Shown here: in pieces, positions 1-64,000 of the stretch | Position numbering within the stretch: position 1 is the stretch's first letter | Layout: each line of letters starts with the position of its first letter | Assembly: GCF_009800925.1 (NCBI RefSeq) | Contig: NZ_WOYF01000001.1 | Location: 62,001 to 126,000, forward strand | Direction: 5' to 3' | From: Budvicia diplopodorum | GTDB lineage: Bacteria; Pseudomonadota; Gammaproteobacteria; Enterobacterales; Enterobacteriaceae | DNA length: 64,000 nt | The notes under the pieces: generated by a model | Seen by the model: the letters and a program-made list of their open reading frames with translations, nothing else | Databases searched by the model: none | Told to the model about the DNA's origin: nothing | Program-made: the position numbers and the translations under genes

Positions 1-1769
1 AGTTCTTGTTTAACGCCTAAATCCGAAGCGGCATCAGGCACAAAGCGTAATCCGCTCTCAAACAGGCGCAGCCTGCTCTGCTGACGATTTTGGTTATACA
101 CCACCGCGCTTAATAAGCCAGTCCAAAGAGACAGGCGCATGGCGGACATTTCAACTGAAATCGGGCTAGGTAAAATCAACGCTTCTTGATCAGGATGCAG
201 CAGGCTTTGTACTTTAGGATCGACAAAACTATAGGTAATGGCTTCCTGATAGCCGCGATCGACCAGCAGCGTTTTCACTCGCCGTAACGAAAGAGTTGCT
301 TCGCGATGGGCGGTCATGACTAAATCAGCCCGAAGCGGTACGTCCGGAACGCTGTTATAGCCATAAACGCGGATAATTTCTTCGATCAGATCTTCTTCAA
401 TCGCCATATCGAAGCGCCAGCTTGGTGCAACAGCAGTCCAGCTATCGCCGTTATAAGTCACGTTACAACCCAGACGCGTAAGAATGTCAGTCACTTGCTC
501 ATCGGGGATAACATGACCCACTAATCGGTCGAGCTTGTGACGGCGCAGCACAATCGTCGCAGGTTTAGGCAACTGGGCTTTATCCGTTACGTCAACAACC
601 GGCCCCGCTTGCCCACCACAGATTTCCAGCAGCAGCGCTGTCGCTCGTTCAATCGCGCGTTCTTGAAGAGCAGGATCCACGCCGCGCTCATAGCGATGGG
701 AAGCGTCGGTGTGCAGACCATAACGACGCGCACGGCCAACAATGGCAAGCGGATTAAAATAGGCGCACTCAAGGAATACGTCTTTGGTCTCTTCGTTAAC
801 GCCGGAATGCTCACCGCCAAAAATGCCGCCTAATGCCAGCGTTTTTTGATGATCGGCTATCACAACGATATCTTGATTAAGCTTAACCTTGTTGCCATCA
901 AGCAGAACCAGCTCTTCACCCTCTTTCGCCATGCGCACAACAATTCCGCCGTCGATACGAGCCAAATCAAACGCGTGCATAGGATGACCCAGTTCCAGCA
1001 AAACGTAATTGGTCACGTCAACCACCGGATCGATAGAACGAATTCCGCAGCGACGCAGCTTTTCACTCATCCACAGCGGCGTAGAGGCTTTAACGTTGAT
1101 ACCCTTTACCACGCGGCCTAAATAGCGCGGACAGGCTTGTGAAGCGTCGACCTGAATAGATATCGTGTCTGGTATAGTAGCCATTACCGGCGTCATGTCC
1201 GGTTCGATTAACGGTAATTTATTAATAACCGCAACGTCACGGGCTACGCCGATAATGCCTAAGCAGTCGGCACGGTTAGGCGTAACGCTAATCTCGACGG
1301 TCACATCATTGAGTTTCAGATATTCACGCAGGTCTTGGCCAATGGGGGCGTCTTCTGGCAGCTCAATGATACCGTTATGGTCTTCGCTGATACCCAGTTC
1401 AGAGAATGAACACAGCATACCTTCAGACGGCTCACCGCGTAGCTTAGCGGCCTTAATTTTAAAATCACCCGGCAGTACTGCGCCAACGGTGGCACAGGCC
1501 ACGGTTAGCCCCTGACGACAGTTCGGGGCCCCGCAAACGATATCCAGCAGCCTATCGCCGCCAACGTTAACTTTGGTTACCCGCAGCTTATCGGCATTAG
1601 GATGTTGACCACACTCAACCACACGCCCGATAACAACACCGGTAAAGTCGCCGGCGACAGGCTCAACGCCGTCAACTTCCAAGCCAGCCATGGTGACCTG
1701 CTCTGATAAAGCTTCACGACTAATTGCAGGGTTGACCCATTCACGCAACCAGGATTCACTGAATTTCAT
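1..1769 (-). CDS. pheT: Phenylalanine--tRNA ligase beta subunit (partial, C-terminus outside window)
   Basis: Beta chain of the alpha2beta2 phenylalanyl-tRNA synthetase, which charges tRNA-Phe in the cytoplasm. Translation from the ATG at 1769 begins [14 protein letters not shown] and stays open to the window edge, giving 589 of the roughly 795 residues usual for the family. The N-terminal EMAP/OB-fold tRNA-binding region (about residues 40-150), the B3/B4 editing region and the B5 region are present; the C-terminal anticodon-binding domain lies beyond the window. It starts 16 bases after the pheS stop, so the two are co-transcribed under the pheM attenuator. Sequence agreement with enterobacterial PheT is strong throughout. 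Confidence 0.97.
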
Positions 1770-1785
1770 GTTTTGGCTCCCGCTA

Positions 1786-2802
<1,017 letters not shown>

Positions 2803-2941
2803 TTATTAGGTAATCAAACCCTGTTAAATGTTATATCCGTCATGCTTCAAGCGGCTGTTGCGTTGGCCTACCACCATCCTGCCGCTCGAAATATTTGGCT
2901 ATATGATACATAAATACTTCACGACTAAATTTTAAAACAAC

Positions 2942-2968
2942 AAAAAAGCCTCCTGATAGGAGGCTTTT
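2942..2968 (-). terminator. phe operon attenuator terminator
   Basis: On the minus strand a 10-bp perfect stem (AAAAGCCTCC with its complement, 5-base loop) runs into a T tract, 45 bases after the pheM stop and upstream of pheS. A GGGGCTTT segment at 3000-3007 can pair with the left arm and would act as antiterminator, as in the E. coli pheST attenuator. Confidence 0.9.
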
Positions 2969-3013
2969 AGCGCTAGTTTTCGTTTATTCTCTTACGCGCA
3001 AAGCCCCTTGAAT

Positions 3014-3058
3014 TCAGGCGCTAAAGTAAAAAAAGAAACGGAAAATAACGGTACTCAT
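3014..3058 (-). CDS. pheM: pheST operon leader peptide
   Basis: Fourteen-codon leader peptide, read MSTVIFRFFFYFSA then TGA. Five of the fourteen residues are Phe, and the core IFRFFFYFS is the same as in the E. coli pheM product. Its translation senses charged tRNA-Phe: ribosome stalling on the Phe codons favours the antiterminator over the hairpin at 2942-2968. The peptide is not thought to have a function after synthesis. It lies between the rplT terminator and pheS. Confidence 0.95.
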   Translation of the reverse strand: MSTVIFRFFFYFSA

Positions 3059-3173
3059 GATGGTGTTACCCTGTATCGGTTTGAATATAAAGCGTTTAAA
3101 GTTTGCTTAGACCGCATAATACTACGTTTAATTACTCGCTATTACCAACAATTATATGAGCAATTAAAAGTAA

Positions 3174-3197
3174 AAGAGGGAGTATAAACTCCCTCTT
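3174..3197 (-). terminator. Terminator after rplT
   Basis: A 9-10 bp stem of AGAGGGAGT and its complement with a 4-base loop, followed on the minus strand by TTTT. It lies just after the rplT stop and closes the thrS-infC-rpmI-rplT unit before the phe promoter region. Confidence 0.85.
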
Positions 3198-3206
3198 CTA
3201 TCTGGC

Positions 3207-3590
<384 letters not shown>

Positions 3591-3597
3591 TTAAAAG

Positions 3598-3819
<222 letters not shown>

Positions 3820-3847
3820 TTAATAAAACGAACCAGTTAGGCGAATA

Positions 3848-3879
3848 AAACCCGAACGGTATAAATACCATTCGGGTTT
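3848..3879 (-). terminator. infC-rpmI intergenic hairpin (attenuator-like)
   Basis: Arms of 14 bases with one mismatch and a 4-base loop, AAACCCGAA...TTCGGGTTT, followed on the minus strand by TATT. It lies between infC and rpmI, where E. coli has a partial terminator and the L20 control region. It could reduce read-through or shape the rpmI leader. Confidence 0.6.
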
Positions 3880-3894
3880 CACTACTTGTATGCC

Positions 3895-4437
3895 TTACTG
3901 TTTCTTCTTAGGGGCGAGCACCATCACCATTTGGCGGCCTTCAATCCTACTTGGGTAGGATTCAACAACTGCCAATTCGGCGAGATCGTCACGGACGCGG
4001 TTAAGCACTTCCATACCAATCTGCTGATGCGCCATCTCACGACCGCGAAAACGCAGTGTGATCTTAGCTTTATCGCCATCTTCCAGAAAGCGAATCAGGT
4101 TGCGTAGTTTGACCTGATAGTCGCCATCATCTGTACCAGGACGGAATTTAATTTCCTTGATCTGGACAACTTTTTGTTTTTTCTTCTGCTCTTTTGTAGC
4201 CTTACTCTTTTCATAGAGAAATTTGCCGTAATCCATCACACGGCAAACTGGCGGCTCAGCATTTGGACTGATCTCTACCAGATCAACACCTGCTTCTTCT
4301 GCTTTCTGCAGCGCTTCATTCAGACTGACAATCCCAATTTGCTCGCCATCGATGCCAGTTAATCGAACTTCACGGGCGCGAATCTCTGTGTTAATGCGAT
4401 TAGGACGCGCTGTTTGAACTCTTTTTCCGCCTTTAAT
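3895..4437 (-). CDS. infC: Translation initiation factor IF-3 (AUU start)
   Basis: IF-3 binds the 30S subunit, prevents subunit joining and checks start-codon choice. Reading back from the conserved C-terminus gives 180 residues, the E. coli length, only if translation begins at ATT (4437-4435), followed by [18 protein letters not shown]. No ATG occurs before MDYGKF far inside the N-terminal domain. A GGAGGAATAAAGT element overlapping the thrS stop supplies the ribosome binding site. The rare AUU start lets IF-3 repress its own translation. The N-domain, Lys-rich linker (about 75-95) and C-domain are all present. Confidence 0.97.
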
Positions 4438-4440
4438 ACT

Positions 4441-6369
4441 TTATTCCTCCAGTTGATTAAGACTACGACTGCGTATTTCTTGTTGCAGTTTTTCAATCAC
4501 GTAACTTACGTCAAGACTGCCTAAGTCTTTTCCGCGGCGGGTGCGCACAGCAACGTTGCCAGCTTCAACCTCTTTATCGCCACAGACTAACATATAAGGC
4601 ACGCGTCGTAGAGTATGTTCGCGAATTTTAAAGCCTATTTTTTCATTTCTCAAGTCTGCTTTCGCACGAATGCCCGCAGCCTGCAGTTTTTTGGTTAATT
4701 CACTGACGTAATCCGCCTGAGCATCGGTGATATTCATCACCACAACCTGCTGCGGCGCTAACCATGTCGGGAAGAAACCGGCGCACTCTTCAGTTAAGAT
4801 GCCGATAAAGCGCTCTAATGAGCCTAAAATGGCCCGGTGAATCATAACCGGCACGTGGCGCTCGTTATCTTCACCTACGAAAGAAGCACTTAAACGCTCA
4901 GGTAATGAAAAGTCGAGTTGCACAGTACCACACTGCCATGCGCGATCCAAACAATCGTGTAAAGTAAATTCAATTTTAGGTCCGTAGAACGCACCTTCAC
5001 CCGGCTGATAGTCAAACTCTAAACCGTTTGCGGTTAGCGCCTCGGCTAAATCGCGCTCTGCGCGATCCCACGTTTCATCGCTGCCAATACGCTTTTCAGG
5101 GCGGGTAGACAGTTTCACGCTGATATTCTGGAAGCCAAAAGTGCTGTACAGGTCGTAGACCATTTTAATACAGCTGGTTACTTCAGTACGTACCTGTTCT
5201 TCAGTACAGAAAATATGGGCATCGTCTTGAGTAAAGCCACGAACGCGCATCAGGCCGTGTAGCGAGCCTGATGGCTCATTGCGGTGGCAGCAACCGAACT
5301 CTGCCATTCTTAGCGGCAAATCGCGGTATGATTTTAAACCCTGATTGAAAATCTGGACGTGGCCCGGACAGTTCATGGGTTTAATGCAATATTCACGGTT
5401 TTCAGAAGACGTGGTAAACATCGCGTCTTTGTAGTTTTCCCAGTGCCCGGTTTTTTCCCACAGCACGCGATCCATCATAAACGGACCTTTTACTTCTTGA
5501 TAATCGTATTCTCTAAGCTTCATACGCACGAAGGCTTCAAGCTCACGGAAGATAGTCCAGCCGTCATTGTGCCAGAACACCATGCCTGGCGCTTCTTCCT
5601 GCATATGATATAAATCTAATTGCTTACCGATCTTGCGGTGGTCACGCTTGGCGGCTTCTTCTAAACGCTGTAGATAAGCGCTAAGCTGCTTTTTATCCGC
5701 CCATGCGGTACCGTAAATACGCTGCAGCATTTTATTATTGCTGTCGCCACGCCAGTATGCGCCCGATACTTTCTGTAGTTTGAAATTATGGCAGAAACGC
5801 ATGTTTGGCACGTGCGGGCCACGGCACATATCGACATACTCTTCATGGTGATACAGCGCCGGATGAGCGTCACGGCCGATATTTTCATCAAGAATACGTA
5901 ATTTATATATTTCACCGCGGGCTTCAAAGGTGTTCCGAGCTTCCTGCCAGCTGACTTTCTTCTTAATAACGTCGTAATCTTTTTTAGCCAGTTCCAGCAT
6001 ACGCTGCTCAAGTAAATCGAGATCTTCCTGATTTAAGGCTCTGTCGAGATCGACATCATAATAGAAACCGTTGTCAATGGTCGGACCGATCGCCATTTTG
6101 GTATCTGGCCAAAGTTGCTGGATGGCATGCCCCAGCAGGTGGGCGCATGAGTGGCGAATAATTTCTAAGCCATCTTCATCTTTAGCCGTAATAATTTCTA
6201 ATTTAGCGTCGTTCTCAATTAAATCACAGGCATCGATACGTTCACCGTTAATACGACCAGCGATGCAGGCTTTAGCCAGACCGGGGCCGATATCACGGGC
6301 GATATCCATCACTGAAACTGCATTATCGTATTGACGTTGGCTTCCATCAGGAAGAGTTATAACCGGCAT
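4441..6369 (-). CDS. thrS: Threonine--tRNA ligase
   Basis: Class II threonyl-tRNA synthetase, 642 residues as in E. coli. In order: a TGS domain (1-61), an editing domain with the HxxxH motif (HSCAH, residues 73-77) that clears mischarged Ser-tRNA, the catalytic core with zinc ligands near C334 (NCPGH), H385 (DDAHIF) and H511 (MIHRAI), and the anticodon-binding domain from about 535. Its stop lies three bases before the infC AUU start, so translation is probably coupled. The leader carries a likely self-repression operator at 6386-6404. Confidence 0.99.
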
Positions 6370-6385
6370 GACATTTCCTTATTTA

Positions 6386-6404
6386 CAGTGGTGACCCACA
6401 CGAC
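6386..6404 (-). promoter_or_regulatory. Candidate thrS translational operator
   Basis: Just upstream of the thrS ribosome binding site (AAGGA, 6 bases before ATG) the minus strand reads GTCGTGTGGGTCACCACTG, with a CGT triplet (6402-6400) matching the threonine anticodon. In E. coli, ThrRS binds an anticodon-like CGU loop in this position and blocks its own translation. Position and sequence resemble that operator; the fold was not computed. Confidence 0.45.
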
Positions 6405-6666
6405 AGATCGCATGTAAAAAATTATTTATAATTAAATCAATGGATTGATATTACCGTTCGATTCACGAGTATCGAAACGGTACACAATGATGTACGCACA
6501 CTGATTTGTAGTTATCGGTAGTTATCGTTTCCCAAAAAACGAAAGGCGGATTTTAGCACTGTGATTAGTGAGTTGATAGTGCAAGATTACGATTTAACCA
6601 ATTTCAATCAGGCTGCCGTTGCTCTTGTTGGTTGAACCTGTAATCGCTTATGTCACACTCGTAAAT

Positions 6667-6696
6667 ATAAACACCGGAATTAGCTCCGGTGTTTAT
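6667..6696 (-). terminator. Inverted repeat downstream of yniA
   Basis: A perfect 12-bp stem (ATAAACACCGGA) with a 6-base loop lies 20 bases after the yniA stop. The T tract is weak, but the position fits a terminator separating yniA from the thrS promoter region. The rest of 6405-6666 holds the AT-rich thrS promoter region and nothing else I can name. Confidence 0.65.
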
Positions 6697-6716
6697 CGTT
6701 TATCAACCCAATTAAA

Positions 6717-7586
6717 CTATAGCTCAGCGCCAAACAGCCGTTCAACGGTGTGCAGTGCCGCGTCAATATGATCGCCACCGAACAGATTAGCCCGGTTTAA
6801 TAAATAGTACAGTTGATACAGCGGCTGACGTTCAATAAAGCCTTGAGGCAGAGGCCAAATGCTTTGATAGCCATCATAAATTTGAGCGGGTAAATGCGGA
6901 TACAGCGGCAGCATGGCTAAATCACATTCGCGATCGCCCCAATAGCAGGCAGGATCGAAAATAACCGGACCAAGCGTACTAACGCCACAGTTAGCGGGCC
7001 AGAGATCTCCGTGTAACAATGAAGGCTGCGGATGGTGGCTCTTCAAGCGCTGTTTAACAAGGCCAATGATAGTATCAATATCACCATAGTAGAGCCCTTT
7101 TTCATTGGCCAGCTGTAATTGCCAGCCAATGCGCTGTTCGGCAAAAAATACGTTCCAGTAGCGCTGCCAGGCATTAGGCTGAGGCGTGGTGGCTAAATCA
7201 CTATCAAAATCTAGCCCGAACTGGGGCTGATCGCTCCATTGGTGGAGTTTAGCTAATTGCTGACCAAGGCAATAAGCGTGATGGGCATCCAGCGGTTTCT
7301 GAGGTAAATACTCAAGCAGTAGAAAACTATGGTCACGGTCATAGCCAACGCCATAAACCTCTGGCACCCGAACCGTTTTACTTTTAGCCAGCATGGCTAA
7401 CTGGTCAGATTCGGCGGTAAATATGGGTAAAATGTCGCGCGTGTCATACTTAATAAAGACGTCTTTTTCTCCGTTGCTGGCCCTGCGAGCGTGATGAATA
7501 TCTCCTCCCGGCAATTCCCCTTTCTCAGTGATGGTATAAGCTTCACCCCAATACTCACTCAATAAATGACTGACGGATTGCCACAT
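6717..7586 (-). CDS. yniA: Fructosamine kinase-family protein YniA
   Basis: Member of the fructosamine kinase/ketosamine-3-kinase family, which phosphorylates sugars attached to lysines of glycated proteins; the enterobacterial substrate is not firmly known. It has 289 residues in a kinase-like fold, with the ATP-binding region at the N-terminus, the catalytic HGDLWPAN motif near residue 194 and the metal-binding segment FDPACYWGDRECDLAM after it. Both match the E. coli protein closely. It lies downstream of yniB on the same strand, 222 bases apart, so co-transcription is uncertain. Confidence 0.95.
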   Translation of the reverse strand: MWQSVSHLLSEYWGEAYTITEKGELPGGDIHHARRASNGEKDVFIKYDTRDILPIFTAESDQLAMLAKSKTVRVPEVYGVGYDRDHSFLLLEYLPQKPLDAHHAYCLGQQLAKLHQWSDQPQFGLDFDSDLATTPQPNAWQRYWNVFFAEQRIGWQLQLANEKGLYYGDIDTIIGLVKQRLKSHHPQPSLLHGDLWPANCGVSTLGPVIFDPACYWGDRECDLAMLPLYPHLPAQIYDGYQSIWPLPQGFIERQPLYQLYYLLNRANLFGGDHIDAALHTVERLFGAEL

Positions 7587-7748
7587 GACATTACCCCAAG
7601 GTTATGATCAAGATGGTCTCAGGTTAACCTGTTGATGGCTGAGAAACCTCGATCTAAAGCACAGCTTTGGCTTAAAAGACGCGTTTAACCAGCGCGCTGG
7701 TCCCACCATTGTATGGACAGAATGAAGAAAGCAACATAAGAGGAATGT

Positions 7749-7778
7749 TATAGGCTAGTGTAAATTCGCTAACCTATA
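7749..7778. repeat. Inverted repeat between yniB and yniA
   Basis: TATAGGCTAG and CTAACCTATA form 10-base arms with one mismatch around a 10-base spacer. The element lies 30 bases past the yniB stop and 163 bases upstream of yniA. It could be the yniB terminator or an operator for yniA; the sequence alone does not decide. Confidence 0.4.
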
Positions 7779-7808
7779 ATATTAAAGGTAGAAGAGAATG
7801 TGGAAATA

Positions 7809-8354
7809 TTAAAGCATATCGATCATGCGTAGGATGGCATAAACAATCACACCCCAGATAACCGGTGAAACATACAGTAAACCAAACTGAGCAAAGATCG
7901 AGGTATTAGGAATCGAAACCAGCGCCTGAAGCTCTTCACGGCCACGCCCTTCTGCACCATTCATCCCTTCCAGTGCAGCCCGCTGAATTACGCCTTCTCG
8001 AATAGCGTATACACGCTTAGTTAAGCGGGCTCCGGCAGCCTGTAGCGCTAATCCAACAAAGATTAAAGCAAAAATGACGATAAACCACAGTGAACAACTC
8101 GAAGACCAGTTGCTTAGGTTTGGAAGCGGCGAATTAACCCAAAAGTACTCACAAAAACCCGTGTACTGACGGACAATATCGACCATGACATTAATAAAAT
8201 CCATAACAACAGCAGTCATTTCACGCACCTGCTCTTTAGGCGCAACGAGATATTTGAGCAACGAAATAATCGTTGAAACTAATGCCGGAATAAAAATGAC
8301 TATGCCAACAATGCGTTTGATTAACGCAACAACGTTGGCCTGATGGTGAGTCAT
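7809..8354 (-). CDS. yniB: YniB family membrane protein
   Basis: Inner-membrane protein of unknown function, 181 residues. The N-terminal half (VALIKRIVGIVIFIPALVST), the SPLPN segment near residue 75, the FALIFVGLALQAAGARL helix and a C-terminal hydrophobic helix match E. coli YniB in order. Three or four membrane segments are visible. The ATG at 8354 is preferred over one 11 codons upstream because GGAGG lies 6 bases before it and the product then aligns with the E. coli start. It neighbours yniA, as in E. coli. Confidence 0.93.
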   Translation of the reverse strand: MTHHQANVVALIKRIVGIVIFIPALVSTIISLLKYLVAPKEQVREMTAVVMDFINVMVDIVRQYTGFCEYFWVNSPLPNLSNWSSSCSLWFIVIFALIFVGLALQAAGARLTKRVYAIREGVIQRAALEGMNGAEGRGREELQALVSIPNTSIFAQFGLLYVSPVIWGVIVYAILRMIDML

Positions 8355-8449
8355 ACTGCCTCCATGTTGAAACACCTGATTTCTCATTAGAATAAGAAAC
8401 CCTTTCTGAGCCTGAAATAATAGCTAACCCAAATTTCAGACAATATAAA

Positions 8450-8477
8450 GGCCCGGTATGATAATCAGTACCGGACC
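8450..8477 (-). terminator. Terminator after ynhF
   Basis: Stem of about 9 bp (GGTCCGGTA with TACCGGGCC, one G-T pair) and a 10-base loop, followed on the minus strand by TTTATATT. It lies 12 bases after the ynhF stop. Confidence 0.7.
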
Positions 8478-8488
8478 TTCTTTTTATT

Positions 8489-8578
8489 CTAGTGTAGAAC
8501 AGCGATTAAGCTATAAGTTACTATTAACGCTAGTGCAAAAACGGTGGTGGTTAAAGACCATTTTAAATCAGAACACAT
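8489..8578 (-). CDS. ynhF: Small membrane protein YnhF (29 aa)
   Basis: A 29-residue reading frame beginning MCSDLKWSLTTTVFALALIV and ending IAVLH, behind an AAGGAAAAACGAT ribosome-binding stretch and followed by a clear terminator. It has a single membrane helix. Length, the SDLK-SL-TT N-terminus and the A-LH C-terminus match E. coli YnhF, a small stress-associated inner-membrane protein of unknown function that also lies beside purR. Such genes are often missed because of their length. Neighbourhood plus motif make the assignment strong. Confidence 0.9.
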   Translation of the reverse strand: MCSDLKWSLTTTVFALALIVTYSLIAVLH

Positions 8579-8756
8579 ATCGTTTTTCCTTAAGGTAAAC
8601 TGACGCTGAGTGATAAACTCTGGCTAAGAACTAAAAAATACGCCAAAATTCACCGCCAGTTATCACTGAAGCCTTTAATTAAGGCTAACTACAATGACGA
8701 TAACTTAAATTCTACACCGTTTTGCTTTTAAAGTGTAATCCGTTAACCGAAAGAAA

Positions 8757-8772
8757 AAGCAATCGTTAACTT
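8757..8772 (+). promoter_or_regulatory. PurR operator upstream of purR
   Basis: AAGCAATCGTTAACTT matches the PurR consensus ANGCAANCGNTTNCNT at all but one defined position. It lies 52 bases before the purR start, where autoregulation by PurR with hypoxanthine or guanine is expected from E. coli. Confidence 0.75.
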
Positions 8773-8824
8773 ATCCGTTTACACTCTATTTAATACTAGT
8801 GAAAGCTCAGGAGTACTCTGTCTT

Positions 8825-9841
8825 ATGGCAACAATAAAGGATGTGGCTAAACATGCTGGCGTCTCTACAACAACGGTCTCCCACGTTATTAATAAAACTC
8901 GTTTTGTAGCTGAAGATACCAAAACGGCCGTCTGGGCAGCCATTAAGCAATTGAACTATTCTCCTAGCGCCGTTGCCCGTAGCTTAAAAGTCAATAACAC
9001 TAAAACTATTGGCCTGCTCGCGACATCAAGCGGCTCACCCTATTTTGCCGAAGTCATTCAGGCAGTAGAAGCAGCCTGTTACAAAAAAGGCTATACCCTG
9101 ATCTTATGTAACTCACAAAACGATCTGGAAAAGCAGGAATCCTACCTCGCCATGCTGGCTCAAAAGCGGGTCGACGGCATGCTGGTTATGTGTTCTGAAT
9201 ATCCGGCTCCGCTGCTCAATCTATTGCAGAATTACCACAATATCCCAATGATGGTAATGGACTGGGGTAAGCACAGCGATTTTACTGACAATATTGAAGA
9301 TAACGGTTTCCACGGTGGATATCTGGCTACCCGCTATTTGATCGACCGCGGCCATAGGGAAATTGCGACCATCACCGGACAGCTTAATGAGCATACCGGG
9401 CGTGAGCGGCATAAAGGCTTTTTATATGCGCTAAAAGAGGCCAAAATTGCTATTCCTGATGAATGGATTATCGAAGCTGACTTCCAGCCGCATGAAGGCT
9501 ATGAAGGAATGATGAAGCTGCTTAACGTGTCCAAACGCCCTACCGCACTATTTTGTGGCGGCGACGTGATTGCGATGGGTGCGCTTTGTGCCGCCGGTGA
9601 AATGGGGCTTCAGGTACCGGAAGATATTTCCGTTATCGGATATGACAATATTGCCAACACCCGCTTCTTTAACCCACCGTTGACCACCATTCAACAGCCG
9701 AAAGAAACGTTGGCTGAAATGGCTCTGGATATGCTGCTGGATAAGATCATTAATAAGCGTGAAACCAACAATTCGATTGAATTACATCCCGAGCTGGTTG
9801 AACGCCATTCAGTCACTGACGGACCTCACTTGAATAAATAG
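8825..9841 (+). CDS. purR: HTH-type transcriptional repressor PurR
   Basis: LacI-family repressor of purine synthesis genes that binds DNA with hypoxanthine or guanine as corepressor. It has 338 residues (341 in E. coli). The helix-turn-helix and hinge helix ([20 protein letters not shown], then [11 protein letters not shown] to about residue 58) are nearly identical to E. coli PurR, followed by a periplasmic-binding-protein-like ligand domain with SPYFAE and IGYDN segments. A PurR box lies in its promoter. The gene is divergent from ynhF and convergent with htpX. Confidence 0.97.
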
Positions 9842-9868
9842 TAATTGGAACGTTGAGTTAGCTATACC

Positions 9869-9894
9869 AGAAGGCACCTTTACCGGTGCCTTCT
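9869..9894. terminator. Bidirectional terminator between purR and htpX
   Basis: A perfect 10-bp stem (AGAAGGCACC and its complement) with a 6-base loop lies between the convergent purR and htpX genes and can end transcription from both sides. Confidence 0.8.
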
Positions 9895-9912
9895 TAGTTA
9901 ATATACCTTCAA

Positions 9913-10788
9913 TTACTTCAGATATTGGCCCGAACGCAATGCTTCAATACGTTTATCTAAGGGAGGATGCGACAAAAACAGCTCGCTAAATGCCTTCGAT
10001 TTACCGTTAATACAGAAAGCCAGCATCGTTGACTCTTCCTGAGGCTCATAGCTGGTTTTTAACCGCTGTAACGCAGCAATCATTTTTTCGCGACCCACTA
10101 AGCTTGCCGATCCGGCATCAGCCCTGAACTCACGGTGGCGTGAAAACCACATGGTGATAATATTGGCCAGAACGCCAAACACCAGTTCAAGCACCATCGA
10201 CACCGCAAAGTAAATCATTGAGTTACCGGACGAGTTTTCATTACCCCGATTAGACAGAAAACCCGCAGCAATCTGAGCCAAAAGCCTCGAAATAAAGATA
10301 ACAAAGGTATTTACTACACCTTGCAGTAACGTCATTGTGACCATGTCACCATTAGCAATATGGCTAATCTCATGGGCCAATACCGCTTCAGCTTCATCAC
10401 GGCTCATGTTTTGCAATAAACCGGAGCTAACAGCGACCAGCGAAGCGTCACGCCTTGCGCCGGTGGCAAATGCATTGATATCCGGCGCCTGATAGATAGC
10501 AACCTGGGGCATGGCAATACCGGCCTGTTGAGATTGGCGCTTCACCGTATCGACCAACCAGCGTTCAGCCTCACTGCTCGGTTGCTCAATAACCTGCCCG
10601 CCAACGGCGCGTAAAGCCATCCATTTAGACAGCCACAGTGAGACAAAAGCACCGCCAAAGCCGAACAGCCCTGACATAATCATCAGTCCTTGAACGCTGC
10701 TTCCCTGAATACCGGTCAGGCTCAGTACCAGCCCAAAAACCAGCATAACCGCAAGGTTAGTTAATAAAAAGAGCGCTATACGCATCAT
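9913..10788 (-). CDS. htpX: Protease HtpX
   Basis: Inner-membrane zinc metalloprotease of family M48 that works with FtsH in quality control of membrane proteins. It has 291 residues with four hydrophobic segments: two at the N-terminus (about 4-55) and two around residues 155-215. The zinc motif HEISH lies near residues 139-143 and the third ligand in EFRADAGSA near 222. Match to E. coli is very high. In E. coli it is part of the Cpx envelope-stress regulon; no CpxR box was looked for here. It lies next to prc. Confidence 0.98.
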
Positions 10789-10991
10789 AAAATGACATTT
10801 CCTCAGAGAAGTAAAAATAGTTAGTACTATCCTGATCTTATGGGTTAATAGCTGAAATTCAAGGGTAGCTGGGCAATCTTTAACAATCAGTTCATAACTT
10901 TACAATTGTGAATAAATAGCTGCACGTGGCGAACCGTCTACCACTCAATCGCCTGTCTAAGTATAGCCCGATTAAACGCTGGTAAAAAAAT

Positions 10992-11010
10992 AAGGCGCAC
11001 CCTGTGCGCC
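10992..11010 (-). terminator. Terminator after prc
   Basis: A 7-bp GC-rich stem (GGCGCAC and its complement, 3-base loop CCT or AGG), followed on the minus strand by TTATTTTTTT. It lies 31 bases past the prc stop. Confidence 0.85.
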
Positions 11011-11040
11011 CTATTTAACTAAACTAACTTATTGAACTGG

Positions 11041-13077
11041 TTAATCTTTCTTTACTGCTACGTCTACTTTTTCTAACGTAGCCAAGTCCAGAGCGATTAA
11101 CACAGTTTCATCCAGATAAGGATCTGCATCTTTATAATCTTTAGGCAAATCTTCAAGGGATTTTAACGGCTTCTTACCATCGCGGGCTAAACGCTCATTA
11201 ATACGTTTTAACCGGATTGCATCGTCTTCATTGCTCTCTTTTTCCCGCTTAGCGTAGTTAAGCGATATCGAGGCACGCTTATCTTTATTGGCTTTATAGC
11301 GGGCAATATCCTGCATGATGAACTGGAACTCAGGATCGTTTACGATGCGCTCATCGTGATCTTTTATCAACGTTGGAATATAGCGGCGCTCATCCCCCTG
11401 AAGGGTATAAGTTGCTTTATCGATGCTATCCCAGGGCAGTGCGTTATCTTCGAAACTTTCACCGGTTTCAACAGGATCAATCCCCGTTGGCATAATGATA
11501 TCCGGCGTTACGCCTTTACGCTGAGTACTACCACCGTTGATCCGATAGAACTTCTGAATGGTGTACTGTACCGACCCTAATTCAGGCCAGTCAGGGCGAA
11601 GCATTTGATCGTAGATACGGTTTAAAGCACGATGTTGCTGAACGGTACCTTTACCAAAGGTAGGTTCACCGACAATTAATGCCCGACCGTAATCCTGCAT
11701 TGCTGCGGCAAAAATTTCTGATGCAGAGGCGCTAAAACGGTCAACTAAAACCACCAGAGGCCCTTTATAATAGACAACGCCGTCGTTATCACTGTCTTCG
11801 CGAACTTTGCCATTGTTATCACGAACTTGAACAACCGGGCCACTTGGAATAAACAGCCCTGACAAAGAAACCGCTTCAGTTAGTGCACCACCGCCATTGG
11901 AACGCAAATCGATGATAATACTATCAACATTTTGCTTAGTCAGTTTTTGCAATTGCGTTTTTACGTCATCGGTTAAACCAACGTAGAAGCCCGGAATATC
12001 TAATACGCCGATTTTCTTTTTATCAATGGTCTTCAACGTCATCTTAACGGCGCGATCTTCAAGGCGAATTCGTTCGCGGGTTAATACCACGGTTTTGGCT
12101 TTAGCGCCTTTACCCGCAGGTAAAATTTCCAGACGAACCTTACTGCCTTTCGGACCTTTAATCAGTGCAACAACGTCATCAAGACGCCAACCGATAACGT
12201 CAACTATTGGCTTATCTTGCTGACCTACGCCAACGATCTTATCGCCAACGACAATCGATTTGCTCTTAGCCGCAGGGCCACCGGCAACCAATGAGTTAAT
12301 TTGAGTATAGTCATCTTCCATCTGCAACACGGCACCAATACCTTCTAATGAGAGGCTCATTTCGGTATTAAACTGCTCAGTATTACGCGGTGACAGGTAG
12401 TTGGTATGAGGGTCAATTTCGCGAGCGAATGCGTTCATCAGCGTTTGGAAAACGTCTTCACTCTTAGTTTGAGTCAACCGTTTAATCGCCGACTGATAGC
12501 GTTTGGTCAGAATTTCTTTGATTTCTGGCCATTGTTTACCTGCCAGCTTAAGATTCAGCGCATCATATTTAACTTTGGCATACCAAAGCTGGTCCAGCTC
12601 TTCTTGCGTTTTTGGCCACGCCGACTTACTTCGGTCAACTTCAATCGAGTCATCACCGTCAAACGTCATCGGTTTTTCCAACAGCGTCAGAGCATACTGT
12701 AGACGTTCAAAACGACGCTTCTGGGAAAAATTATACAGCGCATAGACCGTATCTAATTCACCCGATTTCAGCTCTTGGCCCAACGTCGCTTTTTTATCCG
12801 CGAAGCTTGCCACATCGGATGCCAACAGCACATTGTGGCTAAAGTCCAACATGTTCAGATAACGATCGAAAATTTTCGCTGAAAAAGCATCATCTAGCTC
12901 AAATTGCCGATAGTGAGAACGGGTAAAGCGAGCCGTAACGCGCTCACTCACCGTGGCATGTTGAGCTTCCTGTTTTAAATCAGGCAGCTGATCGATGCTG
13001 TACGTTGTGTCTTTAGCATAACTTAATCCCGCTAGAAATAAGCCTGCAATTGCCGTTAACCGGACTAAGTTATTCAT
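11041..13077 (-). CDS. prc: Tail-specific (carboxy-terminal processing) protease Prc
   Basis: Periplasmic serine protease that trims the C-terminus of FtsI, degrades ssrA-tagged periplasmic proteins and, with NlpI, controls MepS. It has 678 residues. A signal peptide (MNNLVRLTAIAGLFLAGLSYA) is followed by an N-terminal helical domain, a PDZ domain (about 235-330) and the protease core with catalytic Ser near 450 (DRFSASASE) and Lys near 475 (TFGKGTVQQ). The ATG at 13077 is chosen because upstream extension would spoil the signal peptide and the E. coli protein starts here. It lies 19 bases after proQ and is probably co-transcribed with it. Confidence 0.97.
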   Translation of the reverse strand: MNNLVRLTAIAGLFLAGLSYAKDTTYSIDQLPDLKQEAQHATVSERVTARFTRSHYRQFELDDAFSAKIFDRYLNMLDFSHNVLLASDVASFADKKATLGQELKSGELDTVYALYNFSQKRRFERLQYALTLLEKPMTFDGDDSIEVDRSKSAWPKTQEELDQLWYAKVKYDALNLKLAGKQWPEIKEILTKRYQSAIKRLTQTKSEDVFQTLMNAFAREIDPHTNYLSPRNTEQFNTEMSLSLEGIGAVLQMEDDYTQINSLVAGGPAAKSKSIVVGDKIVGVGQQDKPIVDVIGWRLDDVVALIKGPKGSKVRLEILPAGKGAKAKTVVLTRERIRLEDRAVKMTLKTIDKKKIGVLDIPGFYVGLTDDVKTQLQKLTKQNVDSIIIDLRSNGGGALTEAVSLSGLFIPSGPVVQVRDNNGKVREDSDNDGVVYYKGPLVVLVDRFSASASEIFAAAMQDYGRALIVGEPTFGKGTVQQHRALNRIYDQMLRPDWPELGSVQYTIQKFYRINGGSTQRKGVTPDIIMPTGIDPVETGESFEDNALPWDSIDKATYTLQGDERRYIPTLIKDHDERIVNDPEFQFIMQDIARYKANKDKRASISLNYAKREKESNEDDAIRLKRINERLARDGKKPLKSLEDLPKDYKDADPYLDETVLIALDLATLEKVDVAVKKD

Positions 13078-13096
13078 GCCCTGCCAGACCTCCGCC

Positions 13097-13783
13097 TCAG
13101 AACTGTAAATGTTCCGCACGTACAATCATTGCTAAACCAGAAGCAAGCTGTACGCGCACACCGTCTTTTGCGATTTCAAGCACTGTGGCATCCATAGCAC
13201 TTTTACCCGCACGAACCCGTACATTCTGCCCGGTTTTCAACGCAGCCATGTCTGCGGCTGACGCAGTGCGCGTTTTCTCAACCTCTTTCACCGGCGCGGC
13301 TACGCGAGGTGCAACTGGCTTAGATTTTGGCTGCGATGGAGTGCGGGAAGGCGCCTGATCCGCGTTTGGTGCTGGTTTCTTAGCTGCCGGGCGAGGACGA
13401 CGATTTTGCGTAGCCTCTCCTGACTCGCGACGCTGAGCCGCACGCTGCGCCTGAACGCGGGCTTTCGCCTCTTCCAGTTGCTTGCGGGCGTGTTCAACGT
13501 GTTGTTCTTCTAATGCGCCACAGTCCGCGCCGTCAAGATCTACGCGTTGAGCATCGGCTTTAATACCGTGAAGATAACGCCAGCTTGATGTATATAAACG
13601 TAACGCGGTGCGTAGCTGTGTTTTGCTAAACAGCGTTTCTTCAGGCAGGCGCGTAACCACATCCTGAAAAATACCGATCTTCAGCGGACGAGCGTCCCCT
13701 TCTGTGGTGAAACAAAGAGGGAACTTTTCTGCCAGATAGGCAATGACTTCTTTACTGCTGTTCAACTTAGGTTGATTTTCCAT
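13097..13783 (-). CDS. proQ: RNA chaperone ProQ
   Basis: FinO-domain RNA-binding protein that stabilises small RNAs and mRNA 3' ends. It has 228 residues: the FinO-like domain (about 1-115, with [10 protein letters not shown] and [15 protein letters not shown]), a basic Pro/Ala/Gln-rich linker (about 120-175) and a C-terminal Tudor-like domain ([20 protein letters not shown]). The architecture and length match E. coli ProQ (232). It lies just upstream of prc, as in E. coli. Confidence 0.97.
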
Positions 13784-13911
13784 GAAATTTCCTGATTACA
13801 ACGAGCTTGCCAACCAACGCAGGCATAAATTACGCGCCATTATAATGACGCTCTCAGTAAAAGCTACGTTATCCGCACTACAAGTTTAAACTCATGATAA
13901 TAAAAAAACCC

Positions 13912-14376
13912 TTAGCTTTGTGAAATGTGCTTGGAAAGCACGTCCACAAAGGCCTTGAGGCCCCTTTCGTCATCATTGTCAAAACGGTTAAATACCGTAC
14001 TATCGATGTCTAAAACACCAATAATATCGCTGCCTGCGTAAACAGGTAGCACAATTTCAGCATTGCTTGCACTGTCGCAAGCAATATGTCCTTCAAACTG
14101 ATGGACATCTCCAATTCGTTGAATTTGTTTTTCTGCAACTGCCGTACCACACACGCCCCGACCAACAGGAATACGGGTACAGGCAATTTTTCCTTGAAAA
14201 GGTCCTAACACTAACACATCATTTTTTAATAAATAAAAGCCGACCCAGTTGATGTTTTCAAGCCGTTCAAACAATAAAGCGCTGCAATTAGCCAATGTGG
14301 CTATTAGATCGTATTCTGCATCGATCAACGCGCCCAAATCTCTTTGCAGTTCAGTATAAAACTTTTCTTTATTCAT
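13912..14376 (-). CDS. msrC: Free methionine-(R)-sulfoxide reductase (fRMsr)
   Basis: GAF-domain enzyme that reduces free methionine-R-sulfoxide. The three redox cysteines of the family are present in KIACTRIP, GRGVCGTAV and HIACDSASN, all near-identical to E. coli MsrC. It has 154 residues from the chosen ATG at 14376 (MNKEKFYTELQRD), which aligns with the E. coli start; an ATG six codons upstream (14394) is possible, and neither has a strong ribosome binding site. It lies upstream of proQ, matching the E. coli order. Confidence 0.94.
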   Translation of the reverse strand: MNKEKFYTELQRDLGALIDAEYDLIATLANCSALLFERLENINWVGFYLLKNDVLVLGPFQGKIACTRIPVGRGVCGTAVAEKQIQRIGDVHQFEGHIACDSASNAEIVLPVYAGSDIIGVLDIDSTVFNRFDNDDERGLKAFVDVLSKHISQS

Positions 14377-14468
14377 CTTATCAACATAAACCATTAAATA
14401 ATTCGTTCTACAAGCGGAATAAATACATTTTAAATATTAGCTATATCGACTTTGGCTGCGTTTAATAT

Positions 14469-14795
14469 TTAGCCACCCGCCAGTTTAACTTTAAAACCTT
14501 TCAATTCTAGCAGGACTTTTAAGTCATCGCGCTTATCACCCTGAATTTCAATCATTCCGTCTTTAACCGCCCCGCCGCAACCGCATTTCTTTTTCAGCTC
14601 TGCAGCCAGTTTTTGAAGGGCTTCGTCATCAAGGTCTACGCCAGAAATAATACACACGCCTTTGCCTTTTCGCCCGCTGGTTTGGCGCTGAATTCTAACA
14701 ATTCCGTCGCCTTTAGGGCGTTGAGCCTTGGTTTCATCTTGTGTAATCCGGCCAGAATCGGTGGAATAAACTAATCGGCTATTATTATTCGTCAT
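14469..14795 (-). CDS. yciH: YciH, SUI1/eIF1-family protein
   Basis: Bacterial eIF1/SUI1 homologue of 108 residues. The SUI1 fold is visible from VRIQRQTSGRKGKGVCIISG to the C-terminal LLELKGFKVKLAGG, with a CGCGG loop. E. coli YciH can act like IF3 in discriminating against poor start sites and is linked to translation under stress; its true role is unsettled. It begins 6 bases after the pyrF stop, so translational coupling is likely. The gene pair is conserved across enterobacteria. Confidence 0.95.
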   Translation of the reverse strand: MTNNNSRLVYSTDSGRITQDETKAQRPKGDGIVRIQRQTSGRKGKGVCIISGVDLDDEALQKLAAELKKKCGCGGAVKDGMIEIQGDKRDDLKVLLELKGFKVKLAGG

Positions 14796-14801
14796 GGTGA
14801 A

Positions 14802-15503
14802 TTAACTCAAGCTGGCCAGAATATCCCGCAGGGCCTGAGCAGGATCGGCGGCCTGCGTTATCGGACGCCCTATCACCATATAGTCAACGCCAGCAGCCTG
14901 CGCCTGTGGCGGTGTCATTACCCGGCGCTGATCGCCCAAATCGCTGCCTACCGGGCGAATACCCGGCGTGACTAACTGGAATGATGCACCAAACTGAGAT
15001 TTCAGGTGCCCGGCTTCGTGGGCGGAACAGACTACACCATCTAAGCCATTATCTTTAGATAATCGGGCTAACCGCTCTGCATGTTCTTGTAACGAAGCGT
15101 TAATGCCAATGCCGCGTAAATCGCTTTCGTCCATGCTGGTTAATACCGTCACCGCAATTAATTTAGGCGCGTCGGTGCCATAAGGTAACAATGCTGTTTT
15201 AGCCGCTTCTAGCATTCTTGCTCCGCCGCTGGCGTGCACATCAACCATCCAAACGCCTAGTTCAGCCGCGGCTGCCACACTCTTGGCCACGGTATTAGGA
15301 ATATCATGAAATTTTAAATCAAGGAAAACGTCAAACCCGCGATTGTGCAGTTCGCGCACCAGTTCAGGCCCGCACAGAGAGAACATCTCTTTACCAATTT
15401 TTAAGCGACAATCTTTTGGCTCAATTTGGTCAGCAAGCGCAAGGGCTGAACGTTGATTATCATAGTCCAGAGCGACAATAATGGGTGAAGCCGACGTCGA
15501 CAT
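14802..15503 (-). CDS. pyrF: Orotidine 5'-phosphate decarboxylase
   Basis: Final step of UMP synthesis: decarboxylation of OMP. A TIM-barrel protein of 233 residues with the signature [12 protein letters not shown] near 60-70 (catalytic Lys and Asp of the DxKxxD region) and the phosphate-binding segment GIRPVG...VIGRPI. An ATG two codons upstream (15509) lies only 2 bases after AGGA, so the second ATG at 15503, spaced 7 bases, is preferred. It follows lapB and overlaps the conserved lapAB-pyrF-yciH order. Confidence 0.97.
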
Positions 15504-15568
15504 GTTCATTTCCTGTAAGGCTATTTACACGATGTCCCGGATAACCAGACACCAACAATTTTATTCAA

Positions 15569-16738
15569 TTACTGACCATCCAACCCGCGAATAGGTTTAA
15601 CGGTTGACCATGCCCGACAAGACGGGCAGTGCCAGTAAAGCGAATTGGCCGTCAGGCCGCATTTCTCACAACGATAACGCGGTTTGGTTCTGATTTGTTC
15701 ACCGACCATATTTTGTAAAACGATCAGGCTCTCTTTGGCCCGCCCTTCCTCAGCATCTGCCAGCTGATAATCCATCAACCGATAAAAGCCTCGCGTCGTC
15801 GGGCGATGCTGTAGCTGGCGGTTAATGTAGGTTTGAGCAACATCACGACCGTCACGCTGCTCTAACTCGTCGGCTAACATTAATTCTGCTGCCGATCCGG
15901 ACTGTTCCGCAACGCAACGCTTCAGGTAATCCATCCACTCATCGGGCCGGTTTAATCGCTGGTAGCATTCGTACAGCATCGGTATGGTTTCGCTAACAAA
16001 GTCTTTATCCTGCTCGATAACCCGTTTTAGCTCGTTAATCGCGTTAATATCGTCGTTGCGGGCAATCCAGATCCTTCCCAGCATAATAGAGGCTCTGGCG
16101 CAGTTATTATCGGCCGCCGAGGCCTTTTTTAATAACCCCATAGCTTTATCCAAATCGTCAGATCCCATTGCCTGAAGGGCTAGTTCGCAGTAAAAGTGAG
16201 CAACTTCAACGCGCAGAGCCTCTTTACCCGATTTGATCAGCTTTTCTGCAACATCAATCGCCTGTAGCCAGTCGCTGGTAGCCTGATGAATAATCAGTAG
16301 CTGCTGCAAAGAGACTATTCTAAAGTCTTCTTCATTAATGAGCTGAGTGAACATCTGTTCGGCGCGGTCATACAGCCCGGCAGCCATGTAGTCACGCCCT
16401 AGCTGTTGAGTCGCCAAAAGGCGTTGTTCAAAAGACAGTGAGGCACTTTCCATCGAAGACTGGTGAATTCTTATCGCGCGGTCAACCTCGCCTCTGGAGC
16501 GGAACAGATTGCCTAACGTGAGGTGGGCTTCAAAAGCGCCGCCGTCTTCTTTAAGCATATCAACGAAGAGATCAACGGCTTTATCTTGCTGATTAGAAAG
16601 GAGGAAGTTCACACCGTCCACGTAACCACGGGACAGTTTATTTGCTTCTTGTTGCCGCTCCTGCTGGACGCCCCTTCGGCCCATATACCAACCGTAAGCA
16701 GCGGCTACGGGCAGTAACAGAAACAGCAGTTCAAGCAT
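15569..16738 (-). CDS. lapB: Lipopolysaccharide assembly protein B
   Basis: Inner-membrane-anchored tetratricopeptide protein that, with FtsH, controls LpxC turnover and so lipopolysaccharide synthesis. It has 389 residues as in E. coli: one N-terminal membrane helix (LELLFLLLPVAAAYGWYMG), a long TPR array and a C-terminal rubredoxin-like metal site (YRCEKCGLTANSLYWHCPSC) with four cysteines, then the conserved tail. It starts 6 bases after lapA and is certainly co-transcribed with it. Confidence 0.98.
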   Translation of the reverse strand: MLELLFLLLPVAAAYGWYMGRRGVQQERQQEANKLSRGYVDGVNFLLSNQQDKAVDLFVDMLKEDGGAFEAHLTLGNLFRSRGEVDRAIRIHQSSMESASLSFEQRLLATQQLGRDYMAAGLYDRAEQMFTQLINEEDFRIVSLQQLLIIHQATSDWLQAIDVAEKLIKSGKEALRVEVAHFYCELALQAMGSDDLDKAMGLLKKASAADNNCARASIMLGRIWIARNDDINAINELKRVIEQDKDFVSETIPMLYECYQRLNRPDEWMDYLKRCVAEQSGSAAELMLADELEQRDGRDVAQTYINRQLQHRPTTRGFYRLMDYQLADAEEGRAKESLIVLQNMVGEQIRTKPRYRCEKCGLTANSLYWHCPSCRAWSTVKPIRGLDGQ

Positions 16739-16744
16739 ACAACA

Positions 16745-17056
16745 TTATTCCTTATTGGATGACGGAGTCAGCACGGGCGAACTATTAGCCGATGCAGATG
16801 AGTCAGTTTGTTGTAAACGCTTAATTTGACGCTCGGCACGGCCTAAACGTAAACGCAGGCGTAAATAGAAAAGTCCACTGACCAGCCACCCCAAAACAAG
16901 ACCACCGCCGAACAAAACGGCCAGCAGGGTTGATAGCGTATAGTCTCCCTTAGCAACTAAAAAGTTGAAGGTGACAACTTGTTCGTTATGCGCACCCAGC
17001 GTTACGGAGATAACCAGGATAACGATAACCAACAACACAATTAGTAAATATTTCAC
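16745..17056 (-). CDS. lapA: Lipopolysaccharide assembly protein A
   Basis: Small inner-membrane protein that works with LapB. Two membrane helices (KYLLIVLLVIVILVISVTLG and STLLAVLFGGGLVLGWLVSG) and a C-terminal coiled-coil-like basic tail are visible. The E. coli protein starts MKYLLI; here the matching codon is GTG at 17056 with a GGA 9 bases upstream, giving 103 residues. An ATG five codons earlier (17071) is the alternative and lacks a ribosome binding site. It is the first gene of lapA-lapB-pyrF-yciH. The 177 bases upstream show nothing else. Confidence 0.93.
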   Translation of the reverse strand: MKYLLIVLLVIVILVISVTLGAHNEQVVTFNFLVAKGDYTLSTLLAVLFGGGLVLGWLVSGLFYLRLRLRLGRAERQIKRLQQTDSSASANSSPVLTPSSNKE

Positions 17057-17248
17057 ATTGCTATCCAACATAGAGATAAACGGATGAATTGTACCAAGAA
17101 TACTTTACTTTTGTCCGGCTTAACTTAGCATTTCTATTGATAGATAGAAAATTGAATTCTATCTTACAACCACTTTGCTATCTGTTAATAATACTATCAC
17201 ATAATCAGCTATGCCTTTTGTCATAGTATTTATTATTCCTCACACTTA

Positions 17249-17989
17249 TTAAGTCTTGCAATGTGAAGGCGCTTCATTGAGCGTCATCACCCGGCGATTG
17301 ATAACCCCACAGGCCGCAAACGCAAACAGCCCGCTAAGAAGAATTGAGACGATTAAATCCTCCGGCCAGTGCATCCCCAATAATAAGCGACTTGCAGCAA
17401 CCGCCGTGGCCCAAACCATCAAAACGGTGGCGCTAACATAACGACGACGAGGCCACAGCAATCCAACGCCTAACAATGCCCATGTGGCGGTGAATAGCGT
17501 ATGTCCAGAGGGGAATGAGTAACCGGTTTCACGTTCCCAATGTTTAGATAACCACGGCGGAACGCGGTCTTCCTGCTTTAACCGTTGCTCAACGACCTTA
17601 GCCCTCTCTTTACGCGACAGCGAATAAAAAGCGGTATCGTCAATATGGAATTCATTTTCCATCCACAGAACAAAAGGCCGGGGTTCTTCTACCGTCTCTT
17701 TAATTGCGGACTTTATCGCCTGCCCGCCCACAATAGTGACGGCCAGAATAACCATCAGATAAATGCCTTTTTTCATTGACAGTTGTAGACGCCAGACGAA
17801 CCAAAGCGCCAGAACGGCACTGGTCAACGCCCCCCAAGGGGAACTCGAGGTTTCAGTTATCCAGAATAATGGTCGAAGAAACGGATTATTTTCCGAAGGA
17901 GTCCAAAACCAGTCGCTAATCCAAACGATCAATGGCATCGCTAAAAGAATGAAAACACCACAGGCCGTTCGTTTTGCCAGATTTAACAT
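17249..17989 (-). CDS. pgpB: Phosphatidylglycerophosphatase B
   Basis: Inner-membrane PAP2-family phosphatase that dephosphorylates phosphatidylglycerol phosphate and undecaprenyl pyrophosphate. It has 246 residues with about six membrane segments. The three PAP2 motifs are clear: KETVEEPRP near 100, the PSGH motif near 162 and SRLLLGMHWPEDL near 205. The ATG at 17989 (MLNLAKRTACG) aligns with E. coli MRSIARRTAVG; an upstream TTG is less likely. It is divergent from ribA. Confidence 0.95.
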   Translation of the reverse strand: MLNLAKRTACGVFILLAMPLIVWISDWFWTPSENNPFLRPLFWITETSSSPWGALTSAVLALWFVWRLQLSMKKGIYLMVILAVTIVGGQAIKSAIKETVEEPRPFVLWMENEFHIDDTAFYSLSRKERAKVVEQRLKQEDRVPPWLSKHWERETGYSFPSGHTLFTATWALLGVGLLWPRRRYVSATVLMVWATAVAASRLLLGMHWPEDLIVSILLSGLFAFAACGVINRRVMTLNEAPSHCKT

Positions 17990-18230
17990 GCTCAGTCCCA
18001 ACTTGGATCTATTGCGGCCGCATATAATCCCATAAAATGGATGAAAATAATAAAAATACCGTAATCGGGCGAGCTGATTTTTTATTAACTATCGAGCAAC
18101 AAAATCAATCTGATTAGATTATACTTGTGCGCCTCATTGCGTGGATTAACCGGATAGCATTAAAAACGTTAGGTTAATGGCGGATATAAATCAAAACGCA
18201 TCGCGTAATCATTAGTTATTGGAGAATATC

Positions 18231-18821
18231 ATGCAGCTAAAAAGAGTGGCAGAAGCAAAATTACCGACCCCATGGGGAGATTTTCTTATGATCGGTTTTG
18301 AAGAGCTTGCCACGGGGCATGACCATGTTGCACTCGTTTATGGTGATATCAGCGGCAACCAGCCGGTATTAGCCAGAGTTCATTCAGAGTGTTTGACCGG
18401 TGATGCGTTATTCAGCCTACGCTGCGACTGTGGTTTTCAGCTTGAAGCCGCATTACAGCACATTGCGGAAGAAGGTCGCGGTGTATTAATTTACCACCGT
18501 CAAGAAGGCCGGAATATTGGTTTGTTAAATAAGATCCGGGCCTATGCTCTTCAGGATAAAGGGGCTGATACCGTAGAGGCAAACCATCAGTTGGGTTTTG
18601 CCGCCGATGAGCGTGACTTCACACTGTGCGCTGACATGTTCAAATTACTGAATATTCCGTCGGTAAATTTACTCACCAATAATCCGAAGAAAGTAGAAAT
18701 ACTGACTGAGGCAGGGATTAATATTGCTAATCGCGTACCGCTATTGGTTGGCCGTAATCCTAAAAATGAGAAATACCTCGATACCAAAGCCGCCAAAATG
18801 GGGCATTTACTGACTAAATAA
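18231..18821 (+). CDS. ribA: GTP cyclohydrolase II
   Basis: First step of riboflavin synthesis: opens GTP to the diaminopyrimidine. It has 196 residues, as in E. coli. Zinc ligands are in [16 protein letters not shown] (three cysteines), with the catalytic region [20 protein letters not shown] and [12 protein letters not shown] lies 7 bases before the ATG at 18231; an ATG four codons earlier is not supported. In E. coli acnA lies between ribA and cysB, but here ribA and cysB are directly convergent. Confidence 0.98.
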
Positions 18822-18830
18822 GCGTTTCCT

Positions 18831-18849
18831 AGCCCGCTAACCACGGGCT
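18831..18849. terminator. Hairpin between ribA and cysB
   Basis: Short 6-bp stem (AGCCCG and its complement) with a 7-base loop in the 37-base gap between convergent ribA and cysB. No long T tract, so a weak call. Confidence 0.45.
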
Positions 18850-18858
18850 GAATGCTTA

Positions 18859-19836
<978 letters not shown>

Positions 19837-19989
19837 TTACACCACCAATTAACGATTATCAAAAACACTGATAAAAAATAGGCATCACTTTTTCAGTTTG
19901 ACGAGGCTGAACGCTTAAAAACTGAAACTTATAGCGTACCGCTGGCGAACGCAATAGCAGACAAACGTTTGCCAAACGCTCAAAACAAA

Positions 19990-20022
19990 AACGCCCTACG
20001 GTTAAATTATATGCAGGGCGTT
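19990..20022 (-). terminator. Terminator after topA
   Basis: An 8-bp stem (AACGCCCT with AGGGCGTT, 17-base loop) followed on the minus strand by TTTGTTTT, 38 bases past the topA stop. Confidence 0.75.
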
Positions 20023-20060
20023 ATATATCAAGCAATATTCAACTTAACCGTTGAATTTGA

Positions 20061-22664
20061 TTACTTTTTAGCTTCTATCCACTTACCATCGACATAAAAC
20101 ATGGACCAACCGGTCGCTTTTCCGTCTTTCTCTGAAGAGACATACTGCTGCTTTGTCTTACGGCTAAAGCGAACAATTGACTTATTGCCTTCAGGATCGG
20201 CCAGCGGCGCATCGGCCAAATAGCTTAACTTCTCGGGTAAGCGATCTTTAAACCGGCGCAGCTCTTCAACAGACGGTGCCCGAGTTTCACGTGATTTAGG
20301 AAAGGTATTTGCCGCTAAAAACACGCCGGCCGCGCCGTCACGCAGAACAAAGTAAGCGTCAGACTTTTCGCAGGCAAGCTCAGGCAACGGAACCGGATCT
20401 TCTTTTGGTGGCGCAATGTCACCGCTGCGTAAAATCTTACGGGTATTCTTACAATCAGGATTAGTACAGCCCATGTATTTACCAAAACGCCCTACCTTCA
20501 GGTGCATTTCGCTACTGCATTTTTCGCACTCAATCACCGGGCCGTCATAACCCTTAATGCGGAACTCGCCCTCTTCGATCTCATAGCCGTCACACTCAGG
20601 GTTATTACCGCAAACGTGAAGTTTACGCTTGTTGTCGATTAGGTAGCTGTCCATCGCCATACCACACTTATCGCAGCGATGACGGGCGCGCAGCGCGTTA
20701 GTTTCAGCCGCGTCGCCTTCAAGTACGTTCAAGACTTCAGATTCAGGAATCAGGTTAATGGTTTGCTTACAACGCTCTTTCGGTGCTAACGCATAGCCAG
20801 AACAGCCTAAGAATACGCCGGTACTGGCGGTGCGAATTCCCATTTTGCGACCACAGGTCGGGCAATCTAATGAGGTTAGAATAACCTGATTCGGACGCAT
20901 TCCGCCCTCTTCGGGATCTTTTTCAGCCATGCCCAACTGACTGCTAAAATCGGCGAAGAAGTCGTTTAATACGCCTTTCCACGATGCTTTATTGGTTGCA
21001 ACGTTATCCAGATCGCTTTCCATGCGCGCAGTAAAATCGTAGTTCATCAACTCGCGGAAGCTCTCTTCCAAACGGTCAGTGACTATCTCACCCATTTTTT
21101 CAGCGTAGAAGCGGCGGTTTTCAGTATGAACATAGCCGCGATCCTGAATGGTTGAAATGATTGACGCGTAGGTTGACGGGCGGCCAATGCCGCGTTTTTC
21201 CAATTCTTTAACCAATGACGCTTCACTAAAACGTGCCGGCGGCTTGGTAAAATGTTGGCTAGGCAGCAGTTTATCCAAATTAAGCGCAGTACCGACGGCA
21301 ATTGCCGGTAGCGTTTTATCTTCATCATTTTTACGTAATGCAGGCAGTACGCTAGTCCAGCCGTCAAAACGCAGCGTACGGCCTTTGGCCTTCAGCAAGA
21401 AGTCGTCAGCTTTCACCGTTAGGGTGGTTGAATCATACTTAGCCGGTGTCATCTGACACGATACAAACTGACGCCAGATCAGCTGATACAAACGCTGAGC
21501 ATCAGACTCCATATCTTTCAGCTGTTCAGAAACCACGTTGACATCAGAAGGACGAATCGCTTCGTGCGCCTCTTGTGAGTTCTCTTTGCTACTGTATTGA
21601 TTCGGCTGTTCCGGTAAGTATTTGTTGCCAAATTTTTCGCCGATATAGCCGCGAACCATGGTTAACGCATCCTGACTCAGGTTGGTTGAATCGGTACGCA
21701 TATAGGTAATATGACCGGCTTCATACAGACGCTGAGCCATCATCATGGTTTTCTTCACGCCAAAGCCTAAACGGGTGCTGGCAGCCTGCTGTAGCGTAGA
21801 GGTAATAAACGGTGCCGACGGCTTACTGCTGGTCGGCTTATCTTCACGCTCCAATACCTCGTAGCGGGCCTTTTGCAGCAACGCAACCGCAGCGTGAGTT
21901 TCATCATGGGTGACGGGCTTAAAGGCTTTATCATTACGGTGAGTCACCTCCATTTGCAGAGTAACATCACTGCCGTTATTCAGATCGGCATGCAGTTCCC
22001 AATACTCTTCGGGAACAAACGCTTTGATCTCACGCTCACGCTCAACCACCAAACGAACGGCAACCGATTGAACCCGACCGGCAGATAAACCGCGTGCGAC
22101 CTTTTTCCACAACAGTGGTGAAACCATATAGCCAACAACCCGATCCATAAACCGGCGGGCCTGTTGAGCATTAACCCGATCGATGTTTAGCTCGCCCGGC
22201 TGTTCAAATGCCTGTTGGATGGCATTTTTAGTAATTTCGTTAAACACCACCCGACGATATCGGCTATCGTCACCGCCAATAACCTCCCGCAGGTGCCATG
22301 CAATGGCTTCCCCTTCGCGGTCAAGGTCGGTTGCGAGATAGATGGTGTCAGCTTTTTCAGCTAACGCTTTAAGTTCAGCGACGACTTTTTCTTTGCCCGG
22401 CAGAATTTCATAGTGCGCAGCCCAGTCATGATAAGGATCGATGCCCATACGGCTCACTAACGCCTGCTCAGCATCCTTTTTGACTTTTTTAGCTTTACCG
22501 TCTTTATTTTTCGCAGAGGCGCTGCTTTTGGTAGTTGCTGACCCACTTGTAGGCAAATCCCGGATATGACCAACGCTGGACTTAACCACGTAGTCATTTC
22601 CTAGATATTTATTAATCGTTTTGGCCTTTGCCGGGGACTCCACAATGACGAGCGCTTTACCCAT
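20061..22664 (-). CDS. topA: DNA topoisomerase I
   Basis: Type IA topoisomerase that relaxes negative supercoils. It has 867 residues (865 in E. coli). The Toprim domain ([32 protein letters not shown]) is followed by the gate domains with the active-site Tyr near residue 321 ([11 protein letters not shown]). The C-terminal third holds three four-cysteine zinc ribbons ([27 protein letters not shown] regions) and further ribbon-like repeats. The promoter region upstream is shared with divergent yciN. Confidence 0.98.
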
Positions 22665-23052
22665 AATATTGTTTACCTAAATTAGCCTTGAATGACTGAA
22701 ACACGGCATTTAAAAATTGCGCGGGTTAGTGAAGAAGCATGCCTTCTATATTGTAGCGAAAATATAGAATCTCAATAGCCATCCTGCACAGCGCAACGTT
22801 AAGTCTGCGCCAAACCTCGGATAACCATCGGATATTTGCTAACGGCAGTGCTAGTTCTACACCCGAAAGCCCATAACTCTACCTGATAAAAACCACTACG
22901 CAACAAAATTAGCTGCGCAACTATTTATTTAGCGATATTTTTTAATAATCATCAATCACGCAGGGATCCCGACGGTTTGCCGTTTACGCGTTGATCTGGC
23001 TTAGCCATAGGACTAAAATAACCCACTCCAAATTTCTAACCTGAGCGATTTT
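22665..23052. other. topA-yciN divergent intergenic region
   Basis: 388 bases between divergent topA and yciN that must hold both promoters. The one clear element is an inverted repeat, TTCTATATT (22744-22752) and AATATAGAA (22761-22769) with an 8-base spacer, 80 bases before topA. E. coli topA has several promoters here; I cannot assign them individually. Confidence 0.5.
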
Positions 23053-23304
23053 ATGCGTAATGATACCGTCCCTATTTCCCGTCAGGCGTTACTCGCCGAA
23101 GCTAATCAGATAATTCAAAATCATGAAGACTTCATCCACGGTATCGAAGCCTCTGGCGTAGAGCAAAAAGGCAACGTTCTGGTTTTTCGCGGTGAGTTCT
23201 TTCTTGATGAGGATGGATTACCAACGCGCAAAACAACGGCCGTATTTAATATGTTTAAGCATTTGGCTCACGTTTTGTCTGCCAAGTATCATTTGGAAGA
23301 GTGA
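23053..23304 (+). CDS. yciN: DUF2498 protein YciN
   Basis: Small acidic cytoplasmic protein of 83 residues and unknown function. The C-terminal block [20 protein letters not shown] is almost identical to E. coli YciN, and the FLDEDGLPT segment is also conserved. It is divergent from topA and convergent with sohB, as in E. coli. Confidence 0.94.
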
Positions 23305-23337
23305 TAGCGCTTCGGGTGAAAGTCAGGCTTGTAATTT

Positions 23338-23411
23338 GATTTCAGCGTAAGTTTCGTCCGCATCGTCAACGCCGGAATATTGATTCTTCCTAGCGGCCGA
23401 AGGGCGGCGTT
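23338..23411 (+). repeat. Dispersed intergenic repeat, copy A
   Basis: A sequence of about 70 bases running from GATTTCAGCGTAAGTTTCGT to the block TAGCGGCCGAAGGGCGGCG. It recurs, with substitutions, at 53965-54035 (same strand) and 56283-56352 (opposite strand). All three are intergenic. It lies between convergent yciN and sohB. Confidence 0.7.
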
Positions 23412-23451
23412 TTTAAGACTGAACAATGTCTTATCAAGGTTTGTCATCAAC

Positions 23452-23481
23452 ATAAAAGGGGCCTGTTTTGGCCCCTTTTAT
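23452..23481. terminator. Bidirectional terminator between yciN and sohB
   Basis: An 11-12 bp stem (TAAAAGGGGCC and its complement, 6-base loop) flanked by A and T runs, lying between the two convergent genes. Confidence 0.9.
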
Positions 23482-23512
23482 ATTTTGAACGTTTGACTCA
23501 GTCGCTAATCGA

Positions 23513-24559
23513 TCAGACTAACGGCTTCTGGCCGCGCTGCCACCAGCGTAACAGCAAGCGATCGGCCCCTTCGGCTAAGCTGCCGCTCAGGCGGTCAAGC
23601 AGGCGTTTACGCTGCGCATAGCGCACGCTGATAACATCACGATCTTTTATTTGGGCAATCACTAAATCATCGCTGGTACCGATAGCATCAATCAACCCTT
23701 TCTCCATCGCCTGAGAGCCAAACCAGTGTTCTCCGGTCGCTACGCTGTCGATATCTAACGACGGGCGCTGTTGGCGAACGAAATCCTTAAACAGCTGATG
23801 AGTTTCATTCAGCTCTTCTCTGAACTTCTCTCTGCCCTGATCGGTATTTTCGCCGAACAGCGTTAAGGTGCGTTTAAATTCACCGGCCGTGTGTAGCTCA
23901 ACGTCAATATCATTCTTTTTCAATAAACGATGGAAGTTAGGCACCTGAGCAACCACGCCAATAGAACCAATAACCGCAAAAGGCGCAGCCACAATGTGGT
24001 CAGCCACGCAGGCCATCATATAACCACCGCTGGCGGCAACTTTATCAACCGCGGCGGTTAAACGAATTCCGGCTTTGCGTAGGCGATCTAGCTGGGAAGC
24101 AGCCAAGCCATAGCCATGCACCATTCCACCCGGGCTTTCGAGCTTCAGTAACACTTCATCACCCGGTTTGGCGATAGCCAGAACTGCGGAGATCTCTTCG
24201 CGCAGCGCCTCAACCTCATGGGCATCAACGCTGCCTTTAAATTCCAAGACGTAGACGCAGGTTTTAGCAGCCTTCTGCTCGCCGGTTTTGGCGGCCAGCT
24301 TAGCCTGCTTCGCCTCGGCTTTGTCTATTTTCTTTTGCGCTTTGTTCCATACTTTTTGTTCAGCATCGTTCATGCGCGCAAACTTCATCGTCTCCTGCAT
24401 TTCGCGGTACTCTTCGCCTAAATCAACCAGACTGAGTTCACCCCGACGCCCCGATTTGCGCTGTTTGGCACTGATAATCAGTAACGCAATAACGGCAATT
24501 GCGACAGCAAAAGTAACGATTTTTGCTAAAAACAGACCATACTGATAAATCCACTCCAC
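23513..24559 (-). CDS. sohB: Probable protease SohB
   Basis: Inner-membrane serine peptidase of family S49 (signal peptide peptidase A-like). It has 348 residues (349 in E. coli). An N-terminal membrane helix (about 8-30) is followed by a charged Ala/Lys-rich coiled region (about 60-105) and the S49 domain with the nucleophile region ASGGYMMACVAD and the conserved GSIGVVAQ. Translation starts at GTG (24559) behind AGGA, spaced 8 bases: VEWIYQYGLFLAK aligns with E. coli MELLSEYGLFLAK. It is divergent from yciK, as in E. coli. Confidence 0.95.
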   Translation of the reverse strand: MEWIYQYGLFLAKIVTFAVAIAVIALLIISAKQRKSGRRGELSLVDLGEEYREMQETMKFARMNDAEQKVWNKAQKKIDKAEAKQAKLAAKTGEQKAAKTCVYVLEFKGSVDAHEVEALREEISAVLAIAKPGDEVLLKLESPGGMVHGYGLAASQLDRLRKAGIRLTAAVDKVAASGGYMMACVADHIVAAPFAVIGSIGVVAQVPNFHRLLKKNDIDVELHTAGEFKRTLTLFGENTDQGREKFREELNETHQLFKDFVRQQRPSLDIDSVATGEHWFGSQAMEKGLIDAIGTSDDLVIAQIKDRDVISVRYAQRKRLLDRLSGSLAEGADRLLLRWWQRGQKPLV

Positions 24560-24702
24560 AGATATTTTCCTATAATATTGACAGAACCGGTGATAATCCA
24601 ACGCCAATCAAGCAGGTGACATGGTTTACTGCTACGTTGATTACGCTGCACGTTTATCTGAGATACTCAAAGTACCAATAAATATACAGTAAAGGAGAGA
24701 TT

Positions 24703-25461
24703 ATGCACTATCAGGCACCGAGCGATTTGCTTAACCAAAAAGTTATTATGGTCACGGGCGCCAGTGACGGAATAGGAAAAGAAGCCGCTCTAACATACGC
24801 TCGCCATGGTGCACGGTTAATCCTGCTCGGACGTACCAAATCCAAGCTTCAGCAAGTACAGCAGGCGATTGCCCAACAGGGAAGCCTACCGGCAACCATC
24901 TACGCTGTTGATTTATTGAACGCCAAGCCTGCAGATTACCACGCGCTGGCTGAAAAAATTGCTAAAGAGTCTAACCATCTGGACGGATTGCTGCATAGCG
25001 CCGGGGTACTGGGAGAAATTACCCCGCTGGCTGAACAGGATCCGCAACAATGGAATCAGGTGATGCAGGTCAATCTGAACGCCGGGTTTATGCTCACGCA
25101 AGCGCTCATTCCCCTGCTGTTACAGGCTCCCAAGGCATCGCTAATATTTACCAGTTCAGGGGTTGGGCGCAAAGGGCGACGCGGCTGGGGAGCTTACTCT
25201 GTATCTAAATTTGCCACCGAAGGCTTAATGCAGGTCTTAGCCGATGAGTATCAGGATTCTAACCTGCGGGTTAACTGTATTAATCCCGGCGGAACCCGAA
25301 CGTCAATGAGAGCGTCAGCATTTCCTGAAGAAAATCCGGATAATTTAAAGACACCGGCAGATATCATGCCAACCTATTTATACGTGATGGGTGATGATAG
25401 CCAGAATGAGTCTGGCGTCAGCTTTGATGCGCAACCGGGGCGTAAACCGGGTCCGGCGTGA
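24703..25461 (+). CDS. yciK: Short-chain dehydrogenase YciK
   Basis: NAD(P)-dependent oxidoreductase of the SDR family, 252 residues; the physiological substrate is not known. The Rossmann glycine motif TGASDGIGKEAA lies near residue 19, the catalytic Ser in FTSSGVG and the YSVSK active-site Tyr/Lys near 165. The product aligns along its length with E. coli YciK. AAAGGAGAG precedes the ATG. In E. coli the next gene is btuR; here the accessory block begins instead. Confidence 0.95.
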   Translation: MHYQAPSDLLNQKVIMVTGASDGIGKEAALTYARHGARLILLGRTKSKLQQVQQAIAQQGSLPATIYAVDLLNAKPADYHALAEKIAKESNHLDGLLHSAGVLGEITPLAEQDPQQWNQVMQVNLNAGFMLTQALIPLLLQAPKASLIFTSSGVGRKGRRGWGAYSVSKFATEGLMQVLADEYQDSNLRVNCINPGGTRTSMRASAFPEENPDNLKTPADIMPTYLYVMGDDSQNESGVSFDAQPGRKPGPA

Positions 25462-25607
25462 AAGCGGATTGAGTTTATCGACAACAAAAAGACCTCACCG
25501 TGAGGACATAAATTATTTATAGGCGTGGAGATATTCAACTATAGTTTTTCAAAACAAATTAAATCCAACTATATTGAATACAAAATGAACCGGAGACCGG
25601 TATGTAA

Positions 25608-26063
25608 ATGCATATTATGTGTAATGCTCTATTTATTACTCTTTTATTATCAGGATGCGGGAATGGCTCAAGTTATCGTATGAAAAATGATAATTTCGAT
25701 AAAGCTAAACTCATAAAAACTAGTGATTATTCAATGCATAAACTCAGCAAAACAAAACCTATTGAATTTTTTGAAGTTAACCCCCTTAACGCCTTAGAAA
25801 ATTTGTGTTCAGAGTATAATTTTTCTCCTGAAGATCGCAAAAAAGAAATAATGACAGTATTAGCAACCTCCGCTCAACAGCCGCTGCAAACTCATGTTAC
25901 AAATGATGACATGGAAAGAGTTATCCAAACTATTTCAAGACAAGAAGCTGATTTCGCATTTCAAGTATGCATGAATGCTTATAGAGATAAAAATGGGATG
26001 AATAAAATAGAGGTAAACCTGAAGAATATTGAATCTTACGAATATGATAATTGGACAGAATAA
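25608..26063 (+). CDS. Putative lipoprotein, unknown function
   Basis: A 151-residue protein I do not recognise. A short hydrophobic N-terminus ends in LLLSGC, a lipobox that would be cleaved before Cys17, so the protein is probably membrane-anchored through lipid. The rest is hydrophilic and contains two further cysteines. The gene is clearly richer in A and T than its neighbours, which suggests transfer. A GGAG lies 12 bases before the ATG; a second ATG three codons in is also possible. It stands alone between yciK and a convergent amidohydrolase gene. Confidence 0.6.
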   Translation: MHIMCNALFITLLLSGCGNGSSYRMKNDNFDKAKLIKTSDYSMHKLSKTKPIEFFEVNPLNALENLCSEYNFSPEDRKKEIMTVLATSAQQPLQTHVTNDDMERVIQTISRQEADFAFQVCMNAYRDKNGMNKIEVNLKNIESYEYDNWTE

Positions 26064-26254
26064 TTTTCTCATTGTCCAGTTTGGTCCGGTTTTCATACAT
26101 ATTCCCTCTCAGCAAGAGCCGTATTTGCCGCTTTGAATATGGTGCAGTGGTCTTACTTATCATCTCGGTATGCAGTTGAAAACATTTAGGGGGAAACAGA
26201 AAACCAGTATGGAAGCAAGAAAGGTGAAATTATGGGAAAATAGAAATAAAGGAC

Positions 26255-26280
26255 AGAACCCCACAAAATCGTAGGGTTCT
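26255..26280. terminator. Hairpin between lipoprotein gene and amidohydrolase
   Basis: A 7-bp stem (AGAACCC and its complement) with a 12-base loop between two convergent genes. T tracts are weak on both sides. Confidence 0.45.
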
Positions 26281-26333
26281 TCAGCCACCAGAGGCCATCC
26301 TCACGAATAGCCTTTTTAATACTCATAAAGATA

Positions 26334-27605
26334 TTACTTAACCATCAACTTCTGCAAACAGCCAACAAACAGTTCAACGCTGGTTTTTAGCTGTTTCTCA
26401 TCAAAATCAAACTCGGCCTGATGGTGGCCTGCTTTAAGATCGGCGCCCACGATAAAATAAATGGATTTACCGCCGTGACGCTGTACCCGCTTAGCCAGTA
26501 TAGTGGCATCTTCGCTGCCGCCGAATGAACGCTGTGCAACGGCCGTCAGTTCAGGATGCTGTGCAACTACGTCGGCTAATAAATCAATCAGCTCAGGGTC
26601 ATTTCGCAGATCGACCGCTTCACCCATCACTTCGCTTTCTAAACGCAGATCAAAGCTCTGTGCTACACCTTTAGCCATACGCTCAACCTGTTCGGCCATA
26701 AAGGTATTGATTGACTCATCTTCACCGCGAACTTCTACCTGAATTTCACCGTAGGCTGGCACCACGTTACGGCCTTCACCGGCGCGGATAACGCCAACGT
26801 TGATGCGCGACATGCCTTTACCGTGGCGAGAAATACCCAGCATTTGCGTTGCCGCATGGCAAGCGCCTGCCAGCGCGTTGCGACCAATATGTGGTTCTGC
26901 GCCCGCGTGAGCGGGAGCGCCGTAGAAACGGAAATCATACTTAGTGGTACACAGAAAGTTATTCGGGTTAAGAACAATTTCACCGGTTTTGGCAATAAAA
27001 CCGATATGCATACCTAGGAAGTAGTCTGCATCGTCAACGATACCGCTTTCAGCCATCGGTCTGGCACCGCGAACGCCCTCTTCCGCCGGTTGGAAAAGCA
27101 GCTTCACTTTTCCGCCCAGTGAACGGCTATTCTCCACTAACCATTTGGCAATGCCCAGACCGATGGACATATGCCCATCGTGGCCGCAGGCATGCATCAG
27201 GCCAGCGCTTTTCGATGCAAAATCGCCGCTATTAGGAATATGGTCACCGGCAGCGCACTCCTGCACGGCTACGCAATCAATATCAAACCGCAGGGCCACC
27301 GTCGGGCCCGGCTTACCGCTGTCAAATACCGCCATGCATCCGGTCAGGCCGTCCATCTCATCCAGCAACGCCTGAGAGATGCCGCGCTCTTGAGCCAGCG
27401 CTAAGCCACGCTCAACCACGTCCGCTTTACGGCCACGAACGAACTCACGATTAATCACGTTAGGCCCGGCAAGAACCTCAAGCCCCATACCGCGCAGTTC
27501 GGTAATTAAACGTGCCGTAGTGGTAAATTCGGACCAGCCGATTTCTGGAAAGCGGTGAAGTTCACGACGCCACGTGACCAGTTGGCTTAAATCAATTGTC
27601 GACAT
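26334..27605 (-). CDS. M20-family amidohydrolase (AbgA-like)
   Basis: Metal-dependent aminoacylase/amidohydrolase of 423 residues, closest in pattern to AbgA, a subunit of p-aminobenzoyl-glutamate hydrolase. Metal-site motifs are MHACGHDGHMSIG near 140, PAEEGVRGARPM near 178 and the C-terminal GADLKAGHHQAEFDFDE. A dimerisation domain lies at about 230-345. It would release an amino group or amino acid from an N-acyl or amide substrate; the substrate is unknown. It lies 21 bases after the DcuC-family carrier and is probably co-transcribed with it. No AbgB-like partner is next to it, so the true role may differ from AbgA. Confidence 0.88.
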   Translation of the reverse strand: MSTIDLSQLVTWRRELHRFPEIGWSEFTTTARLITELRGMGLEVLAGPNVINREFVRGRKADVVERGLALAQERGISQALLDEMDGLTGCMAVFDSGKPGPTVALRFDIDCVAVQECAAGDHIPNSGDFASKSAGLMHACGHDGHMSIGLGIAKWLVENSRSLGGKVKLLFQPAEEGVRGARPMAESGIVDDADYFLGMHIGFIAKTGEIVLNPNNFLCTTKYDFRFYGAPAHAGAEPHIGRNALAGACHAATQMLGISRHGKGMSRINVGVIRAGEGRNVVPAYGEIQVEVRGEDESINTFMAEQVERMAKGVAQSFDLRLESEVMGEAVDLRNDPELIDLLADVVAQHPELTAVAQRSFGGSEDATILAKRVQRHGGKSIYFIVGADLKAGHHQAEFDFDEKQLKTSVELFVGCLQKLMVK

Positions 27606-27626
27606 ATCCCTTTTCCTTATCTGTCG

Positions 27627-28931
27627 TTACAGCATAACCAAAGCAACAAATATGACCGCAACAATCATTGACGGAGCCGTACGTTTTACTAACTCCACCG
27701 GGTTAACGTTAGCCAGACCGGCACAAACGATAACCACGCCAGCAATCGGAGACATAGTACGCCCCAGCGCGCCGGTAATAGCGGCGGCCATTCCTAAGTC
27801 AGGAATGGTGTACCCCAACTCAAGGGCATGACGCGTTACCGTGCCGTTAAAGGCCAACGCGGCAGCGTCACCAGAGCCGGTAATTGCTCCCATCAGGAAT
27901 GGACCAATAGTTCCGCCCCAGCGGGCCATTTCAGGATGCACTTTTAAGAAGGTAATGAACGTTTCGATCAGGCCCGATGACTGCAAACCGGCGGCAAACA
28001 CGCCAGCGGCGATGATAATACCGAGCACGTCACCATAGGCATGACCCATACCGCTAAAAAATTGCTTCGTCATGGTACTTGGGTTGCAGCGGGTAATAAT
28101 CAGCGCATAAATAGCACCAATAATCATCGCTGCCGGTACGCCCATTTTCACGCTACCAAACCAGGTGGTTAAACCCGCGATCAGCAGGAGAATTAGCGGA
28201 ACAAACGGGGCCGTTGCGTATAAATAGTTGGTTTTAACCGCGACTGGAGCCTCACTGCCGGTTGCTACCGTTGCGCTCTCGGCTAGCTCAACGCGGTACT
28301 CTTTACGCACTAAAGCAACAATAGATAGCCCAACCGCCGCGATACCACCGATAGCAAGGCTATATGGCGCATGGTGTTTGATTAAATCAACAATAGACAT
28401 AACCTGGAAACCATCGGTCCCTTTCATCACCTCATTGTAGAGGTTACTCACGAACGCATTATGGGAGAACCCGGGGCTAAGGAACGAACCGATGGTTCCG
28501 CTCAGTACGGCAGCACCCGCGATAGCCGGATGAATTCTGGCGCCAATCAGTAACGGAATTAAGGTTGCACCTACCGCAGCCGCACAGCCCGCAGCGGAAG
28601 GAATCGCGATATTGATAAAGAAAGTCACAATAACCGTGGCCGGGATCAAAAAGAAGCCCAGCCTATTCATCATGCTTGAAAGGGCACGAACCAAATGCAT
28701 ATCGCACTCGGTGTACTTCATGACGTAGGCAAAACCCATACTCGCACAGATAGCCTGAATCAGGTTAGCGGACGTCATACCAACGCCAAAAGCATCAAGC
28801 GCAGTCATAGGGGAAAGGTTTAACAGGCACAGGGCAATACCTGAACCGATTAATACCATGCGTGTTTCATACTGTTTTATCAGTAAAAATACTGTGATTG
28901 CAACAATCACCAGAGCAACAATTTGAACCAT
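27627..28931 (-). CDS. DcuC-family anaerobic C4-dicarboxylate carrier-like transporter
   Basis: Inner-membrane carrier of 434 residues with about 12 hydrophobic segments. Features of the DcuC family include the N-terminal helices VQIVALVIVAITVFLLIKQY, the PSAAGCAAAVGATLIPL segment and the C-terminal GSGDAAALAFNG region. DcuC proteins move succinate, fumarate or related anions. Given the amidohydrolase right downstream, the substrate may be an amide-bearing or acylated dicarboxylate; that is inference. The 636-base upstream region presumably carries the promoter. Confidence 0.85.
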   Translation of the reverse strand: MVQIVALVIVAITVFLLIKQYETRMVLIGSGIALCLLNLSPMTALDAFGVGMTSANLIQAICASMGFAYVMKYTECDMHLVRALSSMMNRLGFFLIPATVIVTFFINIAIPSAAGCAAAVGATLIPLLIGARIHPAIAGAAVLSGTIGSFLSPGFSHNAFVSNLYNEVMKGTDGFQVMSIVDLIKHHAPYSLAIGGIAAVGLSIVALVRKEYRVELAESATVATGSEAPVAVKTNYLYATAPFVPLILLLIAGLTTWFGSVKMGVPAAMIIGAIYALIITRCNPSTMTKQFFSGMGHAYGDVLGIIIAAGVFAAGLQSSGLIETFITFLKVHPEMARWGGTIGPFLMGAITGSGDAAALAFNGTVTRHALELGYTIPDLGMAAAITGALGRTMSPIAGVVIVCAGLANVNPVELVKRTAPSMIVAVIFVALVML

Positions 28932-29567
28932 ATTAGACTCACTATTTGCTAATTAAAATTGCAATCAATAAGACTGCGTCCATACCCTTTTTACACATAT
29001 CTATAAATATAAAAAATAGAAAAAAACGGTGTCTAACTAATAAACTATATCTTAAAATTATATTTTTGCACCGACGCACTATAGCAATTGACCAACGGAT
29101 ATCGGTGATGGATGTCAAAAAATGATAAATTCAATGTTCCAAAAAGACGCTCGCATCACATTACGACGATCGCAACGCAATGGAAACGAAAACCATTGAA
29201 CAACAATTCATAACACATTGTAATTTAATGAAATGACAAAAGGCACACAATTAACATTAATTAACGAAAATTGTAACAAGAATAGAATGTTTCAATTGCA
29301 CCAACCGGCTAAAAAGCGTCAATTTGGCCATTTTTAGTACATTATTTGTGCGCGAAGAATAACGGTTCAGGTAGGATTATTGATAAGGCGATAAACATAT
29401 AAATAATAAGTTTAGTTCGCTGATACGATTAGTGGATATTATTTTTATAAGCGTGTTACCGCATTGTTATAAACAATATATTTATATAATAAGTACACGG
29501 ACTAAATTTGTATCTAAATAATCATAAAATAGAGCAACGGCCTGAAAATATATCGACAAAAGAATCA
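28932..29567. other. Intergenic region between BglG-type regulator and dcuC-like gene
   Basis: An AT-rich 636-base gap that should contain the promoter of the dcuC-like operon. It holds an inverted repeat, CAATGG (29178-29183) and CCATTG (29193-29198), 9 bases apart. The first arm continues as TGGAAA, a motif also present upstream of the regulator and of the eight-gene operon. No reading frame with coding character was seen. Confidence 0.5.
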
Positions 29568-31508
29568 TCACACGCTTCGCCCAAGGCTATCTTTGGCAAT
29601 CACCTGAAAATCATTAAAACTTTTGCTATTTAACAGCCGCTTGGTCGCCTTTTCTCGCACGAAGGTGACGAACAGATCGTAAATCGCCATCGCTTCTTCA
29701 TATTCAGCCTTGCTAATTACCAGCAGGAAAATAACGTTAGCGACCTCTTTCTTCTCTTTATTCCACTCAATACCGTTTGGTGCCAATATGGTAACGACGA
29801 CGGTTTTAGTGGCTAATAACCCCAGTGAATGCGGTAAAGCGATACCCTCACCCAGCAAGGTCGACACTATCGATTCACGCTCAACCAGCGACGGGTAAAA
29901 ATCTTTTGTCACATAGCCGTCAGACTCCAGCTGCTTGCAAACCTTTTTAAACAGGGCTTCCTGGGTCATTTTACCTTTGACGATCATGAAATTTCGCTCA
30001 TCAAAGAAGCGTTCCAGAATATACGGTTTAGTGCGATCGACCATCGCCAAGCGGCCAACCTGCTCTAACTGATAGGGCGTGGGAAACGGCGCTATTTTAA
30101 CGATAGGCTTATTTTTTTCGCTTAGCCTGACGGTAGTAATAACAAAGTCTTCATCAACCGATTCTAGCTCTTCGTATTCCCGCAGGGCGATAACACGTTG
30201 TATTTTCAACTGCGGAAATTCCCGCACTATTTTGGCTTCAATCACCCGAATGGTGGCATTACCCGAATCGGTCACTAACAGAACGAGAGGATGGCGGGTA
30301 TAGCCAACGCTATAATTACGCTCAAGCCCGACGCCAATATGCACCGCCAGATACCCCATTTCATCTTCACTAATAGGATACGGAATGCGATCCTCCATAT
30401 TTGCCATTGCGCTAAGCGTGACATCGTAGGCAAACGGATAATACTGTTTGATATCAGAAAGCAGAGGGTTTTTGGTGTTTATCTGATAACGCACCCGAGT
30501 CATCATCGCGGTCAGATGGGAAGCCAGATCGGTTTTAAGCTTAACGTCATTGCGTAAATCATAATTATAGGAATCATTAATGTAGGTGAGAACGTAGTCC
30601 ACCAGCGCATCGCCGCTGTGTTCACCCTGCTCACTCACGACGGCATTCTGATGACAAGGAATTCGGCGGGCAGAGATCTGAATCGCTAAATACGCTTCTT
30701 CTGCCGGCGAAATACCGCTGCCTAAAAAGAAGGCAAACCCTTTGGCGATTTCATTCACCGCATTATTCATCACGCAGTCCATGGGATCGGCGGCGAAGTC
30801 CACCAGCTCATGACCGCGGGTAATGCGTAAAATAGAAACGGCGCAGTTAAAAATCAGATACTGACGGCCTTCATTAGTCAGGCGAATATCAAAACGGTTA
30901 ACGCTGTTTTGCAGAATTTTTTCGATATAGGCCAAATCGATGTTGGTCAGAATGTCCTGCTTGAAGTTATTGACCGAACGCTCGTTTTCCATAGAAAACA
31001 GCTGCCATAAAATATCGGTAATACAGGTTCGGATTACGTGTTCAGCCCCTTCCAGCTTCATGCCCTGACGAGGCACGGTATCAAGCACAATCTGATACTT
31101 ATTCAATTGCTCACGTACAGAAACTATGTCGTGCTGTAAGGTTCCACGGCTGACAAACCACGCTTCGGCAATATCGTCCAGCTTGATCGGTAACGATGCC
31201 ATCAAAAACTTGAGTAATAGCGCGTCGACCCGCTCTTTAGAGGTACGGGGAATGGTTTTAATCTGGTGCTGCTGCATCGGCAAACTGGCAAACGCTTTTT
31301 CATCATCAACCTTGAGTTGGTAGCCCAGCCCCCGCTCATAAACAATGCGAGCACCGTAGCTAACCAAAACGTCATTCAACGCGGCGACATCGGTACGAAC
31401 GGTACGCGTTGACACATTGAAACGCTTCGCCAGCTCTTCCTGCGGCAGAGTTTCGGATTGAATAGCATCAAATAAATAAGCGAGACGTTGATAAGGAAAT
31501 AGAGCCAC
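29568..31508 (-). CDS. BglG/LicR-family transcriptional regulator with PRD, EIIB-like and EIIA domains
   Basis: A 646-residue regulator. Order: winged helix at the N-terminus (ELAKRFNVSTRTVRTDVAAL), a second helix-turn-helix region (about 80-140), two PRD domains, a galactitol-type EIIB-like domain and a fructose-type EIIA domain at the C-terminus with the active His in GIALPHSLG. PRD2 keeps both candidate histidines (LASHLTAMM, YLAVHIG), while PRD1 has Asn and Gln in their place, and the EIIB-like domain lacks its cysteine (LLVTDSGNAT). The start is taken as GTG at 31508 with AAAGG upstream; a TTG 11 codons earlier is possible. It lies just downstream of the eight-gene operon and probably controls it. 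Confidence 0.9.
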   Translation of the reverse strand: MALFPYQRLAYLFDAIQSETLPQEELAKRFNVSTRTVRTDVAALNDVLVSYGARIVYERGLGYQLKVDDEKAFASLPMQQHQIKTIPRTSKERVDALLLKFLMASLPIKLDDIAEAWFVSRGTLQHDIVSVREQLNKYQIVLDTVPRQGMKLEGAEHVIRTCITDILWQLFSMENERSVNNFKQDILTNIDLAYIEKILQNSVNRFDIRLTNEGRQYLIFNCAVSILRITRGHELVDFAADPMDCVMNNAVNEIAKGFAFFLGSGISPAEEAYLAIQISARRIPCHQNAVVSEQGEHSGDALVDYVLTYINDSYNYDLRNDVKLKTDLASHLTAMMTRVRYQINTKNPLLSDIKQYYPFAYDVTLSAMANMEDRIPYPISEDEMGYLAVHIGVGLERNYSVGYTRHPLVLLVTDSGNATIRVIEAKIVREFPQLKIQRVIALREYEELESVDEDFVITTVRLSEKNKPIVKIAPFPTPYQLEQVGRLAMVDRTKPYILERFFDERNFMIVKGKMTQEALFKKVCKQLESDGYVTKDFYPSLVERESIVSTLLGEGIALPHSLGLLATKTVVVTILAPNGIEWNKEKKEVANVIFLLVISKAEYEEAMAIYDLFVTFVREKATKRLLNSKSFNDFQVIAKDSLGRSV

Positions 31509-31559
31509 AGCCGTACCTTTACCCTTTGATCTGATAAGCAACGCTGAAAATCGTTAACC

Positions 31560-31585
31560 ATGGATTTCCATTGAATCTATGGAAA
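31560..31585. promoter_or_regulatory. Candidate operator upstream of the BglG-type regulator
   Basis: TTTCCAT (31565-31571) and ATGGAAA (31579-31585) form a perfect inverted repeat with a 7-base spacer, overlapping a second palindrome ATGGA-TT-TCCAT (31560-31571). It lies 52-77 bases before the proposed GTG start. A related arrangement, TTTCC-N10-GGAAA, occurs upstream of the eight-gene operon. Confidence 0.4.
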
Positions 31586-31593
31586 GGTTTACA

Positions 31594-31610
31594 GGCTACG
31601 TCCCGTAGCC
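31594..31610. repeat. Short hairpin between aldolase gene and regulator
   Basis: GGCTACG and CGTAGCC form a 7-bp stem with a 3-base loop, 91 bases after the aldolase stop. It lacks a T tract; it may be a weak terminator or a messenger end. Confidence 0.35.
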
Positions 31611-31700
31611 CGCCCTTCGCCGCGAAGAAGAGGTCATTTTCCACCCCGACCTTCGCGAACTAAACTTACGCTCAATCAGATTAAGCCCATTGACTATATA

Positions 31701-32441
31701 TTAACCGATCAGCTTTTTGGTCATCGCCAGCAAGGTTTTTACATCGTCAGGACGAGTATTACCGGTTGCTGAATCAATGATCGAGCTATAAATATGAGGA
31801 ATAATTTTCTTCACGCCCGCGTCCAGAGCAATCTTCATAATTTCTTCGAAGTTGTCTAAATCGATACCGCCGGTCGGTTCCAGATAAAAGTCATGCTGTG
31901 CGCAGGCTTTCGCTACGCAGGCATACTCTTCTTTATATTTCAGGCCGCTCATATTGAAGAACTTGATTGAGCTAGCGCCCATGTCTTTCAGCATGGCGAT
32001 GGCCGTTTCAACCGGAACAATGGCCTCAGGAGACTGAGAACTGAGCGGACCGGTAGAAATTTTAACCAAGCCGACTTTGCCGCTCGGTGAAACCAAGGCG
32101 TTAACCACGGTGTCGTTCTGGCCCAACAGCGCACGGCTGGTCGCCGCGCCGGTAAACACTTGATTAACGTGCTGGGGTTGAATCACTTTTGCAATCTGAG
32201 AAACCATCTCAGACTGGTTAGGATCGCCCGCGCCCAGGCCAATCGACAGCGCATTTTCAACGTCGTTAGCATACTTTTGCATATCGTCGATAGCGCTGGC
32301 TAAGTCCGAATAGTTCTTAGATAACACCCCAACAACCACATGGCCTTCTGCGGCAGCGTAGATATCGCGCGCATTTTCCCGAGAACCGGCCAAAACGTTT
32401 AAGCAAACGCGATCGTTATAATAGTTAGGACTTAATTGCAT
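31701..32441 (-). CDS. dgaF: 2-dehydro-3-deoxy-phosphogluconate aldolase, DgaF type
   Basis: TIM-barrel aldolase of 246 residues from the DgaF/EF_0839-type KDGP aldolase family. In Salmonella DgaF splits 2-keto-3-deoxygluconate 6-phosphate into pyruvate and glyceraldehyde 3-phosphate. Likely Schiff-base Lys lies in ASSIKFFNMSG and the phosphate loop in LEPTGGIDLDN. Here it is the last gene of the eight-gene operon, 3 bases after the DgaE-type gene, so the two enzymes act in sequence. The symbol reflects family membership; the natural substrate in this operon may differ. Confidence 0.87.
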   Translation of the reverse strand: MQLSPNYYNDRVCLNVLAGSRENARDIYAAAEGHVVVGVLSKNYSDLASAIDDMQKYANDVENALSIGLGAGDPNQSEMVSQIAKVIQPQHVNQVFTGAATSRALLGQNDTVVNALVSPSGKVGLVKISTGPLSSQSPEAIVPVETAIAMLKDMGASSIKFFNMSGLKYKEEYACVAKACAQHDFYLEPTGGIDLDNFEEIMKIALDAGVKKIIPHIYSSIIDSATGNTRPDDVKTLLAMTKKLIG

Positions 32442-32444
32442 GGT

Positions 32445-33557
32445 TTACGCTCCGGTGACCAGTTTACGAATATGAGAAGAGATAACCTCCAGCTGCGGTG
32501 GCGTTACGCTACGGACATCGGCTTCAACTTTACCTTCATTCGCTTTGTATTCACGGAAATAGATTGCGGTGGCGCCCTGTTTCAGCTGGCGCATAATCTC
32601 AAAGGTATTTTTACCAATGGCTTTTTCATCAAAAGAGATTTCGGTTCTGGCGATATCACGACCGGCAGCGTCCCAGACGATTTTGGCTGAAATTCCTGGA
32701 ATAGCGTTAAGATCGCGGATAAACGGCGCCATTTTCTCAACCATTTCCTGACCGGTCTCTTTCTTAGCCGTCAGATAAACTTCAATGGCGTGAGTCAGGC
32801 CGAGAATGCCCTCTTTACCAATCTTCATGGCACGGCCAATGCCGCTAGACTGAAGCTTCACCCACTCAACGTATTGCTTACGGCCGGTGACCAGACCGCT
32901 GGTTGGCCCTTCAATGGCTTTACCGCCGCTGTAGATAACCAGATCGGCGCCCATATGATAGTAAGCGGTTAAATCTTCTTCCGCGGCCGCATCAACGATC
33001 AATGGCAGATTATGCGCTTTGGCTACAGCAGCCGCATCGGCCACGCTGAGCATGCTTTTCTGCACGGTGTGATGAGATTTGATATACAGAATTGCGGCGG
33101 TCTGAGGGGTGATTCTGGCAGCAACGTTGGCGGCACTGCACTCATTAGCAAATCCGGCTTCAACCACTTTACCGCCGCCCAGAGCAACCATGGTATCTAC
33201 CGGCGCACCGAAGTTTACGTTATGGCCCTTAGGCACGATAATTTCACGCGCTACCTGCTTATCAGAACTGTGCAGGTTGAGCAGTAAGTCGGCGTCATCT
33301 TTAATAATAACTGCGGCAACCGTCTGGGCAATACCGGCCGATGCGCTGGCAACCACCACCGCCCCCTCTACGCCCAGTAGCTTCGCGATGTACTCGCCGG
33401 TTTTATTCACCAGATCTTTCAGTTCAAAGTAGTGATTCATACCGTAATTAACCACCTCGACAACTTCAGCCTTGGGGGTAGATACGCCTAAGGCGGTCAT
33501 GCGTCCTGATGCATTAATAACGTTTTTTAAATGATATTTTTCATAGATTGATTGCAT
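32445..33557 (-). CDS. dgaE: DgaE-family PLP-dependent ammonia-lyase
   Basis: Pyridoxal-phosphate enzyme of 370 residues related to SelA and to Salmonella DgaE, the D-glucosaminate-6-phosphate ammonia-lyase. The PLP-binding Lys lies in VIYSGGKAIEGPTSG near residue 213, with the conserved Asp in LPLIVDAAAEED. It would remove water and ammonia from a 2-amino sugar acid to give a 2-keto-3-deoxy acid. The first 17 bases overlap the upstream deacetylase gene, implying coupled translation and a direct hand-over of product. The symbol is by family. Confidence 0.87.
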   Translation of the reverse strand: MQSIYEKYHLKNVINASGRMTALGVSTPKAEVVEVVNYGMNHYFELKDLVNKTGEYIAKLLGVEGAVVVASASAGIAQTVAAVIIKDDADLLLNLHSSDKQVAREIIVPKGHNVNFGAPVDTMVALGGGKVVEAGFANECSAANVAARITPQTAAILYIKSHHTVQKSMLSVADAAAVAKAHNLPLIVDAAAEEDLTAYYHMGADLVIYSGGKAIEGPTSGLVTGRKQYVEWVKLQSSGIGRAMKIGKEGILGLTHAIEVYLTAKKETGQEMVEKMAPFIRDLNAIPGISAKIVWDAAGRDIARTEISFDEKAIGKNTFEIMRQLKQGATAIYFREYKANEGKVEADVRSVTPPQLEVISSHIRKLVTGA

Positions 33558-34680
33558 AAATTAACTCGCCTTCTTTAGTTGCAATACATTCACCCGCCAC
33601 AATGGCGGCGATGGGAATAAATCGTTGTTTTCCGGTCCTCTTCTGGCCATCGGCGTCCGAAAGCTCAATGTCGCCGTCTTTAATGTCAAACACGGTGATG
33701 TCGCCGTCATAGCCCGGCTGTAAATAGCCTTTACCTTTCAGGTGTAGCAAATCGGCCGCTTTCGACGTCACACAGTCGAGAATTTGTTTCGGCGCAAAGC
33801 CCATACATAAGAACTTAGTCATCACCGCCGCCAGGCTGAATACCGGCCCGTTAATGCGATTGCGGTGATAAATATCGGAGCTTATCAGGTCAGGATAGGT
33901 GCCAATCTTCATCGCCTGTTCGGCAACGGAGAAGCTAAAGCTCTCGCCGCCGTGGCCGACATCGAGAATGACACCGCGGGCTAAGGCTCGTTGAATCGAC
34001 GGTTTCAGATTACCGTCGGCATCTAAAATACGGTTAGGTTTACCGTTAAAACAGTGGGTAATGATATCGCCCTTGTCTAACAGATTGGCAATGTCATCTA
34101 AATTGGGTGGGTTATTACCGATGTGAACCATCAGCGGTAACCCGTTGTGTTTTTGCATCTCTTTGGCCCGTTCCAACGGCTTAATACCATTTTCACCAAC
34201 CACGCTTTTACTCATGCGCGCTTTAATTCCCACCACAAATTCAGGGTGACGTTTAACCGCGGCCTGTAAACAATCATTATCAATGTTGTTCATATCAGAC
34301 AGTTCGTTCTGCGCAATAATACCGATGCGCGAGATATTCAAAAACGAATAGACGTTAGTTTTGTAGTTACCCGTCAGTGAATAAAAACGATCGACATCGT
34401 CTGCGCCAACGCTACCGGCGTCAATCACCGTCGTCACCCCGCAGGCAGCCCCGGCTAAGTCCGGCTCATCGTGATAAATCGGTGACTCCGGGTAGCAGTG
34501 AGTATGAGCATCGATCCAGCCAGCGCTGATAAAATATTTTCCGTTAAGGTCGATTTGCTTACGTGCCGTTTGGCTGCCAGCAACCGACGTACCTATTTCA
34601 CAGATTTTTCCATCGTTAACCACCACGTCAACCACGTCGCCGTTAATCAGTTTTGCTTGCTTAATGATTAAATCATTCAT
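33541..34680 (-). CDS. Amidohydrolase/deacetylase-family metallohydrolase (EF_0837 type)
   Basis: Amidohydrolase-superfamily enzyme of 379 residues, with the dihydroorotase-like layout: AHTHCYP (HxH) near residue 60, a probable carbamylated Lys in VVGIKARMS, MVHIG, THCFNG and the Asp in SSDIYH. A small beta domain is formed by both ends of the chain. Members of this subgroup remove acetyl or similar groups. Placed between the membrane genes and the ammonia-lyase, it probably frees the amino group of the imported compound. AGGTGAG precedes the ATG. Confidence 0.87.
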   Translation of the reverse strand: MNDLIIKQAKLINGDVVDVVVNDGKICEIGTSVAGSQTARKQIDLNGKYFISAGWIDAHTHCYPESPIYHDEPDLAGAACGVTTVIDAGSVGADDVDRFYSLTGNYKTNVYSFLNISRIGIIAQNELSDMNNIDNDCLQAAVKRHPEFVVGIKARMSKSVVGENGIKPLERAKEMQKHNGLPLMVHIGNNPPNLDDIANLLDKGDIITHCFNGKPNRILDADGNLKPSIQRALARGVILDVGHGGESFSFSVAEQAMKIGTYPDLISSDIYHRNRINGPVFSLAAVMTKFLCMGFAPKQILDCVTSKAADLLHLKGKGYLQPGYDGDITVFDIKDGDIELSDADGQKRTGKQRFIPIAAIVAGECIATKEGELIYAINL

Positions 34681-34727
34681 GACGTTTGCTCACCTCTCAC
34701 GCTAACAAAAACAGCTTATTTAACCAT

Positions 34728-35390
34728 CTATTTAACTATCAGCGGGAAGAAATACCCGAACAGCATGGCACCCAAAATAGCCCCACCGGCAACCGGCTTT
34801 TTCCATATGTAGAAAATCAGAGAACCGATTAATGAGCCCACGCCGATTGGAATAGACGCGGCCATGGCGGCAAGGATAATCAAAGGCCCCAAGAAGCGCC
34901 CAGAGGTATTGCCCGCGCCCATCATGATATCCGCACCGTAGGTTGAGTTACCCTGATTCACGGTAAATTTGCGCGCCAGAATAATCACCAAACCAACGGC
35001 AACGCCCAACACCATGCCGGTCGCTAATGCAGCATAGAAGTTAGTGACCAGAAAGCCAAAGCCACCGGCTAACAGCAGTGCCGGAACGCCAAGGCCCAGG
35101 CCGGTCTGAATCGCACCGCCAATGTCTAAAATACCCACCAGTGAACCTTCGATAATTCGGGCAAACAGGAAGCTGGCACCGAATGCCGCAACGGCACCGT
35201 AGGTACCGGTATCAAGGCCTGCACGTAGCATGGCCACGAAGGCCACTTCGTTAAATGCGCCAAAGCCATAAACTACATACATATGGGTACCGGCGAAAAC
35301 CCCGGCTGACAGCAGGCCGACAAAGATCGGGAACGTCCACTCGGCATACCAAGCATCACTTTTTAAATCGTTTGTTATATCCATCATCAA
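34728..35390 (-). CDS. DUF4310 family membrane protein
   Basis: Hydrophobic protein of 220 residues with about six membrane segments, from WTFPIFVGLLSAGVFAGTHM to GAILGAMLFGYFFPLIV. It is rich in glycine inside the helices, as many permeases are. It belongs to a family (DUF4310, EF_0833 type) known only from this gene cluster, and its function is undescribed. It follows the DUF4311 gene by 77 bases. The pair most likely forms the membrane part of a transporter, by position and topology only. Confidence 0.85.
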   Translation of the reverse strand: MMMDITNDLKSDAWYAEWTFPIFVGLLSAGVFAGTHMYVVYGFGAFNEVAFVAMLRAGLDTGTYGAVAAFGASFLFARIIEGSLVGILDIGGAIQTGLGLGVPALLLAGGFGFLVTNFYAALATGMVLGVAVGLVIILARKFTVNQGNSTYGADIMMGAGNTSGRFLGPLIILAAMAASIPIGVGSLIGSLIFYIWKKPVAGGAILGAMLFGYFFPLIVK

Positions 35391-35467
35391 ATCCTAGTAA
35401 TTGTTTTTACTGGTATCGTTGATTAGTAGTATTACCCGAAGAGCGATTACGCCTCTCCCGGTTAAAA

Positions 35468-36268
35468 TTACTTACCGCTTAACACGTTGTGCGCATGCTG
35501 CAACCAATCAGGTACACCCAGCATGAAAGACTGCAATAACTTGAGGTCAAAGCCACGGAAGAAGCCGCTCAAGACGAACAGCGCAATAACGGCAACCATC
35601 ATCGTTTTAGTGACTTTGGTCCAACCGTTGTCGTCTACGCCTTTACCAATCAGGATACCCAACACTAAGCCCGGGATAGCGTTGCCCATGATTAACTGAG
35701 CACAGCCGCCAAACAGGGTGGCCCAAAAGCCAGAACGACGACCGGCATCCATTGCCGCAAGCCAGAAAATAACCGGCATGACGGTGTTAACCAATATGTT
35801 AGCGGCAGGAACTAATACGTTAGTGGCGGTAGTTTGCAGCGATGCAGGCACCGCTGAAGCCGTAGTATTCAGGAAGGCAACAACCAGCGCACCGATGATG
35901 CCGCAGGCAATAGCCATCTTCTTAGGATTGTGTAATGTTTCAGCCACATTACGGTTTCGGGTCATTAGCGCCGCCGCACCCCAGTGAGGGATAATGCGGT
36001 GGTCAACGTCTTGAGTAAATGCACCGGCGGCAACCGACGATGCCCATGCGTTGAAGAAGAAGCCTAAGCCAAATGAGAAGTGAGATGCAGGATCCCCCTC
36101 GCATGAGTTCAGCTCGCCTAAGGTACGAAATGCGCCCATGCCCTGAGTAGTTGGCGCATGGAACATACGCGCGGCACCGGCACCAAGGCCGAAACCGCAC
36201 AGACCACCGATAATTAATGACTTTATCAGGACCTCAAAAACGGAATACGTGGTAGTTACATCCATCAT
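35468..36268 (-). CDS. DUF4311 family membrane protein
   Basis: Membrane protein of 266 residues with about seven hydrophobic segments. Conserved-looking polar stretches between helices include TLGELNSCEGDPASHFSFG and TQDVDHRIIPHWGAAALMTR, which could face a substrate. It belongs to DUF4311 (EF_0832 type), found only in this cluster; function undescribed. It starts 30 bases after the DUF4312 gene. Two ATG codons open the frame (MMDV), and either may be used. Confidence 0.85.
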   Translation of the reverse strand: MMDVTTTYSVFEVLIKSLIIGGLCGFGLGAGAARMFHAPTTQGMGAFRTLGELNSCEGDPASHFSFGLGFFFNAWASSVAAGAFTQDVDHRIIPHWGAAALMTRNRNVAETLHNPKKMAIACGIIGALVVAFLNTTASAVPASLQTTATNVLVPAANILVNTVMPVIFWLAAMDAGRRSGFWATLFGGCAQLIMGNAIPGLVLGILIGKGVDDNGWTKVTKTMMVAVIALFVLSGFFRGFDLKLLQSFMLGVPDWLQHAHNVLSGK

Positions 36269-36298
36269 TTTTTCCTCTAAACCATTTCAGCCGATCGA

Positions 36299-36595
36299 TT
36301 AAACCGATACGAAATGAATCTCTTGCACATTAAGCAATGTCACATCTAATGAAACATCCAAAACAACGGAATAAAGCTCACGCTTACGGGGTAAAAAGAC
36401 AAACAGGAACTTCTCGGTAGTCGCTTTTACGCTAGCGCTAACGATTTCTACGTCCTGAGGTTCAATACGTAGAATGATATTGCTGGTATCTTTTAAGACC
36501 GTTCGTTGCACAGAATTTAACGCGTCAGCGATAGCTTTTTGTTTAGTGTCGCCCTTACCGCTCACGCGTACCGATGTCTTAAGATGTTCTTTCAT
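36299..36595 (-). CDS. DUF4312 family protein
   Basis: Soluble protein of 98 residues from DUF4312 (EF_0831 type). An N-terminal KTSVRVSGKGDTKQKAIADAL segment and alternating hydrophobic strands suggest a small alpha/beta fold. It has no cysteine and no histidine apart from His4 and His94. Its start overlaps the stop of the SFCGS gene by one base (TAATG), so the two products are made together and may form a complex with the membrane proteins. Function unknown. Confidence 0.83.
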   Translation of the reverse strand: MKEHLKTSVRVSGKGDTKQKAIADALNSVQRTVLKDTSNIILRIEPQDVEIVSASVKATTEKFLFVFLPRKRELYSVVLDVSLDVTLLNVQEIHFVSV

Positions 36596-36960
36596 TATGC
36601 GTTGCCGTATTTTTTATTGAATGCTTTAACCAGGCGCTCGCCCAGCTCTTCTTTGTCCATAAAACCAAAACCTAATACCGTACAACCGTCTGCGATAGCG
36701 GTTTCGCCTTCTTCAATAGAACGCATACCGTGACGCACTTTATAGCCATATTTATTCTGCGCGGTAATCGCACCGGCACCGCCGCTTCCGCAAAAAGAAA
36801 TGCCTAAATCAGCCTGTTCAGCGTTCATCATGTCACCCAGTTTCATATCAGCAGCAACGCCCGGGATCACAATGGCTTTACCACCGGCCGCGTCAACGCC
36901 TGCCCCAACTTTCTGCCCTTTGCCTAAACGGTCACCGATAACAACGACGATTTGCTTCAT
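36595..36960 (-). CDS. Glycine-rich SFCGS family protein
   Basis: Soluble protein of 121 residues, of the EF_0830 type named for its SFCGSGGAGAITAQ motif near residue 56. The N-terminus (MKQIVVVIGDRLGKGQKVGAG) suggests a Rossmann-like alpha/beta fold. The single cysteine is in the motif. The shape recalls EIIB-like domains and also E. coli YhfU (DUF2620), another small protein coded beside a membrane carrier and a PLP enzyme; both comparisons are inference from pattern. It lies 16 bases after the PRD gene. Confidence 0.85.
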   Translation of the reverse strand: MKQIVVVIGDRLGKGQKVGAGVDAAGGKAIVIPGVAADMKLGDMMNAEQADLGISFCGSGGAGAITAQNKYGYKVRHGMRSIEEGETAIADGCTVLGFGFMDKEELGERLVKAFNKKYGNA

Positions 36961-36976
36961 GTTTCTTTCTCCAAAA

Positions 36977-37315
36977 TTAGGTGTTTGAACGTGCTATTTC
37001 AAAATGAACCGACAGTAAATACGCCTCTTCAACCGGCAAACCCGGCAGGGTATTTACTACGCGCTTAGCTAATTGCATTGACTCTGATGAAATCTCTTCA
37101 AACAGAGATTGATCAACCTCAGGCAATGGTTCGCCCGTTTTCGCCCGAAGAACCATGGCCTTAACGTGAGACTCCAACATTTGCTGTTGCACGTCTGTGG
37201 TATAAGCCCCTTCTTCTTTTAGCCAACCATCGATAGTCATCAGAAGCTGTTTAGTCACTTCTGCTGGCTGTAGGTTGTCTCCTACCATGTTGAAACGAAT
37301 ATGGCTCTCACTCAT
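36977..37315 (-). CDS. Free-standing PRD domain protein (EF_0829 type)
   Basis: A 112-residue protein that is a single PTS regulation domain with no DNA-binding or RNA-binding part. Two candidate phosphorylation histidines are kept: LESHVKAMVLRAKTG and YLLSVHFEIAR. They sit in the same surroundings as those of PRD2 in the nearby BglG-type regulator (LASHLTAMM, YLAVHIG). It is the first gene of the eight-gene operon. It may be phosphorylated by HPr or act as a partner of the regulator; no experiment is known to me. Confidence 0.85.
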   Translation of the reverse strand: MSESHIRFNMVGDNLQPAEVTKQLLMTIDGWLKEEGAYTTDVQQQMLESHVKAMVLRAKTGEPLPEVDQSLFEEISSESMQLAKRVVNTLPGLPVEEAYLLSVHFEIARSNT

Positions 37316-37707
37316 AAAACAGCTCTCTAATCAAATGCGATAATTATGGACGAAGAAGTGAATCTTGCCGTTCAAGGCTGAAAGCAATTTCCGATTGTTC
37401 GGTTCATCCGGCTAAATTGACGATGGAGCCACCCTACACATTTTAATTTGCCGTTAGTAGACCGACTTTTTCCGGTTCAAAGTGGAAATAAAGTGGAACA
37501 AAGCGTTGTAGTTAATGTGCTAAATGGAAATAACTGGCAGTAGCGAATAACGTTTTTTCGCGGATAACAATGGAGAGGTTTAGCCTACAGCTGACAAGAA
37601 TTAACTTATTGGTTAATATAGAATTTGATCTTTTCCTTTTTGACTGAGCGGGCTGATTTTAGACAAAAAAATAGCGCCATTTCCGGCGCCATTTTTAGCT
37701 ATTTTGA
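37316..37707. promoter_or_regulatory. Promoter region of the eight-gene operon
   Basis: The 392 bases upstream of the PRD gene, ending at rluB. TGGAA occurs at 37483, 37494 and 37525, steps of 11 and 31 bases, near one and three helical turns. TTTCC (37469-37473) and GGAAA (37484-37488) make an inverted pair with a 10-base spacer like the motif before the regulator gene. These are candidate regulator sites; the promoter itself was not assigned. Confidence 0.4.
37665..37695 (-). terminator. Terminator after rluB
   Basis: On the minus strand a 6-bp GC stem (GGCGCC with GGCGCT, loop GGAAAT) is followed by ATTTTTTT, 18 bases after the rluB stop. Confidence 0.7.
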
Positions 37708-38592
37708 CTAACCACGCTTAGTTTGATTGGTCCTTTTGGAGGTACTTCTGGAAGCGGGTCTTTGGCTATGCTTCTTCACGGCGCGACGAATCTGATTTGC
37801 TTTCGTGCGACGACGATCACGTTCCACCGGGATCTTACTTTCGGTTTCCGGTGCCAGCTCGACTAGCTTACGAAGATAGTTAATGGCACTCAGTTCAAGC
37901 TCATTATAGCCACCGCGCGGTAGCCCTTTCGGTAAACCAAGGTCACCATAGCGAACCCGGATTAATCGGCTAACCTGAACGTCAACCGCTTCCCATAGAC
38001 GACGAACCTCACGGTTACGGCCCTCGGTCAGAGTTACGTTATACCACTGGTTAATGCCTTCGCCGCCCTGAAAACTGATGGTTTTAAACGCGGCCATGCC
38101 GTCTTCTAGCTGAACGCCTTTTCTTAGCTGCTTGAGCTTATCTTCGTCAACCTGACCGAACACCCGCACCGCATATTCGCGCTCAACCTCACGGCTAGGG
38201 TGCATTAAGCGGTTTGCCAGCTCACCATCGGTGGTAAACAGTAACAGGCCGGAGGTATTCACGTCTAAACGGCCAACGGCAATCCAGCGGGAACCGCGAA
38301 TTTTGGGTAAACGGTCAAATACCGTCGGGCGACCTTCCGGATCTTTACGGGTACAAAGTTCACCTTCCGGTTTGTAATAGGCTAAAACCCGGCAAATGTT
38401 CTCTTCCGTTTCACGAATAGCCACCACGTGACCGTCAATACGTATTTTAACCGACTGGGTGACTTCGATACGATCGCCAAGGGTAGCAATTTTACCGTCA
38501 ACGCTGATTCGCCCGGCCTGAATAATCGCTTCGATTTCCCGGCGAGAACCGTGGCCAGAGTTGGCCAGAACTTTTTGTAACTTTTCGCTCAT
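37708..38592 (-). CDS. rluB: Ribosomal large subunit pseudouridine synthase B
   Basis: Makes pseudouridine at position 2605 of 23S rRNA. It has 294 residues: an N-terminal S4 RNA-binding domain ([21 protein letters not shown]), the RsuA-type catalytic domain with the Asp in [15 protein letters not shown] near residue 110, and a Lys/Arg-rich disordered tail from about 245. Conserved [11 protein letters not shown] is also present. It is near yciO and rnm, as in E. coli, but the btuR gene that normally follows is absent. Confidence 0.97.
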
Positions 38593-38698
38593 TGAGCTAC
38601 CTCTGTTGTCGCCTTCACAGGCGTCAGATATGGGGATGAATAAAATTTAGGACCGATAACCCGTTTGCACAGAATAATACCTTATGCGCCCGTTCCCA

Positions 38699-39319
38699 TC
38701 AACGAAACGGCGTTAAATCGCCAGCCCCTTCACGAAGAATGACCGGTGAATCATCCGTCAGGTCAATCACCGTTGTCGGCTGTTGGCCTAAGTAACCACC
38801 GTTAATAATTAAATCGACGTGCTTAGATAACGTATCGCGAATCTCTTCCGGATCGGATTCAGCAAAATCATTACCTGGCAACATCAGCGTTGTGGACATT
38901 AACGGCGCGTTTAACTCGCCCAATAATGCCAGAGCAATAGGATTGGACGGTACACGTAGCCCAATAGTTTTACGCTTATCGTTCATCAGGCGGCGCGGGA
39001 CCTCTTTGGTCGCCTTAAGAATAAAGGTGTAGTTACCCGGGGTATTATTTTTAATTAAGCGAAACGCCGCATTGTCTACGTGAGCATAGGTAGAAAGCTC
39101 AGACAAATCGCGGCATACCAGCGTGAAATTATGGTTATCGTCTAGCTTACGAATGCGGCAAATACGCTCCATGGCGTGCTTTTCTTCTAGCATGCATCCT
39201 AGTGCATAGCCAGAATCAGTCGGATAGACAATCACCCCGCCCTGACGCAAAAACTCTACCGACTGGCTAATCAGCCTCGGCTGAGGGTTATCCTGATGGA
39301 TATAAAAAAACTGACTCAT
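38699..39319 (-). CDS. yciO: Sua5/YciO/YrdC-family protein YciO
   Basis: Homologue of threonylcarbamoyl-AMP synthase, 206 residues from the ATG at 39319 (MSQFFYIHQDNPQPRL), the E. coli length. The YrdC nucleotide-binding core is present (GGVIVYPTDSGYALGC; TIGLRVPSNPIALALL). E. coli YciO has only weak synthase activity and cannot be assumed to replace TsaC. An upstream in-frame ATG at 39346 is not supported. It lies between rnm and rluB on the same strand. Confidence 0.95.
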   Translation of the reverse strand: MSQFFYIHQDNPQPRLISQSVEFLRQGGVIVYPTDSGYALGCMLEEKHAMERICRIRKLDDNHNFTLVCRDLSELSTYAHVDNAAFRLIKNNTPGNYTFILKATKEVPRRLMNDKRKTIGLRVPSNPIALALLGELNAPLMSTTLMLPGNDFAESDPEEIRDTLSKHVDLIINGGYLGQQPTTVIDLTDDSPVILREGAGDLTPFR

Positions 39320-39403
39320 GGGAATTCCTTTAACGCTTACCGGCACTCAGTACCGATAACTCACAAACCGTTTAGCGTAGTATCAATAGGGTATCGCTGC
39401 TGG

Positions 39404-40249
39404 CTATTTAAACCAGTCCTGCCATACGGGAATCACTTTATCCGGCAATGATAACCGGCGGCCTAACTCAAGCCACGCACAGGGACCGTGAAAATCAGAG
39501 CCCTGAGAGGCGAGTAGCTGGTATTCTTCTGCGTAGCGGGCTAACTGAGTGCGTTCATCAGGCGCCTGCTGACACTGGGCAACTTCTATTGCATCACCGC
39601 TGTCTTGCTTGAAATTAACGATTAATCGCCTCAACCATTTAGGCGACAAATCATAGCGGCTCGGATGGGCTAACGCCGCCTGCCCACCGGCAAGGTGAAT
39701 AGCGTCAACCGCCTCTTTAATTGTACACCACTGAGGAGGGACATAGCCCGTTTTACCTTTGGCCAGATACTTCTTGAATACCTGAGCCATATTCGACGCT
39801 TTACCAATCTCAACCAGATAACGGGCAAAGTGCGCGCGGGTAATTCCGGCATCACCGGCAAAGGCTTTCGCCCCGGCCAACGCATCGGGAACCTGGTTCT
39901 TCTCTAACCGCCGGGCGATCTCTTCCGCCCGCTTCTGCCGCCTTATCGCCTGATCGGCCAACAGCGCCACCATCGCCGATGACTGAGGGTCAATACCGAG
40001 CCCGAGAATGTGAATATCAAAGCCTTCCCAAGCGGTAGAAATTTCGACGCCGTTAATCAGGCGTAGCGGTAAAGCCAACCGGCTAATCGCATCCGCCGCC
40101 TCAGCCAGCCCCGCCGTCGTATCGTGATCGGTAATCGCCAATACGCTAACCCGCATCTCCACCGCCCGCTGAACTAACTGAGTAGGCGTAAGCATGCCAT
40201 CGGACGCCAAAGTATGGCTATGAAGATCGTAAATCGGAAACCGAGGCAT
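39404..40249 (-). CDS. rnm: 5'-3' ribonuclease RNase AM (PHP domain)
   Basis: PHP-family metal-dependent enzyme (YciV/TrpH) that matures the 5' ends of 5S, 16S and 23S rRNA and degrades pAp-type nucleotides. Metal motifs are YDLHSHTLASDG, ITDHDT, GVEIST, ALAHPSRY and SQGSDFHG. From the ATG at 40249 it has 281 residues, near the usual length. The frame is open upstream to 40399 with a hydrophobic-plus-proline stretch that the family lacks; a TTG near 40310 is another candidate. In E. coli the trp operon is the neighbour; here roxA is. Confidence 0.93.
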   Translation of the reverse strand: MPRFPIYDLHSHTLASDGMLTPTQLVQRAVEMRVSVLAITDHDTTAGLAEAADAISRLALPLRLINGVEISTAWEGFDIHILGLGIDPQSSAMVALLADQAIRRQKRAEEIARRLEKNQVPDALAGAKAFAGDAGITRAHFARYLVEIGKASNMAQVFKKYLAKGKTGYVPPQWCTIKEAVDAIHLAGGQAALAHPSRYDLSPKWLRRLIVNFKQDSGDAIEVAQCQQAPDERTQLARYAEEYQLLASQGSDFHGPCAWLELGRRLSLPDKVIPVWQDWFK

Positions 40250-40479
40250 CTCAGCCGGCGCATTATCGAGTGGTTCTAAATAGGGTAGTTCTATGGGTAT
40301 ATCGGTCAAAAGAGGTCCGGGGTATGCAGTTAAGTCGTTGCTAAATTTAAAGGGTATTGATATCACGAAGCAGATAAATACCATAACGGCCCATATCATA
40401 GCGCTTTACTCAGGTTAACCATAATGGTTAATCAGAAATTATTCCACAATGCGTTTGTTGTTAAAAAGCAATTGACCTC

Positions 40480-40720
40480 GAACTTGTCGTTGACCTGTCC
40501 CTTGACCTTCACCTCGAGCATGACGAATGTTGCCGCAGACAACGGGAAGGTAGCATGCCCAGCAGGACGCTGGGCAAGGCACGGCTTCGTCTGGAATGAA
40601 TCCGTGCCGGTGCGTTAAGCCTTACCGATGGCTAAGGTTGCCGCAGCAACGCTGCGGTCAACATTGGTAGCGAGGCCTCCGGGTGCAGGGGCTCTCGGCC
40701 TAGAGCCCCTGCTTGGCCGC
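40480..40720. other. GC-rich tandem-hairpin region upstream of roxA
   Basis: Within the 680-base gap between rnm and roxA lies a GC-rich block unlike the AT-rich DNA around it. Hairpins follow each other: 40557-40575 (GCCCAGC stem), 40578-40608 (GGCACGG stem), 40615-40635 (TTAAGCC stem), 40641-40657 (CCGCAG stem) and 40685-40712 (11-bp stem GCAGGGGCTCT, 6-base loop). TTGACCT also occurs twice at its left end, with the related CTTGACCTTC after them. No coding signal is convincing: a 64-codon frame at 40424-40618 spans part of it but crosses the hairpins and lacks any recognisable domain. Confidence 0.5.
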
Positions 40721-40930
40721 GTGTGGCTTGGTCAAGAAGATCGTTGAACCGTTAGCGGACAAAAAATGCGCCGGACTAATCTTTTAGAGATTCATCATGC
40801 ATTCGCTCCCTTTACCAATGACACCAACTATTCCAATCAAAAATTAAAAGAAACTTCTCATCCCATACAACATTCTTCCCCAACCTTCGATATAATCCCC
40901 CCAATCTCCTGCTAAACGGTAACTTAAACT

Positions 40931-42055
40931 ATGGATTATCAACTCGATCTCGACTGGGATGACTTTCTGGCACGCTACTGGCAAAAGCGCCCGGTGGTTC
41001 TAAAGAACGTTTTCAAAAACTTTATTGATCCAATATCCCCTGATGAATTAGCAGGATTAGCCATGGAGAGCGAAGTTGACAGCCGTCTGGTTAGTCAGCC
41101 TAACGGTCACTGGCAGGCCAGCAATGGTCCTTTTGAAAGCTACGACCACTTGGGAGAAAAAGGCTGGTCGCTGCTGGTTCAGGCGGTTAACCACTGGCAT
41201 GCCCCTTCGGCTGCGCTGGTTAAACCGTTCCGTAAACTCCCGGACTGGCGTCTTGACGATCTGATGATCTCGTTCTCGGTGCCCGGCGGTGGCGTTGGAC
41301 CACATATTGATAACTACGACGTATTTATCGTACAGGGCATGGGCAGCCGCCGCTGGCGCGTGGGCGATATCGATAAATCGCTGAAGCAATATTGCCCGCA
41401 TCCGGCGCTGTTACACGTTGAACCGTTTGAACCCATCATTGATGAAGATTTAGAAACCGGCGATATTCTGTATATTCCACCGGGGTTTCCGCACGATGGC
41501 TTCACCCATGAAACCGCAATGAACTACTCTATCGGTTTTCGCGGCCCGAACGGTCGCGATTTGATCAGCAGCTTTGCCGACTACGTGCTGGAGCAAGATC
41601 TGGGCGGTGAACACTACAGCGATCCAGACCTGAAGCTCCGAGACCATCCGGCGGAAGTTCAGCCTCATGAGCTTGAGCGCCTGCGTACCATGATGTCTGA
41701 CTTAGTCAATCAGCCGGAAGAGTTTAACCAGTGGTTCGGCCGTTTCATTACACTGTCACGTCACGAGCTGGACCTCGCTCCCGCTGAACCGCCTTATCGT
41801 TCTGATGAAATTTATGACTCGCTGGTTCAGGGCGAAAGCCTGATTCGATTAAGCGGCGTACGCGTACTGCGGGTTGGTGACACCTGTTACGTTAACGGTG
41901 AGCCGATCGATACCGACTTTATCGATGCCGCCGACGCCATGTGCCGTTACCCGTTAATCGGCCAGAAAGAGCTGGGCGAAGCGCTGGAAGATCCGGCATT
42001 TGTTTCCATACTGGCCGGCTTCGTCAACAGCGGTTACTGGTATTTTAACGATTAA
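40931..42055 (+). CDS. roxA: 50S ribosomal protein L16 3-hydroxylase RoxA
   Basis: JmjC-type 2-oxoglutarate/iron oxygenase that hydroxylates an arginine of ribosomal protein L16. It has 374 residues (373 in E. coli). Iron ligands are the HxD at 125-127 (GPHIDNYD) and His near 188 (GFPHDGF); a C-terminal winged-helix-like domain follows. It is near pepT, as in E. coli, but the dpp operon separates them. phoQ, the other usual neighbour, is not in this window. Confidence 0.96.
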   Translation: MDYQLDLDWDDFLARYWQKRPVVLKNVFKNFIDPISPDELAGLAMESEVDSRLVSQPNGHWQASNGPFESYDHLGEKGWSLLVQAVNHWHAPSAALVKPFRKLPDWRLDDLMISFSVPGGGVGPHIDNYDVFIVQGMGSRRWRVGDIDKSLKQYCPHPALLHVEPFEPIIDEDLETGDILYIPPGFPHDGFTHETAMNYSIGFRGPNGRDLISSFADYVLEQDLGGEHYSDPDLKLRDHPAEVQPHELERLRTMMSDLVNQPEEFNQWFGRFITLSRHELDLAPAEPPYRSDEIYDSLVQGESLIRLSGVRVLRVGDTCYVNGEPIDTDFIDAADAMCRYPLIGQKELGEALEDPAFVSILAGFVNSGYWYFND

Positions 42056-42073
42056 ACACCGCGTTTGTTGAGC

Positions 42074-42110
42074 AAAAGCCCGTTAAGTCGTCAGATTTAA
42101 CGGGCTTTTT
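42074..42110. terminator. Terminator after roxA, convergent with dppF
   Basis: A 12-13 bp stem (AAAAGCCCGTTAA and its complement, about 11-base loop) followed by TTTTT on the plus strand, between roxA and the end of the dpp operon. It could serve both directions. Confidence 0.9.
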
Positions 42111-42152
42111 ACTTTAACGTTTACCTTAATGCTCACTTGAATAAATAGAAAG

Positions 42153-43169
42153 CTAACCGGCCGCTGGCGTTTTTATCGCTTCAAGCAGCCCTTCTTCCCG
42201 ATCGACGGCAAAACAGGCAATCAGCTGGTCATGATATTTTTTCAACGCTGGCTTAACCTCAAAGCACTGGTCAAAAGCCCGGCGACAGCGGGCGTTAAAC
42301 GCACAGCCCTGAGGCGGGTTCAACGGGCTTGGTAGTTCACCGGTTAGCTTAATTCGCTCACGTCGGGCATCCGGATTTAGCCGCGGCGTGGCCGACAGCA
42401 GCGCCTGAGTGTAAGGATGACGCGGGTTATTAAAAATTTCCGCCTTCGGCCCTTGCTCAACGCAGCGACCCAAATACATCACCATCACCTCATCGGCAAT
42501 GTGTTCTACCACCGAAAGATCGTGGGAAATAAACACATAAGACAGGCCCAGCTCCTGCTGCAAATCCATCATCAGATTCAGCACCTGCGCCCTGACCGAC
42601 ACGTCTAACGCTGAAACCGGTTCATCGGCAATCATAATTTCTGGATTCAGCATCAGCCCTCTGGCAATGGCAATGCGCTGGCGCTGCCCGCCGGAGAACA
42701 TGTGTGGGTAGCGGTCATAATGTTCGGTTTTCAGCCCGACTTTATCCATAATCGCCTGAGCGCGTTCTTTGCGTTCTGAACGGGATAGATGCGTATTGAT
42801 AATCAACGGCTCCTCCAGAATATCGCCCACCTTCTTGCGTGGATTCAGTGAGGCGTAAGGGTTCTGAAAGACAATTTGAATTTTCTGCCGCCGTAGCTTT
42901 TGCGCGGCCGGATCGTGCTTCAGGATATCTTGCCCCTGATAGTAAATTTCACCGGCAGTCGGCGTTTCAATCATGGTCAGCAGGCGTCCGAGGGTTGATT
43001 TACCACAGCCCGACTCGCCGACAACCGCCAGAGTTTTTCCCCGTTCCAGCGTAAAAGAGACGCCGTCCAGCGATTTAACCTGCTGCTTCGGTGAAAACAT
43101 TCCGCTTTTCACCGAGTAGTATTTTTTCAGATTAATAGCCTGCAACAGCGGCGAATTGTTATGACTCAT
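42153..43169 (-). CDS. dppF: Dipeptide ABC transporter ATP-binding protein DppF
   Basis: ATPase of the dipeptide importer, 338 residues. Walker [16 protein letters not shown] signature [14 protein letters not shown], Walker B IMIADEP and the C-terminal oligopeptide-type cysteine region ([15 protein letters not shown]) that in this family holds an iron-sulfur cluster. The ATG at 43169 (MSHNNSPLL) is chosen since the 13 upstream codons lie inside dppD; it leaves a 4-base overlap with the dppD stop. Sequence is close to E. coli DppF. Confidence 0.95.
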
Positions 43170-44146
43170 AGCGTTGGCCTTCCGCGTTCGTCGAGCGGTG
43201 TATGACACTTAACCTGATGTCGGCTTTCACCGCGTAGCTCCGGCTCGGTTTCTCGACACAGGTCGGTTGCATAAGGGCACCTTGGGCTGAGCAGGCAACC
43301 GTTAGGACGATCGTATTTTCCGGGTACCACCCCCGGCAGCGAGGTTAACCGGCTCCTTTCTCCGGCGAATTCCGGCAAAGCCCGCAGCAAGGCTTGGGTA
43401 TAAGGGTGGCGCGGCGCACGAAAAATTTGATTGGCTTTTCCGCTTTCCATCACCTGCCCGGCATACATCACGATAATATACTGGGCGGCTTCCGCAACCA
43501 GCGCTAGGTCGTGAGTAATCAGAATCAGCGCCATATTCTCTTTTTGCTGTAACGCCAATAATAGCTCGATGATCTGAGCCTGAATGGTCACGTCTAGCGC
43601 GGTAGTCGGTTCGTCGGCAATCAAGAGCTGTGGGCGGCAAGCGATGGCCATGGCGATCATCACCCGCTGGCTCATTCCGCCGGAAAGCTGGTGCGGATAG
43701 CTATCCAGGCGGGATTCCGGTGCCGGAATGCCCACCTGCGTGAGTAAATCAATCGCCCGCTGGTAGCGGGTTTTTCGGTTTCCGCCCTGATGTACCTTGA
43801 GCGCTTCCATAATCTGATAGCCCACGGTATAGCAAGGGTTCAGGCTGGTCATGGGGTCTTGAAATATCATGGCGACTTCATCGCCCACTAGCTGGCGGCG
43901 CTCTTTTTCAGAAATATGCTGTAGGTCCCGTCCGTCAAAGTTCAGGCCTTTAGCCATCACTTTGCCGGGGTAATCAATCAACCCCATGATGGCCAGCGAA
44001 CTGACCGACTTTCCGGAGCCGGACTCACCAACAATGCCGACCACCTCGCCTTTTTCAATGCTGTAGCTCACTCGGTCAACGGCTTTAAACGGCGCGTTAT
44101 CTTCACCGAAGTGCACGGACAGTTGATCAATATCTAATAGTGCCAT
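43166..44146 (-). CDS. dppD: Dipeptide ABC transporter ATP-binding protein DppD
   Basis: Second ATPase of the dipeptide importer, 326 residues. Walker [14 protein letters not shown], signature [14 protein letters not shown], Walker B LLIADEP and the C-terminal [15 protein letters not shown] cysteine region. It pairs with DppF to drive the DppBC channel. It starts 12 bases after dppC and overlaps dppF by 4 bases. Confidence 0.95.
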
Positions 44147-44158
44147 GTCTCACTCCGG

Positions 44159-45049
44159 TTAATGTTTAAGTTTAGGATCGAGAGCGTCGCGCAGCCCGTC
44201 GCCCATCAGATTAAAAGCCAGAACCGTAAACAGAATCGCCAGTCCGGGAAACGTCACCACCCACCACGCGCTTTGGGCAAACTGCAACACAGAAGACAGC
44301 ATGGTTCCCCACTCCGGCGTCGGCGGCTGAGCGCCCATGCCGAGAAAGCCCAGCGCGGCCATGTCCAAAATGGCGTTAGAGAAGCCCAGTGAAGCCTGCA
44401 CAATCAGCGGCGCAACGCAGTTCGGTAAGATATTGACAAACATCTGGCGCATCGGGCCCGCACCGGCGACCTTAGAGGCGGTAACGTAGTCACGGTTAAC
44501 TTCGGACAGTACCGCGGCCCGGGTAAGGCGAACGTAGTGAGGCAACGCCACGAAGGTGAGCGCTAAAGACGCATTGACAATCGACGGCCCAAAAACGGCG
44601 ACCAGCACTAAAGCTAGCAACAGGCTGGGTAGCGCCAGCATAATGTCGGCTAAGCGCATGATAGCAATATCAATAATTCCGCCGATGTAACCAGCAATCA
44701 GTCCTAGCACTACGCCGAGCAGCAGCGATAGCGTAACCACCAAGCACCCAACCAATAGCGATAGCCGGGCGCCGTACATTAGCCGGGTCAGAATATCGCG
44801 CCCCACGTCGTCAGTACCGAGAATGTGTTGCATACTGCCGCCTTCCTGCCAGACCGGAGGGGTCAGCAGCGAATCACGAAACTGCTCCGCCGGTAAGTAC
44901 GGTGCCAGCCACTGCGCACCGGCGGCGACAATCAGCATCATAGCGATGTACAACATCCCCACTACCGCGCCTTTATTGCGTTTAAAGTAGTACCAGAACT
45001 CTTGCAATGGAGTCATTGGTTTTGGGGCAGATACGGTAATTGTACTCAT
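44159..45049 (-). CDS. dppC: Dipeptide ABC transporter permease DppC
   Basis: Inner-membrane permease, 296 residues (300 in E. coli), six membrane segments. The EAA-type cytoplasmic loop that contacts the ATPases is at DYVTASKVAGAGPMRQMFVNI. A conserved N-terminal segment (TPLQEFWYYFKRNKGAVVGM) precedes the first helix. It lies 10 bases after dppB. Confidence 0.95.
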   Translation of the reverse strand: MSTITVSAPKPMTPLQEFWYYFKRNKGAVVGMLYIAMMLIVAAGAQWLAPYLPAEQFRDSLLTPPVWQEGGSMQHILGTDDVGRDILTRLMYGARLSLLVGCLVVTLSLLLGVVLGLIAGYIGGIIDIAIMRLADIMLALPSLLLALVLVAVFGPSIVNASLALTFVALPHYVRLTRAAVLSEVNRDYVTASKVAGAGPMRQMFVNILPNCVAPLIVQASLGFSNAILDMAALGFLGMGAQPPTPEWGTMLSSVLQFAQSAWWVVTFPGLAILFTVLAFNLMGDGLRDALDPKLKH

Positions 45050-45059
45050 ATTAAGCCCC

Positions 45060-46079
45060 TTATTTTCTATAACGGATACGCGGGTTAACCACGCCGTAGA
45101 GCAAGTCGACCAACAGATTAATCACAATAATCATGGTAGCAACCAGAAATACGCCACCCTGTATCACCGGATAATCACGGCGCTGCAGGCTATCAACCAG
45201 CCAGCGCCCGAGTCCCGGCCAGGAAAATATGGTTTCGGTCAGAATGGCACCGGCCAATAAAGTACCAATTTGCAAGCCGATAATGGTCACTACCGGCAGT
45301 AGCGCATTGCGCAGCGCGTGCACAATAATCACCCGTAGGCGGCTAAGCCCTTTGGCCCGTGCGGTACGAATATAATCCTCGCCGAGCACTTCCAGCATCG
45401 AAGAGCGGGTCATACGTACAATGACCGCTAAAGGAATGGTGCCAAGCACCAGCGCAGGTAAAATCAAGTGGTGCACCGCATCCCAAAAATCACCCGCGTC
45501 ACCATACAGTAGCGTATCAATCAGCATCAGCCCGGTCAGTGGCTTGCTGGTATCAAGAAATATATAGTCGCTGATCCGCCCGGAAACCGGCGTGAGATTG
45601 AGGTGCACAGATACCAGCATAATCAGCATCATTCCCCACCAAAAAATCGGCATGGAATAACCGGTAAGCGAGAGGCTAACGGATACGTGATCAAACACTG
45701 AACCGCGTTTAACCGCCGCCAGAACCCCGACGGGGATACCGACCGCAATAGCAAACAGCATGGCACAGAAGCCCAGTTCGGTGGTCGCCATAAAGCGCGG
45801 AACAAACTCATCCCACACGGGAATTCGGGTATTAATCGATACCCCTAAGTCACCGCGTAGTAAATTACCGATATAGTGAAGGTATTGCTCATAAAGCGGT
45901 TTATCTAAACCAAGCTGCGCCATAACCTGAGCATGACGTTCAGCCGAAATCCCGCGCTCGCCGGCCATAATCATCACCGGATCGCCGGGAATTAAATGAA
46001 TAAACGCAAAGCTCAGCAGCGTGATCCCAATAAAAGTCGGAATAATCAGTCCGAAACGTCGGAGAATAAATTGCAGCAT
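45060..46079 (-). CDS. dppB: Dipeptide ABC transporter permease DppB
   Basis: Inner-membrane permease of 339 residues, exactly the E. coli length, from the ATG at 46079 (MLQFILRRFGLIIPTFIGIT). Six membrane segments and the EAA loop DYIRTARAKGLSRLRVIIVH are visible. The nine codons upstream (MIIIIEIAI) are out of family. It is separated from dppA by 239 bases that contain a stem-loop. Confidence 0.95.
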   Translation of the reverse strand: MLQFILRRFGLIIPTFIGITLLSFAFIHLIPGDPVMIMAGERGISAERHAQVMAQLGLDKPLYEQYLHYIGNLLRGDLGVSINTRIPVWDEFVPRFMATTELGFCAMLFAIAVGIPVGVLAAVKRGSVFDHVSVSLSLTGYSMPIFWWGMMLIMLVSVHLNLTPVSGRISDYIFLDTSKPLTGLMLIDTLLYGDAGDFWDAVHHLILPALVLGTIPLAVIVRMTRSSMLEVLGEDYIRTARAKGLSRLRVIIVHALRNALLPVVTIIGLQIGTLLAGAILTETIFSWPGLGRWLVDSLQRRDYPVIQGGVFLVATMIIVINLLVDLLYGVVNPRIRYRK

Positions 46080-46275
46080 AATGGCAATCTCAATAATTAT
46101 TATCATTCAGCCATCGCGAAATTTCGTTCGCCGGTGACGCTATCCCCCCCGTTCTTAGCGCTAACCCTGAGCCTGATATCAGTCAACTGATAAAGCATCG
46201 GTCTCTCGCCGCTGGGGAACAATAGAGCCGGTCAATACATCAATAGCGACGAAACATACGCAGAACCAATCAATA

Positions 46276-46303
46276 CCCCGTGATGACAATTTCCACCACG
46301 GGG
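46276..46303 (-). terminator. Stem-loop between dppA and dppB
   Basis: CCCCGTG and CACGGGG form a 7-bp stem with a 14-base loop, 16 bases after the dppA stop. It lacks a T tract. Such structures often protect the 3' end of the binding-protein messenger, so dppA can be made in excess over the permease genes. Confidence 0.6.
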
Positions 46304-46318
46304 CTGACATCAAACAGC

Positions 46319-47911
46319 TTACTTAGCCACTTCCACCGTAGCAAAAGAGTGCTTGCGGCCGTCGATCACATAGCCTTTAACCTCGGTGCGCACCGGCTCT
46401 GAAACCGTGGAATGCGCAATCATCAGCGCCGGAGCCTGATCGTGCATCACAACCTGAGCCTGTTTATAAAGCTCGATGCGTTTGTCGTGATCGGATTCAA
46501 CCCGGGCTTTTTGAATCAAGTCTTCAAACGGCTTATAGCACCAGCGTGAATAGTTGGAGCCGTCTTTAGCTGCCGCACAGCTAAACAGCGTAGCGAAGAA
46601 GTTATCCGGATCCCCATTGTCGCCGGTCCAGCCAATCAACATGGTCTGGTGTTCACCGTTTTTGGAACGCTTGAGGTACTCACCCCACTCGTAGGTCACA
46701 ATGTTGGCTTTCACGCCAATCGCCGCCCAGTCAGACTGAATCATCTCAGCCATCCGGCGGGCATTTGGGTTATACGGGCGCTGAACCGGCATAGCCCACA
46801 AATCGATGGTAAAACCATCGGCCAGTCCGGCTTCCTTCAACAGCTCTTTGGCGCGCGCCGGATCGTAGGCGTAATCCTGAACGGCATCGTTATAGGACCA
46901 CATTGTCGGTGGGATCAGGTTTTTAGCCGGTTGACCGGCCCCTTGGAATACCGCGTCAATAATCGATTTTTTATTCACCGCCATGCTTAATGCCTGACGA
47001 ACTTTCAGATTATCCAGCGGCTTTTTGGTCATATTGAACGAGAGATAGCCAATATTCAGCCCGGCTTTCTGCTGCAGAACAATATCTTTGTCCTTCTTCA
47101 TTTTTTCCAGATCGGCCGGATTTGGGTACGGCATTACCTGACATTCATTCTTCTGAATTTTGGCATAACGCACCGAGGCATCGGGCGTAATAGAGAAAAC
47201 TAAGCGATCGATTTTTGGCTTAGTGCCCCAGTAGTTATCAAATGATTTGTACAAAATGCGGGCGTCTTTCTGGTATTGCACCAGTTCAAACGGACCGGTG
47301 CCAATCGGCACGAGGTCAATCTGCTCTGGCGTACCGGCTTTCATCATGGCGTCAGCGTATTCGGCAGAGAAAATAGAGGCAAAGTCCATCGCGATATCGG
47401 CAATAAACGGCGCTTCCGGACGAGTCAGAATGATTTTAACCGTGTGGTCATCGACTTTTTCTACGGTTTGAATCAGGTCTTTCATGCCCATATCGCCAAA
47501 GTAGGCGTAGTTACCGCCAGAGACTTTGTGGTACGGATGGCTATCATCTTTCTGACGCATAAACGAAAACACCACATCGTCAGCGTTAAAATCGCGAGTA
47601 GGCGTAAAGATCTTATTACTCTGGAACTTCACTCCCTGACGCAAATGAAAGGTATAGGTTTTACCGTCCGGACTTACTTCCCACTTTTCAGCCAGTCCGG
47701 GGATGGTTTCAGTGCCACCAATTTTAAACTCCACTAACCGGTTATAAATCGGTACCGAGCTGGCATCAAACGAGGTTCCGCTGGTGTATAGCTGTGGGCT
47801 AAAGCCTTCAGGAGAACCCTCAGAACAATAGACCAGAGTATTCGCCTGCGCTGCGGCCACCATGCCAAGCGCTGCTAGGCCAATACTCAGATTGAGTAAC
47901 TTCTTTTTCAT
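46319..47911 (-). CDS. dppA: Periplasmic dipeptide-binding protein DppA
   Basis: Substrate-binding protein of the dipeptide importer, also a chemotaxis and haem-binding protein in E. coli. It has 530 residues with a signal peptide (MKKKLLNLSIGLAALGMVAA, cut after AQA) and mature start NTLVYCSEGSPEG. Family signatures such as GTGPFELVQYQKD and the C-terminal SEPVRTEVKGYVID are present. GGGAG precedes the ATG. It is the first gene of dppABCDF. Confidence 0.96.
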   Translation of the reverse strand: MKKKLLNLSIGLAALGMVAAAQANTLVYCSEGSPEGFSPQLYTSGTSFDASSVPIYNRLVEFKIGGTETIPGLAEKWEVSPDGKTYTFHLRQGVKFQSNKIFTPTRDFNADDVVFSFMRQKDDSHPYHKVSGGNYAYFGDMGMKDLIQTVEKVDDHTVKIILTRPEAPFIADIAMDFASIFSAEYADAMMKAGTPEQIDLVPIGTGPFELVQYQKDARILYKSFDNYWGTKPKIDRLVFSITPDASVRYAKIQKNECQVMPYPNPADLEKMKKDKDIVLQQKAGLNIGYLSFNMTKKPLDNLKVRQALSMAVNKKSIIDAVFQGAGQPAKNLIPPTMWSYNDAVQDYAYDPARAKELLKEAGLADGFTIDLWAMPVQRPYNPNARRMAEMIQSDWAAIGVKANIVTYEWGEYLKRSKNGEHQTMLIGWTGDNGDPDNFFATLFSCAAAKDGSNYSRWCYKPFEDLIQKARVESDHDKRIELYKQAQVVMHDQAPALMIAHSTVSEPVRTEVKGYVIDGRKHSFATVEVAK

Positions 47912-48394
47912 TATAAACTCCCACGGTAATAGGACGTTGTGTGCTGGCTGTGTATGCAGTCGGGTTAATGACAGGTCCTGATATCGCTGGCGTTATTCCG
48001 TTTGGTGAGTTCCATTCAGAATTTCAACGCCAAATACCCATCGCTTAAACGAACATTTCATTAACATTTACGCCAACGGAGTATAGTAAGAAAAGACAAA
48101 CCCATAAGATTGGAGACCAAACAAAATAATCACATTAGAAACCGCACACAATTAAACTTAAAAACCGTTCATTGGTAATTACATGGGATTTAATGAAATT
48201 ATTTAGCTAGATTTTGATTTTTATATCGTAGAGAGGAGAAGATTCTAAGCGTAAGAGCTTAAGAAACTTTTAAAAGTCTGCAATTCATCACACTTTCAGC
48301 CCGCTTAGCCTTCACTACCGATAGATAAATTAAAGGCCCGCAGTGACAACGTCACTACAGGCCTTTAAACTCAGCGACAGCGCGGTTCTAACCG
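47912..48394. other. dppA upstream region
   Basis: 483 bases between pepT and dppA. It carries the pepT terminator (48330-48368) and must hold the dppA promoter. Close to the dppA start the minus strand is rich in C and A (CATACACAGCC, GCACACAAC), which is the kind of target used by the small RNA GcvB on E. coli dppA. The match is suggestive only. Confidence 0.4.
48330..48368 (-). terminator. Terminator after pepT
   Basis: Outer stem of 9 bp (TTAAAGGCC and its complement) plus an inner CAGTGAC/GTCACT stem, 26 bases after the pepT stop. Confidence 0.8.
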
Positions 48395-49633
48395 CTATTT
48401 CGCGTTTTTGGCATATTCGGCGGTTAATTCGGCAATTCTGACAATCACCGACACCGCTTTCTCCATGCCTTCCACCGTCACAAACTCGTGTTTACTATGC
48501 GGATTGTAACCGCCGGAAAACAGGTTCGGACAAGGCAGCCCCATATGGGAGAGTATCGCGCCGTCAGTGCCTCCGCGAATAGGTTCGACTTTCGGCTCGA
48601 TCTGATTATCAATCATTGCCTGCTTGGCAATTTCAGTGACATGCGGATATTTAGCCACCGGATCCCGCATGTTGTAATACAGATCTTTGATATTCACTTC
48701 GATATGGCAATCGCGGTGTAGCCCATCGCCCACCTGCTTCGCGACGTCAATCAGCGTTCTTTTACGTTTTTCAAACCCGTCGCGCTCAAAGTCACGAATG
48801 GCATAGGTCATTTCCGCATAGTCAACGCTACCGCGCATGGAATTTAGATGATAAAAGCCTTCATAACCTTCAGTGTGCTCCGGCGATTCCAACACCGGCA
48901 ACGCTTGCTGAAAACGGGCTGCCAGGCTTAGCGCACTAACCATCACCCCTTTCGCCTTGCCGATATGCACCGCATTACCGACAATTTTTACCGTCGCCAG
49001 CGCCGCATTAAAGTTTTCACACTCCAGCTCACCGACTCCGCCGCCGTCTATGGTATAAGCCCACTGAGCGCCAAACTGTTGCACATCGAAATTCTTCATC
49101 CCTTTACCGACTTCTTCGTCTGCGGTAAACGCAATGCGAATATCACCGTGCGGTTTATCGCTGGCTTTAAGCCGAGCGATGGCGGTAAGGATTTCAGCAA
49201 TACCGGCCTTATTGTCAGCGCCTAACAGCGTTTTACCATCGCTGGTAATTAACGTTTGGCCAAGGAGCTGGTGTAAAACGGGGAACATGACCGGCGATAG
49301 CACTTCGTCGCCGATGCCCAGTGCGATATCACCACCGCGGTAGTTCTCAACGATCTGAGGCCTGACCCCTTTTCCCGAAATCTCTGGAGAAGTATCCATA
49401 TGGGCCAAAAAACCAACGCTAGGAACAGGCCAGTCGACGTTAGACGGTAACGTCGCCATTAAACAACCGGTCTCGCTCAATACAATGTCTTCCATGCCCA
49501 TTTCTTTAAGCTCGCGCTGTAATGCCTTTGCCAGAGCCATCTGCCCTTCCGTACTCGGTACCTGACGGGCATTTGCTCTTGATTGGGTGTCAAAAGACAC
49601 ATAATGAAAAAAGCGATCCAGTAATTTATCCAT
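48395..49633 (-). CDS. pepT: Peptidase T (tripeptide aminopeptidase)
   Basis: Cytoplasmic M20 zinc aminopeptidase that removes the N-terminal residue from tripeptides. It has 412 residues (408 in E. coli). Zinc-site motifs are [10 protein letters not shown] near 78, LLGADNKAG near 141, TADEEVGKG near 175, TIDGGGVG near 198 and NPHSKHE near 381. It is divergent from potABCD, as in E. coli. Together with the adjacent dipeptide importer it makes a peptide-use neighbourhood. Confidence 0.97.
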
Positions 49634-49738
49634 CTCTCATCCCCTCAAATATTCAACCTTCATTATGCGGGTAGCGTCACATTAAATATTGCGTCAGGTC
49701 AGTTTTAAATCGCTTTTACATGATATTGAAAGGAAATA

Positions 49739-49990
49739 ATGCATAATATAGTCATATTAGATCCTTACGCTCATCTTTTTAGCAACTTATTGTTAACCTT
49801 AAATTTATTATTGATAAAAAAAAGAGCGATTAAACGGCTAATTAGGCTTTCATTTATTGACGGCAAGGTCTATTATCCGCGGTCATTAAAAAATGAATGG
49901 GGCCACTGGTTTCGAATAAACGGCTACACTAATGTTTATTCCTGCAGTCTTTTCCAGTGGTGGTTCTATCTGCCTTACTTTACGGGATAG
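49739..49990 (+). CDS. Possible upstream ORF before potA (hypothetical)
   Basis: An 83-codon frame starting ATG at 49739 behind AAAGGAAATA, a good ribosome binding site, and ending 14 bases before potA. The product (MHNIVILDPYAHLFSNLLL...) has a hydrophobic stretch at about 12-26 followed by a basic segment, with several Tyr, Phe and Trp near the C-terminus. I do not recognise it. The DNA is AT-rich and also contains CCACTGG and CCAGTGG arms, so it may instead be a structured leader. The close spacing would allow coupling to potA. Confidence 0.3.
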   Translation: MHNIVILDPYAHLFSNLLLTLNLLLIKKRAIKRLIRLSFIDGKVYYPRSLKNEWGHWFRINGYTNVYSCSLFQWWFYLPYFTG

Positions 49991-50004
49991 AGTAGCGAAA
50001 TTAA

Positions 50005-51117
50005 ATGACTGATAACTCTTCGTCTTTACCGGTTGTCGAACTAAAAAACGTGCGTAAAGCGTTTGATGGCCGCGACATCATAAGCCAATTTAATTTAACC
50101 ATTAATGATGGCGAGTTCCTGACAATCCTTGGCCCTTCTGGCTGTGGCAAAACCACCGTTCTTCGTTTAATTGCCGGCTTAGAAACCGTCGATGACGGCC
50201 AGATCTTGCTAACCAATCAGGATATTACTCATCAGCCAGCTGAACAACGTCACGTTAATACGGTGTTCCAGAGCTATGCGTTATTCCCGCATATGAACAT
50301 TTTTGACAACGTGGCCTTTGGCCTGCGGATGCAAAAAGTGCCGGCTGACCAAATTACGCCTCGCGTAATGGAAGCGCTGAAAATGGTGCAGTTGGACGCA
50401 TTCGCCCAACGTAAACCGCATCAGCTTTCCGGTGGTCAACAGCAGCGAATTGCCATTGCCCGTGCGGTTGTCAATAAGCCAAAAGTTCTGTTGCTGGATG
50501 AATCACTGTCTGCACTGGACTATAAGCTGCGTAAACAGATGCAAAGCGAGCTCCAGTCTTTGCAACGCCAGCTAGGCATCACCTTCGTGTTTGTTACCCA
50601 CGATCAGGAAGAAGCCCTGACCATGTCGGACCGTATCGTTGTAATGCGCAATGGACGCATTGAACAAGACGGCACACCGCGTGAAATTTATGAAGAGCCG
50701 AAAAACATGTTTGTCGCCCGCTTTATCGGCGAAATCAACGTGTTTGACGCAACCATCATTAATCGTCTGGATGAGAAACGCGTTCTGGCTAACGTCGAAG
50801 GCCGCGAGTGCGGTATTTTGACCGAACTGGACGTTAATCCGGGCGACAAAGTAAAAGTATTGCTTCGTCCTGAAGACCTGACGGTCGTCGCCGTTAAAGA
50901 AGGTCAGGAAGTTGATGGCTTAGTTGGCTACATTCGTGAGCACAACTATAAAGGCATGATGCTGGACTCGGTTGTCGAATTAGAAAACGGCAAAATGGTG
51001 ATGATCAGCGAATTCTTCAACGAAGACGACCCGGACGTTGATCACTCATTAGATCACAAAGTTGCCGTAACCTGGTCTGAACGTTGGGAGGTGGTGCTGG
51101 CAGATGAAGGCATATAA
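50005..51117 (+). CDS. potA: Spermidine/putrescine ABC transporter ATP-binding protein PotA
   Basis: ATPase of the spermidine-preferential uptake system, 370 residues. Walker [13 protein letters not shown], signature [14 protein letters not shown], Walker [13 protein letters not shown] and the C-terminal TOBE-type domain (from about 285, LLRPEDL). It aligns throughout with E. coli PotA, with a shorter N-terminus. It is the first gene of potABCD and overlaps potB by 14 bases. Confidence 0.97.
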
Positions 51118-51976
51118 ACCGTCGCAGCGTAAGCTGTTTCAGAAGTTTGCCATTACGGTCATCGTTTCATGGTTAGTACTGTTCGTTTTTGTACCTAACC
51201 TGATGATCGTCGGCACCAGCTTTCTTACCCGCGACGATGCCAACTTAATCTCGCTGGTATTTAGCCTGGATAACTACGCCCGGTTATTTGATCCGATGTA
51301 TGCACAGGTGATGTTGCACTCGCTGAATATGGCGCTGATCGCAACCTTCTTCTGTCTGCTTATCGGTTATCCGTTTGCCTACTGCATTGCCAGTATGCCC
51401 AAGCGCACTCAGCCCATTATGCTGTTTTTGCTGATTATTCCATTCTGGACTAACTCTCTGATCCGTACCTATGGGCTGAAAATTTTTATCAGTACCAAAG
51501 GCGTGTTAAATCAGATTCTGTTGGGCCTCGGTCTAATCGACGAACCATTGCGCATTATGTACTCTCAGCAAGCGGTTATTATTGGTCTGGTCTATATTCT
51601 GCTGCCGTTTATGGTACTGCCGCTCTATTCCAGCATTGAAAAACTGGATAAGACCTATCTTGAAGCGGCCAGAGACCTTGGCGCAAGAAAGTTCCAAACC
51701 TTCACTCGGGTGATTATTCCGTTAACCATGCCGGGCATCATTGCGGGCTGTTTATTAGTTCTGCTTCCGGCTATGGGCATGTTTTACATTGCCGATCTGC
51801 TGGGCGGCGCTAAAAACTTATTAGTCGGTAATATTATTAAAAATCAGTTCCTGAGACTACGCGACTGGCCGTTCGGTGCTGCTACCAGTATCTGTCTGAC
51901 CATTATCATGGGTTTCATGCTGTATATTTATTATCGCGTCAGTAAGTTACTTAACCGGAAGGATGAGCTGGAATGA
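51104..51976 (+). CDS. potB: Spermidine/putrescine ABC transporter permease PotB
   Basis: Inner-membrane permease of 290 residues with six membrane segments. The first is at [20 protein letters not shown]; the EAA loop is [20 protein letters not shown]. It begins inside the end of potA (14-base overlap) behind GGGAGGTGG and ends in a 4-base overlap with potC. Close match to E. coli PotB (about 285 residues). Confidence 0.96.
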
Positions 51977-52749
51977 TAGGACGCCTGTTCCGTGGCGGCT
52001 TTATGACCGCCGTTTATGCCTTTTTGTATATTCCGATCCTGATACTGATCGTTAATTCGTTTAACTCCGCTAAATACGGCGTTACCTGGAATAGTTTTAC
52101 CACCCAGTGGTATGAAATATTGTACAACAACGACAGCCTGTTACAGGCGGCCGGCCACTCGGTGGTGATAGCCACGTTTTCAGCCACCTTTGCCACCCTG
52201 ATTGGGTCGCTGACTGCCGTAGCGCTATATCGCTATCAGTTCCGCGGTAAGCACTTTGTCAGCGGCATGCTGTTTGTGGTGATGATGTCGCCGGATATCG
52301 TAATGGCAATCTCCCTGTTGGCGCTGTATATGCTGCTTGGCCTGTCGCTAGGCTTTTGGTCGCTGATGCTGGCTCACATCACCTTCTGCCTGCCTTTTGT
52401 GGTGATTACCGTTTATTCACGGCTAAAAGGGTTTGACGTCAGAATGCTGGAAGCCGCCCGTGATTTAGGCGCATCAGAATTTACTATTCTACGTAAAATC
52501 ATTCTGCCAATCGCTATGCCTGCGGTGGTTGCCGGCTGGTTGTTAAGCTTCACGCTATCGATGGACGACGTGGTGGTCTCTTCATTTGTTACCGGGCCAA
52601 CGTACGAAATATTACCGTTGAAGATTTACTCAATGGTGAAAGTCGGTATGTCGCCTGAAGTGAACGCACTGGCCACCATCATGATGGTGTTCTCGCTGAT
52701 ACTGGTGTTAGCCAGCCAGCTTGTGCTGCGCGATCGTAACACCAAATAA
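51973..52749 (+). CDS. potC: Spermidine/putrescine ABC transporter permease PotC
   Basis: Second permease, 258 residues, six membrane segments. The EAA loop is [19 protein letters not shown]. It starts in the ATGA overlap with potB and pairs with it to form the polyamine channel. The C-terminus after LVLASQLVLRD is shorter than in some relatives but complete. potD follows after 77 bases. Confidence 0.96.
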   Translation: MIGRLFRGGFMTAVYAFLYIPILILIVNSFNSAKYGVTWNSFTTQWYEILYNNDSLLQAAGHSVVIATFSATFATLIGSLTAVALYRYQFRGKHFVSGMLFVVMMSPDIVMAISLLALYMLLGLSLGFWSLMLAHITFCLPFVVITVYSRLKGFDVRMLEAARDLGASEFTILRKIILPIAMPAVVAGWLLSFTLSMDDVVVSSFVTGPTYEILPLKIYSMVKVGMSPEVNALATIMMVFSLILVLASQLVLRDRNTK

Positions 52750-52826
52750 ACCAAATAGGTGCCGGGGTTTAACCGTTAAACCCCGGTATCATTAGCTACC
52801 TGCTCCCTTTTAAGGAGATACCCTGA

Positions 52827-53867
52827 ATGAAAAAGTGGTCTCACCTGCTCGCCGCCGGAGCAATGATGCTCTCCATCGGTATGGCCCACGCGGACAAAGA
52901 CGTTGTCTATTTCTACAACTGGTCTGAATACGTTCCACCCGGGCTAATGGACGACTTCACCAAAGAGACCGGTATTAAGGTTATCAACTCATCCTTTGAG
53001 TCGATTGACACCATGTATACCAAGCTGAAAACCTATAAAGAAGGCGCTTATGATTTAGTGGTGCCTTCCGCCTATTTCGTGGCGCGTATGCGCGATGAAG
53101 GTATGATCCAAAAGATTGATACCAGTAAGCTTAAAAATTTCAAAAATATCGACCCAGCTCTACAGTCTAAGGCGTTTGATCCGACCAATGAATGGTCAAT
53201 TCCTTACACTTGGGGAGCAACCGGTATTGCGGTGAATACCGACGTTATCGATCCAAAAACCGTGACCAGTTGGGCAAGTCTATGGGATGAACGCTTCAGA
53301 GATCGCATTTTGATTCTGGACGACGCCCGTGAAGTGTTCCCGATTGCGTTAGCTAAGCTCGGCTATTCGATTAATACCACCGATCCTCAGCAAATCAAAG
53401 AGGCTTACGAAGAGCTGCGTAAGCTGATGCCAAACGTAGTGGTATTTAACTCCGATGCCCCGGCTAACCCGTATATTGAAGGCGATATTGATATTGGTAT
53501 GCTGTGGAACGGTTCATCGTATATGGCCCGCCAAGAAGGCGTGCATTTGCAGTATATCTGGCCGAAAGAAGGCGCGGTGCTGTGGATGGACAGTATGGCG
53601 ATCCCGTCTAACGCCAAGAACGTTGAAGGCGCTTTGAAGCTTATCGATTATTTACTGCGCCCTGAAGTGGCGGCAAAAATCGCCAATGAAATTGGTTACC
53701 CAACGCCAAATCGCGAAGCCAAAAAGCTACTGCCTAAATCTCTGACTGAGGATAAATCCCTCTATCCGGATGAAGAAACAATCATGAACGGCCACTGGCA
53801 AGGTTCGGTTGGCGAAGCCGGGTTGCTCTATGAGACGCTGTTTCAGAACCTAAAGGCCGGCGGCTAA
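52827..53867 (+). CDS. potD: Spermidine/putrescine-binding periplasmic protein PotD
   Basis: Periplasmic receptor of the polyamine importer, 346 residues. A signal peptide (MKKWSHLLAAGAMMLSIGMA, cut after AHA) precedes a two-lobed binding fold. Polyamine-site residues are in YFYNWSEYVPPGL, near SFESIDTMYTKLK, in WGATGIAVN and in LWNGSSYMA. AAGGAGATA precedes the ATG. A strong terminator follows. Confidence 0.97.
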   Translation: MKKWSHLLAAGAMMLSIGMAHADKDVVYFYNWSEYVPPGLMDDFTKETGIKVINSSFESIDTMYTKLKTYKEGAYDLVVPSAYFVARMRDEGMIQKIDTSKLKNFKNIDPALQSKAFDPTNEWSIPYTWGATGIAVNTDVIDPKTVTSWASLWDERFRDRILILDDAREVFPIALAKLGYSINTTDPQQIKEAYEELRKLMPNVVVFNSDAPANPYIEGDIDIGMLWNGSSYMARQEGVHLQYIWPKEGAVLWMDSMAIPSNAKNVEGALKLIDYLLRPEVAAKIANEIGYPTPNREAKKLLPKSLTEDKSLYPDEETIMNGHWQGSVGEAGLLYETLFQNLKAGG

Positions 53868-53899
53868 CGCAGAGCTTGAGTTAACCGTTGTAATAATCG

Positions 53900-53931
53900 A
53901 AAGGGAAAGCCGAGCTGGGCTTTCCCTTTTT
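53900..53931 (+). terminator. Terminator after potD
   Basis: A 12-bp stem (AAAGGGAAAGCC and its complement, short loop) followed by TTTTT, 33 bases after the potD stop. Confidence 0.92.
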
Positions 53932-53964
53932 GCATATTGGCGCTTAGAAATAGAGTTTATATCT

Positions 53965-54035
53965 GATGCTGCGTAGGTTTCGTCCACAAAGGCGGCATCA
54001 GAATATAACCATTTTCGAGCGGCCGAAGGCCAGCG
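53965..54035 (+). repeat. Dispersed intergenic repeat, copy C
   Basis: Shares with copy A (23338-23411) the order GCGTA-GTTTCGTCC, a GAATAT segment and GCGGCCGAAGG at the right end. It lies after potD in the 502-base gap before the amidase gene. Confidence 0.6.
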
Positions 54036-54096
54036 TTTATTCGGCTTATCAACATGCTTGAAATGGTAATCTGCTTGACTATCATCGGTCCCTCCC

Positions 54097-54189
54097 CGTC
54101 ATCACCCCGGCGAAAGCAGGGGTCCAGTCTTTAAGCCACGTGCAAATATGTTAGCTAAAATCTGGGTCCCGGCTTTCGCCGGGATGACG
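54097..54189. repeat. Inverted pair of REP-like units
   Basis: The left arm CGTCATCACCCCGGCGAAAG (54097 onward, to 54127) reappears inverted at 54162-54189 as GGCTTTCGCCGGGATGACG. The arms are about 28-31 bases with a 34-base spacer. Sequences of the form GTCATCCCGGCGAAAGCCGG are common extragenic palindromes in proteobacteria and often come in inverted pairs that move as a unit. Confidence 0.75.
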
Positions 54190-54369
54190 ACAAGGTAAGA
54201 CGACATTATTCTATTTGCGCACGAAGCTTACGCAGCAGCCAAATGACTTACAGTGTTTCACATGTGTGGGTTTATTTCGATTAGCTTTTCCTGATATAAC
54301 TGATACTGGCAGCGTTAATTACTTAAGGCTCACCCTGCACCCATCGCGGATAACACGAGGATATTTGGA

Positions 54370-55611
54370 ATGGTTCAAGCATTAACCAAACGGTCAGCAC
54401 TCGATCTATTTGAACAAATTACCGCCTTTCGCGTAAATGATTCTACGCCGGGGATTACCCGCTTAGCCTACTCCAAAGAAGACGAACAGGCCCATAGGCT
54501 GATGATCGACAGGATGCAGGCCATGGGGCTACAGGTTCGCCAAGATATGATGGGCAACGTTTTTGCTCGCCTGCCGGGGAAAAATCCTGAACTGCCCGCT
54601 ATCGGTACCGGATCGCATATTGACTCTGTACCACAGGGCGGTGCCTTTGACGGCGTGATCGGTGTGATTGCTGGCCTGTATGCTATCTCCCAGTTTAAGC
54701 CACGGCAGCTTAAGCGTTCCCTTGAGCTGGTTATCTTTCGGGCTGAAGAGTCGAGCCGCTTTGGCTTCGCCTGTATGGCCAGCAAAGTGATGTCGGGTCA
54801 GGCCGACTTGGCTAAATGGGCTAAAAACGTTGACAGCGAAGGCAATAATATCCAGCAGGTGCTGGACAACTGCGGATACCAAAGCGCGAAGCTCGATCAA
54901 TGCCGCTTACCGGCAAACTATTTCGACGGCTTTATAGAAGTTCACATTGAACAAGGCAAAGTGCTTGAGCATCAGCAAAAGCGCATTGGCGTAGTTAACG
55001 GCATCGCTGCACCCTGTCGTTATAAAGTGGACGTTCACGGTCATGCAGACCATTCCGGCGCAACGCCGATGTGCCAACGCCACGATGCATTAGTCGCCAG
55101 CGCAGGCATTATTACCGATATTAACAGCGCTGCGGGCTATGAATCAGCCTACGGCACGGTCGGTACCGTAGGCCGCCTAGACGTGACGCCAAACGCCATT
55201 AACGTGATCCCGGGTGATGTGACTTTCTATGTCGATATCCGTGGCGTAGATAAAGCCAGCGTTGACCGCGTAGTCGCCAAGTTCTTCGCCTCCGTTGAAC
55301 ACGCCAAGGCCGTGCAGGATGTGGCAATTAACGTCGCAGAGTTAGCAAACGATATGCCGGTGCTGATGACCAGCGATATTGTTCATCGCTTAGAACGCAT
55401 CTGTCAGGAAAGAGGCGTTCCGTTCACCACCATGATGAGCGGCGCAGGCCACGACACCATGTACATGGCACAAGACTTCCCTGCCGGTATGCTGTTTATT
55501 CCGTCTAAAGACGGCGTAAGCCACCACCCGGATGAATACAGTGAGTTTGACGACGTGATTCTGGCGGCGGAGATTCTTCAGCAGGCGCTGGGGGAATTGG
55601 CGGATGGTTGA
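54370..55611 (+). CDS. Zn-dependent hydantoinase/carbamoylase-family amidase (M20)
   Basis: Metal-dependent amidase of 413 residues from the group that includes N-carbamoyl-L-amino-acid hydrolase, allantoate amidohydrolase and beta-ureidopropionase. Metal-site motifs are GSHIDSVPQGGAFDGVIGV near 82-101, FRAEESSRFG near 128, EVHIEQG near 195 and DGVSHHPDEYSE near the C-terminus. It releases ammonia and CO2 or an amine from a carbamoyl or ureido compound; which one cannot be told from sequence. No purine or pyrimidine catabolic genes are beside it. It is the first gene of the second accessory block. Confidence 0.88.
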   Translation: MVQALTKRSALDLFEQITAFRVNDSTPGITRLAYSKEDEQAHRLMIDRMQAMGLQVRQDMMGNVFARLPGKNPELPAIGTGSHIDSVPQGGAFDGVIGVIAGLYAISQFKPRQLKRSLELVIFRAEESSRFGFACMASKVMSGQADLAKWAKNVDSEGNNIQQVLDNCGYQSAKLDQCRLPANYFDGFIEVHIEQGKVLEHQQKRIGVVNGIAAPCRYKVDVHGHADHSGATPMCQRHDALVASAGIITDINSAAGYESAYGTVGTVGRLDVTPNAINVIPGDVTFYVDIRGVDKASVDRVVAKFFASVEHAKAVQDVAINVAELANDMPVLMTSDIVHRLERICQERGVPFTTMMSGAGHDTMYMAQDFPAGMLFIPSKDGVSHHPDEYSEFDDVILAAEILQQALGELADG

Positions 55612-55652
55612 CGGTGATTAATTAACGGCCTGAAACCACACACTATGGGTGG

Positions 55653-55690
55653 AATGCCGATCGTTCAAAATATTTTGGACGATCGGCATT
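55653..55690. repeat. 38-base near-perfect palindrome
   Basis: AATGCCGATCGTTCAAAAT is followed with no spacer by its reverse complement with one change. It lies 42 bases after the amidase stop. As RNA it would form an 17-18 bp stem, and it may serve as terminator, but it has no T tract. As DNA it is long enough to be a protein-binding or recombination site. Confidence 0.6.
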
Positions 55691-55901
55691 ACTTTATATA
55701 TGAAGTAGATTCTTACTATCATCAAAAAATCATACTTACTGCACTATCGCCATCAGCCAAATATTTCCTTGGTACTAAATGGTCCTTTTTGCGATCTATT
55801 TCCACAATTTCAAATTTTCGCGCGAAATAGCGCACCGGCCAATTGACCCTTTCGCTGCATATCCATACAGTTGCTTTGCGCTAATTTTGGCACAACAGGC
55901 A

Positions 55902-55934
55902 AAACCCCGCAGTGCGACAACACTAACGGGGTTT
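55902..55934 (+). terminator. Hairpin ahead of the small-ORF pair
   Basis: An 8-bp stem AAACCCCG and its complement, with inner AGTG/CACT pairing, then TTTCT. It lies 30 bases before the start of the first small ORF, where it could act as an attenuator, or end earlier transcription. Confidence 0.6.
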
Positions 55935-55963
55935 CTAACCACAACGTTAACAGGAGTAACATC

Positions 55964-56101
55964 ATGGCTGCGAAACAGCATACTCAAACTCGCCCTCAAT
56001 TCACACGGGATTTTTTATCGAATAGTCGATCTGCCTCGAAAATTCTATGTTTAGTTTCAGTTCGTTACTCTCAATTTATGGGAGGAAGATCCCATGCTTG
56101 A
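55964..56101 (+). CDS. Small hypothetical protein (45 aa)
   Basis: A 45-residue frame (MAAKQHTQTRPQFTRDFLSN...) behind AGGAG with 7-base spacing. The product is basic and has a central hydrophobic patch (KILCLVSV). I do not recognise it. It overlaps the next small ORF by 8 bases, an arrangement typical of coupled genes. A hairpin precedes it and a strong terminator (56379) closes the unit, which supports real transcription on this strand. It lies opposite to the microcin export genes. Confidence 0.45.
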   Translation: MAAKQHTQTRPQFTRDFLSNSRSASKILCLVSVRYSQFMGGRSHA

Positions 56102-56276
56102 GCTAATCGATAATAGCCAACTGAATACGGCAGAACTGTCAGAGCAATGCTTGGCCCTGACTTATATATTGTCGGTAGTTGAACATTCGGCGCTGAAAGA
56201 AACCATCACCTTTATTCTATTGGAAAAGCAGAGCGCGCTTCGGTTTTTGCTGTGTACGGGAACTGAACATGAATAA
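56094..56276 (+). CDS. Small hypothetical protein (60 aa)
   Basis: A 60-residue frame (MLELIDNSQLNTAELSEQCL...) with GGGAGGA 7 bases before its ATG. The product is acidic at the N-terminus and predicted helical, with hydrophobic stretches ALTYILSVV and ETITFILL; it looks soluble rather than membrane-spanning. Function unknown. It overlaps the preceding 45-residue frame by 8 bases. Its nearness to the microcin locus makes an immunity or regulatory role thinkable but unproven. Confidence 0.45.
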   Translation: MLELIDNSQLNTAELSEQCLALTYILSVVEHSALKETITFILLEKQSALRFLLCTGTEHE

Positions 56277-56282
56277 GCTTAT

Positions 56283-56352
56283 TGCCCCTCGGCCGCTAGG
56301 GAAAACAAATATTCCGATATTGATTATACGGACGAAAATTACGCTGAAATCC
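56283..56352 (-). repeat. Dispersed intergenic repeat, copy B
   Basis: Read on the minus strand it matches copy A closely: GATTTCAGCGTAATTTTCGT at one end and TAGCGGCCGAGGGGC at the other, with CGGAATATT in the middle. It lies between the small-ORF pair and the terminator at 56379. Confidence 0.7.
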
Positions 56353-56378
56353 AATTAGGTCCCCTTGTCAGCAACATC

Positions 56379-56400
56379 AAACCGGCGAAAGCCGGTTTTT
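56379..56400 (+). terminator. Terminator after the small-ORF pair
   Basis: A perfect 8-bp stem (AAACCGGC and its complement) capped by a GAAA tetraloop and followed by TTTTT on the plus strand. It lies 20 bases from the convergent end of the ABC exporter gene. Confidence 0.85.
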
Positions 56401-56419
56401 ACTTACCTCACTCAACGCC

Positions 56420-58540
56420 TCACTCCCCACCCATAGCATCATCACCAATCTGAATAACCCTATCGGCAGAGGCTATTGTCGAGGGCCGATGGGCAATGAT
56501 CACCCGAGTAATGTTCAGCTCGGAAATTGCCTGATTAATTTTAGCTTCATTATCAATATCCAAGTGGCTGGTCGCTTCGTCCAAAAATAAAATCTTCGGC
56601 CGTCGGTAAAGCGCTCTGGCGATCAGCAGCCGCTGGCGTTGCCCGCCTGAAACGCTGCCCCCCAGCTCGCCTAGTAGAGTCTGATACCCCATCGGCATCG
56701 CCATAATCTCATGATGAATATGGCTAAGCTGAGCGCAATAAACCACATACTCATGATCCATCTCACCGTCAAACCCGGCAATATTCTCCTCGATAGTTCC
56801 GGCAAACAGTTTGTCATCCTGCAATACGCAGGCAATATGGCGACGATAGTTATCAATTCCTACTTTATGAATATCCAAATGGTTAACAAACACGCTACCG
56901 CTATCGGGCTTGGTCAGGCCGGAGAGAATTTTCATTAACGTGGTTTTTCCTACGCCAGAGTACCCAACCAGCGCCACGCTTTCTCCTGCCGCAATGTTAA
57001 CGTCCAACCCGCTAAAAATCGGGCGAGAAAAGGCGTCATATTGAAATACAATATCCTTGGCGCTCAGGGAAACTGACTGATGCTGGTCAAACAGGTTAAT
57101 CAACGGGCTTTCGGGTTCGGCCTTGGTCAGGGCGATATCGGCCACCCTCTCGCCGTGTAGCGTCAGCATTCTCAGCTGAAGCAGCGTATTGACTAAATTA
57201 ACCGTGCGGGCAGAAAACTCGCCGCGATAGGCGTTAAAGGCCACAAACATACCGAGCGACAGAGACCCCTCAATCACCAGACCTGCACCCAGCCAAAGAA
57301 TCAGCACCTGATCGACGGTCGATATCAGCGAACTGGCACCGCCAAACAGCATATCGAACTTAGTAATACGAATGCCGCTGTTGATGGCATCCACTTTCAA
57401 ATTTATCCAGTGGGCGGAACGGATGCGGGTAAGGTTAAGCGCTTTAATCGTTCCCATGCCGTAAAGGGTTTCCATAAAGTGGGAGGTCACCCGGGCATCG
57501 TTAACAATTTGCTCCTCGGATATCTGCCGGTAAAGCCGATAGGTCGCCAGCCGCATCAGTACGTAGACTGCCATAAAGCCGACGACCACCCACACCAGCC
57601 AACCGCCGTATAGCCACATCATAATCAGCAGGCCGACGGTCATAATGCCGTCGATAACCGTATTGACGATGCTGGTGGTGAAGACGTTGCGCAGCATGTC
57701 TAACGAGAAGAACCGGGACTGTATATCGCCCTGCTTCCTTTTTTCAAAATAGTCCAGCGGCAATCGAATCAGGTGCTCAAACAGCTGATTACACCACTGA
57801 ATATTAATCATCGAATTAATCGCCAGCGTTATCCATGCCCTGAACATGCCAACCAGCGTTCTGAACAGAATAAAAAACAGCAGCCCCAGCGAAATTAGCG
57901 CCAGCAGGTCGTAGTCTTTCGCGATAATCACGTGGTCCATCACCAGCTGAGTGCCCACCGGCAGCAGCAGGTTGATAGCTTCAATCACCAGCGACAACGA
58001 GAATATTTTGACTAAAAATGGCTTAAAACCGGCCATATTACCCAGTAACGAAGAGAGTTTTAAACGCTGGCGCGCCTCTTTCGGCTCGAAGTTGGCCGCA
58101 GGCCACATCTCCATAGCCACGCCGGTAAAGTGGCCCGATGCGCTGTTAAAACTGAGCTTTCGCCTGCCCAGTGCCGGATCCTGTATCACTATCCCCTTGC
58201 GTCCGACCGACACCAACACCACAAAATGGCACAAATCCCAATGCAGCATGCAGGGGGTTTTTAGCTTACCCAGCTCATTGAGCTCTAACCTTACCCCTCG
58301 GGATTTAAAATTCAGCGACGAAGCCACGTCCATCAGCTGTTTAAGATTACTGCCCTGAGACGAAAGCCGATACTGATGCCTCAGGCTCACCATATCCACA
58401 TTAAAACGGTAGTAACCCGCAATCATTGCCAGACAGGCCAGCCCGCATTCAGAGGCCTCTGACTGGAGAATTTGCGGTAACCGACGGCGAAAGCCTAAAT
58501 TCAGGCGATGAACAATAGATATCGGCGCTTGCTTACTCAC
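56420..58540 (-). CDS. Microcin/bacteriocin ABC exporter with C39 peptidase domain (CvaB-like)
   Basis: Inner-membrane exporter of 706 residues that cuts the leader from a double-glycine peptide and pumps the peptide out. The N-terminal C39 peptidase (about 10-150) has its catalytic Cys in SEASECGLACLAMIAG, His in LHWDLCHFVVL and Asp in IQDPALG. A six-helix membrane domain (about 160-440) and an ATPase domain follow, with Walker A GYSGVGKTTLMK, signature VSGGQRQRLLIARA and Walker B ILFLDEATSHLD. All catalytic residues are intact. It overlaps the HlyD-type gene by 8 bases. The layout is that of CvaB/MchF in class II microcin systems. Confidence 0.92.
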   Translation of the reverse strand: MSKQAPISIVHRLNLGFRRRLPQILQSEASECGLACLAMIAGYYRFNVDMVSLRHQYRLSSQGSNLKQLMDVASSLNFKSRGVRLELNELGKLKTPCMLHWDLCHFVVLVSVGRKGIVIQDPALGRRKLSFNSASGHFTGVAMEMWPAANFEPKEARQRLKLSSLLGNMAGFKPFLVKIFSLSLVIEAINLLLPVGTQLVMDHVIIAKDYDLLALISLGLLFFILFRTLVGMFRAWITLAINSMINIQWCNQLFEHLIRLPLDYFEKRKQGDIQSRFFSLDMLRNVFTTSIVNTVIDGIMTVGLLIMMWLYGGWLVWVVVGFMAVYVLMRLATYRLYRQISEEQIVNDARVTSHFMETLYGMGTIKALNLTRIRSAHWINLKVDAINSGIRITKFDMLFGGASSLISTVDQVLILWLGAGLVIEGSLSLGMFVAFNAYRGEFSARTVNLVNTLLQLRMLTLHGERVADIALTKAEPESPLINLFDQHQSVSLSAKDIVFQYDAFSRPIFSGLDVNIAAGESVALVGYSGVGKTTLMKILSGLTKPDSGSVFVNHLDIHKVGIDNYRRHIACVLQDDKLFAGTIEENIAGFDGEMDHEYVVYCAQLSHIHHEIMAMPMGYQTLLGELGGSVSGGQRQRLLIARALYRRPKILFLDEATSHLDIDNEAKINQAISELNITRVIIAHRPSTIASADRVIQIGDDAMGGE

Positions 58541-59831
58541 TTAACGGCCCCGTCATGCTGTGGTTGATTTTATATAGCGGAGAGAGCATCCACTGATAGA
58601 GCGGCCTGCTTTCAAGAAAGAAGGTAGCCTGAGCCTTCATACCGCTGGAAACGTTAAGTTCACCGTCGGCATAAGAGAGCGTTTCTCGATCCAGCTTCAC
58701 GATGGTTTTGTAGTAAGAGGCGATATGGGTACGGTCGCTATTTAGCGGGCTATTCTTATAGCTATTAAGCTCATGTACCGAAGCAGGAATGGACGATACC
58801 GAGACAACTTCGGCGGGAAACTGGCCAAATTTCTCAAACGGAAAGGCATCATAACGAACGTTGACCGGTTCTCCCGGCCTGACAAAAGGCAATGCGTCGT
58901 TTGGCAGCCAAAATACCAAATACGCCGCCCTGCTTTGCTCGCGGGCAATTTGCACCATGGTGTCGCCGGTATTGACCATCTGCCCCTCGGTGACCACCAT
59001 GCTTTCAATTTTACCCTCCATCGGCGAAGTGATAACAAGGCCACCTTTTACTTCAGCATCGGAATACTCACGCTTTAGGCTCTCCCGCTGCGATTCGCTT
59101 TGTGAAATTTGATTGTCAAACTCCGCCGACTTAACGGCTATTTCACTTTGTATATTAATCAGCTGAAGGGCGTTACCGGTATTTTGTGCATACAGGTTGT
59201 TATACACACTCTGCTGTTGCTGATACATATAGCGTTGGTTATTCAATTGGTCTTTGGTGATCAAACCTGACTTGATGTATCGGCTATATTCTGACAGCGT
59301 TTTTTCCATATCGCTGGTTGCCAACAGCGAGTCGGCCAAAACCGAACGGGACTGTTGATAAGCCTTTTGGTAATAATCGAGCTGGTGTTTTAGGTTGGTA
59401 ATGGTTTCCTGCTTACTGGCAGTCAGCTTATTAATCACGTCCTGATTTTTAGCAAGCTGCTGGCTAATGGTTTCTACGTCTTTCTGGCTGGCATTACCGG
59501 AACTCGTCACTCGTGACATATCAATCTGATACAGCTTTTGCCCCTTGTTAACCCGACTGCCAACCTCAATGAAGCTTTTCTCAACGATGCCCGGATATGC
59601 AGCAAAAACCTCAACCGGATGAGGGTAGATAATCGCCTCTCCGGCAACGTTTACCCGCCGAATAAAGCTGCCAAAAATAAGAAAAAGCAAAAAGGCAACC
59701 AAGACAAAAAGCGAGAACAACGCAATTACCCAAGCAGGGATCCGGCTAATCAGGGTTATTTTGCCCAGCCAGACGTTTTTATTATGGTCAATGACCTCTT
59801 GGCGGAAAAGGCGAACCGGTGCATTAGTCAT
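58533..59831 (-). CDS. HlyD-family membrane fusion protein (CvaA-like)
   Basis: Periplasmic adaptor of a type I secretion system, 432 residues. One membrane helix lies near residues 33-58 (WVIALFSLFVLVAFLLFLIF), then a biotinyl-lipoyl half-motif, a long coiled-coil hairpin (about 115-260), the second half-motif (GGLVITSPMEGKIESMVVTEG) and a beta-barrel part. It should link the ABC exporter with an outer-membrane TolC protein coded elsewhere. It follows the peptide gene after a hairpin. Confidence 0.92.
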   Translation of the reverse strand: MTNAPVRLFRQEVIDHNKNVWLGKITLISRIPAWVIALFSLFVLVAFLLFLIFGSFIRRVNVAGEAIIYPHPVEVFAAYPGIVEKSFIEVGSRVNKGQKLYQIDMSRVTSSGNASQKDVETISQQLAKNQDVINKLTASKQETITNLKHQLDYYQKAYQQSRSVLADSLLATSDMEKTLSEYSRYIKSGLITKDQLNNQRYMYQQQQSVYNNLYAQNTGNALQLINIQSEIAVKSAEFDNQISQSESQRESLKREYSDAEVKGGLVITSPMEGKIESMVVTEGQMVNTGDTMVQIAREQSRAAYLVFWLPNDALPFVRPGEPVNVRYDAFPFEKFGQFPAEVVSVSSIPASVHELNSYKNSPLNSDRTHIASYYKTIVKLDRETLSYADGELNVSSGMKAQATFFLESRPLYQWMLSPLYKINHSMTGPLSE

Positions 59832-59897
59832 TAGCGAAAATGATATCCAGAGTAGTTATAACAAGAGTAGTCATAATAATTGAATAGGAAATAAAAT

Positions 59898-59926
59898 ATG
59901 GCTTCCCGAATAATCAGTGAAGCCAT
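59898..59926 (-). terminator. Hairpin between peptide gene and export genes
   Basis: ATGGCTTC and GAAGCCAT form an 8-bp stem with a 13-base loop, followed on the minus strand by ATTTTATTT. It lies 33 bases after the peptide gene and would favour peptide over exporter messenger. Confidence 0.7.
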
Positions 59927-59958
59927 GAATAATAAATCTGGCCATGAGCCTTAATAAC

Positions 59959-60192
59959 TTATTTAGGACTGCCCGGTAGGGTAAATAAGTTAGAGTAATA
60001 GTTAAGAATGCCGCCTATTTTAATAAAAGCATCGCCGATGGCTTTTAATATATATTCAAACTGCTTAGCAAAATCGCCTTCAACGTTACTGACATATACC
60101 CAACTGACTGTAGACTTTTGTGTTTGACCAAGATTAGACTGCGAACCAGATCCAGACACCATCTCAATTTCGTTCTGACTTAAATCACGCAT
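59959..60192 (-). CDS. Putative class II microcin precursor with GS-type leader
   Basis: A 77-residue peptide whose first 15 residues, MRDLSQNEIEMVSGS, line up position for position with the colicin V leader MRTLTLNELDSVSGG. The cut would fall after Gly-Ser, leaving a 62-residue mature peptide starting GSQSNLG. The mature part has no cysteine, one Trp (VSWVYV) and an amphipathic helix-like region (FEYILKAIGDAFIKIGGIL). AAGGA precedes the ATG. It is directly upstream of HlyD and C39-ABC genes on the same strand. I do not recognise the mature sequence. No immunity gene is evident beside it. Confidence 0.82.
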   Translation of the reverse strand: MRDLSQNEIEMVSGSGSQSNLGQTQKSTVSWVYVSNVEGDFAKQFEYILKAIGDAFIKIGGILNYYSNLFTLPGSPK

Positions 60193-60275
60193 AACTTATA
60201 TCCTTATTGATCGGAAATTAATTTTTACCACCTAAAAATCAAAAGAAAAAGAAGAGCTTATAGCACCTCTATTCC

Positions 60276-60294
60276 AAGAATGATTATATTCTGA
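60276..60294. promoter_or_regulatory. Possible Fur box upstream of the microcin gene
   Basis: On the minus strand the segment contains ATAATCATT and matches the 19-base Fur consensus at about 11 positions. It lies roughly 85-100 bases before the peptide start. Class II microcins are often iron-regulated. A weak match, offered as a candidate only. Confidence 0.3.
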
Positions 60295-60400
60295 TTAATT
60301 TCACACTCTATCTTGGCGCTTATAAATTACCGTAATCTTTATTTTAAATTCTTAGCCCGATCGCAATATTCCTTATAACTTCTCAGCAAATAATTCAGCA

Positions 60401-60435
60401 GCTATATTCAGGTTCTGGTGCTTCCTGAATATAGC
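60401..60435 (-). terminator. Inverted repeat after cobB
   Basis: A perfect 12-bp stem (GCTATATTCAGG and its complement) with an 11-base loop, 7 bases after the cobB stop. No T tract, but the position fits a terminator. Confidence 0.65.
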
Positions 60436-60442
60436 CCAACAC

Positions 60443-61273
60443 TTATACCGCCGCTGACAAAAACGCTCGCTCAATAAACTCCGGTACGACGTGACTGGCC
60501 AGACCATAGTGTTTTTCAGCAAAAGCGCTACCAATCTGGCTTGGTTCCAGATTCAGCTCAACCGTATGAGCACCGTACAGGCGGGCGCTGCGAACAAAAC
60601 CGGCGGCCGGATAAACGTTACCCGAGGTGCCGATGGCAATAAAATAGTCGGCCTCGGCAATCGCCTGACTAATAGTCGCCATTTCCAGCGGCATTTCACC
60701 AAACCATACGATATGCGGGCGCATAGGCTGAGGAGTCGGGCAGCAGCTACAGCCATCGTTAACCGTCAAATCGCCGCGCCACTCGGTAACCTTCCCTGAC
60801 AGAGTACAGCGCACTTTGAGTAACTCACCGTGCATATGAATGACCCGCAAATTGCCGGCCCGTTCATGTAGGTTATCTACGTTTTGGGTGACCAACAAAA
60901 ACTTGTTACCCAGCACCCCTTCTAGCCTGGCTAACGCTTTATGAGCGTCATTCGGGCAGATATCGGGCTGAAACAGCTGACGGCGACGAGCGTTATAGAA
61001 TGTCTGAACCAGTTCAGGATTGGCTTCAAACCCTTCAGGGGTCGCAACCTCATCAACTTTATGATCTTCCCACAGGCCATCGGAGGCGCGAAAAGTACGA
61101 ATGCCGGACTCAGCGGAAATACCGGCACCGGTCAGAACCACAACCGACGGCATTTTGTCCTCTTTCTCCTGCTCACAGGCTGAAAACAATCCGGAGTGAA
61201 AATAGCGCATACGGCGGCGCTGATGGCGAAAGTGTTTCGTTTGTGAACTAAACAAACGGCGATGAACTCGCAT
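60443..61273 (-). CDS. cobB: NAD-dependent protein deacylase CobB
   Basis: Sirtuin that removes acetyl and succinyl groups from lysines using NAD, 276 residues. NAD motif [14 protein letters not shown], the FYNARRRQ pair (Tyr and Arg for succinyl-lysine), active-site His in VIHMHGELL and zinc cysteines near CTLSGK and CSCC. Two starts are plausible: ATG at 61273 with AAGGAG upstream, giving an Arg-rich 40-residue extension, and ATG at 61153 with AGAGGA upstream. E. coli also makes long and short CobB forms. It neighbours nagK as in E. coli. Confidence 0.96.
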
Positions 61274-61389
61274 AACGGCAAACTCCTTGTTGGTTGCCCG
61301 GAATTAAAATCGGTACCTGAATTTATCACGAAAAAGCGCGGCGGCGTTTGTTGCCCCTAGCCTGCTGCCTTACATGATTAGGGTATAGC

Positions 61390-62301
61390 TCAGTCCAATA
61401 AGTTGAGGAAGGCAGCGCCGCGAACGCCGCCGGAATCGCCCCAGCGCGCTTTCTCAATGCGAGGAACTTTGGCTACGCTGAGCAGATGCGGCTTAATCTT
61501 TTCGGGCAGCAGAGGATACATCTCATCGAAATTTGATAATCCTCCGCCAATCACCACCAGATGAGGATCAATAATCGTTAGGATATTAGCCAGACAAACG
61601 GCCAGAAGATCTAAAAAGCGCTCAACGTGCTCAACGGCTTTCACCTCACCGGCCCGATAGCGTTCAATGATAACCTTGGCCGGTAGTGCCTGTTGGTAAA
61701 AGTGGTTATAGACCCACTCAAAACCGCGCCCTGAAATATAGTTTTCGATACAGCCGTCGTGGCCGCAGCCGCAGTGAACTCGGGGAATGTCCCGGCCAAG
61801 AATATCTAGCCCGTCGACCGGCAGCCTTAAGTGGCCAAACTCACCGGCAATATAGCTTTTACCGGTAAAAATCTTACCGTTAATTATCAGACCACCGCCC
61901 ACGCCGGTACCTAAAATAATGCCCAGCACGCTGGGGTATTGGCGAAACTCGCCGTCCCATGCTTCAGACAAAGCAAAACAGTTGGCATCGTTATCAATAC
62001 GAATCGGGCGATTAAGCCGTTTTTCTAAATCGGCCGCCAGCGGTTTTCCCATTGCGGCAGGCACATTGGCGGTAAACAGCGCTCCGGTTTCGCTATCGGG
62101 CATGCCCGGAATACCGATACCGATCTTTCCCTGACTGCCAAGCTCTGAGTCCGCATCAAGCGTCAGTTGCGCAATCACATCCAACAGCGCCTGATAATCG
62201 TCCCGGGGGGTTGGAACCCGCTTTTGAATTAACCGATTGTGGTCTGCATCAAAGGCACCAAACTCAATCTTGGTTCCCCCCACATCAAAACCGTAATACA
62301 T
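61390..62301 (-). CDS. nagK: N-acetyl-D-glucosamine kinase
   Basis: ROK-family kinase that phosphorylates GlcNAc recovered from murein. It has 303 residues, as in E. coli. ATP-binding [14 protein letters not shown] at the N-terminus, [13 protein letters not shown] near 105, GTGVGGGLI, and the zinc-binding ROK motif [17 protein letters not shown] near 180-195. The start is ATG at 62301 with GGAGG 8 bases upstream; an ATG five codons earlier overlaps that site. It follows lolE by 43 bases. Confidence 0.97.
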
Positions 62302-62344
62302 CGCGCGTTCCTCCAAAATATCAGGCGTCGTTGATGAAGCGTCT

Positions 62345-63598
62345 TTACTGCCCGCTCAACACTCTTGCTGGATCAATCCGGCTTGCTCGCCGGGCCGGAT
62401 ACCAGCTGGCTAACAGGCTCAAAATAATGGCGGTAACTAATACGCTAACCACGTCAAACGCCCGTAATTCAGACGGCAAAAAGTCGATAAAATAAACGCC
62501 ACCCGACAGGAAGTGATGGCCCACCAAATTTTCAATCATCTTAATAATATTAGTTAACTGTAGAGAAACAATAATACCCACCACAACGCCGCTGACGCTG
62601 CCGATCAGGCCGGCCATCAGGCCATACCAAATAAACACCGAGCGGATCAACCGGTCTTTGGCACCCAAGGTACGCAACACGGCAATGTCGGCACTCTTAT
62701 CTTTAACCGCCATCACCAGCGTAGAAACGATGTTAAAGCAGGCAACGCCAATCACCAGAATCATGGCTAAATACATAATGCTGCGGATTAACTGAATATC
62801 GCGGTACATAAAGCCATAGGTCGAGATCCAACTGCGGTAGTAAGCGTATTTGCCGCTGGCGTTTACCGCATTTTTAGCCACCACGTTGGCTGAAAAGACG
62901 TCGCTTGCTTTAAACGCAATACCCGTGACACTGTCACCCATATCTAAATACTGTTGAGCATCGCTCAGAGGAACCATGCCAAAGCTATGGTCAAGTACGC
63001 CGCTCAGCTGCAGAATGCCGGTTACGTGCAGGCGAATACGCTTAGGCTGACCAATTTTCATTTCGCCGGTTGGGTCGTTATTGGGGATCATCACCGTCAC
63101 CCAATCCCCCTGCTTAACGTTCAGCTCGTCGGCAATGCCTTTACCCAAAATCAGCTGCTGCTCACCGGGTTTAAACTGTTGCCATGCGCCGTTAAGCACA
63201 AACTGCGGCAACGCGCTGAGTTGCTGCTCATGCTCTGGCTGAACGCCGCGAACCTGAATAGCCCTGAGCTGAACGCCACTCTCAACCAGCCCGGTAAACA
63301 GAATGTATGGCGCAGCGGCTTCAACGCCGTTGGCTTTTTCGATTCGTTCTTTCGCCTGCGGCCAGTCGTTAAACGGCTGATCGACGGGCTCTACTTCACC
63401 GTGAGGCACCACGGCCAGAATGCGGTTTTTTAACTCGCGCTCAAAGCCGTTCATGGCGCTCAGGCCAATAATTAATACCGCTACGCCCAATGCAATACCA
63501 ATGGTGGAAATCACCGAAATCAGCGAAACCATACCGCTACGGCGGCGGCCACGGCTAAAGCGTAAAGCAATCTTTAACGATAGAGGCACGGCGGACAT
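62345..63598 (-). CDS. lolE: Lipoprotein-releasing ABC transporter permease LolE
   Basis: Inner-membrane subunit of LolCDE, which extracts outer-membrane lipoproteins and hands them to LolA. It has 417 residues with four membrane segments: one at the N-terminus ([20 protein letters not shown]), a large periplasmic domain (about 50-270), and three near the C-terminus ending [17 protein letters not shown]. It is close to E. coli LolE and overlaps the lolD stop by one base (TAATG). Confidence 0.96.
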
Positions 63599-64000
63599 TA
63601 CTCGGCCTCCAGCATCATGGCGTGCTGGTTAAGGTGCCCGTCGCGCATTTCAAGCTGTCTGTCGAGGCGCCGGGCCAGTTTCAGGTCATGAGTGACCACT
63701 AAGAAAGCGGTACCTTGCTGACGGTTCAGGTTGCCCAACAGTTCAAAAATGCTATCGGCAGTGCGTTGGTCAAGGTTTCCGGTTGGCTCATCGGCCAGCA
63801 CTAACGCCGGATTATTCACCAATGCCCGGGCAATGGCTACCCGCTGCCGCTCGCCGCCTGACAGCTCAGACGGGCGATGAGCGGCCCGATGTTCAAGGCC
63901 AACGGCGGCTAACATCTGACGGGCGCGATCCTGCGCTTCTGACGGTTTTACCTGACCAATCATCAGCGGCATGGCGGTATTTTCCAGCGCGGTAAAGTCA
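63598..64000 (-). CDS. lolD: Lipoprotein-releasing ABC transporter ATP-binding protein LolD (partial, N-terminus outside window)
   Basis: C-terminal part of the LolCDE ATPase. The frame is open at the window edge, with about 134 residues visible of some 230. The ABC signature [15 protein letters not shown], Walker [14 protein letters not shown] and the switch His in LVVTHD are present; Walker A lies outside. The family-specific Lol motif region ([10 protein letters not shown]) is just inside. The gene order lolD-lolE-nagK-cobB matches E. coli. Confidence 0.96.

Follow-up and report, generated by a model that had tools for sequence, protein, structure and literature searches.

In Salmonella, the dga system (D-glucosaminate PTS, DgaABCD-EF) combines the subunits EIIA-EIIB-EIIC-EIID with the lyase DgaE and the aldolase DgaF. 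In Pseudoalteromonas, the Ong pathway has been shown to take GlcNAc1A through the same order of chemistry as that proposed below, using enzymes of other families (PMC9537276). The genes of the yhf operon of E. coli (YhfS-T-U, Php, YhfW-X, YhfY-Z) are annotated as uncharacterised or putative. A further operon type, EF_0829-EF_0839 / AHA_3910-3917, has already been catalogued by NCBIfam. In the openly licensed literature that we searched, no function assigned to this type was found, searches with DUF4310/4311/4312/SFCGS, N-acetylglucosaminate and the EF_/AHA_ locus tags gave nothing on topic, and the STM locus tags gave incidental mentions only.

Here we analysed such an operon in a stretch of 64,000 nucleotides from Budvicia diplopodorum (the window). 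Four families without assigned function would gain a common role from the reading given below, and if import is indeed PTS-driven, the system would be a sugar PTS of a new kind. The isomerase fold of one of the four, SFCGS, makes this long-standing puzzle testable.

Operon organization

Eight ORFs were found on the minus strand at 31701-37315, neighbours being either 3 to 77 bases apart or overlapping by 1 and 17 bases. All eight scored above the curated cut-off of their own EF_0829-EF_0839 NCBIfam model, which bears out the gene identities proposed in an earlier note on this DNA. The eight families adjoin on one strand, as in the catalogued operon type, and are followed by a regulator gene:

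36977..37315, minus strand: free PRD protein, EF_0829/AHA_3910 family (TIGR03582 117.9, cut-off 69.35)
36595..36960, minus strand: SFCGS glycine-rich protein (TIGR03577 209.2, cut-off 141.1; PF14272)
36299..36595, minus strand: DUF4312 (TIGR03578 123.9, cut-off 89.65; PF14189)
35468..36268, minus strand: DUF4311 (TIGR03580 487.7, cut-off 301.1; PF14188)
34728..35390, minus strand: DUF4310 (TIGR03579 360.2, cut-off 215.45; PF14187)
33541..34680, minus strand: metal-dependent amidohydrolase/deacetylase, EF_0837 family (TIGR03583 528.3, cut-off 432.15)
32445..33557, minus strand: DgaE-family PLP ammonia-lyase (TIGR01437 574.6, cut-off 385.3)
31701..32441, minus strand: DgaF-type KDGP aldolase (TIGR03581 402.7, cut-off 222.4; NF047796 396.3, cut-off 300)
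29568..31541, minus strand: transcription regulator with HTH, Mga, PRD and EIIA-2 domains (Pfam)

The first listed start codon of the DUF4310 gene is TTG, with ATG codons directly after it. The extent of eight genes given in the earlier note was correct for the genes named but one gene short, since the regulator accompanies the system in most loci: 64/69 wide loci have a PRD/EIIA-type regulator on the same strand at a distance of at most 9 kb, and we therefore count it with the system. Neighbours were considered up to 9 kb, and the Brochothrix locus L078 was excluded from the wide loci for its short upstream flank.

Distribution and gene order

The DUF4311 profile matched in 95/198 genomes of the same family, which makes a chance assembly of these genes implausible. 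Two of these matches were flawed; the gene in genome G108 is DjlA and its match false, and in G028 DUF4311 is present in pieces with stop codons. Weak matches in other enterobacterial genomes (L014, L015, L016 and L021, the four listed of eight loci) were rejected as similarity of membrane stretches; the gene there is presumably DjlA-like. The DUF families were found in enterobacteria (a Salmonella record included), Bartonella, Chromobacterium relatives, bacilli and lactic acid bacteria.

A gene-neighbourhood survey of DUF4310-DUF4312, as the earlier note had suggested, showed the SFCGS-DUF4312-DUF4311-DUF4310 block intact in 81/85 loci, and together with the free PRD gene in 77/85. The three enzyme genes occur in several orders around the four-gene block; each is present in 65/69 wide loci, and all three are missing in 3/69. 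That the four genes travel as a block while the enzymes move around them is a new observation.

SFCGS has the fold of RpiB/LacAB isomerases

For SFCGS, structure prediction gave an AlphaFold2 model with a pLDDT of 92.7. All 24 Foldseek matches at E<=1e-3 were RpiB/LacAB proteins, the best VIA-align matches belonged to the same group, and a ketol-isomerase of a uronate pathway (4u8f) was among the structural matches. PF02502 matched 30/55 SFCGS members at E<=1, the best at 3.5e-5, all below the cut-off. In a comparison of profiles RpiB ranked first of 84 (reversed controls included); its E was 0.0044, an unrelated family reached 0.0069, and 1/200 shuffles equalled the score. Kinship seen from this profile comparison is weak; it is the fold and the HMM matches that carry the assignment, which is new here.

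The Cys-Gly-(Thr/Ser)-Gly motif is shared as well. In RpiB/LacAB the Cys of the CGTG motif is catalytic; RpiB also has an active-site His, and its C-terminal Arg/His form the phosphate site. SFCGS Cys57, kept in 107/107 homologues, aligned with RpiB Cys65. SFCGS is shorter than the isomerases, and Asp8 and Lys77 of RpiB were matched only one position off. Among 28 RpiB sequences, His9, Arg109, Arg132, His133 and Arg136 were invariant and His98 nearly so, and no counterpart of any of these six was found in the SFCGS alignment. As modelled, SFCGS is thus a compact RpiB/LacAB-fold protein without the catalytic His and the phosphate-binding tail.

SFCGS could be a working isomerase or epimerase instead of a transporter subunit, acting on a sugar derivative that needs an extra step before deacetylation or deamination. 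The fold, the conserved Cys and the match to 4u8f would suit such an enzyme; the missing His and Arg residues speak against it, as does the fact that SFCGS stays in the block with the membrane proteins even where the enzymes are missing. We regard this as unlikely. The earlier note had counted SFCGS among four proteins that stand where EIIA-EIIB-EIIC-EIID do in the dga operon; the protein shows the RpiB/LacAB fold and is no recognisable EIIA or EIIB. Glucitol EIIB, considered for its motif, was rejected as a relative (hhalign E 0.32-0.34); with mannose EIIB a DRLxxGQ motif aligns, yet the E of 0.073 was not above background.

DUF4310, DUF4311 and DUF4312

DUF4310 and DUF4311 are multi-pass membrane proteins with five hydrophobic segments each, and DUF4311 has many invariant charged and polar residues. 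DUF4312 is small, without hydrophobic segments and without conserved His or Cys. The DUF4310 model is helical (pLDDT 71.6) and gave no match in fold searches. No PTS family in Pfam matched any of 59 DUF4310 and 58 DUF4311 members at E<=1, nor did any rise above background in profile comparison, so that the membrane parts show no sequence match to a known EIIC or EIID family. A relation to mannose-family EIIC/EIID, considered by eye, had no profile support. DUF2232 (PF09991) is a possible relative of DUF4311: it matched 44/58 members at E<=1, the best at 4.8e-4. In the protein of the window, residues 149-208 gave a match with an E of 0.013, which does not reach the cut-off.

The import of the operon's substrate by the DUF block is plausible, because it comprises two multi-pass hydrophobic proteins in a conserved four-gene unit to which PTS genes are added in some genomes. 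This is the role that the earlier note had proposed. The four proteins might also have nothing to do with taking up the substrate of the enzymes and form a membrane-bound enzyme or a pump complex instead. Such a complex would fit the searches, in which no transporter matched by fold or clearly by sequence, and the Salmonella record carries a note that DUF4310 is weakly like methyltransferase subunit C. DUF4310 as an Mtr subunit was rejected, since Pfam gave no match; one Mtr chain was among the weak VIA rows of the DUF4310 model (Z 4.0). The steady linkage to the catabolic enzymes and the absence of a further membrane protein from the eight-gene operon also argue against the complex, and we consider it very unlikely.

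The enzymes

The family models support the catabolic set of deacetylase, ammonia-lyase and KDGP aldolase that had been read from the genes. Solved relatives of the deacetylase are 8wzy, 2ics (which we take to be EF_0837) and 2ogj; deacetylases of the EF_0837 type are reportedly active on N-acetyl-D-amino acids. The aldolase, with the solved relatives 3m0z, 3nzr and 3lm7, exceeds the KDGP (DgaF) equivalog cut-off. The lyase belongs to the DgaE family as claimed earlier, but missed the DgaE equivalog cut-off by far (361.1 vs 600).

Residues of DgaE, including the docked phosphate site Arg301, 332 and 346, were taken from PMC9529869. In the lyase of the window the two His, the Lys and the Arg triad are all kept. 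Among its homologues (n=77), Arg301, 332 and 346 were found in 77/77, His162 in 76/77 and the other His and the Lys in 77/77; the conserved Lys is at 213 in our alignment, where that text has Lys-217. Arg226, which in DgaE is close to the carboxylate of the substrate, is replaced by Lys in 61/77 and kept as Arg in 12/77, the protein of the window included. The Arg triad does not prove a phosphorylated substrate, since it is also present in 8t7j, a distant member of unknown function, and in the MupG loci described below.

Regulation, PTS genes and kinases

The free PRD protein keeps His50 and His104 in 106/106 homologues, and the regulator keeps His342 in 76/76 and His401 in 74/76. An EIIA domain was found in the regulators of the window and of Bartonella and was not detected in that of E. 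faecalis. Candidate carriers of a PTS permease in the operon are thus the invariant SFCGS Cys, the invariant PRD His and the EIIA domain of the regulator. At a Vagococcus locus (L036) free PRD and regulator are one fused protein, which makes the free PRD at least partly regulatory. CRP control, to which a table in PMC11000858 points in its entry on STM4441-2, was rejected: upstream of the window's operon no CRP site with <=2 mismatches was found. 9-of-10 CRP sites occur at the Klebsiella, Aeromonas and Xenorhabdus loci.

On the Bartonella HY406 plasmid a domain scan revealed an HPr-Enzyme I fusion gene downstream of the regulator, at the end of the operon, which is directly observed and new here. 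In the annotation of the near-identical HY761 plasmid, the gene at this place agrees with it in length and name. The gene table of HY406, which declares itself incomplete, lists no further PTS gene and no kinase. Given the fusion at L036, the Bartonella HPr-EI might serve regulation only. HPr was found in 8/9 operon-bearing genomes searched; the draft genome G585 (AwWohl) carries the operon and gave no HPr or EI match.

SugK, a KDG-kinase-like protein, was encoded in 15/18 wide loci with MupG (6-phosphoglycosidase) and in 0/51 without it, a pattern that is also new here. The MupG loci (14 Enterococcus, 4 Lactococcus) also contain a lactose/cellobiose-family EIIC in 15/18, which could deliver unphosphorylated acid after glycoside cleavage. 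The rule is weakened by L078, with SugK 4.5 kb from DUF4311, and by L086, with a PfkB gene just past the 9 kb limit, both without MupG.

Proposed import and degradation

We tentatively favour, at somewhat below even confidence, a PTS-powered phosphorylating importer of an N-acetylated 2-amino-2-deoxy-aldonic acid that feeds the deacetylase, the ammonia-lyase and the aldolase. The substrate would most likely be N-acetyl-D-glucosaminate (GlcNAc1A) or a close relative. DUF4311 and DUF4310 would form the membrane channel, with SFCGS and DUF4312 as cytoplasmic subunits; phosphate would pass from PEP via Enzyme I and HPr to a carrier, possibly the regulator His, the free PRD His or the SFCGS Cys, so that the acid would arrive phosphorylated. 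The amidohydrolase would then remove acetate and the DgaE-like enzyme ammonia, giving KDG-6-phosphate, which the DgaF-like aldolase would cleave to pyruvate and glyceraldehyde-3-phosphate, with the operon under control of the PRD regulator. Chitin oxidation as a source of the substrate was not supported (LPMO genes in 21/36 vs 73/162 genomes, p 0.20, not significant).

The phosphorylating importer is favoured by the intact block, the Bartonella HPr-EI, the confinement of SugK to MupG among wide loci, the KDGP aldolase, the Arg triad and the analogy to the Ong pathway. It is put in doubt by the absence of PTS matches for DUF4310/4311, the RpiB-like nature of SFCGS, DUF4312 without His/Cys, and G585. 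An ordinary importer, ion-coupled or facilitated, is a serious if rather doubtful contender: HPr and EI would serve solely to control the regulator and the free PRD protein, the free acid would be converted to KDG, and a KDG kinase encoded elsewhere would yield KDGP. The Ong pathway works in this manner (PMC9537276). The fusion in L036, the invariant regulator His342, the lack of HPr/EI matches in G585 and the SugK genes of 15 wide loci and L078, where free KDG may be phosphorylated, also point this way. Against non-phosphorylating import, no kinase-like gene was found within 9 kb in 51/51 wide loci without MupG, and a dedicated HPr-EI seems excessive for mere regulation.

Comparison with known systems

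With the Salmonella dga system the operon shares the DgaE-family lyase, the DgaF-type aldolase and the probable end products. It differs in that SFCGS/DUF4312/DUF4311/DUF4310 replace EIIA-D, a deacetylase is added, and the lyase does not reach the DgaE equivalog cut-off. The operon of Companilactobacillus jidongensis (L072) has DgaE/DgaF and sorbose/mannose-type EII genes as neighbours, so one genome can hold both types of system. According to PMC9537276, the Ong pathway likewise proceeds by deacetylation and then deamination to KDG-6-phosphate, but OngB is D-aminoacylase-like, OngC is a fold-type III PLP enzyme, an SSS symporter imports and KdgK phosphorylates.

The yhf operon of E. coli resembles ours in a free PRD protein (TIGR03582 E 1.6e-6, below the cut-off), in the small protein YhfU, which weakly matches RpiB and SFCGS, and in YhfT, of 434 residues, where the membrane pair would stand; its enzymes are different, and YhfT has no detectable similarity to DUF4310/4311. 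The comparison of YhfU and SFCGS profiles gave an E of 0.019, where an unrelated family reached 0.021, and 5/200 shuffles scored as high. YhfT as a DUF4311 relative, considered by eye, was rejected, since 94/200 column shuffles reached the same score. Judged from sequence, the combination of free PRD, small RpiB-like protein and membrane protein appears to recur in the yhf operon, which is new here. It is conceivable, though distinctly doubtful, that DUF4311/DUF4310 with SFCGS/DUF4312 make up a phosphorylating, PTS-dependent permease of a new class that has no relation to known EIIC folds, with a cytoplasmic subunit recruited from RpiB/LacAB and yhf as a second branch. The SFCGS fold and the link to yhf provide a first concrete handle on the role of the four families and on PTS-driven import.

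Gene content of the operon

An earlier note had described eight minus-strand genes, and all of them were confirmed, with scores above the cut-offs of their NCBIfam models.

31701-37315, minus strand: PRD, SFCGS, DUF4312, DUF4311, DUF4310, amidohydrolase, DgaE-family lyase and DgaF-type aldolase, in this order
29568-31541, next gene: HTH-Mga-PRD-EIIA regulator (Pfam domains)

The lyase did not reach the DgaE equivalog cut-off (361.1 versus 600), and the aldolase exceeded that for DgaF (396.3 versus 300). Between the operon and the upstream gene, which by eye was pseudouridine-synthase-like, approx. 390 bases were found with a terminator-like hairpin at 37674-37689, such hits not being above the shuffled count. 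A DcuC-family transporter and an M20 amidohydrolase (26334-28931) were located approx. 640 bases beyond the regulator; this order was shared with Leminorella grimontii and seen only in these 2 of 69 loci. The sole Rfam match in the window at gathering score was a Phe_leader attenuator (2939-3062).

Conservation and distribution

Loci were obtained by a profile scan of genome contigs with a four-sequence DUF4311 alignment. Gene content was coded for 85 loci: the best 80 of 498 confirmed relatives, to which the window and four plasmid loci were added. The SFCGS-DUF4312-DUF4311-DUF4310 block was unbroken in 81 of the 85 and PRD was joined to the intact block in 77; the best 80 are the nearest to the Enterococcus sequence and Bacilli are therefore over-represented. 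Several of the exceptions arise where a contig stops or where ORF calling failed. By tblastn, L050 was found to hold SFCGS and a broken DUF4312, and PRD was recovered from both L036 and L053. Locus L026 of Aeromonas caviae holds a remnant: deacetylase and lyase are missing, and a single frame (8747-9358) begins as DUF4310 and continues as the end of the aldolase.

In the 69 wide loci, those with enough flanking sequence among the same best 80 of 498, plasmids and window, a same-strand regulator was found within 9 kb in 64, and deacetylase, lyase and aldolase were present in 65 each. All enzymes were absent in L035, L036 and L038. The enzymes were positioned behind the block, ahead of it or on both sides.

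The operon type was found in 95 of the 198 genomes of the window's family, the false hit G108 counted in, and in 13 of 397 genomes of the phylum sample, all 13 from that family. In the phylum of Bacillus massiliglaciei, 8 of 398 genomes gave an SFCGS match that exceeded the cut-off. A Salmonella Infantis record has the operon, and LT2 tags among the notes listed were STM4440-STM4443 and STM4447. The match in AFYI01000007, a 501 kb Salmonella whole-genome contig filed with phage records, was surrounded by chromosomal genes. No megablast match to the Klebsiella version of the cluster was detected in the E. coli genomes searched.

Links to the PTS

The SFCGS and DUF proteins had been proposed to replace EIIA-EIIB-EIIC-EIID as an importer. 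An importer is reasonable, but the composition of the block is unlike the EIIA-EIIB picture. We tentatively favour a PTS-driven phosphorylating importer, a reading that falls a little short of an even chance. On the Bartonella HY406 plasmid the eight genes and the regulator are accompanied by an HPr-EI fusion (HPr 9-86, EI 117-640), and no further PTS gene was found in the plasmid annotation. The HY761 plasmid has an annotated ptsP gene of equal length in the corresponding place; as both plasmids are near-identical, they were counted as one case. On the Bartonella plasmid of locus L121 (274-7254) an inverted duplication of replication and partition genes was observed near the operon; the plasmid also has a type VI secretion cluster.

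HPr was detected in eight of nine operon-bearing genomes searched. In the draft genome G585 (AwWohl), which carries the operon, neither HPr nor EI was found, which may count against PTS dependence; its contig ends within the regulator, itself split in two frames, where HPr-EI follows in Bartonella. In the regulator His342 was conserved in 76 of 76 cases and His401 in 74 of 76. In Vagococcus (L036, 7030-9240) regulator and PRD form one 736-residue frame, and this fusion ties the free PRD to regulation. That the block is a non-phosphorylating importer under PTS control is only slightly less likely than the favoured reading.

In Enterococcus ratti (L039, 4735-6728) the regulator is immediately preceded by HPr- and EI-like genes, probably a housekeeping pair. 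In Companilactobacillus jidongensis (L072, 13699-20738) dga-like DgaE/DgaF and sorbose/mannose-type EII genes adjoin the EF_0829-type operon.

Source of the phosphate

The aldolase is of the KDGP type. Among the wide loci, a PfkB kinase, nearest to a KDPG-aldolase/kinase fusion and to KDG kinases and below both cut-offs, was found in 15 of the 18 that carry the 6-phosphoglycosidase MupG and in 0 of the 51 that lack it (p 1.4e-12, overstated because the MupG loci come from genomes related to one another, 14 of Enterococcus and 4 of Lactococcus). Two loci that lack MupG speak against this rule. In a Brochothrix locus, not counted in the 69 because its upstream flank is short, the kinase directly follows the aldolase; in L086 a PfkB gene stands at a distance of 9.6 kb. 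A lactose/cellobiose-family EIIC was likewise present in 15 of 18 MupG loci. The E. faecalis locus L023 (13611-16346) adds such an EIIC, MupG and a hydrophobic 99-residue protein with no Pfam or NCBIfam match, and these additions suggest a second entry route by way of a disaccharide.

In MupG loci a phosphorylated disaccharide would be cut to an unphosphorylated acid, hence the need for a kinase. With the block as a phosphorylating importer, the acid would enter phosphorylated through it in loci without MupG. A KDG kinase may be encoded elsewhere in the genome. According to one study, Arg301, Arg332 and Arg346 of DgaE are near the docked phosphate (PMC9529869). All three were kept in 77 of 77 lyase homologues; the triad is non-discriminating, because MupG loci and the distant 8t7j also have it in the alignment. 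The Arg226 position is Lys in 61 of 77 homologues and Arg in the window.

Substrate

The proposed pathway of deacetylase, ammonia-lyase and aldolase appears plausible. In Pseudoalteromonas, as described in two reports, N-acetyl-D-glucosaminate is degraded in the same reaction order by other enzyme families (PMC9537276, PMC12017989). An Aeromonas study gives OngB or OngC matches as distant or none and leaves other deacetylases and deaminases possible (PMC11653859). A lactonase in the Klebsiella operon, found in 1 of 69 wide loci, is in line with an aldonic acid substrate. No significant association between LPMO genes and the operon was detected (21 of 36 versus 73 of 162 genomes, G108 dropped, p 0.20).

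Comparison with RpiB and the E. coli yhf operon

Below cut-off, the Pfam SFCGS model matched an RpiB gene in genome G644 (E 4.8e-4) and the LacAB_rpiB model matched SFCGS in genome G639 (E 7.1e-5). At E≤1, PF02502 matched 30 of 55 SFCGS members (best 3.5e-5) and DUF2620 25 of 55 (best 0.0063). With the AlphaFold2 model of SFCGS (pLDDT 92.7, pTM 0.88) Foldseek returned 24 PDB chains at E≤1e-3, every one RpiB or LacAB. VIA-align gave 21 RpiB/LacAB entries from Z 12.5 (rmsd 3.2, 118 aligned) to 8.8, then the top unrelated chain at 8.2 and two further RpiB/LacAB members at 8.1 and 7.7. The invariant Cys57 (107 of 107) aligns with the Cys of the RpiB CGTG motif. In the alignment RpiB His9, His98, Arg109, Arg132, His133 and Arg136 are without counterpart, and Asp8 and Lys77 are matched one position off only; judged by these residues, SFCGS is predicted not to be an ordinary ribose-5-phosphate isomerase. 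The DUF2232 membrane family weakly matches 44 of 58 DUF4311 proteins (window gene 35468-36268; best E 4.8e-4), a possible lead on the DUF4311 fold.

Among the papers found that name two or more yhf genes, none has a title on the function of the E. coli operon. The 434-residue YhfT of this operon, which 25 of the 198 genomes in the family of the window carry, showed no detectable kinship to DUF4310 or DUF4311. For YhfU (DUF2620) the best two of 93 profiles, reversed controls included, were RpiB (E 0.0016) and SFCGS (E 0.019), the latter only just better than the value for an unrelated family (0.021). The PRD protein of E. coli yhfZ-S matches TIGR03582, the free PRD model, below cut-off, at E 1.6e-6.
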